A stretch of DNA of 64,000 nucleotides, from the NCBI RefSeq assembly GCF_000382345.1, contig NZ_KB908082.1, forward strand, positions 62,001 through 126,000. The letters are read 5' to 3'. The notes below the pieces were generated by a model. The model ran no database searches. It was given only the letters and a program-made list of their open reading frames with translations, and had not been told where the DNA came from. The DNA is from Massilia niastensis DSM 21313 (GTDB lineage: Bacteria > Pseudomonadota > Gammaproteobacteria > Burkholderiales > Burkholderiaceae_D). Shown in pieces: positions 1 through 64,000 of this stretch (positions within the stretch are counted from its first letter, which is position 1; each line of letters starts with the position of its first letter). Both the position numbers and the translations under genes were made by a program.

Positions 1-2072
1 TCCCGCCGCACAACCTGTCCGAGATCCTGCACGGCGCGCTGCACGTGCTGCGCAACCCGGAATGCACGATCGACGAACTGATCGAGCTGATCCCGGCGCC
101 GGACTTCCCGACCGCCGGCATCATCTACGGCGTCTCGGGCGTGCGCGACGGCTACCGCACCGGCCGCGGCCGCGTGGTGATGCGCGCCAAGACCCACTTC
201 GAGGAATACGGCAAGGATGGCGGCCGCACCGCGATCATCGTCGACGAGCTGCCCTACCAGGTCAACAAGAAATCGCTGCTCGAGCGGATCGCCGAGAACG
301 TGCGCGACAAGAAGCTGGAAGGCATTTCCGACATCCGCGACGAGTCCGACAAGTCGGGCATGCGCGTGGTCATCGAGCTCAAGCGCGGTGAAGTGCCGGA
401 AGTGGTGCTGAACAACCTGTACAAGCAGACCCAGCTGCAAGACACCTTCGGCATGAACATGGTGGCGCTGGTCAACGGCCAGCCGAAGCTGCTGAACCTG
501 AAGCAGATGCTGGAGTGCTTCCTCTCGCACCGCCGCGAGGTCGTCACCCGCCGCACCGTGTTCGAACTGCGCAAGGCGCGCGACCGCGGCCACATGCTGG
601 AAGGCCTGGCGGTGGCGCTGGCCAACATCGACGATTTCATCGCGATCATCAAGGCCGCGCCGACTCCGCCGGTCGCGAAGACCGAGCTGATGGCGCGTTC
701 CTGGGATTCGTCCCTGGTGCGCGAGATGCTCAGCCGCACCGAGACCGGCGCGGCGGGCGGCATCGAAGCCTTCCGTCCGGAGCACCTGCCGAAGCACTAC
801 GGCATGCAGTCGACCGGCCTGTACAAGCTGTCCGACGAGCAGGCCCAGGAAATCCTGCAGATGCGCCTGCAGCGCCTGACCGGCCTGGAGCAGGACAAGA
901 TCGTCAACGAGTACAAGGAAGTGATGGCCCACATCGCCGACCTGCTCGACATCCTGGCGCGCCCGGAGCGCGTGACCACCATCATCGTCGATGAAATGGA
1001 TGCGATCCGGCTCGAGTACGTCGTGAACGGCAAGGACACCCGCCGTTCGACCATCGAGCACAACGCCAGCGACCTCGAGACCGAAGACCTGATCACCCCG
1101 CAGGACATGGTGGTGACCCTGTCGCACTCGGGCTACATGAAGGCCCAGCCGGTGTCCGAATACCGCGCCCAGAAGCGCGGCGGCCGCGGCAAGCAGGCGA
1201 TGGCGACCAAGGAAGACGACTGGATCGACCAGCTGTTCATCGCCAACACCCACGACTACATCCTGTGCTTCTCGAACCGCGGCCGGATGTACTGGCTGAA
1301 GGTGTGGGAAGTGCCGCAGGGCTCGCGCAACTCGCGCGGCAAGCCGATCGTCAACATGTTCCCGCTGCAGGACAACGAGAAGATCACCGTGGTGCTGCCG
1401 CTGTCGGGCGAGAACCGCACCTTCCCCGAAGACCACTACGTCTTCATGGCGACCTCGCTGGGCACGGTCAAGAAGACCCCGCTGCGCGACTTCAGCAACC
1501 CGCGCAAGGCCGGCATCATCGCGGTCGACCTGGACGAGGGCGACGTGCTGGTGGGCGCCGCCCTGACCGACGGCAAGCACGACGTGATGCTGTTCTCCGA
1601 CGGCGGCAAGGCGGTGCGCTTCGACGAGAACGACGTGCGCCCGATGGGCCGCACGGCGCGCGGCGTGCGCGGCATGAACCTGGAAGAGGGCCAGCAGGTC
1701 ATCGCCCTGCTGGTGGCCGAGAACGAGCAGCAGACGGTGCTGACCGCGACCGAGAACGGCTACGGCAAGCGCACCCCGATCCTTGAATACACCCGCCATG
1801 GCCGCGGCACCAAGGGCATGATCGCGATCCAGACCACCGAGCGCAATGGCAAGGTGGTGGCCGCGACCCTGGTCGACGAGACCGACGAGATCATGCTGAT
1901 CACGACCGGCGGCGTGCTGATCCGCACCCGCGTGGCCGAGATCCGCGAGATGGGCCGTGCGACCCAGGGCGTGACCCTGATCGCGGTCGAGGATGGCACC
2001 AAGCTGTCCGGCCTGCAGCGCATCGTCGAGACCGACCTCGAGGAAGTCGAGCTGGAGCCGGCGCCGGAGTAA
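1..2072 (+). CDS. gyrA: DNA gyrase subunit A, 3' part (5' end outside window)
   Basis: Gyrase A breaks and rejoins DNA in the A2B2 enzyme that introduces negative supercoils. The frame is open from base 3 and gives 689 residues, so roughly the first 200 residues, including the catalytic tyrosine, lie before the window. The fragment opens with PPHNLSE and continues through the breakage-reunion core (PDFPTAGII, YRTGRGRV) and the coiled-coil arm into the C-terminal DNA-wrapping beta-pinwheel. A GyrA box, QKRGGRGK, lies near 1170-1193. That box marks gyrase rather than ParC, which has a degenerate one. The acidic tail (EEVELEPAPE) is common in this subunit. In betaproteobacteria gyrA commonly precedes serC-pheA-hisC, as here. 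Confidence 0.97.
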   Translation, partial: PPHNLSEILHGALHVLRNPECTIDELIELIPAPDFPTAGIIYGVSGVRDGYRTGRGRVVMRAKTHFEEYGKDGGRTAIIVDELPYQVNKKSLLERIAENVRDKKLEGISDIRDESDKSGMRVVIELKRGEVPEVVLNNLYKQTQLQDTFGMNMVALVNGQPKLLNLKQMLECFLSHRREVVTRRTVFELRKARDRGHMLEGLAVALANIDDFIAIIKAAPTPPVAKTELMARSWDSSLVREMLSRTETGAAGGIEAFRPEHLPKHYGMQSTGLYKLSDEQAQEILQMRLQRLTGLEQDKIVNEYKEVMAHIADLLDILARPERVTTIIVDEMDAIRLEYVVNGKDTRRSTIEHNASDLETEDLITPQDMVVTLSHSGYMKAQPVSEYRAQKRGGRGKQAMATKEDDWIDQLFIANTHDYILCFSNRGRMYWLKVWEVPQGSRNSRGKPIVNMFPLQDNEKITVVLPLSGENRTFPEDHYVFMATSLGTVKKTPLRDFSNPRKAGIIAVDLDEGDVLVGAALTDGKHDVMLFSDGGKAVRFDENDVRPMGRTARGVRGMNLEEGQQVIALLVAENEQQTVLTATENGYGKRTPILEYTRHGRGTKGMIAIQTTERNGKVVAATLVDETDEIMLITTGGVLIRTRVAEIREMGRATQGVTLIAVEDGTKLSGLQRIVETDLEEVELEPAPE

Positions 2073-2083
2073 TTCCGCCGCCA

Positions 2084-2111
2084 CGCCGCCGGCCCAGCCA
2101 GGCCGGCGGCG
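2084..2111 (+). terminator. GC-rich hairpin after gyrA
   Basis: A perfect 11-bp stem (CGCCGCCGGCC / GGCCGGCGGCG) with a 6-nt loop starts 12 nt after the gyrA stop. Only a weak T content follows (CTTGATG), so it may be a partial terminator or a 3'-end stabiliser rather than a full intrinsic terminator. Confidence 0.5.
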
Positions 2112-2153
2112 CTTGATGTCCCACCGGCTCATTCCACCCGCCTGGAAATATCG

Positions 2154-2699
2154 ATGAAAAAGCTCTTCGCCGCCCTGACCGCCGCCGCCGCCTTCGCCGG
2201 CCTGCCTTCGCTGGCCGCCGCCGCGCCTGCCGATCCTCAGGCCACCGAAGCCGTCAAGGCCATGCTGGACGCCATGCAGGTGCGCCAGATGATGGCCTCG
2301 TCCTTCGTCGAGATGGAAAAGACGATGCCGGCGGTGATGCGCGCGCAGGTGGTCGGCGTGATCGAGGCCGATCCGACCCTGAGCCCCGCGAAGAAGCAGG
2401 AAGCGCTGGCCAGGGCCGAGAAGATGCTCCCCGGCGTCGCCCAGGCGGTGAGCCGGGTGTTCCGCGATCCGGCCCTGGTCGACGAGATGCTCGCCGAGAT
2501 GGTGCCGCTGTACGCGAAGCATTTCACCACCGCCGAGATCCGGGAGCTGACGGCCTTCTACGGCACGCCACTGGGCCGCAAGATGATGGCGACGATGCCG
2601 AAGCTGTCGGCCGAAAGCATGGCGCTGAGCCAGAAGCTCGTCACGCCGCGGCTCGGCAAGCTGATGCAGGACGTCATGAAAGACGCACAACAACCTTAA
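2154..2699 (+). CDS. Secreted DUF2059 domain protein
   Basis: A 181-residue protein of unknown function. It opens with a clear signal peptide ([20 protein letters not shown], with likely cleavage after the following AAAA stretch), so the mature protein should be periplasmic. The helical region contains [20 protein letters not shown] at about residues 123-142, the pattern that defines the DUF2059 family. The shine-dalgarno is poor (GGAAA). The gene sits between gyrA and serC on the same strand, 19 nt before serC, where other betaproteobacteria often carry an outer-membrane protein gene. Family assignment is confident; the role is unknown. Confidence 0.85.
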
Positions 2700-2718
2700 C
2701 CGCCCTCGAAAGGACCGC

Positions 2719-3807
2719 ATGACCAAGATCTTCAATTTCTCCGCCGGTCCGGCCGTACTGCCCAGGGAAGTGCTGCAGCAGGCCGCCGACGAGATGCTCG
2801 ACTGGCACGGCAGCGGCATGTCGGTCATGGAGATGAGCCACCGCGGTCCGGAATTCATCTCCATCCACAAGCAGGCGGTCGCCGACCTGCGCGAACTGCT
2901 GGCGATCCCGTCCAACTACAAGATCCTGTTCCAGCAGGGCGGGGGCCTGGGCCAGAACGCGGTGATCCCGCTGAACCTGGCCGGCCGCCGCCCCCAGCCG
3001 GCCACCATCGACTACATCCATACCGGCTCGTGGTCGGGCAAGTCGATCAAGGAAGGCGCGCGCTATGCGCGCGTCAACGTGGCCGCATCGAGCGAAGCGA
3101 ACGGCTTCACTTCGGTGCCGCCGCAGGAATCCTGGAAGCTCAGCAAGGACGCGGCCTACCTCCACATCTGCACCAACGAGACCATCGACGGCGTCGAGTA
3201 CGACTTCGCGCCCGCGATCGACCCGGACGTGCCGCTGGTGGCCGACATGTCCTCGCACATCCTGTCGCGCAACATCGACGTGTCGAAGTACGGCGTGATC
3301 TTCGCCGGCGCGCAGAAGAACATCGGCCCGGCCGGCCTGACCCTGGTGATCGTGCGCGACGACCTGCTCGACCACGCGCTCCCGGCCTGCCCGTCGGCCT
3401 TCCACTGGAAGACCGTGGCCGAGCACGACTCGATGTTCAATACGCCGCCGACCTACGCGATCTACATCGCGGGGCTGGTGTTCGCCTGGCTCAAGAAGCA
3501 GGGCGGGATCGCGGCGATGGAACAGCGCAATATCGAAAAAGCGCGCCTGCTGTACCAGGCGCTGGACGCCGACGATTTCTACAGCAATCGCGTGGCGCCC
3601 GCGTACCGTTCGCGCATGAACGTGCCGTTCTACCTGCGCGACGAATCCCTGAACGAGAAATTCCTGGCCGGCGCGAAGGCGCGCGGGCTGCTGCAACTGA
3701 AGGGCCACAAGTCCGTCGGCGGCATGCGGGCATCGATCTACAACGCGATGCCGATCGAGGGTGTGCAGGCACTCGTCGATTATTTGAACGAGTTCGCCGG
3801 ACGTTGA
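2719..3807 (+). CDS. serC: Phosphoserine aminotransferase
   Basis: Transfers the amino group of glutamate to 3-phosphohydroxypyruvate in serine synthesis, and also acts in pyridoxal phosphate synthesis. The 362-residue length is normal for the family. Visible marks are the N-terminal [11 protein letters not shown], the glycine-rich [10 protein letters not shown], and the PLP-binding lysine K200 in [12 protein letters not shown]. The end matches the family ([20 protein letters not shown]). An AAGGA ribosome site lies 7 nt before the ATG. It is cytoplasmic and leads into the aromatic and histidine block. Confidence 0.97.
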
Positions 3808-3837
3808 TCGCGTCCGTGTGACACGAACGCCGGCTGA

Positions 3838-3888
3838 ACGCGTGGGCAGCTCGGAAATCAGTTCGCTGGACTGATTTCCCCCACGCGT
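3838..3888. repeat. REP-like imperfect palindrome between serC and pheA
   Basis: A 51-bp element with outer arms ACGCGTGGG / CCCACGCGT and inner arms GGAAATCAGT / ACTGATTTCC around a 7-nt loop; six unpaired bases (cagctc) follow the left outer arm. The CGTGGGCAGC core recurs in the element at 36336-36448, so it probably belongs to a dispersed intergenic repeat family of this genome. Confidence 0.7.
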
Positions 3889-3929
3889 CCAACGCACGCG
3901 CGAACAAATCGACCTTGATTAGCATAACG

Positions 3930-5000
3930 ATGACAGACAAACTCAAACCCCTGCGCGAACAGATCGATGCGATCGATGCGCAAATCCTCGAACTCCTGAG
4001 CCGCCGCGGCCAGGTTGCGGAACAGGTCGGCCACGTGAAGGCCGAGACCAATGCGCCGGTGTTCCGCCCCGAACGCGAAGCCCAGGTGCTGCGCGGCGTG
4101 GCCGAGCGCAACCCGGGCCCGCTCAAGGACCGCGACGTCCAGACCATCTTCCGCGAGATCATGTCGTCCTGCCGCGCGCTGGAAAAGCGCGTCACGGTCG
4201 CCTATCTCGGGCCGTCGGGCACCTTCAGCGAGCAGGCCGTGTTCCAGCAGTTCGGCAGCGCCATCGAGACCCTGCCGTGCGTGTCGATCGACGAGGTGTT
4301 CCGCGCCACCGAGGCCGGCACCGCCGACTTCGGCGTGGTCCCGGTCGAGAACTCGTCCGAAGGCGCGATCAACCGCACCCTCGACCTGCTGCTCGCCACC
4401 ACGACCAGCATCAGCGGCGAAGTGTCGATCGCGGTCCACCACAGCCTGATGACGAAAACCGGTTCGATGGACGGCGTCACCGTGGTGTGCGCCCACTCGC
4501 AGGCGCTGGCCCAGTGCCAGGCCTGGCTCAACCAGCATCACCCGAAGATCGAGCGGCGCGCCGTGGCCTCGAACGCCGAGGCGGCCGTGCTGGCCAGCCA
4601 GGACCCGACGGTCGCGGCGATCGCCAGCGAGATGGCGGGCGAGCAGTACCAGCTCGGCGTGGTGCAGGCGCACATCCAGGACGATCCGCACAACCGCACC
4701 CGCTTCGTCGTCATCGGCCACCACCAGACCGGGCCTTCGGGCCGCGACCACACCGCGCTGGTGCTGGCCGTGCCGAACAAGGCGGGCGCCGTCTACAACC
4801 TGCTGGCGCCGCTGGCCAGGCACGACGTGTCGATGACCCGCTTCGAGTCGCGCCCGGCGCGCATCGGCACCTGGGAATACTACTTCTACGTCGATATCGA
4901 GGGGCATGTGCATGACGCGGCGGTCGCGCGCGCGCTCGAGGAGCTGAAAGACAACGCCGCTTTCTTCAAGGTGCTGGGTTCCTACCCGCAAAGCCTTTAA
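3930..5000 (+). CDS. pheA: Bifunctional chorismate mutase / prephenate dehydratase
   Basis: Makes prephenate from chorismate and then phenylpyruvate, the committed route to phenylalanine. With the ATG at 3930 the protein has 356 residues: an AroQ-type chorismate mutase helical domain (about 1-90, LREQIDAIDAQILELLSRRG), the dehydratase (YLGPSGTFSEQA near residue 91; NRTRFVVIG carries the catalytic TRF), and a C-terminal ACT regulatory domain with ESRP near residue 306, the usual phenylalanine-sensing motif. A TTG at 3915 is in frame, but the ATG gives the standard N-terminus. hisC follows after 22 nt. Confidence 0.95.
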   Translation: MTDKLKPLREQIDAIDAQILELLSRRGQVAEQVGHVKAETNAPVFRPEREAQVLRGVAERNPGPLKDRDVQTIFREIMSSCRALEKRVTVAYLGPSGTFSEQAVFQQFGSAIETLPCVSIDEVFRATEAGTADFGVVPVENSSEGAINRTLDLLLATTTSISGEVSIAVHHSLMTKTGSMDGVTVVCAHSQALAQCQAWLNQHHPKIERRAVASNAEAAVLASQDPTVAAIASEMAGEQYQLGVVQAHIQDDPHNRTRFVVIGHHQTGPSGRDHTALVLAVPNKAGAVYNLLAPLARHDVSMTRFESRPARIGTWEYYFYVDIEGHVHDAAVARALEELKDNAAFFKVLGSYPQSL

Positions 5001-5022
5001 ATATAGCCACAGAGAGAATCAC

Positions 5023-6126
5023 ATGTCGAAATTCGGACCAGAATACGTTCGCGCCATCGCCCCCTACCAGGCCGGCAAGCCCATCGCCGAAGTCGCCCGC
5101 GAGTTCGGGCTCGACGAAGCGGCCATCGTCAAGCTCGCGTCCAACGAGAACCCGTTCGGCCTGCCGGAATCGAGCCGCCAGGCGATGGCGGCGGCCGCCG
5201 CCGACCTGGGCCGCTACCCCGACGCCAACGGCTTCGAGCTGAAGGCCGCGCTGGCGGCGCGCTACGACGTGCCGGCCGAATGGATCACCCTGGGCAACGG
5301 CAGCAACGACATCCTGGAGATCGCCGCCAAGGCCTTCGTCCAGAAGGGCGAGGCGGTGGTGTATTCGCAGTACTCGTTCGCGGTCTATGCGCTGGCCACC
5401 CAGGGCCTGGGCGCACGCGCGATCGTGGTGCCGGCGGTCGACCACGGCCACGACCTGGAGGCGATGGCCGCCGCCATCGACGCCGACACCCGCCTGGTGT
5501 TCATCGCCAACCCGAACAACCCGACCGGCACCTTCATCCCGGCCGCGCAGATCGAGGCCTTCCTGCAGAAAGTGCCGGAACACGTGATCGTGGTGCTGGA
5601 CGAGGCCTACAACGAATACCTGGCGCCGGAACACCAGTTCGAATCGAGCCAGTGGGTGCGCAAGCACCGCAACCTGATCGTCTCGCGCACCTTCTCCAAG
5701 GCCTACGGCCTGGCCGGTCTGCGCGTCGGTTTCGCGATCGCGCAGCCGGAAGTGACCGACCTGATGAACCGCGTCCGCCAGCCCTTCAACGTCAATTCGC
5801 TGGCCCAGGCGGCCGCGATCGCCGCGCTGAACGACAAGGAATTCCTGGAAAAGGGCGCCCGCAACAACGCCGAAGGCTACCGGCAGCTGACCGCCGCCTT
5901 CGACGAACTGGGCCTGCAGTACGTGCCTTCGTTCGGCAACTTCGTGCTGGTCAGGGTCGGCGACGACGACCAGGCGGGCGCGCGCGTCAACCTGGCGCTG
6001 CTGAAGCAGGGCGTGATCGTGCGCCCGGTCGGCAACTACGGCCTGCCGCAGTGGCTGCGCATCTCGATCGGCCTGCCGGAAGAGAACGCGGCCTTCATCG
6101 CGGCGCTCAAGCGGGCGCTGGGCTGA
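5023..6126 (+). CDS. hisC: Histidinol-phosphate aminotransferase
   Basis: A fold-type I PLP enzyme of 367 residues that converts imidazole acetol phosphate to histidinol phosphate; the copy in aromatic clusters often also transaminates aromatic keto acids. Marks are LASNENPFG near residue 38, the YNEY region, and the PLP lysine K226 in SRTFSKAYGLAGLR. An AGAGAGAA run precedes the ATG. Its stop overlaps the tyrA start as ATGA, so it is translationally coupled to the dehydrogenase. Placement between pheA and tyrA suggests a role in the last step of phenylalanine and tyrosine synthesis as well as histidine synthesis. Confidence 0.93.
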   Translation: MSKFGPEYVRAIAPYQAGKPIAEVAREFGLDEAAIVKLASNENPFGLPESSRQAMAAAAADLGRYPDANGFELKAALAARYDVPAEWITLGNGSNDILEIAAKAFVQKGEAVVYSQYSFAVYALATQGLGARAIVVPAVDHGHDLEAMAAAIDADTRLVFIANPNNPTGTFIPAAQIEAFLQKVPEHVIVVLDEAYNEYLAPEHQFESSQWVRKHRNLIVSRTFSKAYGLAGLRVGFAIAQPEVTDLMNRVRQPFNVNSLAQAAAIAALNDKEFLEKGARNNAEGYRQLTAAFDELGLQYVPSFGNFVLVRVGDDDQAGARVNLALLKQGVIVRPVGNYGLPQWLRISIGLPEENAAFIAALKRALG

Positions 6127-7031
6127 TGCTGAACAAGGTCGTCATCATCGGCGTCGGCCTGATCGGCGGCTCGTTCGCCCTGGGCCTGAAGCACGCCGGA
6201 GCCGTGCGCCAGGTGGTCGGCATCGGCCGCGATCCGCGCACCATGGCGCGGGCGCTCGAGCTGGGCATCGTCGACGCGATCGCCGCGTCCTGCCAGGAAG
6301 CCCTGCAGGGCGCCGACCTGGTGCTGCTGGCCGCGCCGGTGGCCCAGACCGGCCGCATCCTGGAAGGCCTGCTGCCCTGGCTGGAGCAGGGCACCGTCGT
6401 GACGGATGCCGGCAGCACCAAGTGCGACGTGGTGGCTGCGGCCCGCGCCGCGCTCGGAGGGAAGGTGGCCCAGTTCGTGCCGGGCCACCCGATCGCCGGC
6501 AGCGAATCGAACGGTCCGGATGCCGCCATGCCCGGCCTGTACCGCAACAAGAAGGTGGTGCTGGCGCCGCTGCCGGAAAACGCCGCGGCTGACGTGGCGC
6601 GGGTGGCGGACGCCTGGCGCGCCTGCGGGGCGCTGATCCATACCCTGAGCCCGGAAGACCACGACCGCGTGTTCGCGGCCGTCAGCCACCTGCCGCACCT
6701 GCTGGCCTACGCGCTGGTGGACGACATCGCCGCCAAGCCGCACGCCGACCTGCTGTTCCAGTACGCCGCCAGCGGTTTCCGCGACTTCACCCGGATCGCC
6801 GGCTCCTCGCCCGAGATGTGGCGCGACATCAGCCTGGCCAACCGGGCGGCGCTGCTTACCGAGCTGGATGCATATCTGGCACAATTGACTACCTTGCGCG
6901 CCAGGCTGGCCGCTGCCGACGGCGCCGGACTGGAAGCCGTCTACGCCAATGCCCAGCGCGCGCGGCGCGAGTGGATCGAGGCGATCGAAGCCGGATCCCC
7001 GCCACCGCCGCTTAACCAGGATTGCAAATGA
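6126..7031 (+). CDS. tyrA: Prephenate dehydrogenase
   Basis: Oxidatively decarboxylates prephenate (or arogenate) on the tyrosine branch, using NAD(P). The protein has 301 residues. The Rossmann motif GVGLIGGS is at residues 9-16, and GHPIAGSE near residue 120 contains the conserved active-site histidine. The start is fixed by the 1-nt overlap with the hisC stop (TGATG). The end overlaps aroA by 4 nt. There is no fused chorismate mutase or EPSP synthase domain, unlike some relatives in which tyrA and aroA are joined. The C-terminal tail is proline-rich and short. Confidence 0.94.
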
Positions 7032-8359
7032 CGCAGCAAAAACATTATCCGCAGCACATCGATCTCGAGCCGGTGCTCCGCACCGAGGGGACGGTGCGCC
7101 TGCCGGGCTCCAAGAGCATCTCGAACCGCACCCTGCTGCTGGCCGCGCTGGCGGAGGGCCCGACCACGATCCACGACCTGCTGGCCTCCGACGACACCAT
7201 GGTGATGCTGGGCGCGCTGCGCTCGCTGGGCATCAAGTGGGACGAAGTGGATGAGCGCACCGTGATCGTCCACGGCAACGGCGGCGTGCTGCCGGTGCAC
7301 CAGGCCGACCTGTTCATGGGCAATGCCGGCACCGCGATCCGTCCGCTGACGGCCGCGCTGGCCGTGATCGGCGGCGACTACACCCTGCATGGCGTGGCGC
7401 GCATGCACGAGCGCCCGATCGGCGACCTGGTCGACGCGCTGAACGCGGTCGGCGCCCAGATCGAGTACACGGGCGAGCAGGGCTTCCCGCCGCTGCGCAT
7501 CCGCCGCGGCCACATCCATGCCAGCCGCATCGCCGTGCGCGGCAACGTGTCGAGCCAGTTCCTGACCGCGCTCCTGATGGCCGCGCCGCTGATGGCCAAG
7601 GACCACGCGGTGGCGATCGACGTGGTGGGCGAGCTGATTTCCAAGCCCTACATCGAGATCACCCTGAACCTGATGCGCCGCTTCGGCGTGACGGTCGAGC
7701 AGAACGGCTGGCAGTCGTTCACCGTGCATCCGGGCCAGCACTACCGCAGCCCGGGCACCATCCACGTCGAGGGCGACGCCTCGTCGGCCTCCTACTTCCT
7801 GGCGGCGGGCGCGATCGCCGGCGGCCCGGTGCGGGTCGAAGGAGTGGGGGAGAACAGCATCCAGGGCGACGTGCGCTTCGCCGACGCGCTCGAGCGCATG
7901 GGCGCCATCATCACGCGCGGCGAGAACTGGATCGAGGCGCGCTCGAACGGCGTGCTGAAGGCCATCGACGCCGATTTCAACCATATCCCCGACGCGGCGA
8001 TGACGATCGCGGTGGCCGCGCTGTACGCCGACGGCCCCAGCACCCTGCGCAACATCGCCAGCTGGCGCGTCAAGGAAACCGACCGCCTGGCCGCCATGGC
8101 GACCGAGCTGCGCAAGGTCGGCGCCGAGGTGGAAGAGGGCCCGGATTACCTGCGCATCACGCCGCCCGAGCAGCTCAAGCCGGCCACCATCGACACCTAC
8201 GACGACCACCGGATGGCCATGTGCTTCTCGCTGGCCTCGCTCGACGGCGAGGCGCGGCGCGGCAACGCGATGCGCATCAACGACCCGAAATGCGTGGCGA
8301 AGACCTTCCCGGACTACTTCGAGGCCTTCGCCGGCATCGCCCGCAACGAACTTTTTTAA
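7028..8359 (+). CDS. aroA: 3-phosphoshikimate 1-carboxyvinyltransferase (EPSP synthase)
   Basis: Joins shikimate 3-phosphate and phosphoenolpyruvate in the shikimate pathway. The protein has 443 residues from the ATG at 7028, which overlaps the tyrA stop as ATGA. The N-terminal [17 protein letters not shown] and [13 protein letters not shown] are the two family signatures, the latter of the class I type. IKETDR-like [15 protein letters not shown] and [12 protein letters not shown], both substrate-binding blocks, are present near the end. It is cytoplasmic and lies in one operon with hisC and tyrA. Confidence 0.97.
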
Positions 8360-8408
8360 CCAAGCGGACGGCCTGACCACGTCGCCGCCCGCGTCCAATC
8401 GACGACCT

Positions 8409-9071
8409 ATGCCCCACTCCAACGTTCCAGTGATCACCATCGACGGCCCTACCGCTTCCGGCAAGGGCACGGTGGCAGCCAAGGTGGCCGAACGGCTGAG
8501 CTTTCACCTGCTCGACTCGGGCGCGCTGTACCGCCTGACGGCGCTGCAGGCGATGCGCCGCGGGACCGAGCTGCGCGACGAACACGGCATCGCCAAGCTG
8601 GCCGAGCACCTGCCGGCGCGCTTTGTCGGCGGCGATATCTTCCTCGCCACCGAGAACGTCACGCATGCGATCCGGGCGGAGGAGGTGGGCAATATGGCAT
8701 CGAAGATCGCCGCGCTGCCGACCGTGCGCCAGGCCCTGTTCTCGCTCCAGCTGGGCTTCCGCGAGGCGCCGGGACTGGTCGCCGACGGCCGCGACATGGG
8801 CACGGTCATCTTCCCTGGGGCCAAGTTAAAAGTGTTTCTTACGGCAAGTGTTGAGGCGCGCGCGCAGCGCCGGTATAAGCAATTGATTGACAAAGGATTT
8901 TCTGCTAATATGGACGATCTGCTGGCGGATTTGCAGTCCCGCGACGCACGCGATACCAACCGCGCCGTCGCCCCGCTGGTCCCGGCAGAGGATGCGCACA
9001 TCCTGGATACCTCCGACATGAACGCCGCCGAGGCGATCGAACAGGTGCTCCAGTGGTATGCGCATACATAA
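8409..9071 (+). CDS. cmk: Cytidylate kinase
   Basis: Phosphorylates CMP and dCMP. The 220-residue protein opens with the P-loop region [20 protein letters not shown] and [10 protein letters not shown], and carries [11 protein letters not shown] in the middle, the CMP-binding signature. The stretch 8822-8920 inside the gene is clearly more AT-rich than its neighbours (AAAGTGTTTCTTACGG, TTGATTGACAAAGG) and contains a candidate promoter listed separately. The order cmk-rpsA-ihfB is widely conserved in proteobacteria. Confidence 0.96.
8883..8911 (+). promoter_or_regulatory. Candidate sigma70 promoter inside cmk, reading toward rpsA
   Basis: TTGATT (8883-8888), a 17-bp spacer, and TAATAT (8906-8911) with an extended TGC immediately before the -10. 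It lies in an AT-rich island within otherwise GC-rich coding sequence. Known biology offers a parallel: in Escherichia coli rpsA is also served by promoters near or in cmk. Confidence 0.5.
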
Positions 9072-9152
9072 AACAAGACTTTGAATGGCGTGTGGTCTGC
9101 GTCGGGTAGCCTGTCAGCAGCTTGACCGGCTTTCGTTCGTTGACCTCGCAAC

Positions 9153-9258
9153 GTCATTCCCGCGCAGGCGGACATCCAGGTTCGGTGCGTCATTGTTGGC
9201 TCGAGTCATCGCCGCGTGATCGCAAGCAAACCGGGATCCCCGCCTTCGCGGGGGTGAC
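9153..9258. repeat. Paired inverted repeat (REP/BIME-like) in the cmk-rpsA gap
   Basis: The cmk-rpsA interval (9072-9416, 345 nt) holds a unit GTCATTCCCGCGCAGGCGG from 9153 and a diverged inverted partner ending CTTCGCGGGGGTGAC at 9258, separated by about 55 nt. This GTCATTCCCGCG type of palindromic intergenic repeat is common in many proteobacteria. The rest of the interval is the probable rpsA leader, with no good purine-rich ribosome site and a two-codon ORF (ATGAAATAA, 9400-9408) just before the rpsA start. Confidence 0.65.
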
Positions 9259-9416
9259 GGTCTCGAGATTGCTTCCCTGTATCGAGGGTAGCGGTGTCGG
9301 AACCGTCATCCTTTGGTGCCTGCAGCGGCATTCCGCTGTCGCAGGCGTGTTTCAACCTAACCCAGTTCAGTCCGCAATATCGACGGCCTGCTGGCTAACA
9401 TGAAATAAACTCTTTT

Positions 9417-11123
<1,707 letters not shown>

Positions 11124-11144
11124 TCCTTTTCCTGAGGCGACCAG

Positions 11145-11450
11145 ATGACCAAGTCCGAGCTGATCAACCGACTGGCTGAGCGTTATTCGCAGCTGGTGGC
11201 GAAGGATGCGGAGTTTGCAGTCAAGACCATCCTCGATGCGATGACCAACGCCCTGGCGACCGGGCAGCGCATCGAGATCCGTGGTTTCGGCAGCTTCGCG
11301 CTGAACAGCCGGCCCCCGCGCATCGGACGCAATCCGAAGTCCGGCGACAAGGTGATGGTGCCCGAAAAACGGGTGCCCCACTTCAAGCCGGGCAAGCAGT
11401 TGCGCGAGCGGGTGGACGCGATGGTCGGGCAACCGATCATTAACGACTGA
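11145..11450 (+). CDS. ihfB: Integration host factor subunit beta
   Basis: One half of the IHF heterodimer, which binds WATCARNNNNTTR-type sites and bends DNA by about 160 degrees. The protein has 101 residues. The N-terminal [17 protein letters not shown] and the arm region [20 protein letters not shown] then RNPKSGDKV, with the intercalating proline, identify the beta subunit. It lies directly after rpsA as in most proteobacteria and ends at a strong terminator. Its target motif recurs seven times in the array at 45.9-46.9 kb of this window. Confidence 0.97.
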
Positions 11451-11483
11451 GTTGTCAGGGTCGTCTGCCAGGAGCAGGCAAGA

Positions 11484-11513
11484 AACGGCGTCCGTGAGGA
11501 TGCCGTTTTTTTT
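11484..11513 (+). terminator. Intrinsic terminator after ihfB
   Basis: The stem AACGGCGTCC / GGATGCCGTT (one G-T pair) closes a GTGA loop and is followed by eight T residues. It should end the cmk-rpsA-ihfB transcript. Confidence 0.9.
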
Positions 11514-11629
11514 CGTGCTTACTGTGCGTGAAATAGCGCACCTCCCGCAGAGCAACCCCAGCCATTTTGAAATATCATGGCGAATATGCGACACTTCGCC
11601 CTTATGCCACCCACCAGCGGAACCTGCTG

Positions 11630-11935
11630 ATGAAATTCGTCTCGACCATCGCCGGCGTCATCCTGTTCATCCTGTTCTTCGGCTTCGCGCTGAAGAACAC
11701 GCAGGAAGTCGACCTGCATTTCTTCCTCGACTATGAACTGCGCGGTCCGCTCGTGCTGATGCTGCTGGCCTTCTTCGTGGCCGGCGCGGCGCTCGGCATC
11801 CTGGCGCTGACGCCGGCCCTGTTCCGCCAGCGCCGCCAGACCTCGCAGCACAAGAACACCATCCAGGCACTGCAAAGCGCGGCCGGCACCGGTAACGCAC
11901 CGCCGCCGCCCGACAGCGTCAACCCGGCGCGCTGA
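11630..11935 (+). CDS. lapA: Lipopolysaccharide assembly protein LapA (DUF1049)
   Basis: A small inner-membrane protein of 101 residues that works with LapB to control LpxC stability and LPS supply. It has two membrane segments (about residues 3-20 and 41-63) around the motif NTQEVDLHFF, typical of the family, and a soluble basic, proline-ending tail. The start at MKFVSTIAG is preferred over an upstream in-frame ATG at 11567 because it opens directly into the first membrane helix. lapB follows 27 nt later. Confidence 0.9.
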   Translation: MKFVSTIAGVILFILFFGFALKNTQEVDLHFFLDYELRGPLVLMLLAFFVAGAALGILALTPALFRQRRQTSQHKNTIQALQSAAGTGNAPPPPDSVNPAR

Positions 11936-11962
11936 ACGGCGCCACCACGACAATAAGAATCC

Positions 11963-13138
11963 ATGGAATTTGAACTCTGGATGCTGCTTGGCATCCCCTT
12001 CTTTTTCGGCCTCGGCTGGCTCGCCGCGCGGGTCGACATCAATGAACTCGTCTCCGAATCGCGCACCCTGCCGCGCGGTTACTTCAAGGGCCTGAACCAC
12101 CTGCTCAACGACCAGCCCGACAAGGCCATCGATTCCTTCATCGAGATCGTCAAGCTGGACCCGGAATCGGCCGACATGCACTTCGCGCTGGGTAACCTGT
12201 TCCGCCGCCGCGGCGAGACCGAGCGCGCGATCCGCGTCCACCAGAACCTGCTGGCCAGGCCCGACCTGCCGGCCGAGCAGAAGGCGCACGCGCAGTACGA
12301 GCTGGGCATCGACTACCTGAAGGCCGGATTGCTGGACCGCGCCGAGGAAACCTTCAACCTGCTGGTCGACACCCCGTTCGCGGTGCAGGCGCGGCGCGCG
12401 CTGCTCGAGATCTACCAGCGCGAGAAGGAATGGCGCCGCGCGATCGACGCCGCCGAAGGCCTGCAGGAATCGGGCGCCGGCGCGCGCCAGAAGGAAATCG
12501 CCCAGTTCTATTGCGAGCTGGCCCAGGACGCGCTGGTCCACCTGGCCCCGAGCGACGCCATGGCGCTGCTCGAAAAGGCGCTGCAGGCCGACCGCAACGG
12601 CGTGCGCGCCACCATCCTGTACGGCGACGCGCTGCTGGCGCAGGGCGACACCGAAGGCGCGCTGAAGGCCTGGCGCCGCGTCGAGCAGCAGAGCGTGCCG
12701 CACGTGGCCCTGGTGGCGGGCCGCCTGATGGATGGCTACCGCAAGGTCGGCCGTCCGCAGGAAGGCGTCAACCTGCTGCGTTCCTACCTGGCCGAAGCGT
12801 CGTCGATCGACCTGATCGAAGTCGTGTTCAAGGCCGTCATCGAGCTGGACGGCGTGGACGCGGCCAAGCAGCTGGTGATCGAGGAGCTGCGCCGCAATCC
12901 GACCCTGCTGGGCCTGGACAAGCTGCTGGAAGCGCGCCTGATGGATGCGCCGGCCCATGTCTGGGAAGAGCTGTCGATGGTGAAGAACCTGGTGCAGCGC
13001 TACACCCAGAAGCTGGCGCGCTACCAGTGCAGCTATTGCGGCTTCAAGGCGCGCCAGTTCTACTGGCAGTGCCCGGGCTGCAGCCGCTGGGAGACCTATC
13101 CGCCGCGCCGTACCGAAGAACTGAACGTCATGAACTGA
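11963..13138 (+). CDS. lapB: Lipopolysaccharide assembly protein LapB (YciM)
   Basis: The adaptor that couples LPS assembly to FtsH degradation of LpxC. The 391 residues hold an N-terminal membrane anchor (WMLLGIPFFFGLGWLAARVD), then a chain of TPR repeats (about 70-350), then a rubredoxin-type metal site with two Cys pairs, CSYCGF and CPGC, at residues about 355-375. All parts needed by the known protein are present. The context with lapA and the heptose kinase gene hldA supports a role in LPS production. Confidence 0.95.
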   Translation: MEFELWMLLGIPFFFGLGWLAARVDINELVSESRTLPRGYFKGLNHLLNDQPDKAIDSFIEIVKLDPESADMHFALGNLFRRRGETERAIRVHQNLLARPDLPAEQKAHAQYELGIDYLKAGLLDRAEETFNLLVDTPFAVQARRALLEIYQREKEWRRAIDAAEGLQESGAGARQKEIAQFYCELAQDALVHLAPSDAMALLEKALQADRNGVRATILYGDALLAQGDTEGALKAWRRVEQQSVPHVALVAGRLMDGYRKVGRPQEGVNLLRSYLAEASSIDLIEVVFKAVIELDGVDAAKQLVIEELRRNPTLLGLDKLLEARLMDAPAHVWEELSMVKNLVQRYTQKLARYQCSYCGFKARQFYWQCPGCSRWETYPPRRTEELNVMN

Positions 13139-13198
13139 TGCGCCGCCGGGCCACCGGCCCGGTGCACGCAAGCCCGCGCACGCAACCACGTCCTCGCC

Positions 13199-14176
13199 AT
13201 GAATACTCCAATCCCGAGCCGCCTGCTGGCGGCAGACAGCTACCGCCACCAGGCGGCCCCGCAACTGTCCACCGTGCGCCTGCTGGTGGTGGGCGACGTC
13301 ATGCTCGACCGCTACTGGTTCGGCGACGTCTCGCGCATCTCGCCCGAGGCGCCGGTGCCGGTGGTGCGCATCGAGCGCCGCGAGGAACGCCTCGGCGGCG
13401 CCGCCAACGTGGCGCGCAACGCGGCCGCGCTGGGCGCGCATACCGGCCTGCTGGGCGTGGTCGGCGACGACGAGGCGGGCGACCAGGTCGAGCAGCTGCT
13501 GCGCGATTCAAGCATCCACAGCTACCTGAAGCGCGACGAGGCGATCTCGACCATCATCAAGCTGCGCGTCATCGGCCGCCAGCAGCAGATGGTGCGCATC
13601 GATTTCGAGGACGCCCCGACCGAGAACGTCCTGCGCGACAAGCTGACCCAGTTCAAGGCCTTGCTGCCCGACTACGACGTACTGATCCTGTCCGACTACA
13701 ACAAGGGCTCGCTGGTCAACGTGGCCGAGATGATCCGCTCCGCGCGCGAGGCCGGCAAGATCGTGCTGGTCGATCCGAAGGGCGACGACTTCACGCCCTA
13801 CACCGGCGCCACCATCCTGACCCCGAACCGCTCCGAGCTGCAGCGCGTGGTGGGCGGCTGGAAGACCGAGGAACAGCTGGCCGAGAAGGCGCAGCGCCTG
13901 CGCGAGGAACTCGGGCTGGATGCGCTGCTGCTGACGCGTTCGGAAGAGGGCATGAGCCTGTTCAGCGCCAACGAGGTGCTGCACGTGCACGCCGATGCGC
14001 GCGAGGTGTTCGATGTCTCGGGCGCGGGCGATACCGTGATCGCGACCCTGGCCGCGATGCTGGGCACGGGGGCGACCCTGGCCGAGGCCCTGGCCACCGC
14101 CAACCGCGCCGGCGGCATCGTGGTCGGCAAGCTCGGCACCGCGACCGTCACCCGCGAGGAGCTGTTCCCCGGCTGA
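13199..14176 (+). CDS. hldA: D-glycero-beta-D-manno-heptose-7-phosphate kinase
   Basis: Phosphorylates heptose 7-phosphate at C1 to make the precursor of LPS inner-core heptose. The protein has 325 residues and is a PfkB/ribokinase-fold kinase (VVGDVMLDRYWFGDVSRISP near the start, ERLGGAANVARN, and the catalytic DVSGAGDTV near the end). It corresponds only to the N-terminal half of the bifunctional HldE; the adenylyltransferase must be encoded elsewhere. In related betaproteobacteria hldD follows and then cysM. Here a ComEA-like gene and an M28 peptidase take that place. Confidence 0.93.
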   Translation: MNTPIPSRLLAADSYRHQAAPQLSTVRLLVVGDVMLDRYWFGDVSRISPEAPVPVVRIERREERLGGAANVARNAAALGAHTGLLGVVGDDEAGDQVEQLLRDSSIHSYLKRDEAISTIIKLRVIGRQQQMVRIDFEDAPTENVLRDKLTQFKALLPDYDVLILSDYNKGSLVNVAEMIRSAREAGKIVLVDPKGDDFTPYTGATILTPNRSELQRVVGGWKTEEQLAEKAQRLREELGLDALLLTRSEEGMSLFSANEVLHVHADAREVFDVSGAGDTVIATLAAMLGTGATLAEALATANRAGGIVVGKLGTATVTREELFPG

Positions 14177-14275
14177 TCCTGGTCAAACCCTCGCCGTCAA
14201 CGCCGGCGGGAGGGAGCCGTTAGGGCGTGGATGGACGGCGCCGCCGTCCAGCGTACCAACCTACGGAGGGAATAC

Positions 14276-14611
14276 ATGATCAAGAAGCTGATGCTTTGCT
14301 TTGCCACGCTGGCCTTCACGGCCGGCTTCGCGTTCGCCCAGGTCGACGTCAACAAGGCCGACGCCGCGGCCCTCGACGGGGTGAAGGGCGTGGGACCGGG
14401 CATGTCGAAGGCGATCCTGGCGGAGCGCGCCAAGGGCGAGTTCAAGGATTGGCCCGACCTGCAGCAGCGCGTGAAGGGGCTGGGCGACAAGAAGGCCGTC
14501 AAGCTGTCGGAGGCAGGGCTGGTGGTCAACGGCAAGGGCAAGGAAGGAGCGGCGCAAGCCAAGCCGGCGAAGGCGGCAAAGCCGGATCCGAAGGCAAAAG
14601 CCGCTAGCTGA
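14276..14611 (+). CDS. ComEA-like helix-hairpin-helix DNA-binding protein
   Basis: A 111-residue secreted protein. A signal peptide (MIKKLMLCFATLAFTAGFAF, cut after AFA) precedes VDVNKADAAALDGVKGVGPG, the classic start of a ComEA helix-hairpin-helix, with the second hairpin at GLGDKKAVKLSEAG. The tail is rich in lysine, alanine and proline. Family members bind double-stranded DNA in the periplasm and can draw it in during transformation; many betaproteobacteria carry a short ComEA like this without being known as competent. The start at 14276 has a good GGAGGG site 6 nt upstream. Confidence 0.88.
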   Translation: MIKKLMLCFATLAFTAGFAFAQVDVNKADAAALDGVKGVGPGMSKAILAERAKGEFKDWPDLQQRVKGLGDKKAVKLSEAGLVVNGKGKEGAAQAKPAKAAKPDPKAKAAS

Positions 14612-14618
14612 GTGTTCA

Positions 14619-14646
14619 TGGGATGGGCGGATGTCCGCCCATCCCA
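14619..14646. repeat. REP-like perfect hairpin
   Basis: Arms TGGGATGGGCGGA / TCCGCCCATCCCA, 13 bp, around TG. It lies between the ComEA-like gene and the M28 peptidase. GGGCGGA / TCCGCCC is the same core as one half of the element at 36336-36448. It could end the upstream transcript, but no T-run follows. Confidence 0.7.
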
Positions 14647-14720
14647 CGTAATGACTGACATCCGTTCCCATGCATGAGAAGATGCGCAAGTTTGATTGCA
14701 CATCACCAAGAAAGGTACTC

Positions 14721-16097
14721 ATGCCTCGTTCCCGCATTTCTTCCCGCCTGCTGGCAGCCCTGCTGGCCGCAGCCAGCGCCTCGACCGCCGCCGCTCCGGC
14801 AGCCGCCCCCGACATCAGCCGCGAGCAGGCCCAGATCAGGAAGATCGTCGCCGAGATCTCGCCCAAGCGCATCGAAGCCTACGTCCGCAAGCTGGTCGGC
14901 TTCGGCACCCGCCACACGATGTCGGACACCGGATCCGAGACCCGCGGCATCGGCGCCGCGCGCCGCTGGATCAAGGCCGAGCTGGAACGCTGCGGCGCCG
15001 GCACCCCCCTGCAGGTCGCCTTCGACAGCCACGTGGCCCCGGTCTCGCCGCGCATCTCGCGTCCGACCGAGATCGTCAACGTGGTCGCCACCCTGCCGGG
15101 CGCCCAGGATGCCGCGAAGGACCGCTACTACGTGGTCAGCGGCCACTACGACTCGCGCGCCACGGACGTGATGGACGCCACCTCGGAGGCGCCCGGCGCC
15201 AACGACGACGCCTCCGGCACCGCCGCCGTCATGGAGCTGGCCTGCGTGATGGCGAAGTACAAGTTCGACGCCAGCCTGGTGTTCATGGCGGTCGCCGCCG
15301 AGGAGCAGGGCCTGATCGGCGCACGCCACTGGGCGGTGCAGGCGCGCGAGAAGAACCTGAACGTGGCCGGCATGTTCACCAACGATATCATCGGCAGCTC
15401 GCGCGCCGACGACGGCAAGATCGACAACAAGCAGGTGCGCCTGTTCGCCCAGAGTATCCCGGCGACGAAGGAAATGAGCGAGGCCGTGCGCCAGCTGGTT
15501 GCCACCGGCGGCGAGAACGACTCGATCTCGCGCCAGCTGGCGCGCCATACCAAGGAGCAGGGCGAGCGCTACGTGAAGGGCTTCAAGGTCTCGGTGATCC
15601 AGCGCCACGACCGCTACCTGCGCGGCGGCGACCACATGCCCTTCCTGGAGCAGGGCTATGCCGCGCTGCGCTTCACCGAACCGAACGAGGACTTCGCCCA
15701 CCAGCACCAGGACCTGCGCACCGAGAACGGCAAGGTGTACGGCGACCTGATCGAGTTCGTCGACTTCGACTACATCGCCAGGGTCGCCAGGGTGAACGGC
15801 GCGGCCCTGGCCTCGCTCGCGCTGGCACCGGCCGCACCGCGCGAGGTCAGGCTGCGGACCGACAAGCTGACCAACGACTCGACCCTGGTCTGGCAGCCGA
15901 ACCCGGAGCCCGATGTCGCCGGCTACCGCATCGTCTGGCGCGACACCACCGCCGCCAACTGGCAGGGCGCCAAGTGGGTCGGCAACGTGACCGAGGCCAC
16001 CGTCGACCTGTCGAAGGACAATGTGTTCTTCGGCGTGCAGGCGGTCGACAGGGACGGCAACGTCGGCGTCGCCACCTACCCGTCGCCGCAACGCTGA
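14721..16097 (+). CDS. Secreted M28 family zinc metallopeptidase
   Basis: An aminopeptidase-type enzyme of 458 residues. A signal peptide (MPRSRISSRLLAALLAAASA...) leads into a two-zinc M28 core: VSGHYDSRATD (His, Asp), PGANDDASGTAAV (bridging Asp), AAEEQGLIGARH (Glu pair), GMFTNDIIG (Asp) and GGDHMPFLEQG (His). All five metal ligands are visible. The last 90 residues form a fibronectin type III-like domain (LVWQPNPEPDVAGYRIVWRD), a usual addition in secreted members. Likely periplasmic or exported, releasing amino acids from peptides. The start at MPRSR is chosen because it opens the signal peptide. Confidence 0.92.
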   Translation: MPRSRISSRLLAALLAAASASTAAAPAAAPDISREQAQIRKIVAEISPKRIEAYVRKLVGFGTRHTMSDTGSETRGIGAARRWIKAELERCGAGTPLQVAFDSHVAPVSPRISRPTEIVNVVATLPGAQDAAKDRYYVVSGHYDSRATDVMDATSEAPGANDDASGTAAVMELACVMAKYKFDASLVFMAVAAEEQGLIGARHWAVQAREKNLNVAGMFTNDIIGSSRADDGKIDNKQVRLFAQSIPATKEMSEAVRQLVATGGENDSISRQLARHTKEQGERYVKGFKVSVIQRHDRYLRGGDHMPFLEQGYAALRFTEPNEDFAHQHQDLRTENGKVYGDLIEFVDFDYIARVARVNGAALASLALAPAAPREVRLRTDKLTNDSTLVWQPNPEPDVAGYRIVWRDTTAANWQGAKWVGNVTEATVDLSKDNVFFGVQAVDRDGNVGVATYPSPQR

Positions 16098-16203
16098 GCT
16101 TGCGCAAACGGCATGCAGGCGGCTCCCCGGGGCCTCCTGCATACGCGGCATTGCTTCTCGGATTAGAATGGTGGTTTGAATCCGGCAAAGAATAGAGAAA
16201 GCA

Positions 16204-17115
16204 ATGGCATCAATGGCATATAAAACCATCGAAGACACCATCGGTAACACTCCGCTGGTGCGGCTCCAGCGCCTGCCCGGCGCGGATGCAGCGGCGCGTA
16301 ACAACATCATCCTGGGCAAGCTCGAGGGCAATAACCCCGCCGGCTCGGTGAAGGACCGCGCCGCCATGTCGATGCTGCGCGGCGCCGAGGAGCGCGGCCA
16401 GATCCGTCCGGGCGACACGCTGATCGAAGCGACCAGCGGCAACACCGGCATCGCGCTGGCCATGGCCGCCGCGATCCGCGGCTACAAGATGGTGCTCCTG
16501 ATGCCGGACAACCTGTCGGTCGAGCGCCGCCAGAGCATGGCCGCCTACGGCGCCCAGATCATCCTGACGCCGAAGTCGGGCGGCATGGAGTACGCGCGCG
16601 ACATGGCCGAACAGATGCAGAGGGATGGCCAGGGGATCATCCTCGACCAGTTCGCCAACCTCGACAACCCGCGCGCCCACTACGAAACCACCGGTCCCGA
16701 GATCTGGCGCGACACCGAAGGCCGCATCACCCACTTCGTCAGCGCGATGGGCACGACCGGCACCATCATGGGCGTGTCGCGCTACCTGAAGGAGAAGAAC
16801 GAGGCGATCCGCATCGTCGGCGCCCAGCCCGAGGAAGGTTCGTCGATTCCCGGCATCCGCAAGTGGCCGGAAGCCTACCTGCCGAAGATCTACGAGCGCG
16901 CACGCGTGGACCAGGTCGAGAACGTCAGCCAGGCCGCGGCCGAGCAGATGGCGCGCCGCCTGGCGGCGGAAGAGGGTATCTTCTGCGGGATTTCGGCGGC
17001 GGGCGCCTGCGAAGTGGCGTTGCGGATCTCGCAAACCGTGGAGAACGCGACGATCGTGTTCGTCGTCTGCGACCGCGGCGACCGCTACCTGTCGACGGGC
17101 GTGTTCCCCGCTTGA
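16204..17115 (+). CDS. cysM: Cysteine synthase B (O-acetylserine sulfhydrylase)
   Basis: Makes cysteine from O-acetylserine with sulfide or thiosulfate. The protein has 303 residues. The PLP lysine is K50 in NPAGSVKDRAAMSM; TSGNTGIALAMAAA binds the cofactor phosphate. GTTGTIMGVSRYLKE and the shorter length favour CysM over CysK. ATG at 16204 has GAGAAA upstream; a second ATG at 16213 is also possible. cysM lies close to lapB and hld genes in many betaproteobacteria. Confidence 0.95.
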   Translation: MASMAYKTIEDTIGNTPLVRLQRLPGADAAARNNIILGKLEGNNPAGSVKDRAAMSMLRGAEERGQIRPGDTLIEATSGNTGIALAMAAAIRGYKMVLLMPDNLSVERRQSMAAYGAQIILTPKSGGMEYARDMAEQMQRDGQGIILDQFANLDNPRAHYETTGPEIWRDTEGRITHFVSAMGTTGTIMGVSRYLKEKNEAIRIVGAQPEEGSSIPGIRKWPEAYLPKIYERARVDQVENVSQAAAEQMARRLAAEEGIFCGISAAGACEVALRISQTVENATIVFVVCDRGDRYLSTGVFPA

Positions 17116-17187
17116 GGCAAGCATCCTGCACCGGCCCTGTGGCCGGCGCCCATTCCCCTTGCGCCGGCCGGCGGCTCAACGGGTGAC

Positions 17188-17262
17188 ATGCGCGCTACCT
17201 GGCGGTGCGCGCATCGCGGCCGGGCGCGCAATGCGCCGGCCGCATCCTGTCCGGGGACAGGA
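17188..17262. terminator. Cluster of three hairpins between convergent cysM and HTH gene
   Basis: In the 158-nt gap between the 3' ends of cysM and the HTH gene are arms ATGCGCGC/GCGCGCAT (17188-17214), GCGGCCGG/CCGGCCGC (17216-17243) and TCCTGTCC/GGACAGGA (17245-17262). There is no T-run, but they may separate the two convergent transcripts. Confidence 0.4.
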
Positions 17263-17273
17263 AAGAGTCCTGC

Positions 17274-17612
17274 TTAGTCGCGCGCAGCCGGAACCGCGCC
17301 TTCCTTCGGTTTGAACTGCTTGTCGCTGATGCGGAACTTTGCACGGCGATCGCCCATCAGGTAGCGCAGGTCGCGGATCGACAGGTCGCTCACCTCATGC
17401 ATGCGGATCAGCAGCGAAGCGCCGACCGGCAGGCGGTGGTGGCGGATTTTCGAAATCACCGGCGGAGCCACTTCCAGGGCGCGCGACAGCGCTGCGTCGT
17501 TCTTCAGGCGCAGGTTCTCGATCAGCGTGTCCAGCAGGCGGTTCGGGTTGTATTGCAGCAGTTCGTCGCCTTCCGAATCGCTGTTCATATCAATGCCGAC
17601 TTGGTTTGTCAT
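17274..17612 (-). CDS. Small helix-turn-helix protein (lambda-repressor-like)
   Basis: A 112-residue protein that I do not recognise by name. The middle part, LLDTLIENLRLKNDAALSRA then LEVAPPVISKIRHHRLPVGA, has the spacing of an XRE/lambda-repressor helix-turn-helix, with PPVISKIRH as the recognition helix. The start ATGACAAACC has AGGA about 10 nt upstream. It stands alone, facing cysM, with a long AT-rich upstream region (17613-18059). Similar short proteins are widespread in Oxalobacteraceae and Burkholderiales. It is probably a DNA-binding regulator; target unknown. Confidence 0.75.
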   Translation of the reverse strand: MTNQVGIDMNSDSEGDELLQYNPNRLLDTLIENLRLKNDAALSRALEVAPPVISKIRHHRLPVGASLLIRMHEVSDLSIRDLRYLMGDRRAKFRISDKQFKPKEGAVPAARD

Positions 17613-18059
17613 GATTCAAATTCCTATATGAGTTGAACGGAGTCGCTGGCGGCCTACCGATTCCGGAAATTTAATTTCGTAATTTTCTATTCAATTGTAC
17701 AACTATTTCTATTCCGTTACTTGTCAACAATGCGGAATAAATGTCTCGCCACGGGATTGTTGTCTTAATGCAACAATAGCCCCAATGCAATTCTCTCACA
17801 AACTCACTGAAAAAATAATTGTTTTTTGTATATTTTATGCTGCAGTGCCGTCAATTTTTTCATGCAATCAAGTATGGCGTATGCTGCCTAGAAAGCAAGA
17901 AAAAGGGGGGTATGAGGCGAGAAGAGGTGTTTCCGCTGAGAACGGAGCACAAGAGGAGGGATACCCCTGGGGGGTATGTTGCCGCAGAGCTAAGATTTGC
18001 GGCGAGAAAAGGCGGGAAACCAGTTACAAAGACTTACAAAGTTTCCCGCTTGGCAATAA
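17613..18059. other. AT-rich gene-free interval with CsoR-type palindrome
   Basis: 447 nt, far more AT-rich than the rest of the window, between the start of the HTH gene and the end of mltB. It must contain the HTH promoter. At 17961-17977 lies ATACCCC, TGG, GGGGTAT, an inverted repeat of the shape bound by CsoR/CstR/FrmR-family repressors, and a related half GGGGGGTATG occurs at 17905-17914. Small open frames here (for example 17695-18063) lack family resemblance and a ribosome site, so I do not call them genes. Confidence 0.5.
18012..18049 (-). terminator. Hairpin downstream of mltB
   Basis: Arms GCGGGAAAC / GTTTCCCGC (9 bp, 20-nt loop). On the minus strand it is followed by CTTTTCTC, so it may terminate the moxR-to-mltB operon, whose last stop is 10 nt upstream of it. 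Confidence 0.5.
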
Positions 18060-19274
18060 TTAAGTCGACCGTGAAAGAAGGACCGCTCGGCCGAGTTCCA
18101 CGACCGACATCGCATAGAAGTAGCTGCGGTTGTACTTGGTGATCGCGAAGAAGTTGTCGTTGGCGACCCAGTACTCGGTCGGCTCGGCGCCGTTCTGCAG
18201 GTCCACCAGGCCGTACAGCGGCCCGGACGGCAGGGAAGCGGCGGTCAGGACGCCGGCGGCGCGCAGTTCTTCCGGCTGCAGGGTGGCGCTCAGGCCGCGG
18301 CCAAGCAGGCTTTCCCAGGTGCGGCTCGGCGAGACGTCGGCCGCGAACACGGGCGGACCGCGGTGTTCGGCATTCCAGCCGTGCTGGACCAGGAAGTTGG
18401 CGACGCTGCCGATCGCATCCGCGGGCGAGCCGCGCAGGTCGACCTGGCCGTCGCGGTCGAAGTCCACGCCATACTTCAGGATATTCCCGGGCATGAATTG
18501 CGGCATCCCGACCGCACCGGCGAAGGAGCCGAGCAGCGACAGCGGCTCCATGCCGCGCTCGCGCGCCAGCACCAGCGTGTTGGCCAGCTCGCTGCGGAAG
18601 AAGTCCATGCGCGCGGCCCGGTTCGGGGTATCCGGATAGGCGAAGGCGAGGGTGGTCAGGGTATCCACGACCCGGAAGCGCCCGGTGTCGCGGCCATAGA
18701 TGGTTTCCACGCCGATGATGCCGACGATGATTTCGGCCGGCACGCCATAGGCGGCCTCGGCGCGCGCCAGCGCCTCGGCATTCTCGTTCCAGAAGCGCAC
18801 GCCGGCGGCGATGCGGATCGGCTCGATGAAACGCTCGCTGTAGGCCTGCCAGTTCTTCGGCTTGCCCGGCGGCGCCGGCTTGACCAGCTGGACCGCCGAA
18901 TCGATGAAGCGCACCTGGCCGAACAGCGTCTCGAGGTCGGCGCGTTCGAAACCGTGCTGGGCGACCATCTCGTCGATGAAGCCGCGCACCGGCTGCCATT
19001 CCAGGAAGTTGACGTGTTCGCCATCGTAATCGATGGCGGCGGCGGCCGCGGCCGCCGGCAGGACCTTGGCCGCCTTCTTCGCGGCGACGGGTTTTTTCTT
19101 GGCGGCTTTCGCGGCCTTCGCGGTTTTCGCGGACTTTGCCGGTTTTGCCTTGGCGCCCGGCCTGGCTTTCGCGTGCGCGGCGCGCGCGTGGGACTCGTTG
19201 ACGGAGGCCAGCGCAGCGCCTTGGGCTGCGACTGCCAGCGCCAGCGCGGCAAACAGGGGAACTAAGGATTTCAT
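18060..19274 (-). CDS. mltB: Lytic murein transglycosylase B
   Basis: Cleaves the glycan strand of peptidoglycan with formation of 1,6-anhydromuramic acid. The protein has 404 residues. A signal peptide (MKSLVPLFAALALAVAAQGA) is followed by an unusual lysine/alanine-rich basic linker (about residues 33-70), then the SLT_2 domain. The catalytic glutamate is E190 in IGVETIYGRDTGRFRV. There is no lipobox, so this MltB is probably soluble in the periplasm. Its ATG overlaps the stop of the transglutaminase gene by 4 nt, an uncommon partnership for mltB. Confidence 0.93.
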   Translation of the reverse strand: MKSLVPLFAALALAVAAQGAALASVNESHARAAHAKARPGAKAKPAKSAKTAKAAKAAKKKPVAAKKAAKVLPAAAAAAAIDYDGEHVNFLEWQPVRGFIDEMVAQHGFERADLETLFGQVRFIDSAVQLVKPAPPGKPKNWQAYSERFIEPIRIAAGVRFWNENAEALARAEAAYGVPAEIIVGIIGVETIYGRDTGRFRVVDTLTTLAFAYPDTPNRAARMDFFRSELANTLVLARERGMEPLSLLGSFAGAVGMPQFMPGNILKYGVDFDRDGQVDLRGSPADAIGSVANFLVQHGWNAEHRGPPVFAADVSPSRTWESLLGRGLSATLQPEELRAAGVLTAASLPSGPLYGLVDLQNGAEPTEYWVANDNFFAITKYNRSYFYAMSVVELGRAVLLSRST

Positions 19275-21268
19275 CTGACTTGCGACAATAAGCTCTTCAA
19301 TGTTGCGGCCAGCCGGGGATCGGCCTGGGGCGGCGCATAGCGCCAGCGACTATACCTGCGCAGGAATTCGGCAGCGGCCTCGCGCGACTGCGGCGCCAGG
19401 CGGCTGCTCGCCGCGACCCGGGCCGCGTAAGCGCTCGGCCCCTCGTCCACTGCACGTGCCAGGCCAAGCTGGCCCAGGCGCCTGCATAAAGACCAGTATA
19501 GTGCATCGATCGGATTAATTTCCTTGCGGCGAAATAAAATTCCTGCGAGCAGCAACATCAAACAGCAAGCCATTAACACGGCGACAAAGCGCCAGTTGAG
19601 CAGGCTGGATTGAATGCTGTGCATCACATTGCGCTGGCGTTCCGGCGAGTAGTTCAGCACCCACTGGTTCCATCCGTTATTGACCGCGGCGAAGGCATTG
19701 CGCAGCTGGCCGAACCAGGCAGTGCCGCCGGCGTCGAGCCCGCGGAAGGCGTCGATGCCGAACGGCGCCGGCATCTCGACCGCGGCGCGCAGCCCGCGCT
19801 GCACGCGTTCCGGCGCCACCGCGGCGGTCGGGTCGACCCGCACCCAGCCGCGTCCGGCCAGCCACACCTCGGCCCAGGCATGGGCGTCGGACTGGCGCAC
19901 CGTCATGTAGCCGTCGATCGGATTGAGCTCGCCGCCCTGGTAGCCGGTCACCACGCGCGCCGGCACCCCGGCCGCGCGCATCAGGAACACGAAGGCGCCC
20001 GAGTAATGCTCGCAGAAGCCGGACCGGGTGCGGTACAGGAATTCGTCGACCGTGTGGCGGCCCAGCAGCGGCGGCTCGAGCGTGTAGGCGAAGGGCTGCT
20101 CGCGGAACAGGCGCAGCACGGCGTCGACGCGGCGCGCCGGTTCCCCTTCGGCGCGCAGCGCCATGCCGGCCTGCAGCGCGCGCGGGTTGAAGCCATAGGG
20201 CAGCAGCAGCCAGCGGCCGGCGTCGTCCAGCGTTGCGCCGCGCTGCAGCGCGTAGTCGAGGTGCGCGCGCGCGCGGTAGCGCACCCGTTCGGCCAGCGGG
20301 GTGGCGCTGGTCAGTTCGAACTGCGGCGAGACGCGCACCGCGCGGCCCGGCACGTCGGGCAGGCGGCCCGGCATCTCGAGCATGAAGATCCAGCGTCCCT
20401 GCGACGGTTCGAGCGTGACTTCATAGTCGACCGCGGCGCCGCCGACCGACAGGCGCATCAGGTCGCGGTCCTGCATGCGGCCGCCGCCGCGGGTCCAGGT
20501 CAGGCCGTCGAAGGCGTCGAGCACCGGCCCGCGCCAGTACAGGCGCGCCTGCTCGGGTGCCGGTCCGGTGAAGCGCACGCGGAAGGCCGGGTCGTCCGAC
20601 ATCGCCAGGCTCGACACCAGGCCCGGGGCCATCTGGTCGGACAGGCCGGCGCGTCCGCCGCTGTTGTCCTGTCCGCCCCCGCCCCACAGCGGCCCGTGAA
20701 TGCGCGGGAACACGACGAACAGGACCAGGGCCAGCGGCGCGGCCAGCAGCAGCATGCGCGCGCTGATCGCCAGGCGCGCTCCCAGCTTCGGCACGCTGCC
20801 GGTGAACTGGAACGACAGCTGGGTGGTCAGCAGCGCCAGCACCGAGACCAGCATCAGGAGCGCGGTGACGATGCCCTGCGAATAGAAGAAGTTGGTCAGG
20901 ACCAGGAAGAAGCACAGGAAGATCACCACGTACAGGTCGCGCCGCGCATGCATTTCCAGCATCTTGAAGGCGACCAGCAGCACCAGCATCGCCACCCCGG
21001 CATCGCGCCCGAGCAGCGTGTTGTAGCTGAACTGGACCCCGACCATGGCGGCCGCCGCGATCGGCAGCAGCACCAGGCCCGAGGGCATGCGCCTGCCGCG
21101 CAGGGTGATCGCGGCGCGCCAGGCCAGGGTCGCGCCGCACAGCAGCGACACCCACAGCGGCAGGTGGGCCGCATGCGGCGCCAGCACCAGCAGCGCGCTG
21201 GCCAGCAGCAGCATGGTGTCGGCCTTGTCGCGCGGCAGCGACCGGAAGGCGGCGCGCGGCGATTTCAT
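19271..21268 (-). CDS. Membrane transglutaminase-like protein (DUF3488, TgpA type)
   Basis: A 665-residue protein: several N-terminal membrane helices (about 15-200; DUF3488), an extracytoplasmic transglutaminase-like domain with the catalytic triad in GFCEHYSGAF (Cys), SDAHAWAEVWL (His) and WVRVDPTAAV (Asp), a late membrane helix (FVAVLMACCLMLLLAGILF) and a cytoplasmic tail (DUF4129-like). The Pseudomonas relative TgpA is needed for viability. Start and stop both overlap neighbours as ATGA, so moxR-DUF58-transglutaminase-mltB should be one translationally coupled operon. The enzyme may act as a peptidase or crosslinker in the envelope; its substrate is unknown. Confidence 0.9.
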   Translation of the reverse strand: MKSPRAAFRSLPRDKADTMLLLASALLVLAPHAAHLPLWVSLLCGATLAWRAAITLRGRRMPSGLVLLPIAAAAMVGVQFSYNTLLGRDAGVAMLVLLVAFKMLEMHARRDLYVVIFLCFFLVLTNFFYSQGIVTALLMLVSVLALLTTQLSFQFTGSVPKLGARLAISARMLLLAAPLALVLFVVFPRIHGPLWGGGGQDNSGGRAGLSDQMAPGLVSSLAMSDDPAFRVRFTGPAPEQARLYWRGPVLDAFDGLTWTRGGGRMQDRDLMRLSVGGAAVDYEVTLEPSQGRWIFMLEMPGRLPDVPGRAVRVSPQFELTSATPLAERVRYRARAHLDYALQRGATLDDAGRWLLLPYGFNPRALQAGMALRAEGEPARRVDAVLRLFREQPFAYTLEPPLLGRHTVDEFLYRTRSGFCEHYSGAFVFLMRAAGVPARVVTGYQGGELNPIDGYMTVRQSDAHAWAEVWLAGRGWVRVDPTAAVAPERVQRGLRAAVEMPAPFGIDAFRGLDAGGTAWFGQLRNAFAAVNNGWNQWVLNYSPERQRNVMHSIQSSLLNWRFVAVLMACCLMLLLAGILFRRKEINPIDALYWSLCRRLGQLGLARAVDEGPSAYAARVAASSRLAPQSREAAAEFLRRYSRWRYAPPQADPRLAATLKSLLSQVR

Positions 21269-22256
21269 GAGGACTCTCCGCTGCCGTACAGGGCCAGCGC
21301 GCGCAGGCAGGCCGCCTGGTGGGCCGCGCCGAGCGAGGCGTCGTAGCGCAGCGCCCCGAGGCGGAAGGCATAGGGCAGGGCGCGCTGCTCGGCGTCCAGC
21401 ACCCAGCGCGTCATGCGCGCCAGGCGCAATTCGAGGTCGAGCCGGGCCGGCAGGGCGTCGAAGTCGAGCACCAGGTCGTCCCCGCCGCCGCCTTCGAAAT
21501 GCTTGGTGACCAGCTGGCCGCCGAGCGCGGGATCGAGGCGCGCGATCTGGCGCCAGGCCAGCTGGCGCGGCGAGTCGCCGGCCTGGTAGTTGCGCACGCC
21601 GGCGAAATCGTCGTTGCCGGCCGCGCGCGCATTGTCGCCCGCGCTGCCCAGCAGCGGCAGCGCGGGGGCGCCGTCCTCGGGGCGCGGGTAGACCAGGGCG
21701 CGCATGCCCGGGCGCCAGTAGCTCCAGGCGTGGAACAGCCCGAGCGGAAAGCGGGTGGACAGCTTCACGCGCGCCGGCGCCAGCCAGCCGCGCCTGGAGG
21801 TCGGCAGGGTGAGCACCACGCTGGCGTTCGATGCGGGCGCGACGTCGGTCACGTGGCGCGGCTCCGGCAGGTCCGAGAAATCGGCCCAGATGCCGTAGCG
21901 CGCCAGGCGCGTGCGGTTGGCGATCTGGAGTTCGAACTGCGCTTCCTGGCCGGCGAACACGGGCGCCACGCGGCCCTGCTGCAGGCGCAGGTGGGCCAGG
22001 TTACGGTAGGTGAACACCATGTCGACCAGGGCGCAGGACACCGCGGTGAAGGTCAGCGCGAAGCCCAGGCCCAGCGCGTAGTTCACCGATCCGATCAGGA
22101 GCACCAGCAGCAGCGCGGCGAAGCCGATCCCGGCGCGGGTCGGCAGGATGAACACGCGCCGCTGGCTCAGCAGCACCTCGCCGGTGTCGAGCGTCCCCTT
22201 GCGCGGCAGCCAGGCGCCGGTGGTGCGGCGCAGCCAGCCTCTGAACGCCACCGCCA

Positions 22257-22257
<1 letters not shown>
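21265..22257 (-). CDS. DUF58 domain protein (MoxR partner)
   Basis: A 330-residue protein with two membrane helices (about 33-75), a beta-rich section and a DUF58 region (RNYQAGDSPRQLAWRQIARL) that resembles von Willebrand-type folds. It commonly occurs with MoxR AAA+ ATPases and a TgpA-like transglutaminase, as here. The start ATG at 22257 overlaps the moxR stop by 1 nt plus 2 (ATGA). A longer upstream open frame exists, but it runs through moxR and is not real. Exact role unknown; by association with MoxR it may be a metal-dependent folding or assembly factor. Confidence 0.9.
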
Positions 22258-23177
<920 letters not shown>

Positions 23178-23350
23178 AGTGAAGGGTTCCGGTGGTTCAT
23201 CGAGCGTCGGTGGCCATGCCGGGCGAGCCGCCGGCATGGTAGATTAGCGCCATAGACTTGTACCCTGTAGCAACAAGCCTTCCCGAAGATTCTATGCGAG
23301 AACGGCGCTGTGGGTGTATATGGATGAGCACTGGCGGAGACAAGAGCAAC

Positions 23351-24283
23351 ATGAGCACAGCAATTTACACCCACCCGGACTGCCTGCGTCACGAAATGGG
23401 CAGCTGGCACCCGGAGTCCCCGGCGCGCCTGCAGGCGATCGACGACCAGCTGATCCTGGCCCGTCTCGACGGCCTGATCGAGCAGCGCAGCGCGCCGCTG
23501 GCGGACACCGCGGACATCCTGCGCAACCACACGCCGGGCATGCTGGCGCTGGTGCGCGACCACGTGCCGGCCGTGCCGGGCGACTACTATCCGCTCGACG
23601 GCGATACCTCGCTCTGTCATGACAGCTACCGGGCGGCGCTGCGCGCGGCCGGGGCCGCGGTGGCCGCGACCGACGCCGTGATCGCCGGCGAGATCGACAA
23701 CGCCTTCTGCTCGGTGCGCCCGCCGGGCCACCACGCGACCCCGACCGAGCCGATGGGCTTCTGCCTGTTCAACAATGTCGCGATCGCGGCGCTGCATGCG
23801 CTCGAGGTGCACGGGCTGGAGCGGGTGGCGATCATCGATTTCGACGTCCACCACGGCAACGGCACCGCCGACTCTTTCCGCAACGACCCGCGCGTGCTGA
23901 TGGCGAGCTTCTTCCAGCATCCGTTCTATCCGTACAGCGACCCGGAGCCGATCACGGCCACCAGCGTGAACGTTCCGGTGCCGGCGTGCAGCAACGGCGA
24001 GGCGGTGCGCAAGCTGGTGCAGGAGCACTGGCTGCCGGCGCTGCATGCGTTCAAGCCGCAGATGATCTTCGTCTCGGCCGGCTTCGACGGGCACCGCGAC
24101 GACGACATGGGCGGGATCGGGCTGGTCGAGGCCGACTATGCGTGGATCACGCGCCAGGTGATGGAGGTGGCCAGGCAGTATGCGAACGGGCGCATCGTCA
24201 GCTGCCTCGAGGGAGGGTATGCCTTGTCGGCGCTGGGGCGCAGCGTGGTGGCGCACCTGAAGGTGCTGGCGGAGCTGGAGTAG
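23351..24283 (+). CDS. Histone deacetylase-like amidohydrolase
   Basis: A class II HDAC/acetylpolyamine amidohydrolase family protein of 310 residues. The zinc and catalytic motifs are RPPGHHATPTEPMGFCLFNN (paired histidines), IIDFDVHHGNGTAD (zinc Asp and His) and VSAGFDGHRDDDMG (zinc Asp). Family substrates include acetyl-lysine, acetylated polyamines and related amides; the true one cannot be told here. The start MSTAIYTHPDC is preferred over longer in-frame starts (23258, 23294) because it matches the family start. It is divergent from moxR and convergent with the subtilase gene. Confidence 0.92.
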   Translation: MSTAIYTHPDCLRHEMGSWHPESPARLQAIDDQLILARLDGLIEQRSAPLADTADILRNHTPGMLALVRDHVPAVPGDYYPLDGDTSLCHDSYRAALRAAGAAVAATDAVIAGEIDNAFCSVRPPGHHATPTEPMGFCLFNNVAIAALHALEVHGLERVAIIDFDVHHGNGTADSFRNDPRVLMASFFQHPFYPYSDPEPITATSVNVPVPACSNGEAVRKLVQEHWLPALHAFKPQMIFVSAGFDGHRDDDMGGIGLVEADYAWITRQVMEVARQYANGRIVSCLEGGYALSALGRSVVAHLKVLAELE

Positions 24284-24301
24284 CGCCCTGCGCGTGCCTG
24301 C

Positions 24302-25570
24302 TCACCGGCGGCGCCGGGCGCGTTCGATCAGTTCCTGGGCCATGCGCCCGATTTCCGGCGACATCCCGCGGCCCGCAACGAGGCGATTCTTGGCCAGCAA
24401 GGCGGAAGCGGAGACGAAAGGGGCGGCGAACGACGTGCCGTAGGTCCCGTCCGTGAACACGCCTTGCCCGCCGGTTTCGTCCGGATCGTCTCCTCCGAAC
24501 GCCGCCACCGAGAACAAATCGCAATTCGGGCCGTCCGGGATGCTCGAGTAGCGCGCCCTTTCCCGGCGGCTGTTTTCGGCAACGGCGAACAGCAGCGTCT
24601 CGACGTCCTCGGTCAGCCAGCGCGAGTTCGGCGCCTGTCCCGAGTTGCCGGCCGCCATGACGGTCAGGGTGCATGGCGCGCTGCTGCCGGCCAGGCGGAT
24701 GACCAGGGGTAACAAGCTCGACAGGAGGGTGGGCGCCGGGACGCGCTGCCTGCAATGGGGGCAGACGAACCAGTCGTTTCGAAGCGCGACGCTGAGGTTG
24801 ACGACGTCGGGCGCCTCGCGCACGACGATATCTCCCAGCGCCCGTGCGATCGTGAGCGCCGTCAGGTGCGCCGGTTCGGCGGGAAGGCGGCCGACAGTGA
24901 GCGCCACCGCTCTTGGCAGGATGCGGTCGAGGATGCTCGCGACGCGCGTCCCATGGCCCGAGGCATCGGAGCGCTCCGCGTCGCGCAGCAGCCGGCCGGC
25001 GTTCGCATAATCGAGGAAGCGGATTGGCCGATGCCCTGTGTAGTCGCTCGACAGCCCGCTGTCCAGGATGGCCACCTTGTGCGCCTGCGGCGACGGACCG
25101 AGCCGGTTCCTGAGCAGGGTACGAATGGCGCTCGCCTCGCGTGTGGCGAACGGGGACAGGCGCAGCGTATCGGCCAGGAGCGCCGTCCTGGCCGGCGCCG
25201 GAAGCGGGTGCCTGGTGCCAGCCGCTTCGGACCGGTGGTCGAACAGCCCGGACAGGCGGGCGCCGAGCCGGCCGAATACCGATTCGGCCGACAGCGGAAG
25301 CAGGTGGTTCACATCGACGGCCGCCTCCCTGCTCTCGATATACCTGGCAAGGCGGGCGCTCATGCGGCTCACCGCATGGATCTCGAGGCCGGGCTCGGTG
25401 CGCAGGACGACGGTCGCGAGCCGGGCCAGTTTGCTGTCGGACTTTGTGCCGGCATCTTCGCTGACCAGGGGCTCCACCGGTCCCAGCTCTCCAGGGAGAT
25501 CCCTGCCGATTTCCTGCAGGGCGTAGGCTGGACCGATCGCCACCGCCTGGCCGGGAACGAAGCTGCACAT
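24302..25570 (-). CDS. S8 (subtilisin-like) serine peptidase
   Basis: A 422-residue protein without a signal peptide, so probably cytoplasmic. The catalytic triad is complete: D170 in VAILDSGLSS, H206 in DASGHGTRVASIL and S380 in GTSFAAPFVSASALLAK; the oxyanion asparagine is in TVMAAGNSGQ. The first 165 residues are a domain I do not recognise. Between His and Asn sits an insertion with CPHC (DWFVCPHCRQRV), perhaps a metal knuckle. It is 19 nt downstream of a small Trypco1-like gene on the same strand. Trypco (trypsin-co-occurring) domains are known as partners of peptidases in predicted bacterial conflict systems, which suggests a regulated cytoplasmic protease rather than a digestive one. 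Confidence 0.9.
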   Translation of the reverse strand: MCSFVPGQAVAIGPAYALQEIGRDLPGELGPVEPLVSEDAGTKSDSKLARLATVVLRTEPGLEIHAVSRMSARLARYIESREAAVDVNHLLPLSAESVFGRLGARLSGLFDHRSEAAGTRHPLPAPARTALLADTLRLSPFATREASAIRTLLRNRLGPSPQAHKVAILDSGLSSDYTGHRPIRFLDYANAGRLLRDAERSDASGHGTRVASILDRILPRAVALTVGRLPAEPAHLTALTIARALGDIVVREAPDVVNLSVALRNDWFVCPHCRQRVPAPTLLSSLLPLVIRLAGSSAPCTLTVMAAGNSGQAPNSRWLTEDVETLLFAVAENSRRERARYSSIPDGPNCDLFSVAAFGGDDPDETGGQGVFTDGTYGTSFAAPFVSASALLAKNRLVAGRGMSPEIGRMAQELIERARRRR

Positions 25571-25589
25571 CGCTGCCTCCCGCGGGGAA

Positions 25590-25919
25590 CTACTTCTTTT
25601 TCCAGACCAGCTTGATGGATACCGTGGCCGCGCCTTCCATCGACATGACCACCCACTTGCCCCCGGCTTTCATGGCAAGGTCGAGCCTGATCTCCACCTC
25701 GTCCGCGGATGCCGCGGTGTCGCTGAGCTTGGCGCGCAGCGGCGCAATCGCGTCCGAAAGAAGGTCGCCGAGCGAGGTGAACGCGTCCTTTGCCCGCTCG
25801 GTGATGCCGCCTTCGGCAGCGGACAATCCCCCCGATTGCGACACGGAGATTTCGAGTTCCGGGGCCTTCGGTTCCTGGGCCTTCTTCGCGCCTTGATCTG
25901 TGTGCGGCGACATATCCAC
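25590..25919 (-). CDS. Small Trypco1-like (CU044_2847 family) protein
   Basis: 109 residues. The layout (GGITERAKDAFTSLGDLLSD, IAPLRAKL, ADEVEIRLDLAMKAGGKWVV, ATVSIKLVWKKK) fits the trypsin-co-occurring domain 1 pattern: a helix with I-R/P-L, then (D/P)EVEIxxxLxxxAGxxVV and a final strand ending in W-basic. This domain is known from comparative genomics next to peptidases in predicted conflict systems. Start: ATG at 25919 or a second one two codons later. The family call is from pattern memory and should be checked by profile search; the pairing with a peptidase is directly visible. Confidence 0.7.
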   Translation of the reverse strand: MDMSPHTDQGAKKAQEPKAPELEISVSQSGGLSAAEGGITERAKDAFTSLGDLLSDAIAPLRAKLSDTAASADEVEIRLDLAMKAGGKWVVMSMEGAATVSIKLVWKKK

Positions 25920-25985
25920 CTCGCTTGGGTTCCCGGGACGCAGCTGTCCGGTTCATGGTGATCGGGGGCCGTTTCGAGCGTATAA

Positions 25986-26011
25986 GGATTCCGAGGATTC
26001 CGAGGATTCCG
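25986..26011. repeat. 9-bp tandem repeat in the Trypco1 leader
   Basis: GGATTCCGA occurs three times head to tail (the third copy lacks its last base), about 65 nt before the Trypco1 start. Such short tandem arrays can change length by slippage. Confidence 0.75.
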
Positions 26012-26047
26012 TCCGCGCGCAGCGGCCGACTTATCGGGGCAAGATTC

Positions 26048-26076
26048 AGTATTTACATCTAATAATTCTTTGTCAA
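26048..26076 (-). promoter_or_regulatory. Candidate promoter of the Trypco1-subtilase operon
   Basis: On the minus strand, TTGACA (26076-26071), 17 bp, AATACT (26053-26048), in an AT-rich patch. Transcription from it would carry a leader of about 120 nt containing the 9-bp tandem repeat. Confidence 0.55.
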
Positions 26077-26184
26077 TCTTTTTGTGACACCTGTCGTGGA
26101 AATGCATAGCCGTCGCGGGATCGGCCTGGCGCACTGCACGAACATACCGATGACACCAAAACGCTACACGTAAACCGGCGTGCT

Positions 26185-26213
26185 TTGACACCTTCGCAAG
26201 CCAAGCATACAGT
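26185..26213 (+). promoter_or_regulatory. Promoter of first hydrolase paralogue
   Basis: TTGACA (26185-26190), 17 bp, TACAGT (26208-26213). The same two hexamers and spacing recur before the second paralogue (27288-27316). Both leaders then carry CAGCC, an A-rich loop and GGC, a possible short hairpin. Confidence 0.7.
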
Positions 26214-26276
26214 CGATTTTCAGCCCGAAAAAAGGCCAGCCGACCGTCCGGCGCAACCAGAATGAGGGAGAACATC

Positions 26277-27161
26277 GTGAAATCCATCCGCACCCTGTGC
26301 GCGCTCTGCCTGCTGCTCGCCTCGGGCCTGGCGTCCGCCGTCAACTTTACGCTCTGGATCAACGGCCGCGTCGACGGCGGCGCCGCCGGCAGGATCGGCA
26401 ACTACAACGACTTCGCCTACTGGGGCCCGGTCTCGACCCCCGCCGGCGTCGCCAAGAAGGCCGTCAACTGGGACGGCCGCAGCAGCATCGCCTCGCAGAG
26501 CGAAACGGTGCGCAACGCGCTCGACTGCTACTGCACCGGCCCCAACTGGTGCTACATCGCCACCTACAGCGCCGGCGACCTGCTGCTCGGCTACACGCTG
26601 GCCAACTACGGCGGTTCGACGCGCCCGCGCAAGAACGCCATTCCGAATTCGAGCGGCGTGTGCGGCGCCATCCGCACCGAGAGCCAGACCGGCTGGAACA
26701 TCAAGTGGGTGTTCGTCGCGGCCGGTTCGGCCGGCGGCAGCGAGCTGGCCGACATCGGCGCCTGGACCACCTCCGCACCGCTGGTGCAGGACCTGAAGAC
26801 CACCACGGCGCGCGCCATGTACGACCATAACAACACCCACAACATCCGGTTCTACATGTTCGCCGGCGCCAGGGGCACGCTCTATTCGGGCATCCTGCCC
26901 GGCCAGGACGACGAGGTCATGGCCTACCACAGCAGCGGCGGCGTGGCCGGCAACGCGGGCCGCTCGCTGTGCAACCCGGGCGACTGGTTCTGCAACGACC
27001 TGACCCTGGGCGAGGCCCCCAACCAGGGCGGCAGCGTGAAGTGGAGCAATCACACTGTCCAGTTCCGTGACGACGGCGAGAACTACAACCACTATATCAA
27101 CGGGAACTGGGGCGGCATCGTGGGCGTCATGCGCCTCGGGGTCGTCGCGAATGCCAGGTGA
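26277..27161 (+). CDS. Secreted alpha/beta-hydrolase-like protein, paralogue 1
   Basis: 294 residues, exported by a signal peptide (VKSIRTLCALCLLLASGLAS, cut after SA). A GTG start at 26277 with GAGGGAG 6 nt upstream is preferred over an ATG at 26262. The mature part opens with NFTLWINGR. IATYSAGDLLLGYTLANYGG around S98 looks like the nucleophile elbow of a lipase, with a residue other than Gly in the first position; PGQDDEVMAYHSSGG (D211/D212) and a C-terminal NYNHYINGNW could give the acid and the histidine. DCYCTG and PNWCY supply cysteines for disulfides. The hydrolase reading is inference; I know no named family for it. Confidence 0.65.
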   Translation: MKSIRTLCALCLLLASGLASAVNFTLWINGRVDGGAAGRIGNYNDFAYWGPVSTPAGVAKKAVNWDGRSSIASQSETVRNALDCYCTGPNWCYIATYSAGDLLLGYTLANYGGSTRPRKNAIPNSSGVCGAIRTESQTGWNIKWVFVAAGSAGGSELADIGAWTTSAPLVQDLKTTTARAMYDHNNTHNIRFYMFAGARGTLYSGILPGQDDEVMAYHSSGGVAGNAGRSLCNPGDWFCNDLTLGEAPNQGGSVKWSNHTVQFRDDGENYNHYINGNWGGIVGVMRLGVVANAR

Positions 27162-27287
27162 GCACCGCAAGCGGGCAGCCGGACGGGAACAGTGCCGCAG
27201 GCAGTGTTCCCGTCCACATCTGGCATCCTGTCTCCCATGCACGCGCTACCCGCGACACATACCGGCAACACGCCCCCGGTATGCGGT

Positions 27288-27316
27288 TTGACACGTCTGC
27301 ATGTCAAGAATACAGT
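27288..27316 (+). promoter_or_regulatory. Promoter of second hydrolase paralogue
   Basis: TTGACA (27288-27293), 17 bp, TACAGT (27311-27316), the same as the promoter of paralogue 1, followed by CAGCC, ATAAAAA, GGCT, a short hairpin in the leader. Confidence 0.7.
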
Positions 27317-27378
27317 CTTTCTCAGCCATAAAAAGGCTCGCCGGACACCCCGGCGCAACCATCCTCAAGGAGAAGACA

Positions 27379-28254
27379 GTGAGACAAGTCCGCATGCTGT
27401 GCGCGCTGTGCCTGCTTTTCGCTTCGACCCTGGCGGCTGCCGCCAACTACACGCTCTGGATCAACGGCCGCACCGGCGGCGGGGCGATCGGCAACTACAA
27501 CGACTTCGCCTACTGGGGCCCGTCCGGCACCGCCGCCGGGGTCAACAAGAAGGCCGTCAACTGGGACGGCCGCAGCAGCATCGCCTCGCAGAGCGGCAAG
27601 GTGCGCGACGCGCTCGACTGCTTCTGCACCGGGACCAACTGGTGCTACATCGCCACCCATAGCGCCGGCGACCTGATGCTCGGCTATACGCTGGCCAACT
27701 ACGGCGGTTCCGCGCGCCAGAAGAAGAACCCGACGCCGAATGCGAGCGGCGTGTGCGGCGCCGCGGACGGCGGCACCCAGACCGGCTGGAACATCAAGTG
27801 GGTGCGCGCCGCCTCGGGCGCCGGCGGCGGCTCCGAGCTGTCCGACGCCGGTTCCTGGACCACCTCCGAGCCCCTGGTGCAGGACCTGAAGACCACCACC
27901 GCGCGCGCCATGTACAACCACAACACCACCCGCAACGTCTGGTTCTACATGTACGCCGGCGCCAGGGGCACCGCCTACTCGGGCATCCTGCCGGGCCAGG
28001 ACGACGAGGCCGTGGCCTACCACAGCACCGGCGGCGTGGCCGGCAGCGCGGGCGGTTCCTACTGCAACCCGGGCGACTGGTTCTGCAACGACCTGACCCT
28101 GGGCAGCACCGCCAACGAAGGCGGCGGCGCCAAGTGGAGCTACCACTCGGTCGCGTTCCGCGACGACGGCGAAGCCTACAACCACTACGCCAACGGCAAC
28201 TGGGGCGGCATCGTCGGCGTCGTGCGCACTGCGGTAGTCAACAGTGCCTACTGA
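27379..28254 (+). CDS. Secreted alpha/beta-hydrolase-like protein, paralogue 2
   Basis: 291 residues, close in sequence to its upstream neighbour over the whole length. GTG start at 27379 with AAGGAGAA 5 nt upstream; signal peptide ends in LAAAA before NYTLWINGR. Here the putative nucleophile context is ATHSAGDLMLGYT (S95), nearer to the lipase G-H-S-x-G box than in paralogue 1. PGQDDEAVAYHSTGG and AYNHYANGNW are kept. Three genes (two paralogues and the anchored protein) are in a row, and the stop codon lies inside the start of the third gene. Confidence 0.65.
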   Translation: MRQVRMLCALCLLFASTLAAAANYTLWINGRTGGGAIGNYNDFAYWGPSGTAAGVNKKAVNWDGRSSIASQSGKVRDALDCFCTGTNWCYIATHSAGDLMLGYTLANYGGSARQKKNPTPNASGVCGAADGGTQTGWNIKWVRAASGAGGGSELSDAGSWTTSEPLVQDLKTTTARAMYNHNTTRNVWFYMYAGARGTAYSGILPGQDDEAVAYHSTGGVAGSAGGSYCNPGDWFCNDLTLGSTANEGGGAKWSYHSVAFRDDGEAYNHYANGNWGGIVGVVRTAVVNSAY

Positions 28255-29509
28255 GCCTGACAACACCCACGCCCGGCGCGGCTGGCGCCGCCATGCCCTG
28301 CCTGCCGGGCTGGGCGCGCTGGTGCTGGCCGCGCTGGCCGCGCTCGGGCTCTACCTGGCGCGCGGCGACGGCGCCCCGGCCGGTCCGGCCGCGGCCCCGC
28401 CGCCGCCGTCCGGGCCGCAGTTCTTCGGCCGGCAGGCCAATGAGGGCGGCCTGCCGGCGCCGGACACGCGCGCCGAGCAGCGCCGCCAGCTGGTCGAGCA
28501 GGTCAAGCTGACCGACCACACCTATTGCAGCTATCTCGAAGGGACCAGGTATCCGCACGCGTCGCGCCCGGCCGCCCAGCATGCGGACCAGATCCATCCG
28601 AACCAGCCGATCGCCGAGATGAACCCGATGCGCCTCGAGGGCGGCAAGAGCAGCGCCGATGTGCTGCTCCAGAGCTCGCAGTCGCGGGTCTACCTGGCGG
28701 CCGGCGAAGGCGTCGCCTTCACCTTGCGGACGGTGGATGCGCAGGGACAGGTGGTGCCGCTGGTGATCACGCGCGCGGTGGCGCAGGGCATGACCTATGG
28801 CGACAGCCGGCCCACGCCGCAGGTCAGCCTGGCGTTCGCCGACGACGGCGGCGGCGCCGATCCGGTCGCGGGCGACGGTACCTTCACCGCCGTGCTGTCG
28901 CCGGCGCAGGGCGGGCTGGCGGGCTTCCACGGCACCATCCGCACCGAAGTGCGCTACAACGCGGGCGGGCGCAGCGGCTTCGTGCTGTTCGACGTGGTCT
29001 ACACGCCGACCCTGCCGGCGGTCTGGACCGGCCAGGTGCGCGAAGCGACCGAGGACGGTTCGCTGCAGTTCTACCTGCGCGCCGAGGTGCGCCAGCCGGG
29101 ACGCTACATCGTCAGCGGCCGGGTCGACGACGCGCGCGGCAGGCCGTTCGCGCTGGCGACCTTCAACGACCTGCTGGGGCCGGGACCGCAGGACGTCAAG
29201 CTGACCGTGTTCGGCAAGCTGATGCACGACGGGGCGCCGCAGCTGCCGCTGGTGCTGCGCGACGTCGAGGGCTACCTGCTGCGCGAAAACCTCGATCCCG
29301 ACCGGCTCCTGATGCCGCGCCTGGAGGGCAGGGTATTCGCCAGCAAGACCGGCTCGCTGAAGGGGATCTCGGACGAGGAATGGCAGAGCGAGGAGCGCAG
29401 CCGCTACCTGACCGAGTATGCGAAGGACCGCAATGCCGCCCGCGCCCGGCTGGCGGCCTTCGATCCGGAAGCGCCACTGCCCCCGAGCGCCTGCGCGGCA
29501 CCGCGCTGA
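28244..29509 (+). CDS. Membrane-anchored periplasmic protein (choice-of-anchor X-like)
   Basis: 421 residues. A basic N-terminus and one membrane helix (LPAGLGALVLAALAALGLYL, about 19-38) leave the rest in the periplasm after a proline-rich linker. It has two beta-rich domains (DDGGGADPVAGDGTFTAVLS, an Ig-like pattern that recalls choice-of-anchor X proteins) and a charged C-terminal end. GTG start at 28244 overlaps the end of hydrolase paralogue 2 by 11 nt, so the two are coupled in translation. By analogy to lipase-specific foldases, which are also N-terminally anchored and encoded next to their lipase, it may help the secreted hydrolases; this is inference. Confidence 0.6.
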   Translation: MPTEPDNTHARRGWRRHALPAGLGALVLAALAALGLYLARGDGAPAGPAAAPPPPSGPQFFGRQANEGGLPAPDTRAEQRRQLVEQVKLTDHTYCSYLEGTRYPHASRPAAQHADQIHPNQPIAEMNPMRLEGGKSSADVLLQSSQSRVYLAAGEGVAFTLRTVDAQGQVVPLVITRAVAQGMTYGDSRPTPQVSLAFADDGGGADPVAGDGTFTAVLSPAQGGLAGFHGTIRTEVRYNAGGRSGFVLFDVVYTPTLPAVWTGQVREATEDGSLQFYLRAEVRQPGRYIVSGRVDDARGRPFALATFNDLLGPGPQDVKLTVFGKLMHDGAPQLPLVLRDVEGYLLRENLDPDRLLMPRLEGRVFASKTGSLKGISDEEWQSEERSRYLTEYAKDRNAARARLAAFDPEAPLPPSACAAPR

Positions 29510-29546
29510 GCCTGGCGCCGGCTCCCGCGGGGGCCGGCGCTTTCCA

Positions 29547-29663
29547 TCAGACCGGCAGCAGCGGCAGCCGGTCGACCAGCATGGACGTCACGATCGCCCC
29601 GCACAGCAGGCCGACCCCCCACCACCGGGCCAGGGACGTCCGGCACCGTTCACGCACTCGCAT
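29547..29663 (-). CDS. Tiny single-helix membrane protein, paralogue A
   Basis: 38 residues: a basic start (MRVRERCRTSLARW), one membrane helix (GVGLLCGAIVTSMLV) and a DRLPLLPV end. The start has a strong GAGGAG site 7 nt upstream. It shares W-x-G-x-G-x-L-C-G and D-x-x-P-L-L with the tiny gene at 29783-29893 on the same strand, which supports both as real. Function unknown; size and hydrophobicity are like type I toxins or small stress peptides, but nothing here proves that. Confidence 0.6.
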   Translation of the reverse strand: MRVRERCRTSLARWWGVGLLCGAIVTSMLVDRLPLLPV

Positions 29664-29782
29664 CTGTCGTCTCCTCGTGATTGTCTTGCTGGCGATGAGT
29701 GTGCTCCGCAAATATGTCATCCTTGTTGCAGGCGCCGCTACGGAAGCGTGCTTGCCGGGCCGGGAAGGGGCCGGCCGCGGCC

Positions 29783-29893
29783 TCAGCCGACCAGCAGGGG
29801 GAAGCAGTCGAGCGCGATGGAGAGCGCGACCACCCCGCACAGCGCGCCAAAGCCCAGCCATTGCACGATCGTTTTCCTGGTCACTGCGCGCAT
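29783..29893 (-). CDS. Tiny single-helix membrane protein, paralogue B
   Basis: 36 residues: MRAVTRKTIVQW, then GFGALCGVVALSIAL and DCFPLLVG. AGGAGAGG lies 5 nt before the ATG. It is the upstream member of the tandem pair with 29547-29663. A TTGACA lies at about 29969 on the minus strand, and AGCACACT is found in the upstream region of both genes, so each may have its own related promoter. Confidence 0.6.
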   Translation of the reverse strand: MRAVTRKTIVQWLGFGALCGVVALSIALDCFPLLVG

Positions 29894-30075
29894 CGTTTCC
29901 TCTCCTGGTATGGCGCCCGACGGGCGGAACCGCTAGTGTGCTTGCAGGATGGAACGCAATTTTGCTTTATGTCAACGATTCGTTGCAACAAGCGGGCCGC
30001 TGGAGAGCAAGCTTCGTGACCGACCCGGCGCCAGCGTAAAATAGCGCCTTGAACGCAAGATGAAGAGAGCAAAGC

Positions 30076-31023
30076 ATGTCGATACAATGGTTCCCGGGCC
30101 ACATGAACCTGGCCAAGAAGGAAGCGGCCGAGCAGATGGAAAACATCGACCTGGTGGTCGAGGTCCTCGATGCGCGCCTGCCCGAGGCGAGCTGCAATCC
30201 GCTGGTGGAGGAATTGCGCAAGTTCCGCCAGCGTCCCTGCCTGAAGATCCTGAACAAGATCGACCTGGCCGACCCGGTCGCGACCGCGGCCTGGAAAGCC
30301 TACTATGACGCCCAGGAGGGCGTGACCGCCTACCCGATGACGACCAAGAAGCCGGGCGACGTGGCGCGCATCCCGGACCTGGCCCTGTCGCTGGCGCCGC
30401 ACCGCGGCGTGCCGACCAAGCCGCTGCGCCTCATGATCATGGGCATCCCGAACGTGGGCAAGTCGACCCTGATGAACGCGCTGCTGAAGAAGCGCGTGGC
30501 CAAGGTCGGCGACGAGCCGGCGGTCACCAAGGTCCAGCAGCGCCTGTACCTGAACAAGAACGTGGTGCTGGTCGACACCCCGGGCATGCTGTGGCCGAAG
30601 ATCGCGATGGCGAGCGACGGCCTGATGCTGGCGGCCAGCCACGCGATCGGCTCGAACGCGCTGGTCGAGGAAGAGGTGGCCGAATTCCTCGGCACCCTGC
30701 TGCTGGAGCGCTACCCGCACCTGCTGACGGCGCGCTACGGCTTCAAGACCGAAGGCATGGACGGCGTGTCCGTGATCGAGGGAGTCGCGGCGCGGCGCGG
30801 TTTCCGCGTGCGCGGCGGCGAGTACGACTACGAGAAGGCGGCGCACACGCTGCTGCACGACTATCGCCACGGCGCGCTGGGGCGGATCAGCCTGGAGACG
30901 CCGGACACGCGCGCGGCGGCCCTGGCGAAGCACGCGGCCGAGATGGCCGAGAAGGCGCGTATCGCGGCCGAGAAGGCGGCGGAAAAGGCCGAACTGGCGG
31001 CGCGCGGCAAGCGCGGGACCTGA
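30076..31023 (+). CDS. rbgA: Ribosome biogenesis GTPase YlqF/RbgA
   Basis: A circularly permuted GTPase of 315 residues that acts late in 50S subunit assembly. Motifs come in permuted order: NKIDLAD (G4) near residue 61, then GIPNVGKSTLMNALL (G1) near 126 and VDTPGMLWP (G3) near 170. MSIQWFPGHMNLAKKE is the typical start. The C-terminal end is lysine/alanine-rich and helical (AEKARIAAEKAAEKAELAAR), longer than in many relatives, perhaps for RNA contact. GAAGAGAGC precedes the ATG. Confidence 0.94.
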   Translation: MSIQWFPGHMNLAKKEAAEQMENIDLVVEVLDARLPEASCNPLVEELRKFRQRPCLKILNKIDLADPVATAAWKAYYDAQEGVTAYPMTTKKPGDVARIPDLALSLAPHRGVPTKPLRLMIMGIPNVGKSTLMNALLKKRVAKVGDEPAVTKVQQRLYLNKNVVLVDTPGMLWPKIAMASDGLMLAASHAIGSNALVEEEVAEFLGTLLLERYPHLLTARYGFKTEGMDGVSVIEGVAARRGFRVRGGEYDYEKAAHTLLHDYRHGALGRISLETPDTRAAALAKHAAEMAEKARIAAEKAAEKAELAARGKRGT

Positions 31024-31056
31024 TCCAGGCCCGCCGGAAGCGCAGCGACGCCCGGG

Positions 31057-31866
31057 TTACGCCGGCGTCCCGAACTGGAAGCTCGACACCGCCAGGCTCC
31101 CGAAGAACGCATCCTCGTGATACACGCAGGCGGCCGCCTCATGCCCGGCCGCCCCCAGCGCCACCATCAGCGGAATCAGGTGCTCCTCGCGCGGATGCGC
31201 CGCACGCGCCTGCGGCGCCTCGTCCCAGTGCAGCAATGCCTGTTCGCGCGCGGCCGGATCCAGGTCGAGCAGGACATGCTGCAGCCAGCCGTCGAACGCA
31301 TGCGACGCCGTCCTTCCCGCCGGTCCGAACTGGCGCAGGTTATGGAAGGACAGTCCGCTGCCGATGATCAGGATCCCCTCGTCGCGCAGCGGCGCCAGCG
31401 CCCGCCCGGCGTCGATGTGGGCCGCCGGGTCGAGGTCCTGGCGCAGCGACAGCTGCACCACCGGCATGCGCGCTTCCGGATACACGGGATACAGCATCGA
31501 GAAGGTCCCGTGGTCGAAGCCGCGCTCCGCATCGAGCCCGGCCTCGTGCCCGGCCGCTTCCAGCAGGCCGGCGACGCGCTGCGCCAGCGCCGGATCGCCA
31601 GGCGCCGGATAGCGCACCTGGTAGGTGTGCGGCGGGAAGCCGCCATAGTCGTAGATCATGCCCGGCGCCGCGCCCGAGGACAGCATGAAGCGCGGCGCTT
31701 CCCAGTGGCTGGTCACGACCAGCACCGCACGCACGGCATCGCCAGCCTCGATCCGCATCGCCGCCAGCGAGGCGGCCAGCTTGTCGTACGCCGGGCCGGT
31801 CTGTTCCCTCATCCACGGCCAGGGACCGCCGCCGTGCGACACGAAGTAGGTGGGTAAGCGCGCCAT
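31057..31866 (-). CDS. ygiD: DODA-type extradiol dioxygenase (YgiD family)
   Basis: 269 residues of the LigB-like class III extradiol dioxygenase family; E. coli YgiD opens the ring of L-DOPA. Metal ligands are visible in YFVSHGGGPWPW (His), VVTSHWEAPRF (His), and ERGFDHGTFSMLYPVYP (His). The end ILIIGSGLSFHNLR is typical. The native substrate in most bacteria is unknown. The gene is convergent with rbgA and divergent from the btuB riboswitch. Confidence 0.9.
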   Translation of the reverse strand: MARLPTYFVSHGGGPWPWMREQTGPAYDKLAASLAAMRIEAGDAVRAVLVVTSHWEAPRFMLSSGAAPGMIYDYGGFPPHTYQVRYPAPGDPALAQRVAGLLEAAGHEAGLDAERGFDHGTFSMLYPVYPEARMPVVQLSLRQDLDPAAHIDAGRALAPLRDEGILIIGSGLSFHNLRQFGPAGRTASHAFDGWLQHVLLDLDPAAREQALLHWDEAPQARAAHPREEHLIPLMVALGAAGHEAAACVYHEDAFFGSLAVSSFQFGTPA

Positions 31867-31920
31867 GATCCGTCCTTGGAATACCGGGAAAGGTCCATGG
31901 TAGCCGATCCTCCCGCGCCT

Positions 31921-31966
31921 TGCCGGCCCCTGCCGGCCCCTGCCGGCCCCTGCCGGCCCCTGCCGG
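31921..31966. repeat. 10-bp tandem repeat upstream of the btuB leader
   Basis: TGCCGGCCCC repeats 4.6 times without interruption and ends 24 bp before the TATAAT at 31990. The unit is close to one DNA turn. Confidence 0.9.
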
Positions 31967-31989
31967 GAACGCCGGCACCCTTGTCAGGT

Positions 31990-31995
31990 TATAAT
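31990..31995 (+). promoter_or_regulatory. -10 element of the btuB transcript
   Basis: Perfect TATAAT in TTATAATCACC. The 17-bp position upstream (31967-31972, GAACGC) is a poor -35. The riboswitch starts about 10-20 nt downstream, as expected if this is its promoter. Confidence 0.6.
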
Positions 31996-32004
31996 CACCC
32001 CGTT

Positions 32005-32206
32005 CTGGTGCCCGCGCACGCTCCCCGCGTGCGCAGTTAAACGGGAAACACGAGGCGACAGCGCTGCGCGCTGCCGCCATGGTGTGCTGCCCCCGCAACG
32101 GTCAACAAGCGTCGCTCGACGAGCGGCAGGCCCCCTCGACAACCACTGTGCGCGCGCATAGGAAGGTGAGGCGGTCCGTCTTGCAAGCCCGGATACCGGC
32201 CAGACA
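32005..32206 (+). ncRNA. Cobalamin riboswitch
   Basis: A leader of about 200 nt with the B12-box elements in order: TTAAACGGGAA near 32037, CTGCCCCCGCAACGG near 32088-32102, and the conserved core AGCCCGGATACCGGCC near 32186-32201. It lies directly before btuB, the usual target, so adenosylcobalamin or a related cobamide should turn expression down. Boundaries are approximate. Confidence 0.93.
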
Positions 32207-32209
32207 GGT

Positions 32210-32230
32210 GGAGACGCGCATCGCGTCTCC
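32210..32230 (+). promoter_or_regulatory. Hairpin after the riboswitch core (expression platform)
   Basis: Perfect 9-bp stem GGAGACGCG / CGCGTCTCC with a CAT loop, just behind the aptamer and about 57 nt before the btuB start. No T-run follows, so control is more likely at translation or through refolding than by intrinsic termination. Confidence 0.55.
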
Positions 32231-32287
32231 GTTGACTCCGGTGTGCGGGGACGCAGGCCGGTGGCTTTTTTCGAGAACGAATCCATC

Positions 32288-34285
32288 ATGAACTTTGCTG
32301 CTGTACCGCGCAGCGCGCCGGCCTTCAAGCCGCTCGCCCTGGCCTGCGCCCTGTCCCTGTCCGCCGTTGCCGCCCAGGCACTGGCCCAGGACAGCCTGCC
32401 TTCCGTCTTCATCACCGGTGCGCGCTTCCCAGCCACCGCCGTCCAGGCGCCGATCGGCGCCACCGTCATCACGGCCGAGCAGATCCGCAGCGCCGGCGCC
32501 ACCGACGTCAACCAGGCGATCCGCAAGATCGGCGGCGTGTTCGGGCGCCAGAGCCTGGACGCCTCGCCCGACTTCGCGCTCGACCTGCGCGGCTTCGGTT
32601 CGAATAGCGCGCAGAACCTGGTCATCATGGTCGACGGCGTGCGCCTGAACGAGAACGAACTGGCGAATGCCAGCCTGTCGAGCATCCCGGTCGACACCGT
32701 CGAGCGCATCGAGATCACGCGCGGCGGCAGCAGCGTGCTGTACGGCGAGGGCGCGACCGGCGGCGTGATCCACATCATCACCGGCCGCGCCGGCAAGGCC
32801 GGCAAGCCCGGCACCAGGGGCTCGGTGTTCCTCGAGGCCGGCCGCTTCGACCAGCACGACCTGCGCGCCTCGCTGGCCCATGGCGCCGGTCCCTGGTCCT
32901 TCGACGCCGCCGTGGCCGACCGCGGCAGCGACGGCTTCCGCGACAACAGCGAATACAAGCAGAAGACGGCCAGCGCCGGCGTCCAGTACGCGTACGCCCC
33001 GAACGCCCGCGCCGGCGTGCGCGTGGAGAGCGCGCGCTCGGATTCGCAGTTCCCGGGTTCGCTGACCGAGGCGCAATTCCTCGCCGATCCGCGCCAGACC
33101 CGCACGCCGAGGGACTTCGGCACGCTCGACACCGACCGCGTCAGCGCCTTCGTCGAGCAGCGCGTCGGCGCCTTCGACCTGGCCGCCGAGCTGTCGCACC
33201 GCCGGCGCGACCTGACGGCCAATTACTTCTTCCAGGGCGCGGGCGGCGAGACGCTGTCGCGCCTGGCCTACGAGGCGAAGCAGACCCAGTTCTCGCCGCG
33301 CCTGCGCCACGCCATGGAGCTCGGCGACAAGCGCAACGAACTGGTGGCCGGCATCGACCTGATCCGCTGGGACCGTGCAACGACGTCCGACTTTTCGCTG
33401 GGCGATGCGCGCCAGGATTCGAAGGCGATCTACGTGCGCGACGAACTGCGCTGGAACGCGCCGCACAATGCGCGCCTGGCGCTGGGCGCGCGCCACGAGA
33501 AATTCGACAAGGACTACGCCGACCCGCTGGCCTTCCCGCCGGTGGTCGACGAAAGCCGTTCGCAGTCGCTCAATGCCTGGAGCCTGGAAGGCAGCATCGA
33601 CGTGCTGCCGCAGGTGACCCTGTTCGCCAAGGCCGGCCGCAGCTACCGCGTCGCCAACGTGGACGAGAACAGCCTGCGCTCGGGTCCGGAACTGATCGAG
33701 CCGCAAACCTCGCGCGACCTCGAGCTGGGCCTCACCGCCGGCGACGCGGCGCGCCAGGCAACAGCGCGCCTGTTCCGCCACCGCCTGCGCAACGAGATCT
33801 TCTACGACCCGACCATCGGCTGGGGCGCCAACACCAACCTCGACCCGACCCGCCGCCAGGGCGTGGAAGTCGAAGGGCATGCGACGTTCGCGCGCAGCTG
33901 GCGCGTCACCGGCCAGTGGCAGTACGTGCAGGCCGAGTTCACCGACGGCCCGAACGCCGGCCGCGACATGGTCCTGGTGCCGAAGCACGTGCTCACCGCG
34001 CGCCTGGCCTGGGCGCCGGGCAACGGCCACAGCGCCGACATCGGCGCCCAGTGGGTCGACCGCCAGCGCAACGGCGGCGACTTCGACAACAGCTGCAGCA
34101 CGCGCATCCCCTCGTTCACGACCATCGACGCCCGCTATGCGCGCCGCATCGGCCCGTGGGAAATCGCGGCCTCGGCGCTGAACCTGGCCGACCGCCAGTA
34201 CTACAGCAACGCCTTCGGCTGCCGCTCCGGGATCTATCCGAGCGATGGCCGCCAGCTGAAGCTGTCGCTGCGCTACGACTTCTGA
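32288..34285 (+). CDS. btuB: TonB-dependent vitamin B12 receptor BtuB
   Basis: An outer-membrane 22-strand barrel of 665 residues that imports cobalamin with TonB energy. The signal peptide (MNFAAVPRSAPAFKPLALAC...AQA) leads to SLPSVFITGARFPATAV, the TonB-box region, then the plug domain (about 45-150, LDLRGFGSNSAQNLVIMVDG and EITRGGSSVLYGEGATGGVI). The barrel ends in LSLRYDF with a terminal phenylalanine. The riboswitch upstream and btuF downstream (43 nt gap) fix the substrate. ATG at 32288 is chosen for the signal peptide. Confidence 0.94.
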   Translation: MNFAAVPRSAPAFKPLALACALSLSAVAAQALAQDSLPSVFITGARFPATAVQAPIGATVITAEQIRSAGATDVNQAIRKIGGVFGRQSLDASPDFALDLRGFGSNSAQNLVIMVDGVRLNENELANASLSSIPVDTVERIEITRGGSSVLYGEGATGGVIHIITGRAGKAGKPGTRGSVFLEAGRFDQHDLRASLAHGAGPWSFDAAVADRGSDGFRDNSEYKQKTASAGVQYAYAPNARAGVRVESARSDSQFPGSLTEAQFLADPRQTRTPRDFGTLDTDRVSAFVEQRVGAFDLAAELSHRRRDLTANYFFQGAGGETLSRLAYEAKQTQFSPRLRHAMELGDKRNELVAGIDLIRWDRATTSDFSLGDARQDSKAIYVRDELRWNAPHNARLALGARHEKFDKDYADPLAFPPVVDESRSQSLNAWSLEGSIDVLPQVTLFAKAGRSYRVANVDENSLRSGPELIEPQTSRDLELGLTAGDAARQATARLFRHRLRNEIFYDPTIGWGANTNLDPTRRQGVEVEGHATFARSWRVTGQWQYVQAEFTDGPNAGRDMVLVPKHVLTARLAWAPGNGHSADIGAQWVDRQRNGGDFDNSCSTRIPSFTTIDARYARRIGPWEIAASALNLADRQYYSNAFGCRSGIYPSDGRQLKLSLRYDF

Positions 34286-34328
34286 CGCACATCGGCCGGG
34301 ACGCGGGTCCCGGCCATCGGAGAGCTCG

Positions 34329-35213
34329 ATGAAACGATTGTTGAAGACCGTGCTGCTGGCATCCATGTCGATGGCGTCGGCCGGCCAGGCCGCCGTCAGC
34401 GTGGTGGACGATGCCGGCCGCCGGATCACGCTCGGCAAGCCCGCGCAGCGCGTGATCTCGATGGCCCCGCACGTCACCGAGCTGCTGTACGCGGCCGGCG
34501 CCGGCGAGCGGGTGGTCGGCGCGATGAACTACAGCGACTACCCGGAAGCGGCGAAGAAGCTGCCCCTGGTCGGCAGCAACAGCCAGGTCGACGTCGAGCG
34601 GGTGCTGGCGCTGAAGCCCGACCTGCTGGTGGTCTGGCACAGCGGGAATACCGCGCGCCAGATCGCCCAGCTGGAAAGCCTCGGCATCCCCGTCTTCCAC
34701 AGCGAGCCGCGCCGGCTGGAAGGGGTGGCCGACAACCTGGTGCGCCTCGGGCAGCTGATGGGAACGAGCAGCGCCGCGCAGGCGGCCGCCGCCGGCTACC
34801 GCGCCCAGATCGCCGCCTTGTCCCAGCGCTACGGCAGGCGCAGCCCGGTCACGGTGTTCTACCAGATCTGGGACCGGCCCCTGTACACGCTGAACGACGG
34901 CCAGATCGCCAGCGACATCATCCGCCTCTGCGGCGGGCGCAACGTGTTCGGCGAACTGAAGGTGGTCGCGCCCGAGGTCAGCATCGAGGCGGTGCTGGAG
35001 CGCGATCCCGAAGTGGTCCTGGCCGGCAGGCGCTACGACCCGGCCAATCCCGGCCTGGGGCTGTGGCAGCCCTACAAGGGCATGACGGCGGTCAGGCGCG
35101 GCAACCTGTTCACGGTCGATGGGGATTTGCTGAGCCGGCCCGGCCCGCGCACCGCCGAGGGCGCCGCGCGGCTGTGCGAGCAGCTCGAGTCGGCCCGTCA
35201 ACGGCGCCGTTAG
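34329..35213 (+). CDS. btuF: Cobalamin periplasmic binding protein BtuF
   Basis: 294 residues, with signal peptide (MKRLLKTVLLASMSMASAGQ). A class III binding-protein fold: RVISMAPHVTELLYAAGAGE, the central helix, and VFYQIWDRPLYTLN in the second lobe. It hands B12 to the BtuCD transporter. The btuC and btuD genes are not in the window, so the permease must be elsewhere or missing. Probably cotranscribed with btuB under the riboswitch. Confidence 0.9.
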   Translation: MKRLLKTVLLASMSMASAGQAAVSVVDDAGRRITLGKPAQRVISMAPHVTELLYAAGAGERVVGAMNYSDYPEAAKKLPLVGSNSQVDVERVLALKPDLLVVWHSGNTARQIAQLESLGIPVFHSEPRRLEGVADNLVRLGQLMGTSSAAQAAAAGYRAQIAALSQRYGRRSPVTVFYQIWDRPLYTLNDGQIASDIIRLCGGRNVFGELKVVAPEVSIEAVLERDPEVVLAGRRYDPANPGLGLWQPYKGMTAVRRGNLFTVDGDLLSRPGPRTAEGAARLCEQLESARQRRR

Positions 35214-35325
35214 CGGCGCGTTAAAGAGGTAAGCAATTGCAAAAAGTTGGCCCAGGTTCATAGAGGAGAGCAAAAAAGTGGTAATCTCGCGGTCGTTCGC
35301 TTAATCACTTTGTGGAAGGATAGTT

Positions 35326-35988
35326 ATGCGCTCTCTGCGTTTTGCCCTCGTTGCCGCCAGCCTGATCGCCGGTGTCGCCAACGCTTCGCCAGCCGATCCG
35401 AAAAACGGCGCCGAATACACCACGCTGTCGGCCCCGCAACCGGTCCAGGCAACGGGCAAGAAGGTCGAGGTCATCGAGTTCTTCGCCTACCACTGCCCGG
35501 CATGCAATGCGTTCGAACCGGCCCTGAACCAGTGGGTCAAGAAGCAGGGCGACAACATCGTCATGCGCCGCATCCACCTGCCGTTCCAGGGCCCCGCCGA
35601 TCCGGAAGCGCACCTGTTCCTGACGCTGGAAGCGATGGGCAAGCTGGAAGAGTTCCACCACAAGGTGTTCCGCGCCGTGCACGTCGAGCGCAAGAAGCTG
35701 TCCACCGATGACGCGATCATCGCCTGGGCGACCTCGAACGGCCTGGACAAGGCGAAGTTCATGGAAGCGTGGAATTCGTTCGGCGTGACGACCAAGCTGC
35801 GCCGCCTGCAGCAGGTGTCGGCCGCCTACAAGGTCAGCAGCACCCCGACCATCGTGATCGACGGCAAATACGTGCTGTCGCCGGCAACCGTGGCGGAATC
35901 GAATAAAATCCAGGATATGGGCCAGCTGATGCAAGCCACCAGCCAGGTCATGGACGCACTGGTAGCGAAGGCAGCCAAGACGAAATGA
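35326..35988 (+). CDS. dsbA: Thiol:disulfide oxidoreductase DsbA
   Basis: Adds disulfide bonds to exported proteins. The 220-residue protein has a signal peptide (MRSLRFALVAASLIAGVANA), the active site C57-P-A-C60 in FFAYHCPACNAFE, and the cis-proline loop VSSTPTIVIDG near residue 175. The CPAC centre differs from CPHC of E. coli and should change the redox potential. A GGAAGGA site precedes the ATG. A small membrane protein gene overlaps the stop by 4 nt. Confidence 0.94.
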   Translation: MRSLRFALVAASLIAGVANASPADPKNGAEYTTLSAPQPVQATGKKVEVIEFFAYHCPACNAFEPALNQWVKKQGDNIVMRRIHLPFQGPADPEAHLFLTLEAMGKLEEFHHKVFRAVHVERKKLSTDDAIIAWATSNGLDKAKFMEAWNSFGVTTKLRRLQQVSAAYKVSSTPTIVIDGKYVLSPATVAESNKIQDMGQLMQATSQVMDALVAKAAKTK

Positions 35989-36332
35989 GTAAAGATGTCG
36001 AGCGCGAAGTCCTCAAGATGTACGATGGGTCCCGGCCCAACGAGGACGAGCTGTTTGAGACCAGCAATGTGAACCACATCGCATGGTCGCTGGCGGTGCT
36101 GTTCGCAGGCATCGCCGTCTGGCTCGCCATCGCGCTCGTCAATGCCGAGAACCAGCGCTACGCGCTCATGACCAACAAGTGTGCCGATCCCGTCTTCAAG
36201 GGCGAGGTCGACAAGAAATGCCTCGTGACCGTGCACTCGCGCGAGCACTGGTGGGAACATTTGTGGGTCGGCGCGACGCACGTGCGCGGGCGGTACGACG
36301 AAGAGCCCAGCCGTTACGCCAGGAAGAAATAA
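35985..36332 (+). CDS. Small single-helix membrane protein
   Basis: 115 residues. An acidic N-terminus, one membrane helix (AWSLAVLFAGIAVWLAIALV, about 33-52), and an extracytoplasmic part with two cysteines (KCADPVF, KKCLVTV) that could form a disulfide, then a W-rich piece (REHWWEHLWVG). It overlaps dsbA by 4 nt, so the two are translationally coupled; the cysteine pair makes it a plausible DsbA substrate. No family recognised. Confidence 0.7.
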   Translation: MSKDVEREVLKMYDGSRPNEDELFETSNVNHIAWSLAVLFAGIAVWLAIALVNAENQRYALMTNKCADPVFKGEVDKKCLVTVHSREHWWEHLWVGATHVRGRYDEEPSRYARKK

Positions 36333-36335
36333 GCG

Positions 36336-36448
36336 CGTAGGGTGGGCAGCTTTGCTGCCCACGCGGTGATTGTTGGCGGCAGGATCGTCGAGCACGATAC
36401 CGAAACCGCTAGCGATCGCCGCGTGGGCGGAAATCCGCCCACCCTACG
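36336..36448. repeat. REP/MITE-like element with terminal inverted repeats
   Basis: 113 bp. Ends are CGTAGGGTGGGC and GCCCACCCTACG (12 bp, perfect inverted repeats). Each end continues into its own hairpin, GGGCAGC/GCTGCCC and GGGCGGA/TCCGCCC. It starts 4 nt after the small membrane gene. The right end supplies the TAG stop codon of the regulator gene on the minus strand. Confidence 0.8.
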
Positions 36449-37076
36449 ATGTTGTCGACGCGGGCGTCACCGTGTACGCGCAGCGCCGCGCCCCGCTCAG
36501 CTGGTGCTCGATCCGCACCACCTTCACCTCCGGCCCCAGCACGCGCTGGAACACGTCCAGCTCCGACCTGCAAAAATCCTGGCAGCTGCGCGCCGCCGCG
36601 CAGATCGGGCAGTGGTGCTCGACCAGCAGCATGCCGCCGTCTTCCCGCGCCTGCGCCTCGGCCATGTAGCCTTCCTCGTCGCGCGCCGCCGCCAGCGCCG
36701 CCACCCGCTCCGCCAGCACTGTCTTGCCGTCGATCCGCGCGCGGTAGAGCGCTTCGCCGGCCTGTTCGCGCGCGGCGACCAGGCGCTCGATGGCGTCCTC
36801 GCCGAACAGGGCCCGCACCTGGGCGATCAGCTCGAGCGCCAGTTCGGCATGGCGGTCGGGGAAGCGCGCGTGGCCGCGGTCCGTGAGGCGCCAGCGCCGC
36901 ACCGGCCGCCCGACCTTGCCCGGGTTGTCCTCGAAACTCACCAATCCCTTTTCCTGGGCCTGCTCCAGGTGGCGCCGCACGCCCATCGAGGTCAGCTGCA
37001 GCAGGCCGGCCAGCGCCTGGGCCGTCTGCGGGCCGCGCAGCTTCAGGTGGAGCAGGGTCTGTTCCATCGTGCTCAT
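36444..37076 (-). CDS. Winged-helix regulator with cysteine (Fe-S type) site, SufR-like
   Basis: 210 residues. The N-terminal winged helix (LRGPQTAQALAGLLQLTSMG, VRRHLEQAQEKGLVSFE) is of the ArsR/COG2345 type. In the C-terminal part, HHCPICAAARSCQDFCRSEL gives four cysteines (C-x2-C-x5-C-x3-C) in the place where SufR-like proteins bind an iron-sulfur cluster, and ends GARRCAYTVTP. It probably senses redox or iron-sulfur state and controls the MFS gene with which it overlaps by 4 nt. A longer upstream open frame runs into the MFS gene and is rejected. Confidence 0.8.
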   Translation of the reverse strand: MSTMEQTLLHLKLRGPQTAQALAGLLQLTSMGVRRHLEQAQEKGLVSFEDNPGKVGRPVRRWRLTDRGHARFPDRHAELALELIAQVRALFGEDAIERLVAAREQAGEALYRARIDGKTVLAERVAALAAARDEEGYMAEAQAREDGGMLLVEHHCPICAAARSCQDFCRSELDVFQRVLGPEVKVVRIEHQLSGARRCAYTVTPASTTS

Positions 37077-38284
37077 GGCTTCTCCAGCCCCGGATGCACG
37101 CTGTGCACGCTCCAGCTGCGCATCGCGAGGGCGGCCCAGGCAGCCAGCAGGCCGCCCAGGATCAGGATGGCGCGGGTATCGACCAGGGTCAGCACCGAGC
37201 CGACCAGCGCCATCACGATATTCGCCAGGCAGAAGGTGGTGGACAGCAGGGCCATCACGCTGCCCTGGCCATGGTGGGCGAACTGGTCCGCCGACCAGGT
37301 CTGCAGCGCGGCGTTGTAGTAGGCATGCGGCACCCCGAACAGGACGATCGCCAGCACGCCCAGCCACAGGTTGCCCAGGCCCACGCACAGGATCGCGGCG
37401 GCCGCCAGGCCCGCGTGCGAGCCGGCGCGCTTGCGGCCGTCGAGGGGGCTGGCGCGTCCGGCGAACAGCGCGCTCGACGTCATCAGGGCGCACATGCCCA
37501 TGTTCACCAGCGCGATGCGACGGGCGTCATAGCCGCCGATATCCACCAGCCAGAGCGGGAAGAATTCGTACAGGGCGGCGACCCCGCAGGCATAGGCGAA
37601 ATGGACGTTGAACAGCTTGCGCAGCGGCGCGTGCCCGAGCAGGGTGAAGGCGTGGCGCTGGCGCGCGGTGGCGAACCAGCCCAGCGCCGGCGCATGGGCG
37701 GCGCCGGCCGGCAGGCTGATCCGGACGCAGAGCGCACCCAGCAGCAGCGCGCCGGATGCGACCTGGAAGGGCAGCGCGACCCCGCCGCCCATCGAGAAGC
37801 CGGCCAGCAGCGGCCCGACCAGCCAGCCCAGGTGGAAGGCGCCGTTCAGCCAGGACAGCGCATGGTTGCGCAGCGGCCCCTGGATCCGTTCGATCACGAT
37901 CGCGCGCATCACGGCGCCATTGCCCTCCAGCAGACCGGTGACGAAGCGCGCGCCCAGGAACAGGACATAGGATTCCATCACCATCGCCGCCGCCGTCAGC
38001 AGGTGGCCGACCGCCGCCCCGATGGTGGTGAGCAGCAGCGCGCGGCGGCGCCCGAAGCCGTCCGACAGCGGGCCCAGCACCGCACTGCCGATCAGCAGCC
38101 CGACCGGATTGATCATCAGCGCGATCCCGAGCAGCATCTTGGGCGGCAGGCCGAGGAAGGTGTTCAGGCCGTTTGCGCCGCCGTCCGCGAACAGCGGCGC
38201 CAGCAAGGGATAGGGAAGGGAGGCCCCGGTGGTGGACAGCAATCCGAGGCCGCACAAGGTGGCGATGAGCAGGCGGTCGTTCAT
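37073..38284 (-). CDS. Major facilitator superfamily transporter
   Basis: 403 residues with about 12 membrane helices. The family loop 2-3 motif appears as LGPLSDGFGRRRALLL. Similar to drug-efflux DHA-type carriers; substrate unknown. Start at MNDRLLIATLCG; a TTG at 38332 is possible. The gene leads a two-gene unit with the SufR-like regulator; a perfect-armed palindrome lies upstream at 38338-38353. Confidence 0.85.
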   Translation of the reverse strand: MNDRLLIATLCGLGLLSTTGASLPYPLLAPLFADGGANGLNTFLGLPPKMLLGIALMINPVGLLIGSAVLGPLSDGFGRRRALLLTTIGAAVGHLLTAAAMVMESYVLFLGARFVTGLLEGNGAVMRAIVIERIQGPLRNHALSWLNGAFHLGWLVGPLLAGFSMGGGVALPFQVASGALLLGALCVRISLPAGAAHAPALGWFATARQRHAFTLLGHAPLRKLFNVHFAYACGVAALYEFFPLWLVDIGGYDARRIALVNMGMCALMTSSALFAGRASPLDGRKRAGSHAGLAAAAILCVGLGNLWLGVLAIVLFGVPHAYYNAALQTWSADQFAHHGQGSVMALLSTTFCLANIVMALVGSVLTLVDTRAILILGGLLAAWAALAMRSWSVHSVHPGLEKP

Positions 38285-38337
38285 GGAGGGGGCCGCATAA
38301 GGAGACCCGTCGAGCGTACTCTGCAATAGCAATTAAG

Positions 38338-38353
38338 TAAACGAATTTGTTTA
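38338..38353. promoter_or_regulatory. Palindrome upstream of the MFS-regulator unit
   Basis: TAAAC, GAATTT, GTTTA, an operator-like inverted repeat 53 bp before the MFS start and just after the sensor-kinase stop. It is a candidate binding site of the SufR-like regulator. Confidence 0.4.
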
Positions 38354-38354
38354 T

Positions 38355-39683
38355 TTATTGCTGGGCAGATTCAGCCCTTGCTTCCATGGGCAGGGCGATC
38401 ACGAAGCGCGCCCCGCCCAGCGCCGAGCGCTCGGCGCGCAGGCTGCCGCCATGCAGGGCCACCGCCTTGCGCGCGATCGACAGGCCGAGCCCGAAGCCGC
38501 CGGTGGCGCGGTCGCGGCTGCGGTCGAGCCGGTAGAAGGGGTCGAAGATCCGGTCGCGCTCTTCTGCCGGAATGCCGGGGCCGTCGTCGTCGACCGCGAT
38601 CTCGATGCCTTCGGCATCGCGCCGGGCCGACAGCAGCACCCGCGCGCCGGCATACTTCAGCGCGTTGCGCAGCAGGTTGCCGACCGCGCGCGCCAGCAGG
38701 CGGCCGTCCGCCTCGATCGTGCCCAGGTCCTCACCCAGTTCGCATGCCAGCGCGTGGGCGGCCGGCGGCAGCGCGTTGCAGCAGTCGCGCAGCAGCGCGT
38801 CCAGCTCGACCGGGGCGCTGTTCAGCGAATTGGCGCTGTCGAGCTTGCTCATGTCGAGCAGTTCGCTGACCAGGTTGTTCAGTTCGGCCAGGTCGCCCTC
38901 CATGGCGGCGATGCGCTTGTGCAGGTCCGGGTCCCTGGCGCGGGCGTCGAGCAGTTCGAGCGCGAACTCCAGGCGCGCGATCGGCGTGCGCAGTTCGTGC
39001 GACACCGAATGCAGCAGGCTGCGCTGCGAATCCAGCAGGTGTTCGATGCGCCCCGCCATATGGTTGATGCGTTCGGCCAGCGGATAGATGCTGGCCGAGG
39101 GCTTCATGTGAGAGCGCACCGACAGCTTGCCGCCGCCGAATTCGTCCGCCATGCGCGACAGCGACTGCAATCCTTCCCAGTGCGAACGCGACCACAGGGC
39201 GATCGGCACCAGCAGCGCCACCGCGACGATCACGTAGCGCAGCGCTTCCATCTTGAGCGCCTGTCCGATGTCGATCGGCAAGTCCCGCGCATGCAGCACT
39301 TCCTCGTGGCTGCCGATGTAGCGCTCGCCCTCGAGGTCGACGCGCCGGTAGAAGGCCCGGCTGGCCGGCTCGAGCACGATCTCGCCGCGGTCGAGCGCCG
39401 CCCGCTGCGCCGCGCCCAGGGCCGCGCGCGCCTGGTCCAGCGGGAGCAGGTCATAGCGCACGTCGGACACTTCGCGCACATTGTTCAGGCGCGCCAGCCA
39501 TTCGTCGGCGGGCGCCTGGTCGACATATTGTTCGAGCAGGAAGATCTGGGCCGCGGCCTGGCTGCGCGCGATGTCTTCCAGCGGATCGCCGAACAGGCGG
39601 CTGAACGCGAAGTAGATGACAAAGGTCGCCGCCGTGATCGACAGCATGACGAGCACGAAGAAGCGGAAGAAAATCCGGTTCAT
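38355..39683 (-). CDS. Sensor histidine kinase (RstB-like)
   Basis: 442 residues. Two membrane helices (about 8-28 and 147-168) enclose a periplasmic sensor region. A HAMP segment follows, then the H-box LLHSVSHELRTPIARLEFAL, and an HATPase domain (NLLRNALKYA, DDDGPGIPAEERDRIFDPF, GGFGLGLSI). The start MNRIFFRFF has AAGGA upstream. The likely partner, a response regulator, is at 41650-42336 on the same strand, but a MipA/OmpV-like gene and a hypothetical gene on the other strand lie between. Confidence 0.9.
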   Translation of the reverse strand: MNRIFFRFFVLVMLSITAATFVIYFAFSRLFGDPLEDIARSQAAAQIFLLEQYVDQAPADEWLARLNNVREVSDVRYDLLPLDQARAALGAAQRAALDRGEIVLEPASRAFYRRVDLEGERYIGSHEEVLHARDLPIDIGQALKMEALRYVIVAVALLVPIALWSRSHWEGLQSLSRMADEFGGGKLSVRSHMKPSASIYPLAERINHMAGRIEHLLDSQRSLLHSVSHELRTPIARLEFALELLDARARDPDLHKRIAAMEGDLAELNNLVSELLDMSKLDSANSLNSAPVELDALLRDCCNALPPAAHALACELGEDLGTIEADGRLLARAVGNLLRNALKYAGARVLLSARRDAEGIEIAVDDDGPGIPAEERDRIFDPFYRLDRSRDRATGGFGLGLSIARKAVALHGGSLRAERSALGGARFVIALPMEARAESAQQ

Positions 39684-39695
39684 GCTGTGGTCCTT

Positions 39696-39711
39696 GGTAA
39701 CTGTCGGTAAC
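39696..39711. promoter_or_regulatory. GGTAAC direct repeat near the kinase start
   Basis: GGTAAC at 39696-39701 and 39706-39711, 10 bp start to start, a spacing typical of OmpR-family regulator sites. Related GTTACC occurs at 40074-40079 and GTAACA at 40028-40033, before mipA. Candidate sites for the neighbouring response regulator. Confidence 0.35.
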
Positions 39712-39881
39712 GAAATACTGCCAGATGCATTGACTTCTCCTCGCCCGGCATTGTACAGGGGCAAGAGGATCGGCGTGGGGCCTTACAAAATGATGACAAT
39801 TCGTCGACATCTGAAGGCGGAACTCGGCGGGGCGAGCGGCTAAGATGCTCCTACATCAGGAACCTGAAGGTTTTCCGTTTG

Positions 39882-39916
39882 CCCACCTGATGCGCGAGTG
39901 TCGGTGGGTTTTTTTA
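39882..39916 (+). terminator. Terminator-like hairpin in the kinase-mipA gap, possible attenuator or sRNA end
   Basis: CCCACC / GGTGGG stem with a 15-nt loop, followed by eight T residues on the plus strand. No plus-strand gene ends here. CATCAGG (from about 39854) can instead pair with CCTGATG inside the loop, giving a competing structure, so it could be the end of a small RNA or a mipA leader attenuator. Confidence 0.45.
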
Positions 39917-40101
39917 TTCGAGCAGGAAGCGACTGGCTGCTGTCATGCCTGCGGCGACGGAGCAGTCGTTTCCGAATGCACCAAGCTGGGTCCCGTCGCA
40001 GTTCACCGAAGAAATTCGTACCTTGAAGTAACAAACCCGGGGGGAGGGCGGCTTGCTCGACGTAAAATAACGAGTTACCGAACTTTCCGATTGTGCAAAA
40101 G

Positions 40102-40941
40102 ATGAAACAGCTTCTCGTCCTGGTCCTGGCCGTCTCGGGCAGCGCTGCAAGCGCACAGACGCCGACCACCAACCCGATGCCCGATGGCAGCCGCGATATG
40201 TACGCGGGGCTGGGCGTCGTGTCGGCTCCGCGTTACGAGGGGGCGGACAGCAGGAAGGTATCGGCCTTGCCGGTGCTCCAGGTCCAATGGAGCAACGGCC
40301 TGTTCATCTCGGGACTGAGCGCCGGCATGCACCTGTCCGACCGTCCGACGGTCGAGTATGGCCCGCTGCTGACCCTGCATCCGGGCCGCGACGAGTCCGG
40401 CAGCGGCCGCGGCATCGGCGTGGTCGAGATGTCGGGCCTGCCGAGCCTCGTGGCGCGCGCCGCCCGCGGCAACCCGCTGTCGGGCATGGACGATATCCGC
40501 TACCGCCTCGAAGGCGGCGGCTTCTTCAACTATTACCTGGCGCCCCAGTGGCGCCTGACCAGCAGCGTGGTGGTCGGCTCCGGCCATGACCGCGACGGCG
40601 CCCGCATGGACCTGGGCGTGCAGCGCCTGGCCGCGCAGGTCGCGCCGCACCACACCCTGTCGTTCAGCGCCGGGGTGTCGGTGGTCAACCGCGCCTACAA
40701 CCAGTCGTATTTCGGCGTCACCGAGGCCGAATCCTTCGCCAGCGGCCATCCGGAGTACCGCCCGGGCGGCGGCCTGAAGGATGTGCGTCTCGGCGCGCGC
40801 TGGAACTGGACCCTGAGTCCGTCGTGGATGCTGACCACCCATGTCCAGGCCACGCGCCTGGTGGGCAATGCCCGCACTAGCCCGCTCGCCGAGCGGCCGA
40901 CCAACGTGACGGTTTCGACCGCACTCGCCTACCGGTTCTGA
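40102..40941 (+). CDS. MipA/OmpV family outer-membrane protein
   Basis: 279 residues. A signal peptide (MKQLLVLVLAVSGSAASAQ) and a beta-barrel: MYAGLGVVSAPRYEGADSRK near the start is the MipA/OmpV mark, and the chain ends ALAYRF with terminal phenylalanine. Members were named as scaffold for murein-synthesising complexes or as osmoporins. A GTG three codons upstream is also possible. The next gene starts within the stop codon. Between sensor kinase and regulator genes, it is the likely main target of that system. Confidence 0.85.
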   Translation: MKQLLVLVLAVSGSAASAQTPTTNPMPDGSRDMYAGLGVVSAPRYEGADSRKVSALPVLQVQWSNGLFISGLSAGMHLSDRPTVEYGPLLTLHPGRDESGSGRGIGVVEMSGLPSLVARAARGNPLSGMDDIRYRLEGGGFFNYYLAPQWRLTSSVVVGSGHDRDGARMDLGVQRLAAQVAPHHTLSFSAGVSVVNRAYNQSYFGVTEAESFASGHPEYRPGGGLKDVRLGARWNWTLSPSWMLTTHVQATRLVGNARTSPLAERPTNVTVSTALAYRF

Positions 40942-41645
40942 TGATGCGATTCCCGCACCTTACCGCATGCGTGCCCCTGCTGCTGACGGCCAATCTGGCC
41001 GTGGCCCAGGCGCAGCCGCAGGCGGGCGACTGGGTAAGCTATCGTGATGCTTACCGGTCGATGGTGCTTTTTGATAAATACGGCGGAGCGAAGAATTTGC
41101 TCCAGAGCCACCTGCAGGTGGCGCCGAAAGAGAAGGGTGCGCTCGCGGAAGGCGTGCAGCTGGCGCTGACGGGAAAAACCGTCCAGACCAACCTGCCGCT
41201 CGATGCGACCGGGCGCGGCGTGCTGCCGCTCCTGAAGGCCGCCTATGACGAGAATGCGGTGCTGGCGCCGAACCGCCGCCTGGGCGGATTCGCGCTCAGG
41301 CCGCGCGTGACGATCGCGCCGCGCGCCGACGGCGCCTATGACGCGGCCGAGCTGCGCGCGGCCTGCGAGCAGGCGCTCGGCTTCGCCCGCTACAGCGATG
41401 CGTCCGCGCGCGGCCGCCAGTGCGCCGGCGTGCGGCTGGTGTTTCCGAAGAAGGGTGTGGAAGCCGGCGCGCGCGTGCGTCGCGCCGACGGGGGGGAGCA
41501 GGCCCTGCCGCTGGCGCGCGGCGCCGCCTTCGCGGGCGATGTCGACGACGACTTCCCGGTCGTGACCTACCGCTTCGGACCTGGCGAGCGCGTCCAGGTG
41601 GTCACCTATAACGCGCCGCTGGCGATCGTCCCTTTGTTCGAGTAA
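40941..41645 (+). CDS. Secreted protein of unknown family
   Basis: 234 residues, with a signal peptide (MMRFPHLTACVPLLLTANLA, cut after VAQA). The mature part begins GDWVSYRDAYRSMVLFDKYG, and has a two-domain beta-rich appearance with one cysteine pair (RAACEQ, RQCAGV). Overlaps the mipA stop by 1 nt (TGATG), hence coupled. I do not recognise the family. It may be a periplasmic partner of the porin. Confidence 0.65.
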   Translation: MMRFPHLTACVPLLLTANLAVAQAQPQAGDWVSYRDAYRSMVLFDKYGGAKNLLQSHLQVAPKEKGALAEGVQLALTGKTVQTNLPLDATGRGVLPLLKAAYDENAVLAPNRRLGGFALRPRVTIAPRADGAYDAAELRAACEQALGFARYSDASARGRQCAGVRLVFPKKGVEAGARVRRADGGEQALPLARGAAFAGDVDDDFPVVTYRFGPGERVQVVTYNAPLAIVPLFE

Positions 41646-41649
41646 ACCC

Positions 41650-42336
41650 TCAGTTCCAGGCCGAGGGCGAGAACAGGTAGCCTTCGCCCCACACCGTCTT
41701 GATCTTTTCCGAGTCCGCGTCGTCGAACTTGCGGCGCAGCTTCGAGATGCAGTTGTCGATGCTGCGGTCCAGGCCGTCGAATTCGATGCCGCGCATCTTC
41801 TTCAGCAGCGCATCGCGCGACAGCACCCGGCCCGCCGCCTCGGCCAGCACCAGCAGCAGCTTGTACTCGGTGTTCGACAGCACGCAGGGCTGGCCGCGCC
41901 AGACCACGCTGCGGTCGCTGGTGACGATGCGCAGGGCGCCGAACTGCAGCACGCGCGAATCGTTGCCGCCCTTGGCCTGGGTGCGGCGCATCAGGGCGCG
42001 CAGGCGCGCCAGCAGCACGCGCGGCTGGACCGGCTTGTTGACGAAGTCGTCCGCGCCCTGTTCCAGGCCCGAGACTTCGTCGTACGAATCCTCGCGCGCG
42101 GTCAGGATCAGGATCGGCACCTCGGACATCTCGCGCAGCTGGCGGCACACCACCATGCCGTCGAGGCCGGGCAGCATCAGGTCGAGCACAACGACGTCCG
42201 GAGAGAGCTCCTTGAAGCGTTCGAGCGCCAGGTCGCCGCGCGTGACCAGATCGACCGAAAATTCATAGCCGGACAGGTATTCCATGACGAGCTCGGCCAA
42301 TCGCGCGTCATCTTCCACCAACATTACACGGTACAT
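41650..42336 (-). CDS. OmpR-family response regulator (RstA-like)
   Basis: 228 residues: receiver domain (acidic pair D9/D10, phospho-acceptor D52 in VVVLDLMLPGLDG, K in NKPVQPRVLL) and winged-helix DNA-binding domain (SNTEYKLLLVLAEAAGRVLS, DRSIDNCISKLRRK, VWGEGYLFSP). AAGGAGAA 5 nt before ATG. It converges with the hypothetical gene at 40941-41645. Its probable kinase is at 38355-39683. Confidence 0.92.
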   Translation of the reverse strand: MYRVMLVEDDARLAELVMEYLSGYEFSVDLVTRGDLALERFKELSPDVVVLDLMLPGLDGMVVCRQLREMSEVPILILTAREDSYDEVSGLEQGADDFVNKPVQPRVLLARLRALMRRTQAKGGNDSRVLQFGALRIVTSDRSVVWRGQPCVLSNTEYKLLLVLAEAAGRVLSRDALLKKMRGIEFDGLDRSIDNCISKLRRKFDDADSEKIKTVWGEGYLFSPSAWN

Positions 42337-42573
42337 ACAGTTCTCCTTGGACTGTGATTGTATGCGACCAATTGCTGAAAATCACAACCTCCATAATTGA
42401 GAGACATTCGATTACATATTCGTGACAAGTGCGGCGCCTGCAGCCTGCCTGGGCAGCAATGGTCGTCTTGACCATGCCCTCCAGGCACAGGCCGGCATCG
42501 TGTCATCGTCCTGTCATGCAGCGGGCATATGCTGGGCCCATAAAAGACGATAATGACAACGAGGAGACTGGAC

Positions 42574-43371
42574 ATGGAATGGCTGAACCAACTGCGCGCC
42601 CGTCGCTACGGGCGTGTCTCGCGCTACCGGTCGCGGCTCGCCGACCTGCCGCCCGGACTTGCCGCCGCATGGCGGCGCAGCGCCCCGGACGAATTTCCAG
42701 GCATCCCGACGGATGCCTTTTTTTTCGTCCGCGCCGCCGAAGGCCTGCTGAACTTCTTCGATGCGGTCAGCGCGCGCCGGACGCCCTGCAGCCTGCCGTC
42801 GCTGGCGGCGGACTCGGTATGGCACGCCTGGCTGCGCCACGACGCGGCGGGCCTGGAGAACTACTGCAGGCGCCACTTCGGCGCGCCGGTCCCGCACCGC
42901 GAGGCGGCGCTGCTGGGCCGGGGCGCACTGGCGGCAGCGCTGGTGGCCTGCCGGAGCATCGACGGCATCGCGGCGCAGGGGCCGGCAGTGCCGGGCCTGT
43001 TCGCGCTGGACGCCCGGCTGAGGATGCCGCGCGGCCACGGCTACTGGTCCTGCCGGGGCGAAGTCGTGTACCGCCGGCTCGACGGAAACGGGCGGCGCTC
43101 CGGGACGCCGCAGCCGCATCCCGACATCACGCTTGCCGCGCTGCTGGCGGCAGGCTTGATCGGCAGCCAGGCCTACGACGAGGCCATGCGCGGGCAACAG
43201 GGCGGCGACCCGGGCGCCCATGGCGCCTATGGCGCGGACGGCGGCAATGGCTGCGACGGGGATGGGGCCGCGGGGGGCGGCGCCGGTGGCGGCTCCAGTG
43301 GCGGCTCCAGTGGCGGCTCCAGTTGCGGCTCCAGTTGCGGCTCCGGATGCGGCGGGGGAGGAGGCGACTAG
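42574..43371 (+). CDS. GRDP-like glycine-rich protein
   Basis: 265 residues. DSVWHAWLRHDAAGLENYCR then RHFGAPVPH matches the W-H-x(n)-Y-x(2)-C-x(3)-F-G-x(4)-H signature of 'glycine-rich domain-containing protein-like' proteins. The end, about residues 210-265, is almost only Gly, Ser, Ala and Cys in short repeats (GGSSGGSS, CGSSCGSGCGGGGGD). Start at 42574 has GAGGAG 9 nt upstream. Bacterial members have no known role; such Cys-Gly tails may bind metal or be modified. Confidence 0.7.
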   Translation: MEWLNQLRARRYGRVSRYRSRLADLPPGLAAAWRRSAPDEFPGIPTDAFFFVRAAEGLLNFFDAVSARRTPCSLPSLAADSVWHAWLRHDAAGLENYCRRHFGAPVPHREAALLGRGALAAALVACRSIDGIAAQGPAVPGLFALDARLRMPRGHGYWSCRGEVVYRRLDGNGRRSGTPQPHPDITLAALLAAGLIGSQAYDEAMRGQQGGDPGAHGAYGADGGNGCDGDGAAGGGAGGGSSGGSSGGSSCGSSCGSGCGGGGGD

Positions 43372-43397
43372 GGCGTGGCCGGCGCCACCGGCGACGG

Positions 43398-43532
43398 TCA
43401 ACCGGGAAGGAAGTAGTACATGATCCGGCCCACCTGGTCGCCGATCCGGTGCCACTCGAAGAACAGGACGGCGACGGCCAGGAGCACGAGCATGGGTTTC
43501 ATTGCTTTCGGCAGGTATTTACGGAGCGTCAT
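43398..43532 (-). CDS. Small single-helix membrane protein
   Basis: 44 residues: MTLRKYLPKAMK, then a helix (PMLVLLAVAVLFFEW) and HRIGDQVGRIMYYFLPG. Weak ribosome site (AAGCGAG). It is convergent with the GRDP-like gene. No family known; moderately plausible because of a coherent membrane protein layout. Confidence 0.4.
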   Translation of the reverse strand: MTLRKYLPKAMKPMLVLLAVAVLFFEWHRIGDQVGRIMYYFLPG

Positions 43533-43604
43533 GAAGTACTCGCTTGCTTGCAAAAAAGGCCAAACAATAGCAAATTCGACAGCGTGAAGATTCACCATTT
43601 CCCA

Positions 43605-43630
43605 CAATCCTGTCAAATCTGACAGGATTG
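43605..43630. promoter_or_regulatory. Perfect palindrome, possible operator
   Basis: Arms CAATCCTGTC / GACAGGATTG, 10 bp, with AAATCT between. It lies between the sodB terminator and the start of the 44-residue membrane protein gene, about 75 bp before the latter, where an operator would be. Confidence 0.45.
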
Positions 43631-43676
43631 AGTTCCAGATTCGCCATATACCGCCTGGAGCAGCCCTGCAGCGTGG

Positions 43677-43710
43677 TAAAAAACAAACATGGCCCGCATT
43701 GCGGGCCATG
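43677..43710 (-). terminator. Intrinsic terminator of sodB
   Basis: On the minus strand CATGGCCCGC pairs with GCGGGCCATG, followed by TTTGTTTTTT. 44 nt after the sodB stop. Confidence 0.92.
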
Positions 43711-43753
43711 TCGGGACGCGTTCCGGCGGCGGGCCGCGGAACGGTCAGGTCAT

Positions 43754-44332
43754 TCAGGCGAAGTTCTGGTTCGCGAATTCCCAGTTGGCGACGTTCCAGA
43801 AGGCTTCCAGGAACTTGGCGCGGGCGTTGCGGTAGTCGATGTAGTAGGCGTGCTCCCAGACGTCGGCGGTCAGCAGGGCCTTGTCGGCGGTGGTCAGCGG
43901 GGTGCCGGCGTTCGAGGTGTTGACGATGTCGACGCTGCCGTCCGGCTTTTGCACCAGCCAGGTCCAGCCCGAGCCGAAGTTGCCCAGCGCCGACTTGTTG
44001 AACTCTTCCTTGAACTTGTCGAACGAGCCCCACTTGGCGTTGATCGCGTCGGCGACCTTGCCGGTCGGTGCGCCGCCGCCGTTCGGGGTCATGCAGCTCC
44101 AGAAGAAGGTGTGGTTCCATACCTGGGCGGAGTTGTTGAACACGCCGCCCGAGGATTTCTTGATGATCTCTTCGAGGGCCATGTTCTCGTACTCGGTGCC
44201 CTTGATCATGTTGTTCAGGTTGGTCACATAAGTCTGGTGGTGCTTGCCGTGGTGGTATTCGAGGGTCTCGGCCGAGATGTGCGGCTGGAGAGCGTCCTTG
44301 GCGTACGGCAGGGGCGGCAGGGTATGTTCCAT
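43754..44332 (-). CDS. sodB: Superoxide dismutase (Fe)
   Basis: Converts superoxide to oxygen and peroxide in the cytoplasm. 192 residues. Metal ligands: His in [13 protein letters not shown], His in [10 protein letters not shown], Asp and His in [25 protein letters not shown] and the glutamine region favour iron rather than manganese. AAGGAC precedes the ATG. It follows xseA on the same strand but has its own likely promoter and a strong terminator. Confidence 0.96.
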
Positions 44333-44392
44333 GTTCTGTCCTTAATGAGTTGGCAACGGGCGCTTATTCTAAACCGGATAACATAATGTTGC

Positions 44393-44419
44393 ATGAAGCG
44401 CTAAAAAGAAGCGCTTCAT
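44393..44419. terminator. Hairpin at the xseA 3' end
   Basis: Arms ATGAAGCGC / GCGCTTCAT, 9 bp, with a 9-nt loop; overlaps the xseA stop codon. No T-run follows, so it may only be a transcript-end stabiliser between xseA and sodB. Confidence 0.4.
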
Positions 44420-45768
44420 TCGAGAATGCTTTGCACTTGCGCCACACCGACTTCGGCGCTGCCGTTGGCCAGGCGCACGGTCAGCGTGTCGCGCACCTTG
44501 ATCTGGGCCGGGTCGCGCAGCACCTGTCCCTTGCTGTCGCGCACGATCGCATAGCCGCGTTCCAGGGTGCGCTGCGGGTTCAGCAGTTCGAGCTGGGCGG
44601 ACAGCGCATGCAGGGCGTCGCGCCGCCGTTCGACCTGGCTGCACAGGCTGGCGTTCAGGTGGCGCTGGTCGGACAGGAGCTGGGCGCGCAGCGCGCGCAT
44701 GTCGGGGCGGTAGCGCGACCAGCGCTGGCGCAGCTGGGCCAGCATCATGCCGTGGCGGTTGACGGGCACGTGCAGCGCGTGGGTCATCGCGCTCGCCATC
44801 GCCAGCAGCTTGAGGCGCTGGTTGCCGATCCGCGCCGAGGGGCTGAGCAGGCGGCGGCCGAGGTTGTCCAGCCCCTGGCTGGCGTCCGACAGCGTGCGCT
44901 CCATCGCGCGCCGCAGGTCGGCGCCATCGGCTTCCAGCGAGGCCAGCCAGTCGGCGCGCGGCGTGGCGGCCAGTTCGGCGGCCGCGGTCGGGGTGGCGGC
45001 GCGCACGTCGGCCGCGAAGTCGGCGATGGTGACGTCGGTCTCGTGGCCGACGCCCGAGATCACGGGAATGGCGCAGGCGTCGATCGCGCGCGCCACGCAT
45101 TCTTCGTTGAAGCTCCACAGGTCCTCGATCGAGCCGCCGCCGCGGCAGACCAGCAGCACGTCGACTTCGGCGCGGCGCGAGGCGGTCATGATGGCTTCGG
45201 CGATCCTGTCGGCCGCGAACTGGCCCTGCACCGGCGCCGGGTAGAGCACGATCCGCACGTGGGGCGCACGGCGGCGCAGGGCGGTCAGCACGTCGCGCAG
45301 CGCGGCCGCCTGCGGGCTCGTGACGATGCCGACGCTGCGCGGGAACAGCGGCAGGGCGCGCTTGCGCTCCGGGTCGAACAGGCCCTGGGCCGCCAGCTTT
45401 TCCTTCAGGCGCAGGAAGGCTTCGTACAGCTGGCCCACGCCGGCGCGGCGGATCGCCTCGACATTGATCTGGTAGTCGCCGCGCGCGCCGTACAGCGTGA
45501 CCAGCGCCCGCACCTCGACCCGGTCGCCCTCGCGCGGGTTGAAGCCCGCCATCTGCGCGCGGCTGCGGAACATCACGGCGCGCACCTGGGCGGCATCGTC
45601 CTTCAGGGTGAAGTACCAGTGGCCCGAACTGGCCCGCGTGAAGTTGGAAATCTCGCCGCCGATCCAGACCAGTGGAAAACTACGCTCGAGCAATCGAGCC
45701 ACCTGCTGGTTCAGGGCGGTGACGGTCAGCACCGGCGGAGCGGTGTAGGCGGGGTCGGCATCGTGCAT
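44416..45768 (-). CDS. xseA: Exodeoxyribonuclease VII large subunit
   Basis: 450 residues. An OB-fold start ([26 protein letters not shown]), the catalytic domain ([38 protein letters not shown]) and the long helical region with a closing [15 protein letters not shown]. Degrades single-stranded DNA from both ends with the small subunit XseB, not seen here. Start at MHDADPAY; an in-frame TTG 21 nt upstream is less likely. Its 5' side faces the 1.2 kb DnaA-box array. Confidence 0.95.
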
Positions 45769-45895
45769 GGCTGGCGGGGGAAAAGGCAAAGCTGATGCTT
45801 ATGTCATATCTTCCCTTAAACGACAAGGGCTTTTCACCTGCCTGTGCAGAACTTTCTGTTGCCGCTTTTCAATGCAGAATAAAAGATGTGTTTAA

Positions 45896-45960
45896 ATTCA
45901 ATGGCTTAGCGGTGAGTCTCCCCACTTGGCCACAATCTTATCCACAAAATCTGTGTGGAA
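45896..45960 (+). repeat. DnaA/IHF module 1
   Basis: ATTCAATGGCTTA (45896), TTGGCCACA (45926), TTATCCACA (45938), TGTGTGGAA (45952). The first element has one mismatch to the IHF consensus. Confidence 0.8.
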
Positions 45961-46017
45961 CTCATCCATAAGACCCAAGACTGCGCAGGATTTGGGCAGT
46001 GCAGGATGCTTGATTTA

Positions 46018-46082
46018 AATCAGATACTTAGCGCTAGTACCTTGGGCTTGATCACATGCTTGTCCACAAAAGCTGTGAATAG
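46018..46082 (+). repeat. DnaA/IHF module 2
   Basis: AATCAGATACTTA (46018, full IHF consensus), TTGATCACA (46048), TTGTCCACA (46060), TGTGAATAG (46074). Confidence 0.8.
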
Positions 46083-46178
46083 CCAGGGCTGCCGCCCGGC
46101 CGGGAGCCAGGGGCTAGTGCAGGGCCGGCAAGGGAGCAGGCATGCTCAAAAATGAAGCGTGGAAACTTTCTTGTTCTA

Positions 46179-46243
46179 GATCAATGGCTTACCGTGTGGA
46201 AAATAGCCTTGCACACAATCTTGTCCACAAAACATGTGCACAA
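46179..46243 (+). repeat. DnaA/IHF module 3
   Basis: GATCAATGGCTTA (46179, one mismatch), TTGCACACA (46209), TTGTCCACA (46221), TGTGCACAA (46235, which read on the other strand is TTGTGCACA). Confidence 0.8.
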
Positions 46244-46361
46244 GCTGCCCAACACTGCGGATGTCGCGGAGACGGGACGATGTTTCTTTTGGGGAAATTC
46301 TGATTCTGTATGTTCATACAGTACTGCCTGTTTTCTAGGCACGGCAGGTCGACTTGATTAG

Positions 46362-46426
46362 AATCAATGACTTAGCATGGCATTCGGCGGTTTCCACACA
46401 CTGTTATCCACAAAAAATGTGCACAG
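46362..46426 (+). repeat. DnaA/IHF module 4
   Basis: AATCAATGACTTA (46362, full IHF consensus), TTCCACACA (46392), TTATCCACA (46404), TGTGCACAG (46418). Confidence 0.8.
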
Positions 46427-46553
46427 CCGTACTTTCCCTGTATCCCGAGCAAAATTGGCAAACAAAAGAAGCAATCCAAGTCGTTTCGGGTCGCAAATGT
46501 TATGCATTTACGTGATTTGCTTAAATTTGAAGCGCTGAGAGTTTTTCTCAATG

Positions 46554-46618
46554 GATCAAGCACTTACGATCAAGAATTGCCCCTTGCTCACACTCTTGTC
46601 CACAAAAAATGTGAGGAA
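46554..46618 (+). repeat. DnaA/IHF module 5
   Basis: GATCAAGCACTTA (46554, one mismatch), TTGCTCACA (46584), TTGTCCACA (46596), TGTGAGGAA (46610). Confidence 0.8.
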
Positions 46619-46691
46619 CCTTGCGGTCATGGATGAGAAGTACACGTCGGCTCGCTGCCTGTTTTTTGATCTATGGAAAATTATCCATGCA

Positions 46692-46756
46692 TATCAAGGA
46701 CTTGGGTGTTTCTGGGTCGCATTGCACACACTTTTGTCCACAGAATTTGTTCGTAA
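46692..46756 (+). repeat. DnaA/IHF module 6
   Basis: TATCAAGGACTTG (46692, full IHF consensus), TTGCACACA (46722), TTGTCCACA (46734), TGTTCGTAA (46748, one mismatch in the inverted box). Confidence 0.78.
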
Positions 46757-46865
46757 CTACATGTTGGGGTGAACAAGCCAGTCGGCCTCAGCAGGCCGCC
46801 GCCACCCCGCACAGGCCAGCCCATGAGACTGCCATTTTCTTGCGCAGGATCAAAAAGCCTATAAA

Positions 46866-46930
46866 AATCAAGGGTCTTTGTGCTATCGCAAGGCCTTGCG
46901 CACAATTTTATCCACAGAAGATGTGCAGAA
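46866..46930 (+). repeat. DnaA/IHF module 7
   Basis: AATCAAGGGTCTT (46866, two mismatches at the right end), TTGCGCACA (46896), TTATCCACA (46908), TGTGCAGAA (46922). It ends 68 bp before the exbB start and may overlap its promoter. Confidence 0.78.
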
Positions 46931-46998
46931 CTGTACTTGCCGCTTTGCTGGCAACTTGTTACATTGCCGAATTCATTTCCACACCTCAGGAGTTTCTC

Positions 46999-47607
46999 TT
47001 GCTCGCCATTTTTCAAGCCGCAGGCTGGCCTATCTGGCTGCTGCTGGTCGCGTCGATCGTTGCCGTTGCCCTGATCGTCGAACGCATCATCTACCTGCGT
47101 CGCGAGAAGATCCTCCCGAAACAGCTGCTGGACGAAGTGATCCGCGTCTACCGCAACGGCAAGGTCACGCCGGACGTGGTGGACAAGCTGGAACAGAATT
47201 CGCCGCTCGGCACCGTGCTGGCGGCCGCCCTGCGCAACGTCGACGCGCCGCGCGACGTGATGAAGGAATCGATCGAGGAAGCGGGGCGCGGCGTGGCCAC
47301 CGGCCTGGAACGCTTCCTGACCACGCTCGGCACCATCGCTTCGCTGGCCCCGCTGATGGGCCTGTTCGGCACGGTGGTCGGCATGATCGAGATCTTCGGC
47401 GCCCAGGCCCCGACCGGCGGCAACAACCCGGCCCAGCTCGCGCACGGCATTTCGGTGGCCCTGTATAACACCGGTTTCGGCCTGGCGATCGCGATGCCGG
47501 CCCTGGTCTTCTACCGCCACTTCCGCAACCTGGTCGACACCTTCGTGGTCGACATGGAACTGCAGGCCGTGAAGTTCGTCGACGTCGTCCACGGGTCGCG
47601 CAAATGA
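46999..47607 (+). CDS. exbB: Biopolymer transport protein ExbB (MotA/TolQ/ExbB family)
   Basis: Proton-channel subunit that powers TonB or a similar partner. 202 residues. TTG start at 46999 with AGGAG 6 nt upstream, giving the normal short N-terminus before AIFQAAGWPIWLLLVASIVA. Three membrane helices; FLTTLGTIASLAPLMGLFGT and NTGFGLAIAMPALVFYRHF are the family channel segments. Longer in-frame starts would extend into the DnaA-box array and are rejected. exbD overlaps by 4 nt. With btuB in the window, TonB energy is needed. Confidence 0.9.
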   Translation: MLAIFQAAGWPIWLLLVASIVAVALIVERIIYLRREKILPKQLLDEVIRVYRNGKVTPDVVDKLEQNSPLGTVLAAALRNVDAPRDVMKESIEEAGRGVATGLERFLTTLGTIASLAPLMGLFGTVVGMIEIFGAQAPTGGNNPAQLAHGISVALYNTGFGLAIAMPALVFYRHFRNLVDTFVVDMELQAVKFVDVVHGSRK

Positions 47608-48044
47608 TCGATTTCCGCCGCGGCCGCAAGCGCGAGGATCCGGAGATCAACCTGATCCCCTTCATCGACGTGCTGCTGGTCGTCCTGATCTTCCTGATGG
47701 TGTCGACCACCTACAGCAAGTTCACCGAGCTGCAGATCACCCTGCCGACCGCCGAGGCCGACAAGCCGGCCGAGAAACCCTTCGAGATCAACGTCACCAT
47801 CGACGCCAAGGGCAACTACACGGTGAACAGCCTGCCGGTGTCCTTCCACAGCGTGGCCGGCCTGGCCCAGGACCTCAAGAACGCCGCCCGCACCACCGAA
47901 GGGCGGGTCGTGGCCAGCCCGGTCGTGATCGTCAACGCCGACCAGTTCGCGATGCACCAGATGGTCATCAACGTGCTGGAAGCGGCGCGCGTGGCCGGCT
48001 ACGACAAGCTGACCTTCGCCGCCCAGACCGGCGCGAAGAAATAA
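47604..48044 (+). CDS. exbD: Biopolymer transport protein ExbD/TolR family
   Basis: 146 residues. One membrane helix after a short basic start (MIDFRRGRKREDPEINLIPF IDVLLVVLIFLMV), with the conserved aspartate of the proton path in PFIDVLLV; the rest is a periplasmic domain (NVTIDAKGNYTVNSLPV). Stop/start overlap with exbB indicates equal expression. The order exbB-exbD-lpxK-trm112-kdsB-adk is usual in Burkholderiales. Confidence 0.93.
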   Translation: MIDFRRGRKREDPEINLIPFIDVLLVVLIFLMVSTTYSKFTELQITLPTAEADKPAEKPFEINVTIDAKGNYTVNSLPVSFHSVAGLAQDLKNAARTTEGRVVASPVVIVNADQFAMHQMVINVLEAARVAGYDKLTFAAQTGAKK

Positions 48045-48049
48045 ACCGA

Positions 48050-48077
48050 CGGCGCGGGCGCATTGCCGCCCGCGCCG
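48050..48077 (+). promoter_or_regulatory. Strong hairpin between exbD and lpxK
   Basis: Perfect 11-bp stem CGGCGCGGGCG / CGCCCGCGCCG with a CATTGC loop, ending 7 nt before the lpxK ATG, which has no shine-dalgarno. It may lower lpxK translation relative to exbBD or process the mRNA. Confidence 0.5.
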
Positions 48078-48084
48078 CTCCCGC

Positions 48085-49119
48085 ATGGCATCCCCATCCC
48101 ATCTCGAAACGACCCTGACCCGGGCCTGGCTGCGGCGCGGCATCCTGGCCTGGACGCTGCTGCCGCTGGCGCTGCTGTTCCGCATGCTGGCGGCAACGCG
48201 CGCGCTGCTGTTCCGCGCGGGGGTCCTGAAGTCCGAACGCCTGCCGGTGCCGGTGGTCGTGGTCGGCAACATCTTCATCGGCGGCACCGGCAAGACCCCG
48301 CTGACCATCTGGCTGGCCCGGGCGCTGCGCGCCGCCGGCCTGCGTCCGGGCGTGATCTCGCGCGGCCACGGCGGCAAGGAAAGCGCCCCGCGCGACGTGC
48401 TGCCTTCCTCCGATCCGCGCGAAGTGGGCGACGAGCCGCTCCTGATCGCCGCGCGCGCCGCCTGCCCGGTGGTGGTGGGGCGCCGCCGCGCGGAGGCGGG
48501 CAGGGCGCTGCTGGCCGCGCACCCGGAAGTCAACGTCCTGATCGCCGACGACGGCCTGCAGCACTACGCGCTGGCGCGCGACGTCGAGATCGTGCTGTTC
48601 GACGGCCGCGGCGTCGGCAATGGCTGGACCCTGCCGGCCGGCCCGCTGCGCGAGGCGCCGTCGCGCCGGCGCGACTTCACGGTCGTCAACGCGCCCGCCA
48701 TCACGGCCGCGCTGGCGGACGCGGTGGGCGGGCGGCCTTACCGCATGCAGCTCGAGGGCGGCCTGGCGGAGCCGCTGTCCGGCGCGGGCAGTCCGGTGCC
48801 GCTGGCGGCGCTGGCGGGAAAGCGCCTGGTCGCCAGCGCCGGCATCGGCAATCCGGGCCGCTTTTTCGCCATGCTGCGCGGCCATGGACTGGACTTCGCC
48901 GAGCTGCCCCTGCCCGACCACCACGATTTCCTCGACCAGCCGTTTGCGGCCCTCGATGCCGATGTCATCCTGATCACGGAGAAGGATGCAGTAAAATGTC
49001 GGCAACTTGATAACCTGAAGGACGATCCACGGCTGTGGGTCGTGCCCGTGACGGCGCAGCTCGATGCTGCGCTGGCCGAACAAATCGTGGAGAAATGTCG
49101 TGGACGCTCGACTGCTTGA
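48085..49119 (+). CDS. lpxK: Tetraacyldisaccharide 4'-kinase
   Basis: Phosphorylates the lipid A disaccharide at 4'. 344 residues. Membrane-binding hydrophobic N-terminus ([20 protein letters not shown]), then the P-loop [20 protein letters not shown] near residue 55, [10 protein letters not shown] and [20 protein letters not shown]. All typical. The 3' end overlaps the trm112 gene by 20 nt. Confidence 0.95.
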
Positions 49120-49270
49120 TATCCTGGTCTGCCCGCTGTGCAAGGGACCGCTTGAATACGATAAGAAGGCGCAGGAACTGACCTGCCGCCCGGACCGCCT
49201 GGCATACCCGATCCGCGACGGCATCCCCATCATGTGGGCTGACCAGGCGCGCAAGATCGAGGCGGTATGA
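49100..49270 (+). CDS. Trm112 family zinc-binding protein
   Basis: 56 residues. GTG start at 49100 with GGAG 7 nt upstream gives [20 protein letters not shown]; a CPLC pair and a later Cys ([20 protein letters not shown]) form the mini zinc ribbon. The E. coli relative is YcaR. Trm112 proteins activate methyltransferases in eukaryotes; the bacterial role is unclear. Overlaps lpxK by 20 nt and kdsB by 4 nt. Confidence 0.9.
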
Positions 49271-50022
49271 GCTTTACCGTCATCATCCCGGCGCGGCTGG
49301 CCTCGACCCGCCTGCCGAACAAGCCGCTGGCCGACCTCGGCGGCAAGCCGATGGTGGTGCGCGTGGCCGAGCGCGCCCGCGCATCCGGCGCCTCGCGCAT
49401 CATCGTCGCCACCGACCACCAGGACATCGCCACCGCCTGCGCCGCGCACGGCGTGCACTCCTGCCTGACCCGCGCCGACCATCCTTCCGGCACCGACCGC
49501 ATCGCCGAGGTGGCGCTGGTGCTCGGCCTGGCCGACGACGAGGTGGTGGTCAACCTGCAGGGCGACGAACCGCTGATCGACCCGGCCCTGCTGGCCGCCT
49601 GCGCCGCGCGCATCCGCGACGGCGTGCCGATGGCGACCTGCGCCCATCCGATCGCCGATGCGGCCGACGCCTTCAACCCGAACGTGGTCAAGGTCGTGCT
49701 GGACAAGGCCGGGCGCGCGCTGTACTTCTCGCGCGCCACCATTCCCTGGCACCGCGACGCCTTCGCCCAGTCGCGCCAGGTGCTGGCGGAGGGCTATGTG
49801 CCGCTGCGCCATATTGGCCTGTACGCCTACAGCAACGCCTTCCTGCAGGCCTATCCGAAGCTGGAGAGCGCGCCGCTCGAACAGATCGAAGCGCTGGAAC
49901 AGTTGCGCGTGCTGTGGCACGGCTACCCGATCGCGGTGCACGTCACCGACAGCGCGCCGCCGGGCGGCGTCGACACCCCGGAAGACCTGGCGCGCGTGCG
50001 CCTGCATTACGCCGCCTCCTGA
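49267..50022 (+). CDS. kdsB: CMP-KDO synthetase
   Basis: Activates 3-deoxy-D-manno-octulosonate with CTP for LPS core. 251 residues. [20 protein letters not shown] at the start, [13 protein letters not shown] near residue 97 and [15 protein letters not shown] near residue 180, all normal. Shares control with lpxK upstream by overlap, matching supply of lipid A and KDO. Confidence 0.96.
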
Positions 50023-50200
50023 GCCCGCGCCATCCGCGGCGGCGCAGCGCCGCCGCTGTGTCAAAAAATGGCGTCGGCAGGCCCCAGGATTGGCGTTGAG
50101 GATGACTTTTGTGGTAACTTTCGGGTCAAGGTAGTCAGGAATGCATCACCACGCGATCGCTCGCCAACCACAATATCCCGTTTTTTTCATTATCCTCTAG

Positions 50201-50872
<672 letters not shown>

Positions 50873-50891
50873 GTTTCCGTCGCTGCGAAAG

Positions 50892-50919
50892 AAGCGGGCC
50901 TGAGGGTCCGCTTTTTTTT
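50892..50919 (+). terminator. Intrinsic terminator after adk
   Basis: AAGCGGGCC / GGTCCGCTT stem (one G-T pair), TGAG loop, eight T residues. Confidence 0.92.
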
Positions 50920-51042
50920 CGTCAGCCCACACCTTCCTGTCCGGAAACGCCTTCACGCGTGCGAGAAAGTGTTTCGTGTGCGCCGTGTCCGCCTGAGCAA
51001 GCCGATAATGGCTTATCGCTTGTCAAGCCTGCGAGGTGAACC

Positions 51043-51624
51043 ATGAAACATTCCAGAGCCATCCTTGCCTTGCTGGCTGCGCTGGCCGCCGGCGGCGCCT
51101 GCGCCCAGAGTACCGGGAGCGTGAAGGGACAGGCGCCGCCCATCTCCTACGGCCCGGTGCTCGACCCGCAGGAGAGCTCCGCGCCGGCCGCCGGCGCCGA
51201 TGTCCGGCCCCAGGCCCAGGAAGAGAAGGCGGGCGCGCCGCCGCAGTCGCGCCAGAACGAGCTCGACCCGACGGCCCGCCCGGCGCCCCAGCCCGCGCAG
51301 CCGGAGCAGCCCGCCGCGAAGGAGCAGCCGAACAAGGAGGGCAAGACCAGGCGCGCGCCGCGCCGCTCGATCCAGCAGCGCATCCAGAGCACGCCGCGCA
51401 TCGCCGCGCCGGCCCCGTCGGCCCATCCGTACGGGCGGATCGCGGCCCCGGCCGCCGGCGCGCCGGCGCCCGTGGCGCCGGCGCCGGCCCAGATCACGAC
51501 CTGCAGCGGCGGCATCTGCGCCGACACCTCGGGCGCGACCTACCGCACCGGGATCGGCAATGCCGCCGTCAGCAGCAGCGGCCGGCTGTGCAACCGCAGC
51601 GGCACCACGATGCAATGCTTTTGA
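51043..51624 (+). CDS. Secreted proline/alanine-rich protein
   Basis: 193 residues. Signal peptide (MKHSRAILALLAALAAGGAC AQ) then a low-complexity stretch rich in Pro, Ala, Gln and Arg (about 30-155). The end has a compact Cys/Gly piece (TTCSGGICADTSGATYRTG, LCNRSGTTMQCF) with four cysteines, probably two disulfides. Similar tails occur in small secreted proteins of Oxalobacteraceae. Function unknown. Confidence 0.7.
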   Translation: MKHSRAILALLAALAAGGACAQSTGSVKGQAPPISYGPVLDPQESSAPAAGADVRPQAQEEKAGAPPQSRQNELDPTARPAPQPAQPEQPAAKEQPNKEGKTRRAPRRSIQQRIQSTPRIAAPAPSAHPYGRIAAPAAGAPAPVAPAPAQITTCSGGICADTSGATYRTGIGNAAVSSSGRLCNRSGTTMQCF

Positions 51625-51685
51625 CGCAAGCGGATGAGCTCATGGTTTTTCCGCGCAAAAGTTCGCTACAATGCCGTTGATTGAC

Positions 51686-51697
51686 GTTTACGTAAAC
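51686..51697. promoter_or_regulatory. Palindromic operator candidate before the SDR gene
   Basis: GTTTACGTAAAC, a perfect 12-bp palindrome 28 bp before the SDR start; with flanks it reads TTGAC...GGCAA. The TTTACGTAAA core is like sites of MerR-type LiuR regulators of branched-chain acid and fatty acid catabolism in proteobacteria. No such regulator is in the window. Confidence 0.5.
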
Positions 51698-51724
51698 GGC
51701 AAAGTACTTTTACAAGGGAAAACC

Positions 51725-52483
51725 ATGCAAATTCAGAACAATGTGTTCATCGTCACGGGTGGCGCGTCGGGCCTGGGAGCGGCCACTGCGCGCATGATCG
51801 CCGAAGCGGGCGGCAAGGTCGTCATCGCCGACGTCCAGGCCGAAGCCGGCGCCGCGCTGGCAGCGGAGTTGAAAGGCCAGTTCGTCAAGTGCGACGTCAC
51901 TTCGGAAGCGGACGGCAAGGCCGTGGTCGAAGCGGCCGTGGCCCTGGGCACGCTGCGCGGCCTGGTCAACTGCGCCGGCGTCGCGCCCGCGGTCAAGACC
52001 GTCGGCAAGGACGGCCCGCATCCGCTGGACGTGTTCCAGCGCGCCGTGAACATCAACCTGGTCGGTACCTTCAACATGGCGCGCCTGGCCGCCGAGGCGA
52101 TGGGCAAGACCGCCGAAGCCGAGTACGGCGAGCGCGGCGTCATCATCAACACCGCCTCGGTCGCGGCCTTCGACGGCCAGATCGGCCAGGCCGCCTACGG
52201 CTCGTCCAAGGCCGCCGTGGCCGGCATGACCCTGCCGATGGCGCGCGACCTGGCGCGCAGCGGCGTGCGCGTGATGACCATCGCCCCGGGCATCTTCGAG
52301 ACCCCGATGCTGATGGGCATGCCGCAGGAAGTGCGCGACTCGCTCGGCAAGATGGTGCCGTTCCCGCCGCGCCTCGGCATGCCGAAGGAATATGCGCACC
52401 TGGCCAAGGCCATCATCGAAAACGTCATGCTGAACGGCGAAACGATCCGCCTGGACGGCGCGATCCGCATGCAGCCGAAATAA
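51725..52483 (+). CDS. Short-chain dehydrogenase (3-hydroxyacyl-CoA dehydrogenase type 2-like)
   Basis: 252 residues. NAD-binding TGGASGLGAATARMIAE, D of IADVQ (NAD preference), catalytic Ser in NTASVAAFDG and Y-x3-K in AAYGSSKAAVAG. The N-terminal MQIQNNVFIVTGG and VKTVGKDGPHPLDVFQRAV resemble the HSD17B10 / 3-hydroxyacyl-CoA (2-methyl-3-hydroxybutyryl-CoA) group. AAGGGA precedes the start. The operator-like palindrome upstream agrees with a role in fatty or branched-chain acid breakdown. Confidence 0.85.
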   Translation: MQIQNNVFIVTGGASGLGAATARMIAEAGGKVVIADVQAEAGAALAAELKGQFVKCDVTSEADGKAVVEAAVALGTLRGLVNCAGVAPAVKTVGKDGPHPLDVFQRAVNINLVGTFNMARLAAEAMGKTAEAEYGERGVIINTASVAAFDGQIGQAAYGSSKAAVAGMTLPMARDLARSGVRVMTIAPGIFETPMLMGMPQEVRDSLGKMVPFPPRLGMPKEYAHLAKAIIENVMLNGETIRLDGAIRMQPK

Positions 52484-52579
52484 GCCTGTCCTGAAAGCAA
52501 CCGGCGAATGCTGTACGATGGAGCCGGATGTCGGGCGCGCGGCGCAGGCCGCGCGCCCGTTTTGCTTTTGGAGAGCCGA

Positions 52580-54355
52580 TTGAACACACTGAAGATGCTT
52601 GCCCTCGGCCTGGCGCTGGCCGGGCTGGCCCACCAGCCCCTGCTGGCCCAGGAATCGCTGCAGCGCGCGCCGGAAGCGGCCAGCGGCTATGCCGAGAAGG
52701 CCGGCTGGCCGGCCCGCAACTACATGGTGGCCGCGGCCAACCCGCTCGCGGTCGATGCCGGCTACCGGATCCTGAAGCAGGGCGGCAGCGCGATCGATGC
52801 CGCCATCGCCACCCAGCTGGTGCTGACCCTGGCCGAGCCGCAGTCCTCGGGCATCGGCGGCGGCGCCTTCCTGGTCCACTACGACGGCAGGCAGACCCAG
52901 GCGTTCGACGGCCGCGAGACCGCGCCCGGCAAGGCCGACGAGCACCTGTTCCAGCGCCCCGACGGCAAGCCGCTCTCGCGCACCGAGGGCATCGTCGGCG
53001 GCCGCTCGGTGGGCGCGCCGGGCGTGCTGCGCATGCTCGAGCTGGCGCACCGCCAGCACGGCAAGCTGCCGTGGAAGACGCTGTTCGAGCCGGCCATCCG
53101 CCTGTCCGAGGACGGCTTCGCGGTCAGCCGGCGCCTGCACGCGCTGCTGGCGGGCGACGCCCACCTGCGCAAGGACCCGGTGGCCGCCGCCTACTTCTAC
53201 GACCGCGACGGCCAGCCCTGGCCGGTCGGCCACGTGCTGAAGAACCCGGAACTGGCCAGGACCCTGCGCGAGATCGCCGAAGGCGGCGCCGACGCCTTCT
53301 ACAAGGGCCGCATCGCGCGCGACATCGCGGCCAAGGTGGCGGGCCACCCGACCAATCCGGGCCTGCTCAGCGCCGCCGACATCGCCGGCTACCGGCCCAA
53401 GGTACGCACGCCGGTGTGCAGCGATTATCGGGTATACACCGTATGCGGCATGCCGCCGCCGTCCTCGGGCGGCATCGCGGTGGCGCAGATGCTGGGCATG
53501 TTCGAGACCATGGACATGAAGGCGCTCGCGCCCGCCAACGGCGTGCCGGGCGCGCAGGCCGTGCACGTGTTCTCGGAAGTGGGGCGCCTGGCCTACGCCG
53601 ACCGCAACCGCTATGCGGCCGACACCGACTTCGTGCCGCTGCCGGGACGCGGCGTGCCCAGCCTGATCGACAAGTCCTACCTGGCGCGCCGCGCCAACCT
53701 GGTCCAGCAGCGCTCGATGGGCGAAGCGCCGGCCGGCACCCCGCCGGGCATGGAAGTCGCGTGGGGCACCGACAACGCCATCGAGACCCCATCCACCTCG
53801 CACGTGGCGGTGGTCGACGGCTACGGCATGGGCCTGGCGATGACCACCACCATCGAGGATGCGTTCGGCTCGCGCCAGATGGTCGGCGGCTTCATGCTGA
53901 ACAACCAGCTGACCGACTTTTCCTTCGACTCGCGCGACGCCGACGGCCCGGTCGCGAACCGCGTCGAGGCGGGCAAGCGCCCGCGCAGCGCGATGTCGCC
54001 GACCATCGTGTTCGACAAGGCCAGCGGCAAGCTGGTGCTGACGGTCGGCTCGCCGGGCGGCCCGGCCATCATCAACTATGTCGCCAAGGTGCTGGTCGGC
54101 ACCCTCGACTGGGGCATGAACGTGCAGCAGGCGATCGCGCTGCCGAACTTCGGCAGCCGCAACGGCCCGACCGAGCTGGAAGCGGGGCGCTTCCCGGCCG
54201 CCACCGTCGGCGAGCTGCAGGCGCGCGGCCATCAGGTGCGCATCAGCGACCAGACTTCGGGCCTGCACGGCATCGAGCGCATCTCGATCCACGGCGTGCC
54301 CTTGTGGTTCGGCGGCGCCGATCCGCGCCGCGAAGGTGTGGCAAAAGGCGAATAA
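52580..54355 (+). CDS. ggt: Gamma-glutamyltransferase
   Basis: Cleaves the gamma-glutamyl bond of glutathione in the periplasm. 591 residues. TTG start at 52580 is favoured by GGAGAG 4 nt upstream (an ATG at 52595 is 19 nt away). Signal peptide NTLKMLALGLALAGLAHQ. The self-cleavage Thr is in TPSTSHVAVVDGYG about two thirds in; GIGGGAFLVHYDGRQTQAFD and SPGGPAIINYVAKV are also family marks. The proenzyme splits into large and small subunits. Confidence 0.93.
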   Translation: MNTLKMLALGLALAGLAHQPLLAQESLQRAPEAASGYAEKAGWPARNYMVAAANPLAVDAGYRILKQGGSAIDAAIATQLVLTLAEPQSSGIGGGAFLVHYDGRQTQAFDGRETAPGKADEHLFQRPDGKPLSRTEGIVGGRSVGAPGVLRMLELAHRQHGKLPWKTLFEPAIRLSEDGFAVSRRLHALLAGDAHLRKDPVAAAYFYDRDGQPWPVGHVLKNPELARTLREIAEGGADAFYKGRIARDIAAKVAGHPTNPGLLSAADIAGYRPKVRTPVCSDYRVYTVCGMPPPSSGGIAVAQMLGMFETMDMKALAPANGVPGAQAVHVFSEVGRLAYADRNRYAADTDFVPLPGRGVPSLIDKSYLARRANLVQQRSMGEAPAGTPPGMEVAWGTDNAIETPSTSHVAVVDGYGMGLAMTTTIEDAFGSRQMVGGFMLNNQLTDFSFDSRDADGPVANRVEAGKRPRSAMSPTIVFDKASGKLVLTVGSPGGPAIINYVAKVLVGTLDWGMNVQQAIALPNFGSRNGPTELEAGRFPAATVGELQARGHQVRISDQTSGLHGIERISIHGVPLWFGGADPRREGVAKGE

Positions 54356-54429
54356 TCCGGTTTTATTTCCCTCAAGACACTTGGTTTTTGCTAACCTTGT
54401 CAGGTGGAGAGTAAAGAGAAAACCGGATT
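54354..54429. repeat. 11-bp inverted repeat enclosing the patatin start
   Basis: AATCCGGTTTT (54354-54364, from the ggt stop) and AAAACCGGATT (54419-54429, in codons 6-9 of the patatin gene). The loop of 54 nt holds the GTG start. It could influence translation of patatin or mark an mRNA processing structure. Confidence 0.45.
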
Positions 54430-55573
54430 GATCCTGACGGGCGGCGGAGCACGCGCCGCCTACCAGGCGGGGGTGCTGCATGCCGTATGGCGCATCCTGG
54501 CGGACGCCGGCCGCAGCTCCCGCCACACCCCGTTCGACATCCTCTGCGGCACCTCGGCCGGCGCCCTGAACGCGACCGCGCTGGCCTGCCGCGCCGACGA
54601 TTTCGCCAGCGGCGTGCGCGGCCTGCTGGCGGTGTGGGAGAACGTCGCCGCCCACGCCGTCTACCGGGCCGATTCGCTGGCGGTGCTGCGCTCCGGCGCG
54701 CGCTGGCTGTCGCTGCTGTCGTTCGGCTGGCTGCTGCGCAAATGGCATGCCTCGCCACCCACTTCGCTGCTCGACAACACCCCGCTGGCCGGCCTGCTGC
54801 ACCGCGTGCTCGACCTGCCGCGCCTGGACGCGGCGCTCGCCGACGGCGTGCTGCATGCGCTGGCCGTCACCGCCTCGTCGTACAGCAGCGGCCACCACAT
54901 CACGTTCTACCAGAGCGCGTACACCATCGAACCCTGGAAGCGCCACCAGCGCCTGGCGCTGGCGACCCAGATCGGCGTCGAGCACCTGCTGGCGTCGAGC
55001 GCGATTCCCTTCATCTTCCCGGCCGTGCCGCTGTACCTGGCGGGCCGCCGCGAGTACTGCGGCGACGGCTCGATGCGCCAGCTGGCGCCGATCGCGCCCG
55101 CGATCCACCTGGGCGCGACCCGGGTGCTGGTGGTGGGCGCGGGCCGCATGCACGAACCGGAGCGCCAGGAGGCCGACAGCGGCGGCTATCCCAGCCTGGC
55201 GCAGGTGGCAGGCCATGCGCTGTCCTCGATCTTCCTGGACAGCCTGGCCGCCGACATCGAACGGCTCCAGCGCATCAACCAGACCATCGGGAGCGTGCCC
55301 GCGCAGGCCCGCGCCGCGGTGCCGCTGCGCCCGATCAGGCTGCTCGTCATCGCGCCTTCCGAGCGCCTCGACGACATCGCGGCGCGCCACACCGGGAGCC
55401 TGCCGCCGCCGGTGCGCAGCCTGCTGGGCGGGATCGGCGCCACCGAGGCGCGCGGCTCCGCGCTCGCGTCCTACCTGCTGTTCGAGGCCAGCTACACGCG
55501 CGAGCTGATCCGCCTCGGCGAACACGACACCCTGGCGCGGCGCGGCGACGTGCTGGCCTTCTTCGCCCCATGA
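54404..55573 (+). CDS. Patatin-like phospholipase
   Basis: 389 residues. [17 protein letters not shown] contains the oxyanion loop, [15 protein letters not shown] the nucleophile serine, and [16 protein letters not shown] the catalytic Asp (DG). No signal peptide. GTG start; an in-frame TAA lies 12 nt upstream, so no longer form exists. No good ribosome site. The end overlaps the hybrid sensor kinase as ATGA, which links this lipid hydrolase to the signalling gene. Confidence 0.88.
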
Positions 55574-58500
55574 TGACACTCACACGTTTCCTGGTTTTGG
55601 TCCTGCTGCTGGCGCTGGCGGCAGGCGCGCGCGCGGTCACGCCCGAGCCGACCCTGCGCTTCGAGCACCTGTCGGTGCAGCAGGGGCTGGCCCAGGAATC
55701 GGTGCAGACGGTGGTGCAGGACCGCGACGGCTTCATGTGGTTCGGCACCCAGTCCGGCCTGTCGCGCTTCGACGGCTACCGCTTCATCAACTACCGCAAC
55801 GAGATCGGCAACCCGAAGAGCCTGGCCAACAACTGGGTGCGCGTGCTGTACGTCGACCGCCACGGCACCCTCTGGCTGGGCACCGACGGCGGCCTGAACC
55901 GCTACGATCCGGCCACCCGCAGCTTCGTGCTGTACCTGCCCGACGAACCGGCGCGGCGCGGCAGCGGCAACCGCCACATCTCGGCGATCGTCAGCGATGG
56001 CGGCGACGGTTTCTGGATCGGCACCGCCGACGGCCTGCAGCACTTCGACACCCTGACCGGCAAGTTCAGCACCTGGCACCACGCGCGCGGAGACGACGGC
56101 AGCCTGAGCGACGACGGCATCCATGCGCTGGCGCTGGACGCCGGCGGGCGCCTGTGGATCGGCACGAATGCGGGCCTGGACAGCTACGATCCGACGCGCC
56201 GGCAATTCACGCGCCACCCGTCCGAGCTGGATGCGCGCGCGCGCCCGGTGCATACGCTGCTGGTCGACAAGGCCCAGCGCCTCTGGGTGGGACGCTTCGG
56301 CGGCCTGGAGCGGCATGCGCTGCACGGACCGGAGCAGGGCAGGGTGCGCCGCTTCGGCCCGCAGGACGGGATCGGCCTGCACTGGATCACGGCGCTGTAC
56401 CAGGACGTGCAGGACACGATCTGGATCGGCTCCCACGACGACGGCCTGTTCCGCTGGCGCGCGGACGGCGACCGCTTCGACAGCTACCGCAACGCCGTCA
56501 ACGACCGCTACAGCCTGGCGGACAACCAGGTGGCCTCGCTGTACCGCGACCGGGTCGGCACCTTCTGGGTCGGCACCTGGTACGGCGGCGTGTCGCGCGT
56601 GGACCTGGGCAGCGGCGGCTTCGCCCGCATCGTGGCCCGGGCCGGCATGCCCGGGTCGCTGGCCGACAGCAAGGTGAGCGCCATCCTCGAGGACGGGCAG
56701 CGCCTGTGGGTCGGCAGCACCACGGGGCTGAGCCACTTCGACCCGGCCACCGGGCGCGCCGAGGTCTACCGCCACGAGCCGCGCAACCCGAACAGCCTGA
56801 TCGACGCCCCGGCGACCGCGCTGGCGCGCGACCGCAACGGCCTGCTGTGGATCGGCAGCCGCACCGGCATCACCGCCTTCGACCAGCGCAGCGGGCGCTT
56901 CCGGCGCCATGTGCTGCCGGGCGGCGCCGAGGCCAACATCGTGCGCGGCCTCATGGCGGGCCGCGACGGCTACCTGTGGATCACCACGCGCGGCGGGATG
57001 CACCGGCTCGATCCCGACACCATGGCCATCACCAGCTACCGCCACGACGCCGGCAAGATGACCAGCCTGGCCGACGACACCACCCGCCCGATGCTGGAAG
57101 ACCGGCATGGCCGCTTCTGGGTCGGCACCTTCGACGGCCTCGACCTGCTCGACCGCGCCAGCGGGCGCTTCCGCCACTTCCGCCACGACCCCTACGACAG
57201 GAATAGCCTGAGCCAGAGCGAAGTCCACTACCTGCTGGAAGACAGCCGCGGCGACATCTGGGTCGGCACCGCCGGCGGCGTGAACCGCCTGGTGACGGCA
57301 AAGGACGGCTCGATCAGCTTCGAACGCTACACCACGCACGAGGGCCTGATCGACGACGCGGTGGCCGCGATGCTCGAGGATGGCGATGGCCGCATCTGGA
57401 TCAGCACCTCGAGCGGCCTGTCGTGCTTCGACCGCAAGACCGGGCGCTGGCGCAGCTACACCGCCGCCGACGGCATCACCGAAGGCGCCTTCGTCGACGC
57501 CTCGGCGCTCAAGGCTTCCGACGGCGCCCTGTACTTCGGCGGCTTCAACGGCATCACCGCCTTCAACCCGCGCGCGATCCGCGACAACCGCATTCCGCCG
57601 CGCGCCGTGATCACCGGCCTGCAGGTGTTCAACCGCCCGATCGAGCAGGCCTTGCCGGGCGTGCTGTCCGGCCCCGTGGAGCGCGCGACCGACGTGACCC
57701 TGCCGGCCGGCTCCACCGTGCTGACCATGGAATTCGCGGCGCTGCACTTCGCCGCCCCCGACCGCAACCTGTTCGCCTACCGGCTCGACGGCTTCGACGA
57801 AGGCTGGGTGCAGAGCGACGCCGAAAAGCGCTTCGCCACCTATACCAACCTGGAGCCGGGCACCTATGTGTTCCGGGTGCGCGCCGCCAACAAGGACGGC
57901 ATCTGGGGCGACGACGTGGCGGCGCTGGCGATCACGATCGAGCCGCCGCTGTGGGGCACGTCATGGTTCCAGCTCGGCGCCGTGGTGCTGGTCTGCACCG
58001 TGGTGTATACCGTGCTGCGCATGCGCGTCTCCGGGCTGCGGCGCCAGAAGGAATGGCTGGAGCTGCAGGTCGGCGCGCGCACCGAGCAGGTCGAGCACCA
58101 GAACCGCATGCTGGAGCGCCAGACCCGCGAACTGCGCGACCAGGAGCAGCGCGTGCGCCAGCAGACCAACGAGCTCACGCGCGCCTACCGCACCCTGCAG
58201 GAGAACGAGGACTTCCTGCGCCATGCGAAGCAGCGCGCCGAGGACGCGACGCGCCAGAAATCCGAATTCCTGGCCAACATGAGCCACGAGATGCGCACCC
58301 CGCTGGCCGGCGTGATCGGCATGCTCGGCTTCGCGCTGCGCGACGCCGGGCTGCGCGACAGCACCCGCGAGCAGATCCTGCGCGGCCAGGCCAATGCGCA
58401 GGCGCTGCTGGCGATCATCAACGACCTGCTCGACTTCTCCAAGATCGAGGCCGGCAAGCTGACGGTGGAGCGCATCGACTTCGACCTGCACGCGGCGATC

Positions 58501-59850
58501 GGCAACGTCGCCAGCCTGTTCCAGGAGCAGTCCGCGGCGCACAGCCTGGACTTCGCGGTCAGCCTGGACGACGACCTGCCGCGCTACGTGGTGGGCGACC
58601 CGACCCGGCTGCGCCAGGTCCTGGTCAACCTGGTCGGCAACGCCTTCAAGTTCACCCGCAGCGGCGGCGTGAAGGTGCAGGTGGAGCGCCGCGTGGACGA
58701 CCAGGCCCAGGGCGGGGGCCGGCACATGATCCGCTTCACGGTGCGCGACACCGGCATCGGGATCCCGCCCGACGCGCTGTCGCGCCTGTTCCAGAAGTTC
58801 GAGCAGGCCGACACCACCACCACCCGCCGCTACGGCGGCACCGGGCTCGGGCTGGCGATCTGCCGCCAGCTGGTCGAGCTGATGGACGGCACCATCGGCG
58901 TCAACAGCACCGAAGGGAAGGGCAGCGTGTTCAGCGTGCTGCTGCCGCTGTCCGACGGCGTCGAGCCGGCGACGGTCGAGCGCCCCGCGCGCGCGCCGCA
59001 CAGCCACCGCCTGAAGGTGCTGTGCGCCGAGGACTTCCCGACCAACCAGATCATCGCGCGCCTGATGCTCGAGGAGATGGGCCACGAGGTCGATATCGTC
59101 GAGAACGGCGCCGAGGCGGTGGCGGCCTGCGCGCGCACGCGCTACGACCTGGTCCTGATGGACGGGCGCATGCCGGAGATGGACGGCGCCACCGCCACGC
59201 GCCTGATCCGCGCCGGCGGCGCGCCGGACGCCCGGGTGCTCGACCAGCACGTGATGATCGTGGCGCTGACCGCCAACGCCACCGGCGACGACCGCGCGCG
59301 CTACCTGGCCTGCGGCATGGACGGCTTCCTCACCAAGCCGATCGACGAGGCCGAGCTGCACCTGGAAGTCTCGCGCGCGATCGAGCGCCAGCTTGCGCGC
59401 GGCGTGCTGCTCGAGCCGCTGCGCCTGCCCGAGGCGGCGGCCGCGGCGGAATCGGCCATGGCGGCGCTGGACGCGATGTTCGGGGTGATATCCGGCGCCG
59501 CCGCGCCGGCGCCGGCGGCGCCGCCGAATCCGGGCCGGCGCGCCGATGACCTGGCGGCGCGCCTGCGGGCCGCCTTCGCCGCCGACCTGCCGCGCCGCCG
59601 CGCGGAGCTGGACGCCGCCGTCGCGGCGGGCGACGCGGATGGCGCCGGCCGGGTGCTGCACGGCCTGCGCGGCAGCGCCAGCCACCTCGGCGAGGCGGCG
59701 CTGCAGCAGCTGTGCGCCGACCTCGAGGCGGCGGCCGCGGTCCCGGACTGGGAACGCCTGCGCGCCGGCCTGCCGCGCCTCGGCGTCCTGCTGGCCGGAT
59801 ACGTGGCGGCCCAGGATGAGCGAACTGCTTATAATGCGGCACCGAACTAG
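55570..59850 (+). CDS. Hybrid sensor histidine kinase with Reg_prop propeller, REC and Hpt
   Basis: 1426 residues. A signal peptide or first helix (about 1-22), two periplasmic seven-bladed propellers made of ligand-binding Reg_prop repeats (W-(F/I)-G-T-x-x-G-L-x-(R/H)-(F/Y)-D pattern, about 30-680), a Y_Y_Y domain ([14 protein letters not shown], ending about 790), a membrane helix ([16 protein letters not shown]), a coiled coil, HisKA (H906 in [12 protein letters not shown]), HATPase ([17 protein letters not shown]), a receiver (D1198 in [13 protein letters not shown]) and Hpt (H1364 in [12 protein letters not shown]). BvgS-like phosphorelay. Start overlaps patatin by 4 nt; the stop is 15 nt before a response regulator. 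Confidence 0.94.
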
Positions 59851-59865
59851 CGCGGAGGGGTGCAG

Positions 59866-60582
59866 ATGAAAGTCCTGGTGGTCGACGACGACGTCGTCTC
59901 GCGCATGATGCTGATGCACCTGGTCGACAGCTGCGGCAGCCACGACATCGTCGAGGCGGAGGACGGCGAGGACGCCTGGCGCCAGCTGTCCGCCGGACTG
60001 CGGCCGGCGGTCGTGTTCTGCGACCTGCGCATGCCGCGCCTGTCCGGCCTGGCGCTGCTCGGGCGTGTGCGCGCCGACGCCGCGCTGGCGCGGCTTCCCT
60101 TCGTGCTGGTGTCGGCCGCCAGCGATGCGGCCACGGTCGACGAGGCGGACAGCCTGGGCGTGGACGGCTACATCGTCAAGCCGTTCCGGCCGGAGGACGT
60201 GCGCGGCCAGCTGGAGCGGCTGGCCGCCGGCGCGGCGCGCGACGACGCGGCGGGCGACGAAGCGCCCGCCGAGGTGGCGCGCCGGCTCGGCATCGACGTC
60301 GCGCGCCTGCAGCTCTACCTGGACGGCCTGCAGCGCCAGCTGCAGGCGGCCGGCGCCGAACTGGCGGCCCTGCTGGCCGGCGGCGACGCGCAAACGGCGC
60401 AGGTTCGCCTGGCCAGGCTGCGCGAAGGCTGCGCCACGCTCGGCGTGCACGGCGCGGCGGCCACCCTGGCCCGGCTGGCCCAGCTGGAAGGCGGCGCGCT
60501 GAGCGCCGCACGGGTAGGGCGGGCGCTGGAACAGGCCGGCGTATGCGTGCTGCGCCAGAGCGGGCGCATCCGTTCCGCATGA
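59866..60582 (+). CDS. Response regulator with unrecognised helical output domain
   Basis: 238 residues. Receiver domain: D8-D10 triad in VVDDDVVSRMM, phospho-acceptor D53 in VVFCDLRMPRLSG, K in VKPFRPEDVRGQLE. After about residue 130 follows an alanine-rich helical domain (RLGIDVARLQLYLDGLQRQL) that looks like a truncated Hpt-type bundle, not a DNA-binding domain. ATG at 59866 has GGAGG 7 nt upstream. Directly behind the hybrid kinase, it is likely its downstream partner. Confidence 0.87.
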   Translation: MKVLVVDDDVVSRMMLMHLVDSCGSHDIVEAEDGEDAWRQLSAGLRPAVVFCDLRMPRLSGLALLGRVRADAALARLPFVLVSAASDAATVDEADSLGVDGYIVKPFRPEDVRGQLERLAAGAARDDAAGDEAPAEVARRLGIDVARLQLYLDGLQRQLQAAGAELAALLAGGDAQTAQVRLARLREGCATLGVHGAAATLARLAQLEGGALSAARVGRALEQAGVCVLRQSGRIRSA

Positions 60583-60696
60583 GATGAGGCCTGGTCGCGA
60601 TCGGGCCCGGTCGGGGCGCTGATTCCGCTTGCTGATGGGTTATTTTAGATTTAAAGTATTTCCGGATTGTTGCCTGACCTTTTTCCGGGACCCGCC

Positions 60697-62328
60697 ATGA
60701 CCGACGTCACCGCAGCACTTTCTCCTTCCGGCTATGCCGACGGCTTCGCCCGCGCCAACCTGCCGCCGCCGCAGGAGTGGCCCGAATTCCTGTTCGAACT
60801 CCCCGAGCTGCATTACCCCGAACGGCTGAACTGCGTCGCCGAGCTGCTCGACGGCGCGCTGCGGCGCGGCTGGGGCGAACGCACCGCGCTGGTGGGCGCG
60901 CGCGAGCGGCTGAGCTATGCGGAGCTGCTGGCCCGGGTCGACCGCATCGCCCATGTGCTGCGCGACGACCTCGGCCTGGCCACCGGCAGCCGGGTGCTGC
61001 TGCGCGGGGCCAACTGTCCGATGATGGCGGCCTGCATCCTGGCCGTGATCAAGGCCGGCTGCATCGCGGTGCCGACCATGCCGCTGCTGCGCGCGCGCGA
61101 ACTGGGCACGATCGCCGACAAGGCGCGCGTCAACGCCATCCTCTGCGCCGGCTCGCTGTGCGCCGAGGCCGACGCGCTGGCCCGGGGCGGCCTGCCGCTG
61201 CTGCGCTTCGACGCAGAGGACGCGCCCGACGGGCTGGAGGCGCGCATGCGGCGTCATACGGCGCCTTTCCCGGCCCCGGACACGGCGGCCGACGACGTCT
61301 GCCTGATCAGCTTCACCTCGGGCACCACCGGCGTGCCCAAGGGGACGATGCACTTCCACCGCGACGTGCTGGCGATCTGCGACTGCTTCCCGCGCCATAC
61401 GCTGCGCTCGAGCGCGGACGACATCTTCATCGGCACGCCGCCGCTGGCCTTCACCTTCGGCCTGGGCGGCCTGCTGCTGTTCCCGCTGCGCGTGGGCGCG
61501 ACCGCCGTCCTGATAGAGAAGCTGACTCCGGAGACCCTGCTGGCGGCGATCGCCCGGCACCGCGCCACCGTGTGCTTCACCGCGCCCACCTTCTACCGCC
61601 AGATGGCGCAGCTGGCGCCGGGCTTCGACCTGTCCAGCCTGACCCGCACGGTGTCGGCCGGCGAGGCGCTGCCGCTGGCCACGCGCGAAGCCTGGCAGGC
61701 GGCCACCGGGCTGGCGATGATCGACGGCATCGGCGCCACCGAACTGCTGCACATCTTCATCTCGGCGGCCGGCGACCAGGTCCGCCCCGGCGCCACCGGC
61801 AAGCCGGTGCCCGGCTACCGCGCCTGCATCCTGGACGAAGCGGGGCAGCCGGTCGGGCCGGGCGTGATCGGGCGGCTGGCGGTGAAGGGGCCGACCGGCT
61901 GCCGCTACCTGGCCGATCCGCGCCAGCGCGACTACGTGCGCAACGGCTGGAACCTGACCGGCGACGCCTACGAGATGGATGCGGACGGCTACTTCCATTA
62001 CCGTTCGCGCACCGACGACATGATCATCTCGGCGGGCTACAACATCGCCGGCGCCGAGGTCGAGGAGGCGCTGCTGCGCCATCCGGCGGTGGCCGAATGC
62101 GGCGTGGTCGGACGCGCCGACAGCGAGCGCGGGCAGGTGGTCGAGGCCCATGTGGTGCTCAAGGCCGGCCAGGCGCCGTCCGAGGCGCTGGTGCTGGAAC
62201 TGCAGGAATTCGTCAAGCAGCAGATCGCGCCCTACAAATATCCGCGCGCTGTGCGGTTTCGCGAACAGTTGCCGCGTACCGAAACGGGTAAACTGCAACG
62301 GTTTAAATTACGCCTTGACGCGGTGTGA
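60697..62328 (+). CDS. Aryl-CoA ligase (2-aminobenzoate/benzoate-CoA ligase type)
   Basis: 543 residues of the adenylate-forming superfamily: FTSGTTGVPKGTMHFHRDVL (P-loop), IGATELLHIFIS (A5), GDAYEMDADGYFHYRSRTDD (A7-A8) and TGKLQRFKLR with the catalytic lysine at the end. FAPPRLN-like LPELHYPERLNCVAELLDG and the MHFHRD region resemble benzoate-CoA and 2-aminobenzoate-CoA ligases. The MarR gene 12 nt downstream fits a ligand-controlled aromatic degradation unit, but no ring monooxygenase or lyase is seen, so substrate is a guess. Confidence 0.78.
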   Translation: MTDVTAALSPSGYADGFARANLPPPQEWPEFLFELPELHYPERLNCVAELLDGALRRGWGERTALVGARERLSYAELLARVDRIAHVLRDDLGLATGSRVLLRGANCPMMAACILAVIKAGCIAVPTMPLLRARELGTIADKARVNAILCAGSLCAEADALARGGLPLLRFDAEDAPDGLEARMRRHTAPFPAPDTAADDVCLISFTSGTTGVPKGTMHFHRDVLAICDCFPRHTLRSSADDIFIGTPPLAFTFGLGGLLLFPLRVGATAVLIEKLTPETLLAAIARHRATVCFTAPTFYRQMAQLAPGFDLSSLTRTVSAGEALPLATREAWQAATGLAMIDGIGATELLHIFISAAGDQVRPGATGKPVPGYRACILDEAGQPVGPGVIGRLAVKGPTGCRYLADPRQRDYVRNGWNLTGDAYEMDADGYFHYRSRTDDMIISAGYNIAGAEVEEALLRHPAVAECGVVGRADSERGQVVEAHVVLKAGQAPSEALVLELQEFVKQQIAPYKYPRAVRFREQLPRTETGKLQRFKLRLDAV

Positions 62329-62340
62329 GGACGGGACCCC

Positions 62341-62865
62341 ATGCAGGATTTCGACGGGCAGGAGGACGAGGCGGCAGGCGACGACCTCGGCGGACCGGAC
62401 CTGGAAAGCCGCCTGACGAATGAACACCACCAGTCGCTGCGGCTGTGGCTGCGCATGCTGTCGTGCACGGTGCGGATCGAGAACGAGATCCGCAGCCGGC
62501 TGCGCACGAGCTTCGGCATCACCCTGCCGCGCTTCGACCTGATGGCCCAGCTGGAGCGCTATCCGGACGGCCTGCGCATGGGCGAGCTGTCGCGGCGCAT
62601 GATGGTCACCGGCGGCAACGTCACCGGCATCACCGACCAGCTCGAGAGGGAACAGCTGGTGGTGCGCGTGCCCGACGCCAGGGACCGGCGCGCCTACGCG
62701 GTCAAGCTGACGCCGGCGGGGCGGCGCGCCTTTGCCGAGATGGCGGCCGTGCACGAGCGCTGGCTCGAGGAAATGCTGGCCGACATCCCGGCCGAGGACA
62801 AGGCCAGCCTCAGCAGCCTGCTGTCGACGATGAAGCGGCGCCTGAACGTGGGCGACCGCTCCTGA
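62341..62865 (+). CDS. MarR family transcriptional regulator
   Basis: 174 residues with a winged helix (RFDLMAQLERYPDGLRMGEL, SRRMMVTGGNVTGITDQLER, wing RVPDARDRRAYAVKLT). The 20-residue N-terminus is acidic. The usual MarR in this position represses aryl-CoA pathway genes and is released by the CoA thioester. Likely autoregulated with the ligase gene. Confidence 0.9.
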   Translation: MQDFDGQEDEAAGDDLGGPDLESRLTNEHHQSLRLWLRMLSCTVRIENEIRSRLRTSFGITLPRFDLMAQLERYPDGLRMGELSRRMMVTGGNVTGITDQLEREQLVVRVPDARDRRAYAVKLTPAGRRAFAEMAAVHERWLEEMLADIPAEDKASLSSLLSTMKRRLNVGDRS

Positions 62866-62961
62866 TTTGGTGGCTTTATTACATTGCCGCTGTCTATAGC
62901 AATCGTGCGACCTGGCGGCGGCGACAGCGGATAATCAGTGCTCGACCCGACAGGAGGCGCC

Positions 62962-63735
62962 ATGGTGATCCAGCCCGAAGTGCCACCCGAATACCGTTCC
63001 TGCGGGCGCTGCAGGCATGCGCGGGAACTGGGCTTCGCCCTGGCCTTCGCCTACCAGCCCATCGTCGACCTGGCCGGGCGCACCGTGTTCGGCTACGAGG
63101 CCCTGGTGCGCGGACCGCGCGGCGAGAGCGCGTGGTCGGTCCTGTCCCAGGTGAACGAGACCAACCGCTACGAATTCGACCAGGCCTGCCGGATCGGGGC
63201 GATCAAGGGCGCGGCGGCGCTGGGCATCCGGGAACGCCTGTCGATCAACTTCATTCCCAACGCGGTCTACCATCCCGCTACCTGCATCCAGAGCACCTTC
63301 AATGCCGCGCGCGAATCCGGCTTCCCGCCCGAGAACCTCATCTTCGAGGTGACCGAAGGGGAGCGGGTGCGCGACCGCCCGCACCTGGTCAACATCTTCC
63401 GCGAATACCGCAACTACGGCTTCAGCACCGCGATCGACGACTTCGGCGCCGGCTACGCCGGGCTCGGGCTGCTGTCCGAATACCAGCCGACCATCCTCAA
63501 GATCGACATGGCGCTGGTGCGCGGCGTGGACCGCGACCGGATGCGCCAGGCCATCGTCAAGGGCGTGATGGCGATGTGCCGCGACATGGGGGTGCAGGTA
63601 CTGGCCGAGGGCGTCGAGACCGTGGCGGAGCGCGATGTGCTGGCCGAGGCCGGGGTGGGGTTGATGCAGGGTTTCCTGTTCAGCAAGCCGATGCTGCGCT
63701 CGCTCGGCGAGGTCAGGGCCGAGGCCTGGCACTGA
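62962..63735 (+). CDS. EAL domain c-di-GMP phosphodiesterase
   Basis: 257 residues, nearly all EAL domain: FGYEALVRG (EAL), NLIFEVTEGERV, TAIDDFGAGYAG (DDFG metal site), LKIDMALV and LAEGVETVAERD. The metal and catalytic residues are present, so it should be active on c-di-GMP. The N-terminus has C14-x2-C17 (SCGRC), a pattern also seen in short EAL proteins next to BLUF sensors. ATG with AGGAGG upstream at 62952-62957. Confidence 0.9.
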   Translation: MVIQPEVPPEYRSCGRCRHARELGFALAFAYQPIVDLAGRTVFGYEALVRGPRGESAWSVLSQVNETNRYEFDQACRIGAIKGAAALGIRERLSINFIPNAVYHPATCIQSTFNAARESGFPPENLIFEVTEGERVRDRPHLVNIFREYRNYGFSTAIDDFGAGYAGLGLLSEYQPTILKIDMALVRGVDRDRMRQAIVKGVMAMCRDMGVQVLAEGVETVAERDVLAEAGVGLMQGFLFSKPMLRSLGEVRAEAWH

Positions 63736-63774
63736 GCCGGCGTTCAGCGCTGGCGCGTGCAAACCAGCGTCATT

Positions 63775-64000
63775 TCAGGCTTGGGTAATCAGCCCGACCG
63801 GGTCGGAAACCGGCATGATGGCCAGGTTTCGATAGGGAAGGGTAGTGCAGATACCAACAGAAATGCCAGCGGCCGCGTATTGCTCATCTTTCCCGGCGCA
63901 CCATGGCCCTTCCCGCACATCGGCCGAATCGCAGTCGCTCCATGGACGCTCCTCGTCCTTGATCAGCTGGTTTATCGTCTATACGAAAATCTTGTCTTCT
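63775..64000 (-). pseudogene. Possible interrupted gene end at window edge
   Basis: On the minus strand a protein-like end of 67 residues closes at the TGA at 63775-63777 (KDEERPWSDCDSADVREGPW, CTTLPYRNLAIMP, DPVGLITQA). No good start codon exists in it. Upstream the same frame has a TAG at 63979-63981 and then continues open (EDKIFV) to the window edge, as if a tyrosine codon had been lost. Either a pseudogene or a chance frame. The rest of 63736-64000 shows nothing else. Confidence 0.35.

Follow-up and report, generated by a model that had tools for sequence, protein, structure and literature searches.

How the level of ATP-DnaA is set is a central question of replication timing; in E. coli, a pair of DARS sites has served to study it. 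Passages on DARS and related topics in PMC4585315, PMC10950094, PMC4245941, PMC8682772, PMC6090056, PMC10380432 and PMC5742627 provide the background to the present comparison. In reviews, DARS1 and DARS2 are described as alike in spacing, with box I opposite to boxes II and III, and the head-to-head pair of boxes I and II is called characteristic of DARS and essential. The excerpts on DARS2 place IBS between the core and FBS, give the spacing of IBS1 and IBS2 as 3 bp, and report weaker function in spacing mutants in which the IHF sites are moved. The DnaA residues used are stated in a review to be Asp269 at DARS1 and Leu290 at DARS2, and for datA an IHF site between DnaA boxes is described. 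According to reviews, many proteobacteria have DARS-like sequences, and DARS2 occurs in beta- or gamma-proteobacteria, the beta-proteobacterial DARS2 appearing without detail in the excerpt from PMC5742627; another source, in its excerpted part, treats the DARS2 core and Fis as specific to gamma-proteobacteria near E. coli. Single sites are therefore of an already known kind. In the open-licence literature, no multi-copy DARS array, no DARS at an xseA-exbB locus and no compact Fis-IHF-core unit was found.

Stretches of MG1655 around uvrB, mutH and datA were scanned with the Burkholderiales trio pattern. We take DARS1 to lie near uvrB and DARS2 near mutH, locations that are in part stated in the literature. 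In the bioD-uvrB gap DARS1 reads TAATACACA-3-TTATCCACA-5-inverted box, and upstream of mutH DARS2 reads TTCTTCACA-3-CTATCCACA-5-inverted box. With up to three mismatches allowed, these two were the only matches (two mismatches each) in 71 kb of MG1655 sequence that included oriC, dnaA and datA, and 4 Mb of simulated sequence (one strand) gave none. Counted from the first base of the first DnaA box, as are all offsets below unless stated otherwise, MG1655 DARS2 has two IHF-like sites at -87 and -71, with one mismatch each and 3 bp apart.

The locus described here lies in a 64,000-nucleotide stretch of the Massilia niastensis DSM 21313 genome, hereafter the window. The array interval, 45790-46998, separates two divergent genes and contains small ORFs according to the ORF list; an Rfam scan of 45700-47050 at E values up to 1 returned no match. 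The gene on the minus strand (44416-45789) is xseA, encoding the large subunit of exodeoxyribonuclease VII (TIGR00237, 474 bits), as the preliminary description had named it. The second flank, at 46999-47607 on the plus strand and probably read from a TTG start after AGGAG, encodes an ExbB/TolQ-family proton channel subunit; its best match, TolQ at 79 bits, is below the cut-off, as are all curated models, so that the earlier name exbB holds only loosely and is used here in that sense. Within the window, the four-element pattern of an IHF-like site and three DnaA boxes matches seven times with 0-2 mismatches, compared with no match in 100 shuffles, and the element offsets 0/30/42/56, counted from the IHF-like site, are constant in all seven modules. 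This bears out the seven modules with fixed offsets reported earlier, at the same positions. Relative to the first DnaA box, the IHF-like site is at -30 and the boxes at 0, +12 (same direction) and +26 (inverted). Each module thus carries the class features of DARS, namely three boxes, of which III and II are co-directed and 3 bp apart and I is inverted after a further 5 bp (7/7).

All seven modules are on the plus strand. Module 1, proximal to xseA (45896-45960), comprises an IHF-like site at 45896-45908, box III at 45926-45934, box II at 45938-45946 and inverted box I at 45952-45960, and no Fis-like element was found in it near -65. Module 2 (45983-46082) begins with a Fis-like element at 45983-45997 (0 mismatches), followed by an IHF-like site at 46018-46030 and the core at 46048-46082. 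The same succession is seen in module 3 (46144-46243), with a Fis-like element at 46144-46158 (1 mismatch), an IHF-like site at 46179-46191 and the core at 46209-46243, and in module 4 (46326-46426), where the Fis-like element at 46326-46340 (1 mismatch) stands at -66, the IHF-like site at 46362-46374 and the core at 46392-46426. Module 5 (46519-46618) has these elements at 46519-46533 (1 mismatch), 46554-46566 and 46584-46618, and module 6 (46657-46756) at 46657-46671 (1 mismatch), 46692-46704 and 46722-46756. Module 7, proximal to exbB (46831-46930), has a Fis-like element at 46831-46845 and an IHF-like site at 46866-46878, each with two mismatches, and its core at 46896-46930. The inverted TGTG box, earlier ascribed to every module, is present in six of the seven and reads TGTT in module 6. 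Single mismatches in the IHF part occur in modules 1, 3 and 5, so that six of the seven modules carry an IHF-like site at -30 with at most one mismatch and module 7 one with two.

Among the seven copies, mean pairwise identity is 0.82, 0.94 and 0.69 for the three boxes in order and 0.68 for the IHF site; by eye, several copies of boxes III and I are poor matches to the DnaA consensus. The spacer between the IHF site and the first box was reported to be unrelated between copies, and its mean pairwise identity of 0.26 over 15 columns agrees with this. Start-to-start spacings of the modules are 122, 161, 183, 192, 138 and 174 bp. Helical phasing between modules was considered and rejected, since by eye these spacings are not multiples of a turn; despite the absent phasing, single inter-module gaps (138/139, 191/192) recur between species.

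The Fis-like palindrome stands at -65 or -66 in modules 2-7, with at most one mismatch in five of them and two in module 7; it is a predicted Fis site, called from a degenerate consensus. Column statistics were taken over 215 modules at 34 loci (33 from relatives and the window), module totals varying with the counting rule (215 on both strands, or 34 first and 177 other modules on the better strand). In the 215 modules the informative columns are chiefly those of the boxes, of the IHF site and of an A/T-rich patch on its 5' side. The 177 non-first modules show an additional conserved, palindromic block from about -66 to -51, which fits the published Fis consensus GNNYANNNNNTRNNC. At -66 to -64 the exact consensus occurs in 26% of these modules (control windows at most 9%), and a match with up to one mismatch in 64% (control windows at most 26%). 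First modules are nearly devoid of it, with one exact match, at -66, among 34. With this element, which recurs in six of seven modules, the repeat measures about 100 bp rather than the 65 bp of the preliminary description, in which this element of modules 2-7 had been overlooked. The resulting unit order, Fis-like (-65), IHF-like (-30) and core (0 to +34), is that of E. coli DARS2.

On these comparisons of sequence, the array is probably an amplified DARS, which would regenerate ATP-DnaA from ADP-DnaA. Nucleotide resetting is favoured because the core is exactly that of DARS, the IHF-like and Fis-like elements follow in DARS2 order, and a single core occupies the same locus in nine other families. 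On boxes II and I, which are 5 bp apart, a head-to-head pair of ADP-DnaA molecules would loosen its ADP with the aid of a third DnaA on box III. IHF would bend the DNA just upstream of the core, and Fis, 35 bp further out than IHF, would stabilise the active shape; apo-DnaA would then leave the DNA and take up ATP. Having seven units together would multiply the rate of reactivation and tie it to the copying time of that chromosome region, so that active DnaA may be raised before each replication round, with more capacity, or more robustness, than one unit would give. Every binding event in this scheme is inferred, and so are the direction in which the nucleotide changes and the benefit of having several copies. 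Several observations speak against a DARS: the IHF position at -30 is unlike that of DARS2 (-71/-87) and of the single Burkholderiales form (about -97), module 1 has no Fis-like element, and module 7 has weak IHF and Fis matches. The weaker function of DARS2 with displaced IHF sites, the degenerate Fis consensus and the poorly matching copies of boxes III and I count on the same side.

The candidate partner proteins are encoded in the same genome. Its DnaA shares 247 of 460 aligned residues with that of E. coli; Asp269 and Leu290 are conserved and the arginine finger is present, and the replacement of Arg227 by His and Glu21 by Gln counts as a further point against the DARS reading. An Hda candidate is a partial DnaA-family hit in an open frame of 239 aa. 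An IHF alpha gene scores above its curated cut-off, and a Fis gene behind dusB falls just under its own (NF002517, 118.1 bits against 122). A HU/IHF-family gene at 11145-11450 of the window (plus strand, C7:73145; 63.7 bits to himA, below cut-off) is a further candidate partner; from sequence and gene order we take it to be ihfB and the preceding ORF to be rpsA.

Single cores outside the window's family were represented by 63 exact trios, 60 chosen by hand among the matches listed and three others. Twenty-six of them, from as many genomes and nine other Burkholderiales families, are located between xseA and exbB; the remaining 37 are not, by the same test, although L112, L118 and L151 among these hold xseA nearby. 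A reversed IHF match with up to one mismatch is found at -100 to -95 in 24 of the 26 and 35 of the 37 (control windows: means 0.18 and 0.33, maximum 2), and a Fis-like element with up to one mismatch at -66 to -64 in 11 and 30, respectively (control means 0.91 and 1.43, maxima 4 and 5). An IHF site at -31 to -28 is present in only one trio of each set (2/63). These single sites resemble the array in their core, in the xseA-exbB locus of 26 genomes and in the Fis-like element at -66 to -64 (41/63), and they differ from it in having one core, a reversed IHF site near -97, and Fis between core and IHF.

In another explanation, the array is a regulatory region that couples transcription of xseA, the ExbB-like operon or both to DnaA, IHF and Fis. 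Its place between divergent genes fits this, as does the orientation of the array modules, all of which point toward exbB in each of the 32 loci with gene rows (of 33); yet the same core stands elsewhere in the 37 trios mentioned above and at another locus of the window's own genome, which makes this coupling improbable as the main role.

For the amplified DARS, the positions of IHF sites suggest a line of descent. An IHF match with up to one mismatch at -30 or -29, the offsets seen in relatives, is present in 161 of the 215 array modules, whose 34 loci had been chosen without IHF. At least 80 named loci were left out of these IHF statistics because they had been selected with an IHF-containing pattern. 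Among the 34 first, xseA-proximal modules, 17 have reversed matches at -97/-96 and 29 an IHF site at -30, so that many carry both; in the 177 others, 132 matches fall at -30/-29 and there is no peak at -97. The simplest reading of these sequences would be one ancestral DARS at xseA-exbB that was amplified in the window's family, gaining IHF at -30 and not carrying the distal IHF site along. The window's first module, which lacks the -97 site, is an exception to this reading; in the window's own modules no reversed IHF site at -97 was found, the best candidate having two mismatches (module 4). Three family genomes were examined as exceptions. In G237 and G160 (L292 and L293) xseA adjoins exbB and no trio is recognisable with up to five mismatches, which looks like a loss of the locus; in G200 one trio is present, with one mismatch, together with a perfect -97-type site.

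In the window's own genome the trio pattern (with TGTK) gives eight hits, seven in the array and one at C5:23562. All 61 genomes of the genus sample, this one included, have 2-7 exact trios. In the family sample of 195 genomes, at least one exact trio occurs in 175, at least three in 103 and at least five in 50; since 92 genomes thus fall below three and G237 and G160 have no trio at the locus, the array is not universal in the lineage. The trio matches in 146 of 399 genomes of the order sample, and genomes outside the window's family have 0-3 trios each among the matches listed. No exact cluster of three or more was found in the sampled genomes outside that family: of four such genomes with three trios, none has all three together, two (G180, G372) having a pair about 275 bp apart and two (G331, G367) scattered trios. 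In the class sample (59 of 274 genomes with a match), no contig outside the own genome holds three or more, the five trios of G697 lying on five contigs and the three identical trios of G657 on three. A reversed control pattern gave no match among those listed. The preliminary description had proposed a search of relatives for the module, with absence from them, or occurrence at many unrelated loci of the genome, as outcomes that would speak against it; the reverse was found, the xseA-exbB locus being one locus that is conserved in relatives. A mobile repeat family was rejected, because the trios of the own genome amount to the array and one further site and the locus is common to relatives.

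Among the matches listed, modules with IHF occur in Massilia, Telluria, Duganella, Janthinobacterium, Pseudoduganella, Rugamonas, Collimonas and Glaciimonas, with two (Collimonas) to nine (L192) units per locus by a relaxed count. The same IHF-containing pattern also matches, among those listed, single modules outside Burkholderiales with an IHF match at about -30, in a Coxiella endosymbiont (L187) and in Methylomonas lenta (L185). The xseA-exbB locus of Glaciimonas soli (L239, 3298-4751) contains eight modules; five belong to units of about 246 bp, of which the first two are 92% identical without gaps, and the locus looks like a recent tandem amplification. Gaps inside an array were seen in L081 (1.8 kb), L174 (3.9 kb) and L203 (2.1 kb), and the two nearly identical last modules that flank the gap in L081 suggest insertion or duplication. 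In G455, a family genome, exact-trio clusters of six and four lie at C1:896432-899583 and 5746337-5747358, so a second locus can be amplified too. With a relaxed pattern, a locus from another family (L113 in G385, 1375-3011) shows four trio-like sites (0-2 mismatches, one exact) in 1.6 kb, possibly an independent multiplication. Paired trios are a recurrent double arrangement, 375-465 bp apart in G101, G527, G493, G516 and G465 and about 275 bp apart in G180 and G372.

Between species, boxes and IHF sites have changed far less than the DNA that separates them. When the last five modules of 12 arrays were aligned, mean pairwise identity was 1.00 for box II, 0.93 for box III, 0.88 for box I and 0.83 for the IHF site, compared with 0.46 for intermodule DNA and 0.35 for the spacer. 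That box II is the most conserved element, and that seven strong TTRTCCACA boxes stand within 1 kb, would also suit a DnaA sink, in which the 21 boxes of the whole array titrate DnaA from oriC and the geometry merely serves cooperative binding; titration on E. coli DNA is argued for in the excerpted part of PMC12371093. For such a sink neither an inverted third box at a constant distance of 5 bp nor an IHF or Fis element would be required, yet these keep fixed offsets in many modules. Titration is the strongest rival to an amplified DARS and could act alongside it, but as the sole explanation it is unlikely.

Chromosome position was assessed with dnaA as a stand-in for the origin in seven genus genomes of 1-3 contigs. 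These are the members of the genus, among the 18 genomes of the dnaA search, in which one contig holds dnaA, the array and the single trio, unlike G008, G025 and G002. In six of the seven, the array and the single second trio are on opposite arms, with the array at 0.50-0.76 of its arm; in G042 both are on the same arm, at 0.16 and 0.26. G101, from another genus and outside the seven, has two sites on opposite arms, one of them 92 kb from dnaA. E. coli DARS2 and DARS1 likewise lie on opposite arms, at replichore positions 0.41 and 0.66. The second trio of the window's genome (C5:23562; L001, 1501-1535) is a single DARS-type core between two genes that by eye encode a UvrD/Rep-like helicase and a SIR2-like protein. 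It is flanked by IHF-like sites, reversed at -97 (1 mismatch) and at +52 (0 mismatches). Of the 19 non-array trio loci among L009-L038, 17 have the +52 site as well, and a Fis element at -65 was found in none of 18 second-locus singles of the genus.

A cluster of DnaA boxes with IHF sites might also suggest a secondary replication origin. The trio is absent, with up to three mismatches, from all 20 dnaA-search loci of 18 genomes (five of these loci lack one flank, as dnaA starts the contig) and from E. coli oriC, which disfavours an origin; moreover, the array does not lie beside dnaA as an oriC would, being on contig C7 of a draft genome in 139 contigs with dnaA on C25. An origin is therefore extremely improbable. 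Of the roles first proposed, which were titration, nucleotide resetting, a secondary origin and a link to neighbouring genes, resetting of the DARS kind is the one that core geometry, the order of the elements and the shared locus favour, and the secondary origin is disfavoured.

It is an evenly balanced proposition that the array represents a new replication-control architecture, in which a one-copy recharging site became a set of as many as nine compact Fis-IHF-core units in one place, IHF moved from -97 to -30, the number of units sets the reactivation dose and initiation timing, and the second site serves as a counterpart on the other arm. Because natural arrays of several units stand at an orthologous locus, each unit being about 100 bp long, and IHF positions vary among related genomes, the effect of dose and the part played by IHF and Fis geometry become directly testable. 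The single xseA-exbB site of nine other families offers a simple marker for DARS loci in unannotated genomes, and DnaA-box clusters of this kind could mislead origin prediction.

Comparison with the E. coli sites probably places the array within the DARS class. The preliminary description had pointed to datA and DARS as cousins, and the second comparison is upheld by the exact core geometry. Like the array, datA has an IHF site and tandem boxes 3 bp apart, presumably its boxes 7 and 2, which might suggest that the array assists hydrolysis of DnaA-bound ATP with the aid of IHF. However, the IHF site of datA lies between its boxes, whereas that of each module is outside the core, though it may act with the boxes of a neighbouring module; datA differs from the trio pattern at four positions, having no inverted third box at 5 bp, and its effect on DnaA is opposite. 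The datA architecture is thus not that of the array, and a datA-like role is very unlikely. DARS1, in the bioD-uvrB gap, shares the core geometry and differs in being a single copy with no IHF match (0-1 mismatch) within about 300 bp and no exact Fis consensus nearby. The closest likeness is to DARS2, a 455-bp site upstream of mutH, which has identical core spacing and orientation and likewise its IHF sites beside box III; its Fis site is further out, as the predicted Fis-like element of the array would be. The distances differ, with IHF at -71/-87 in DARS2 and at -30 in the array, and an exact Fis consensus at -125 in DARS2 compared with a Fis-like element at -65. DARS2 is, moreover, one unit among other gene neighbours, whereas the array has seven units at xseA-exbB.
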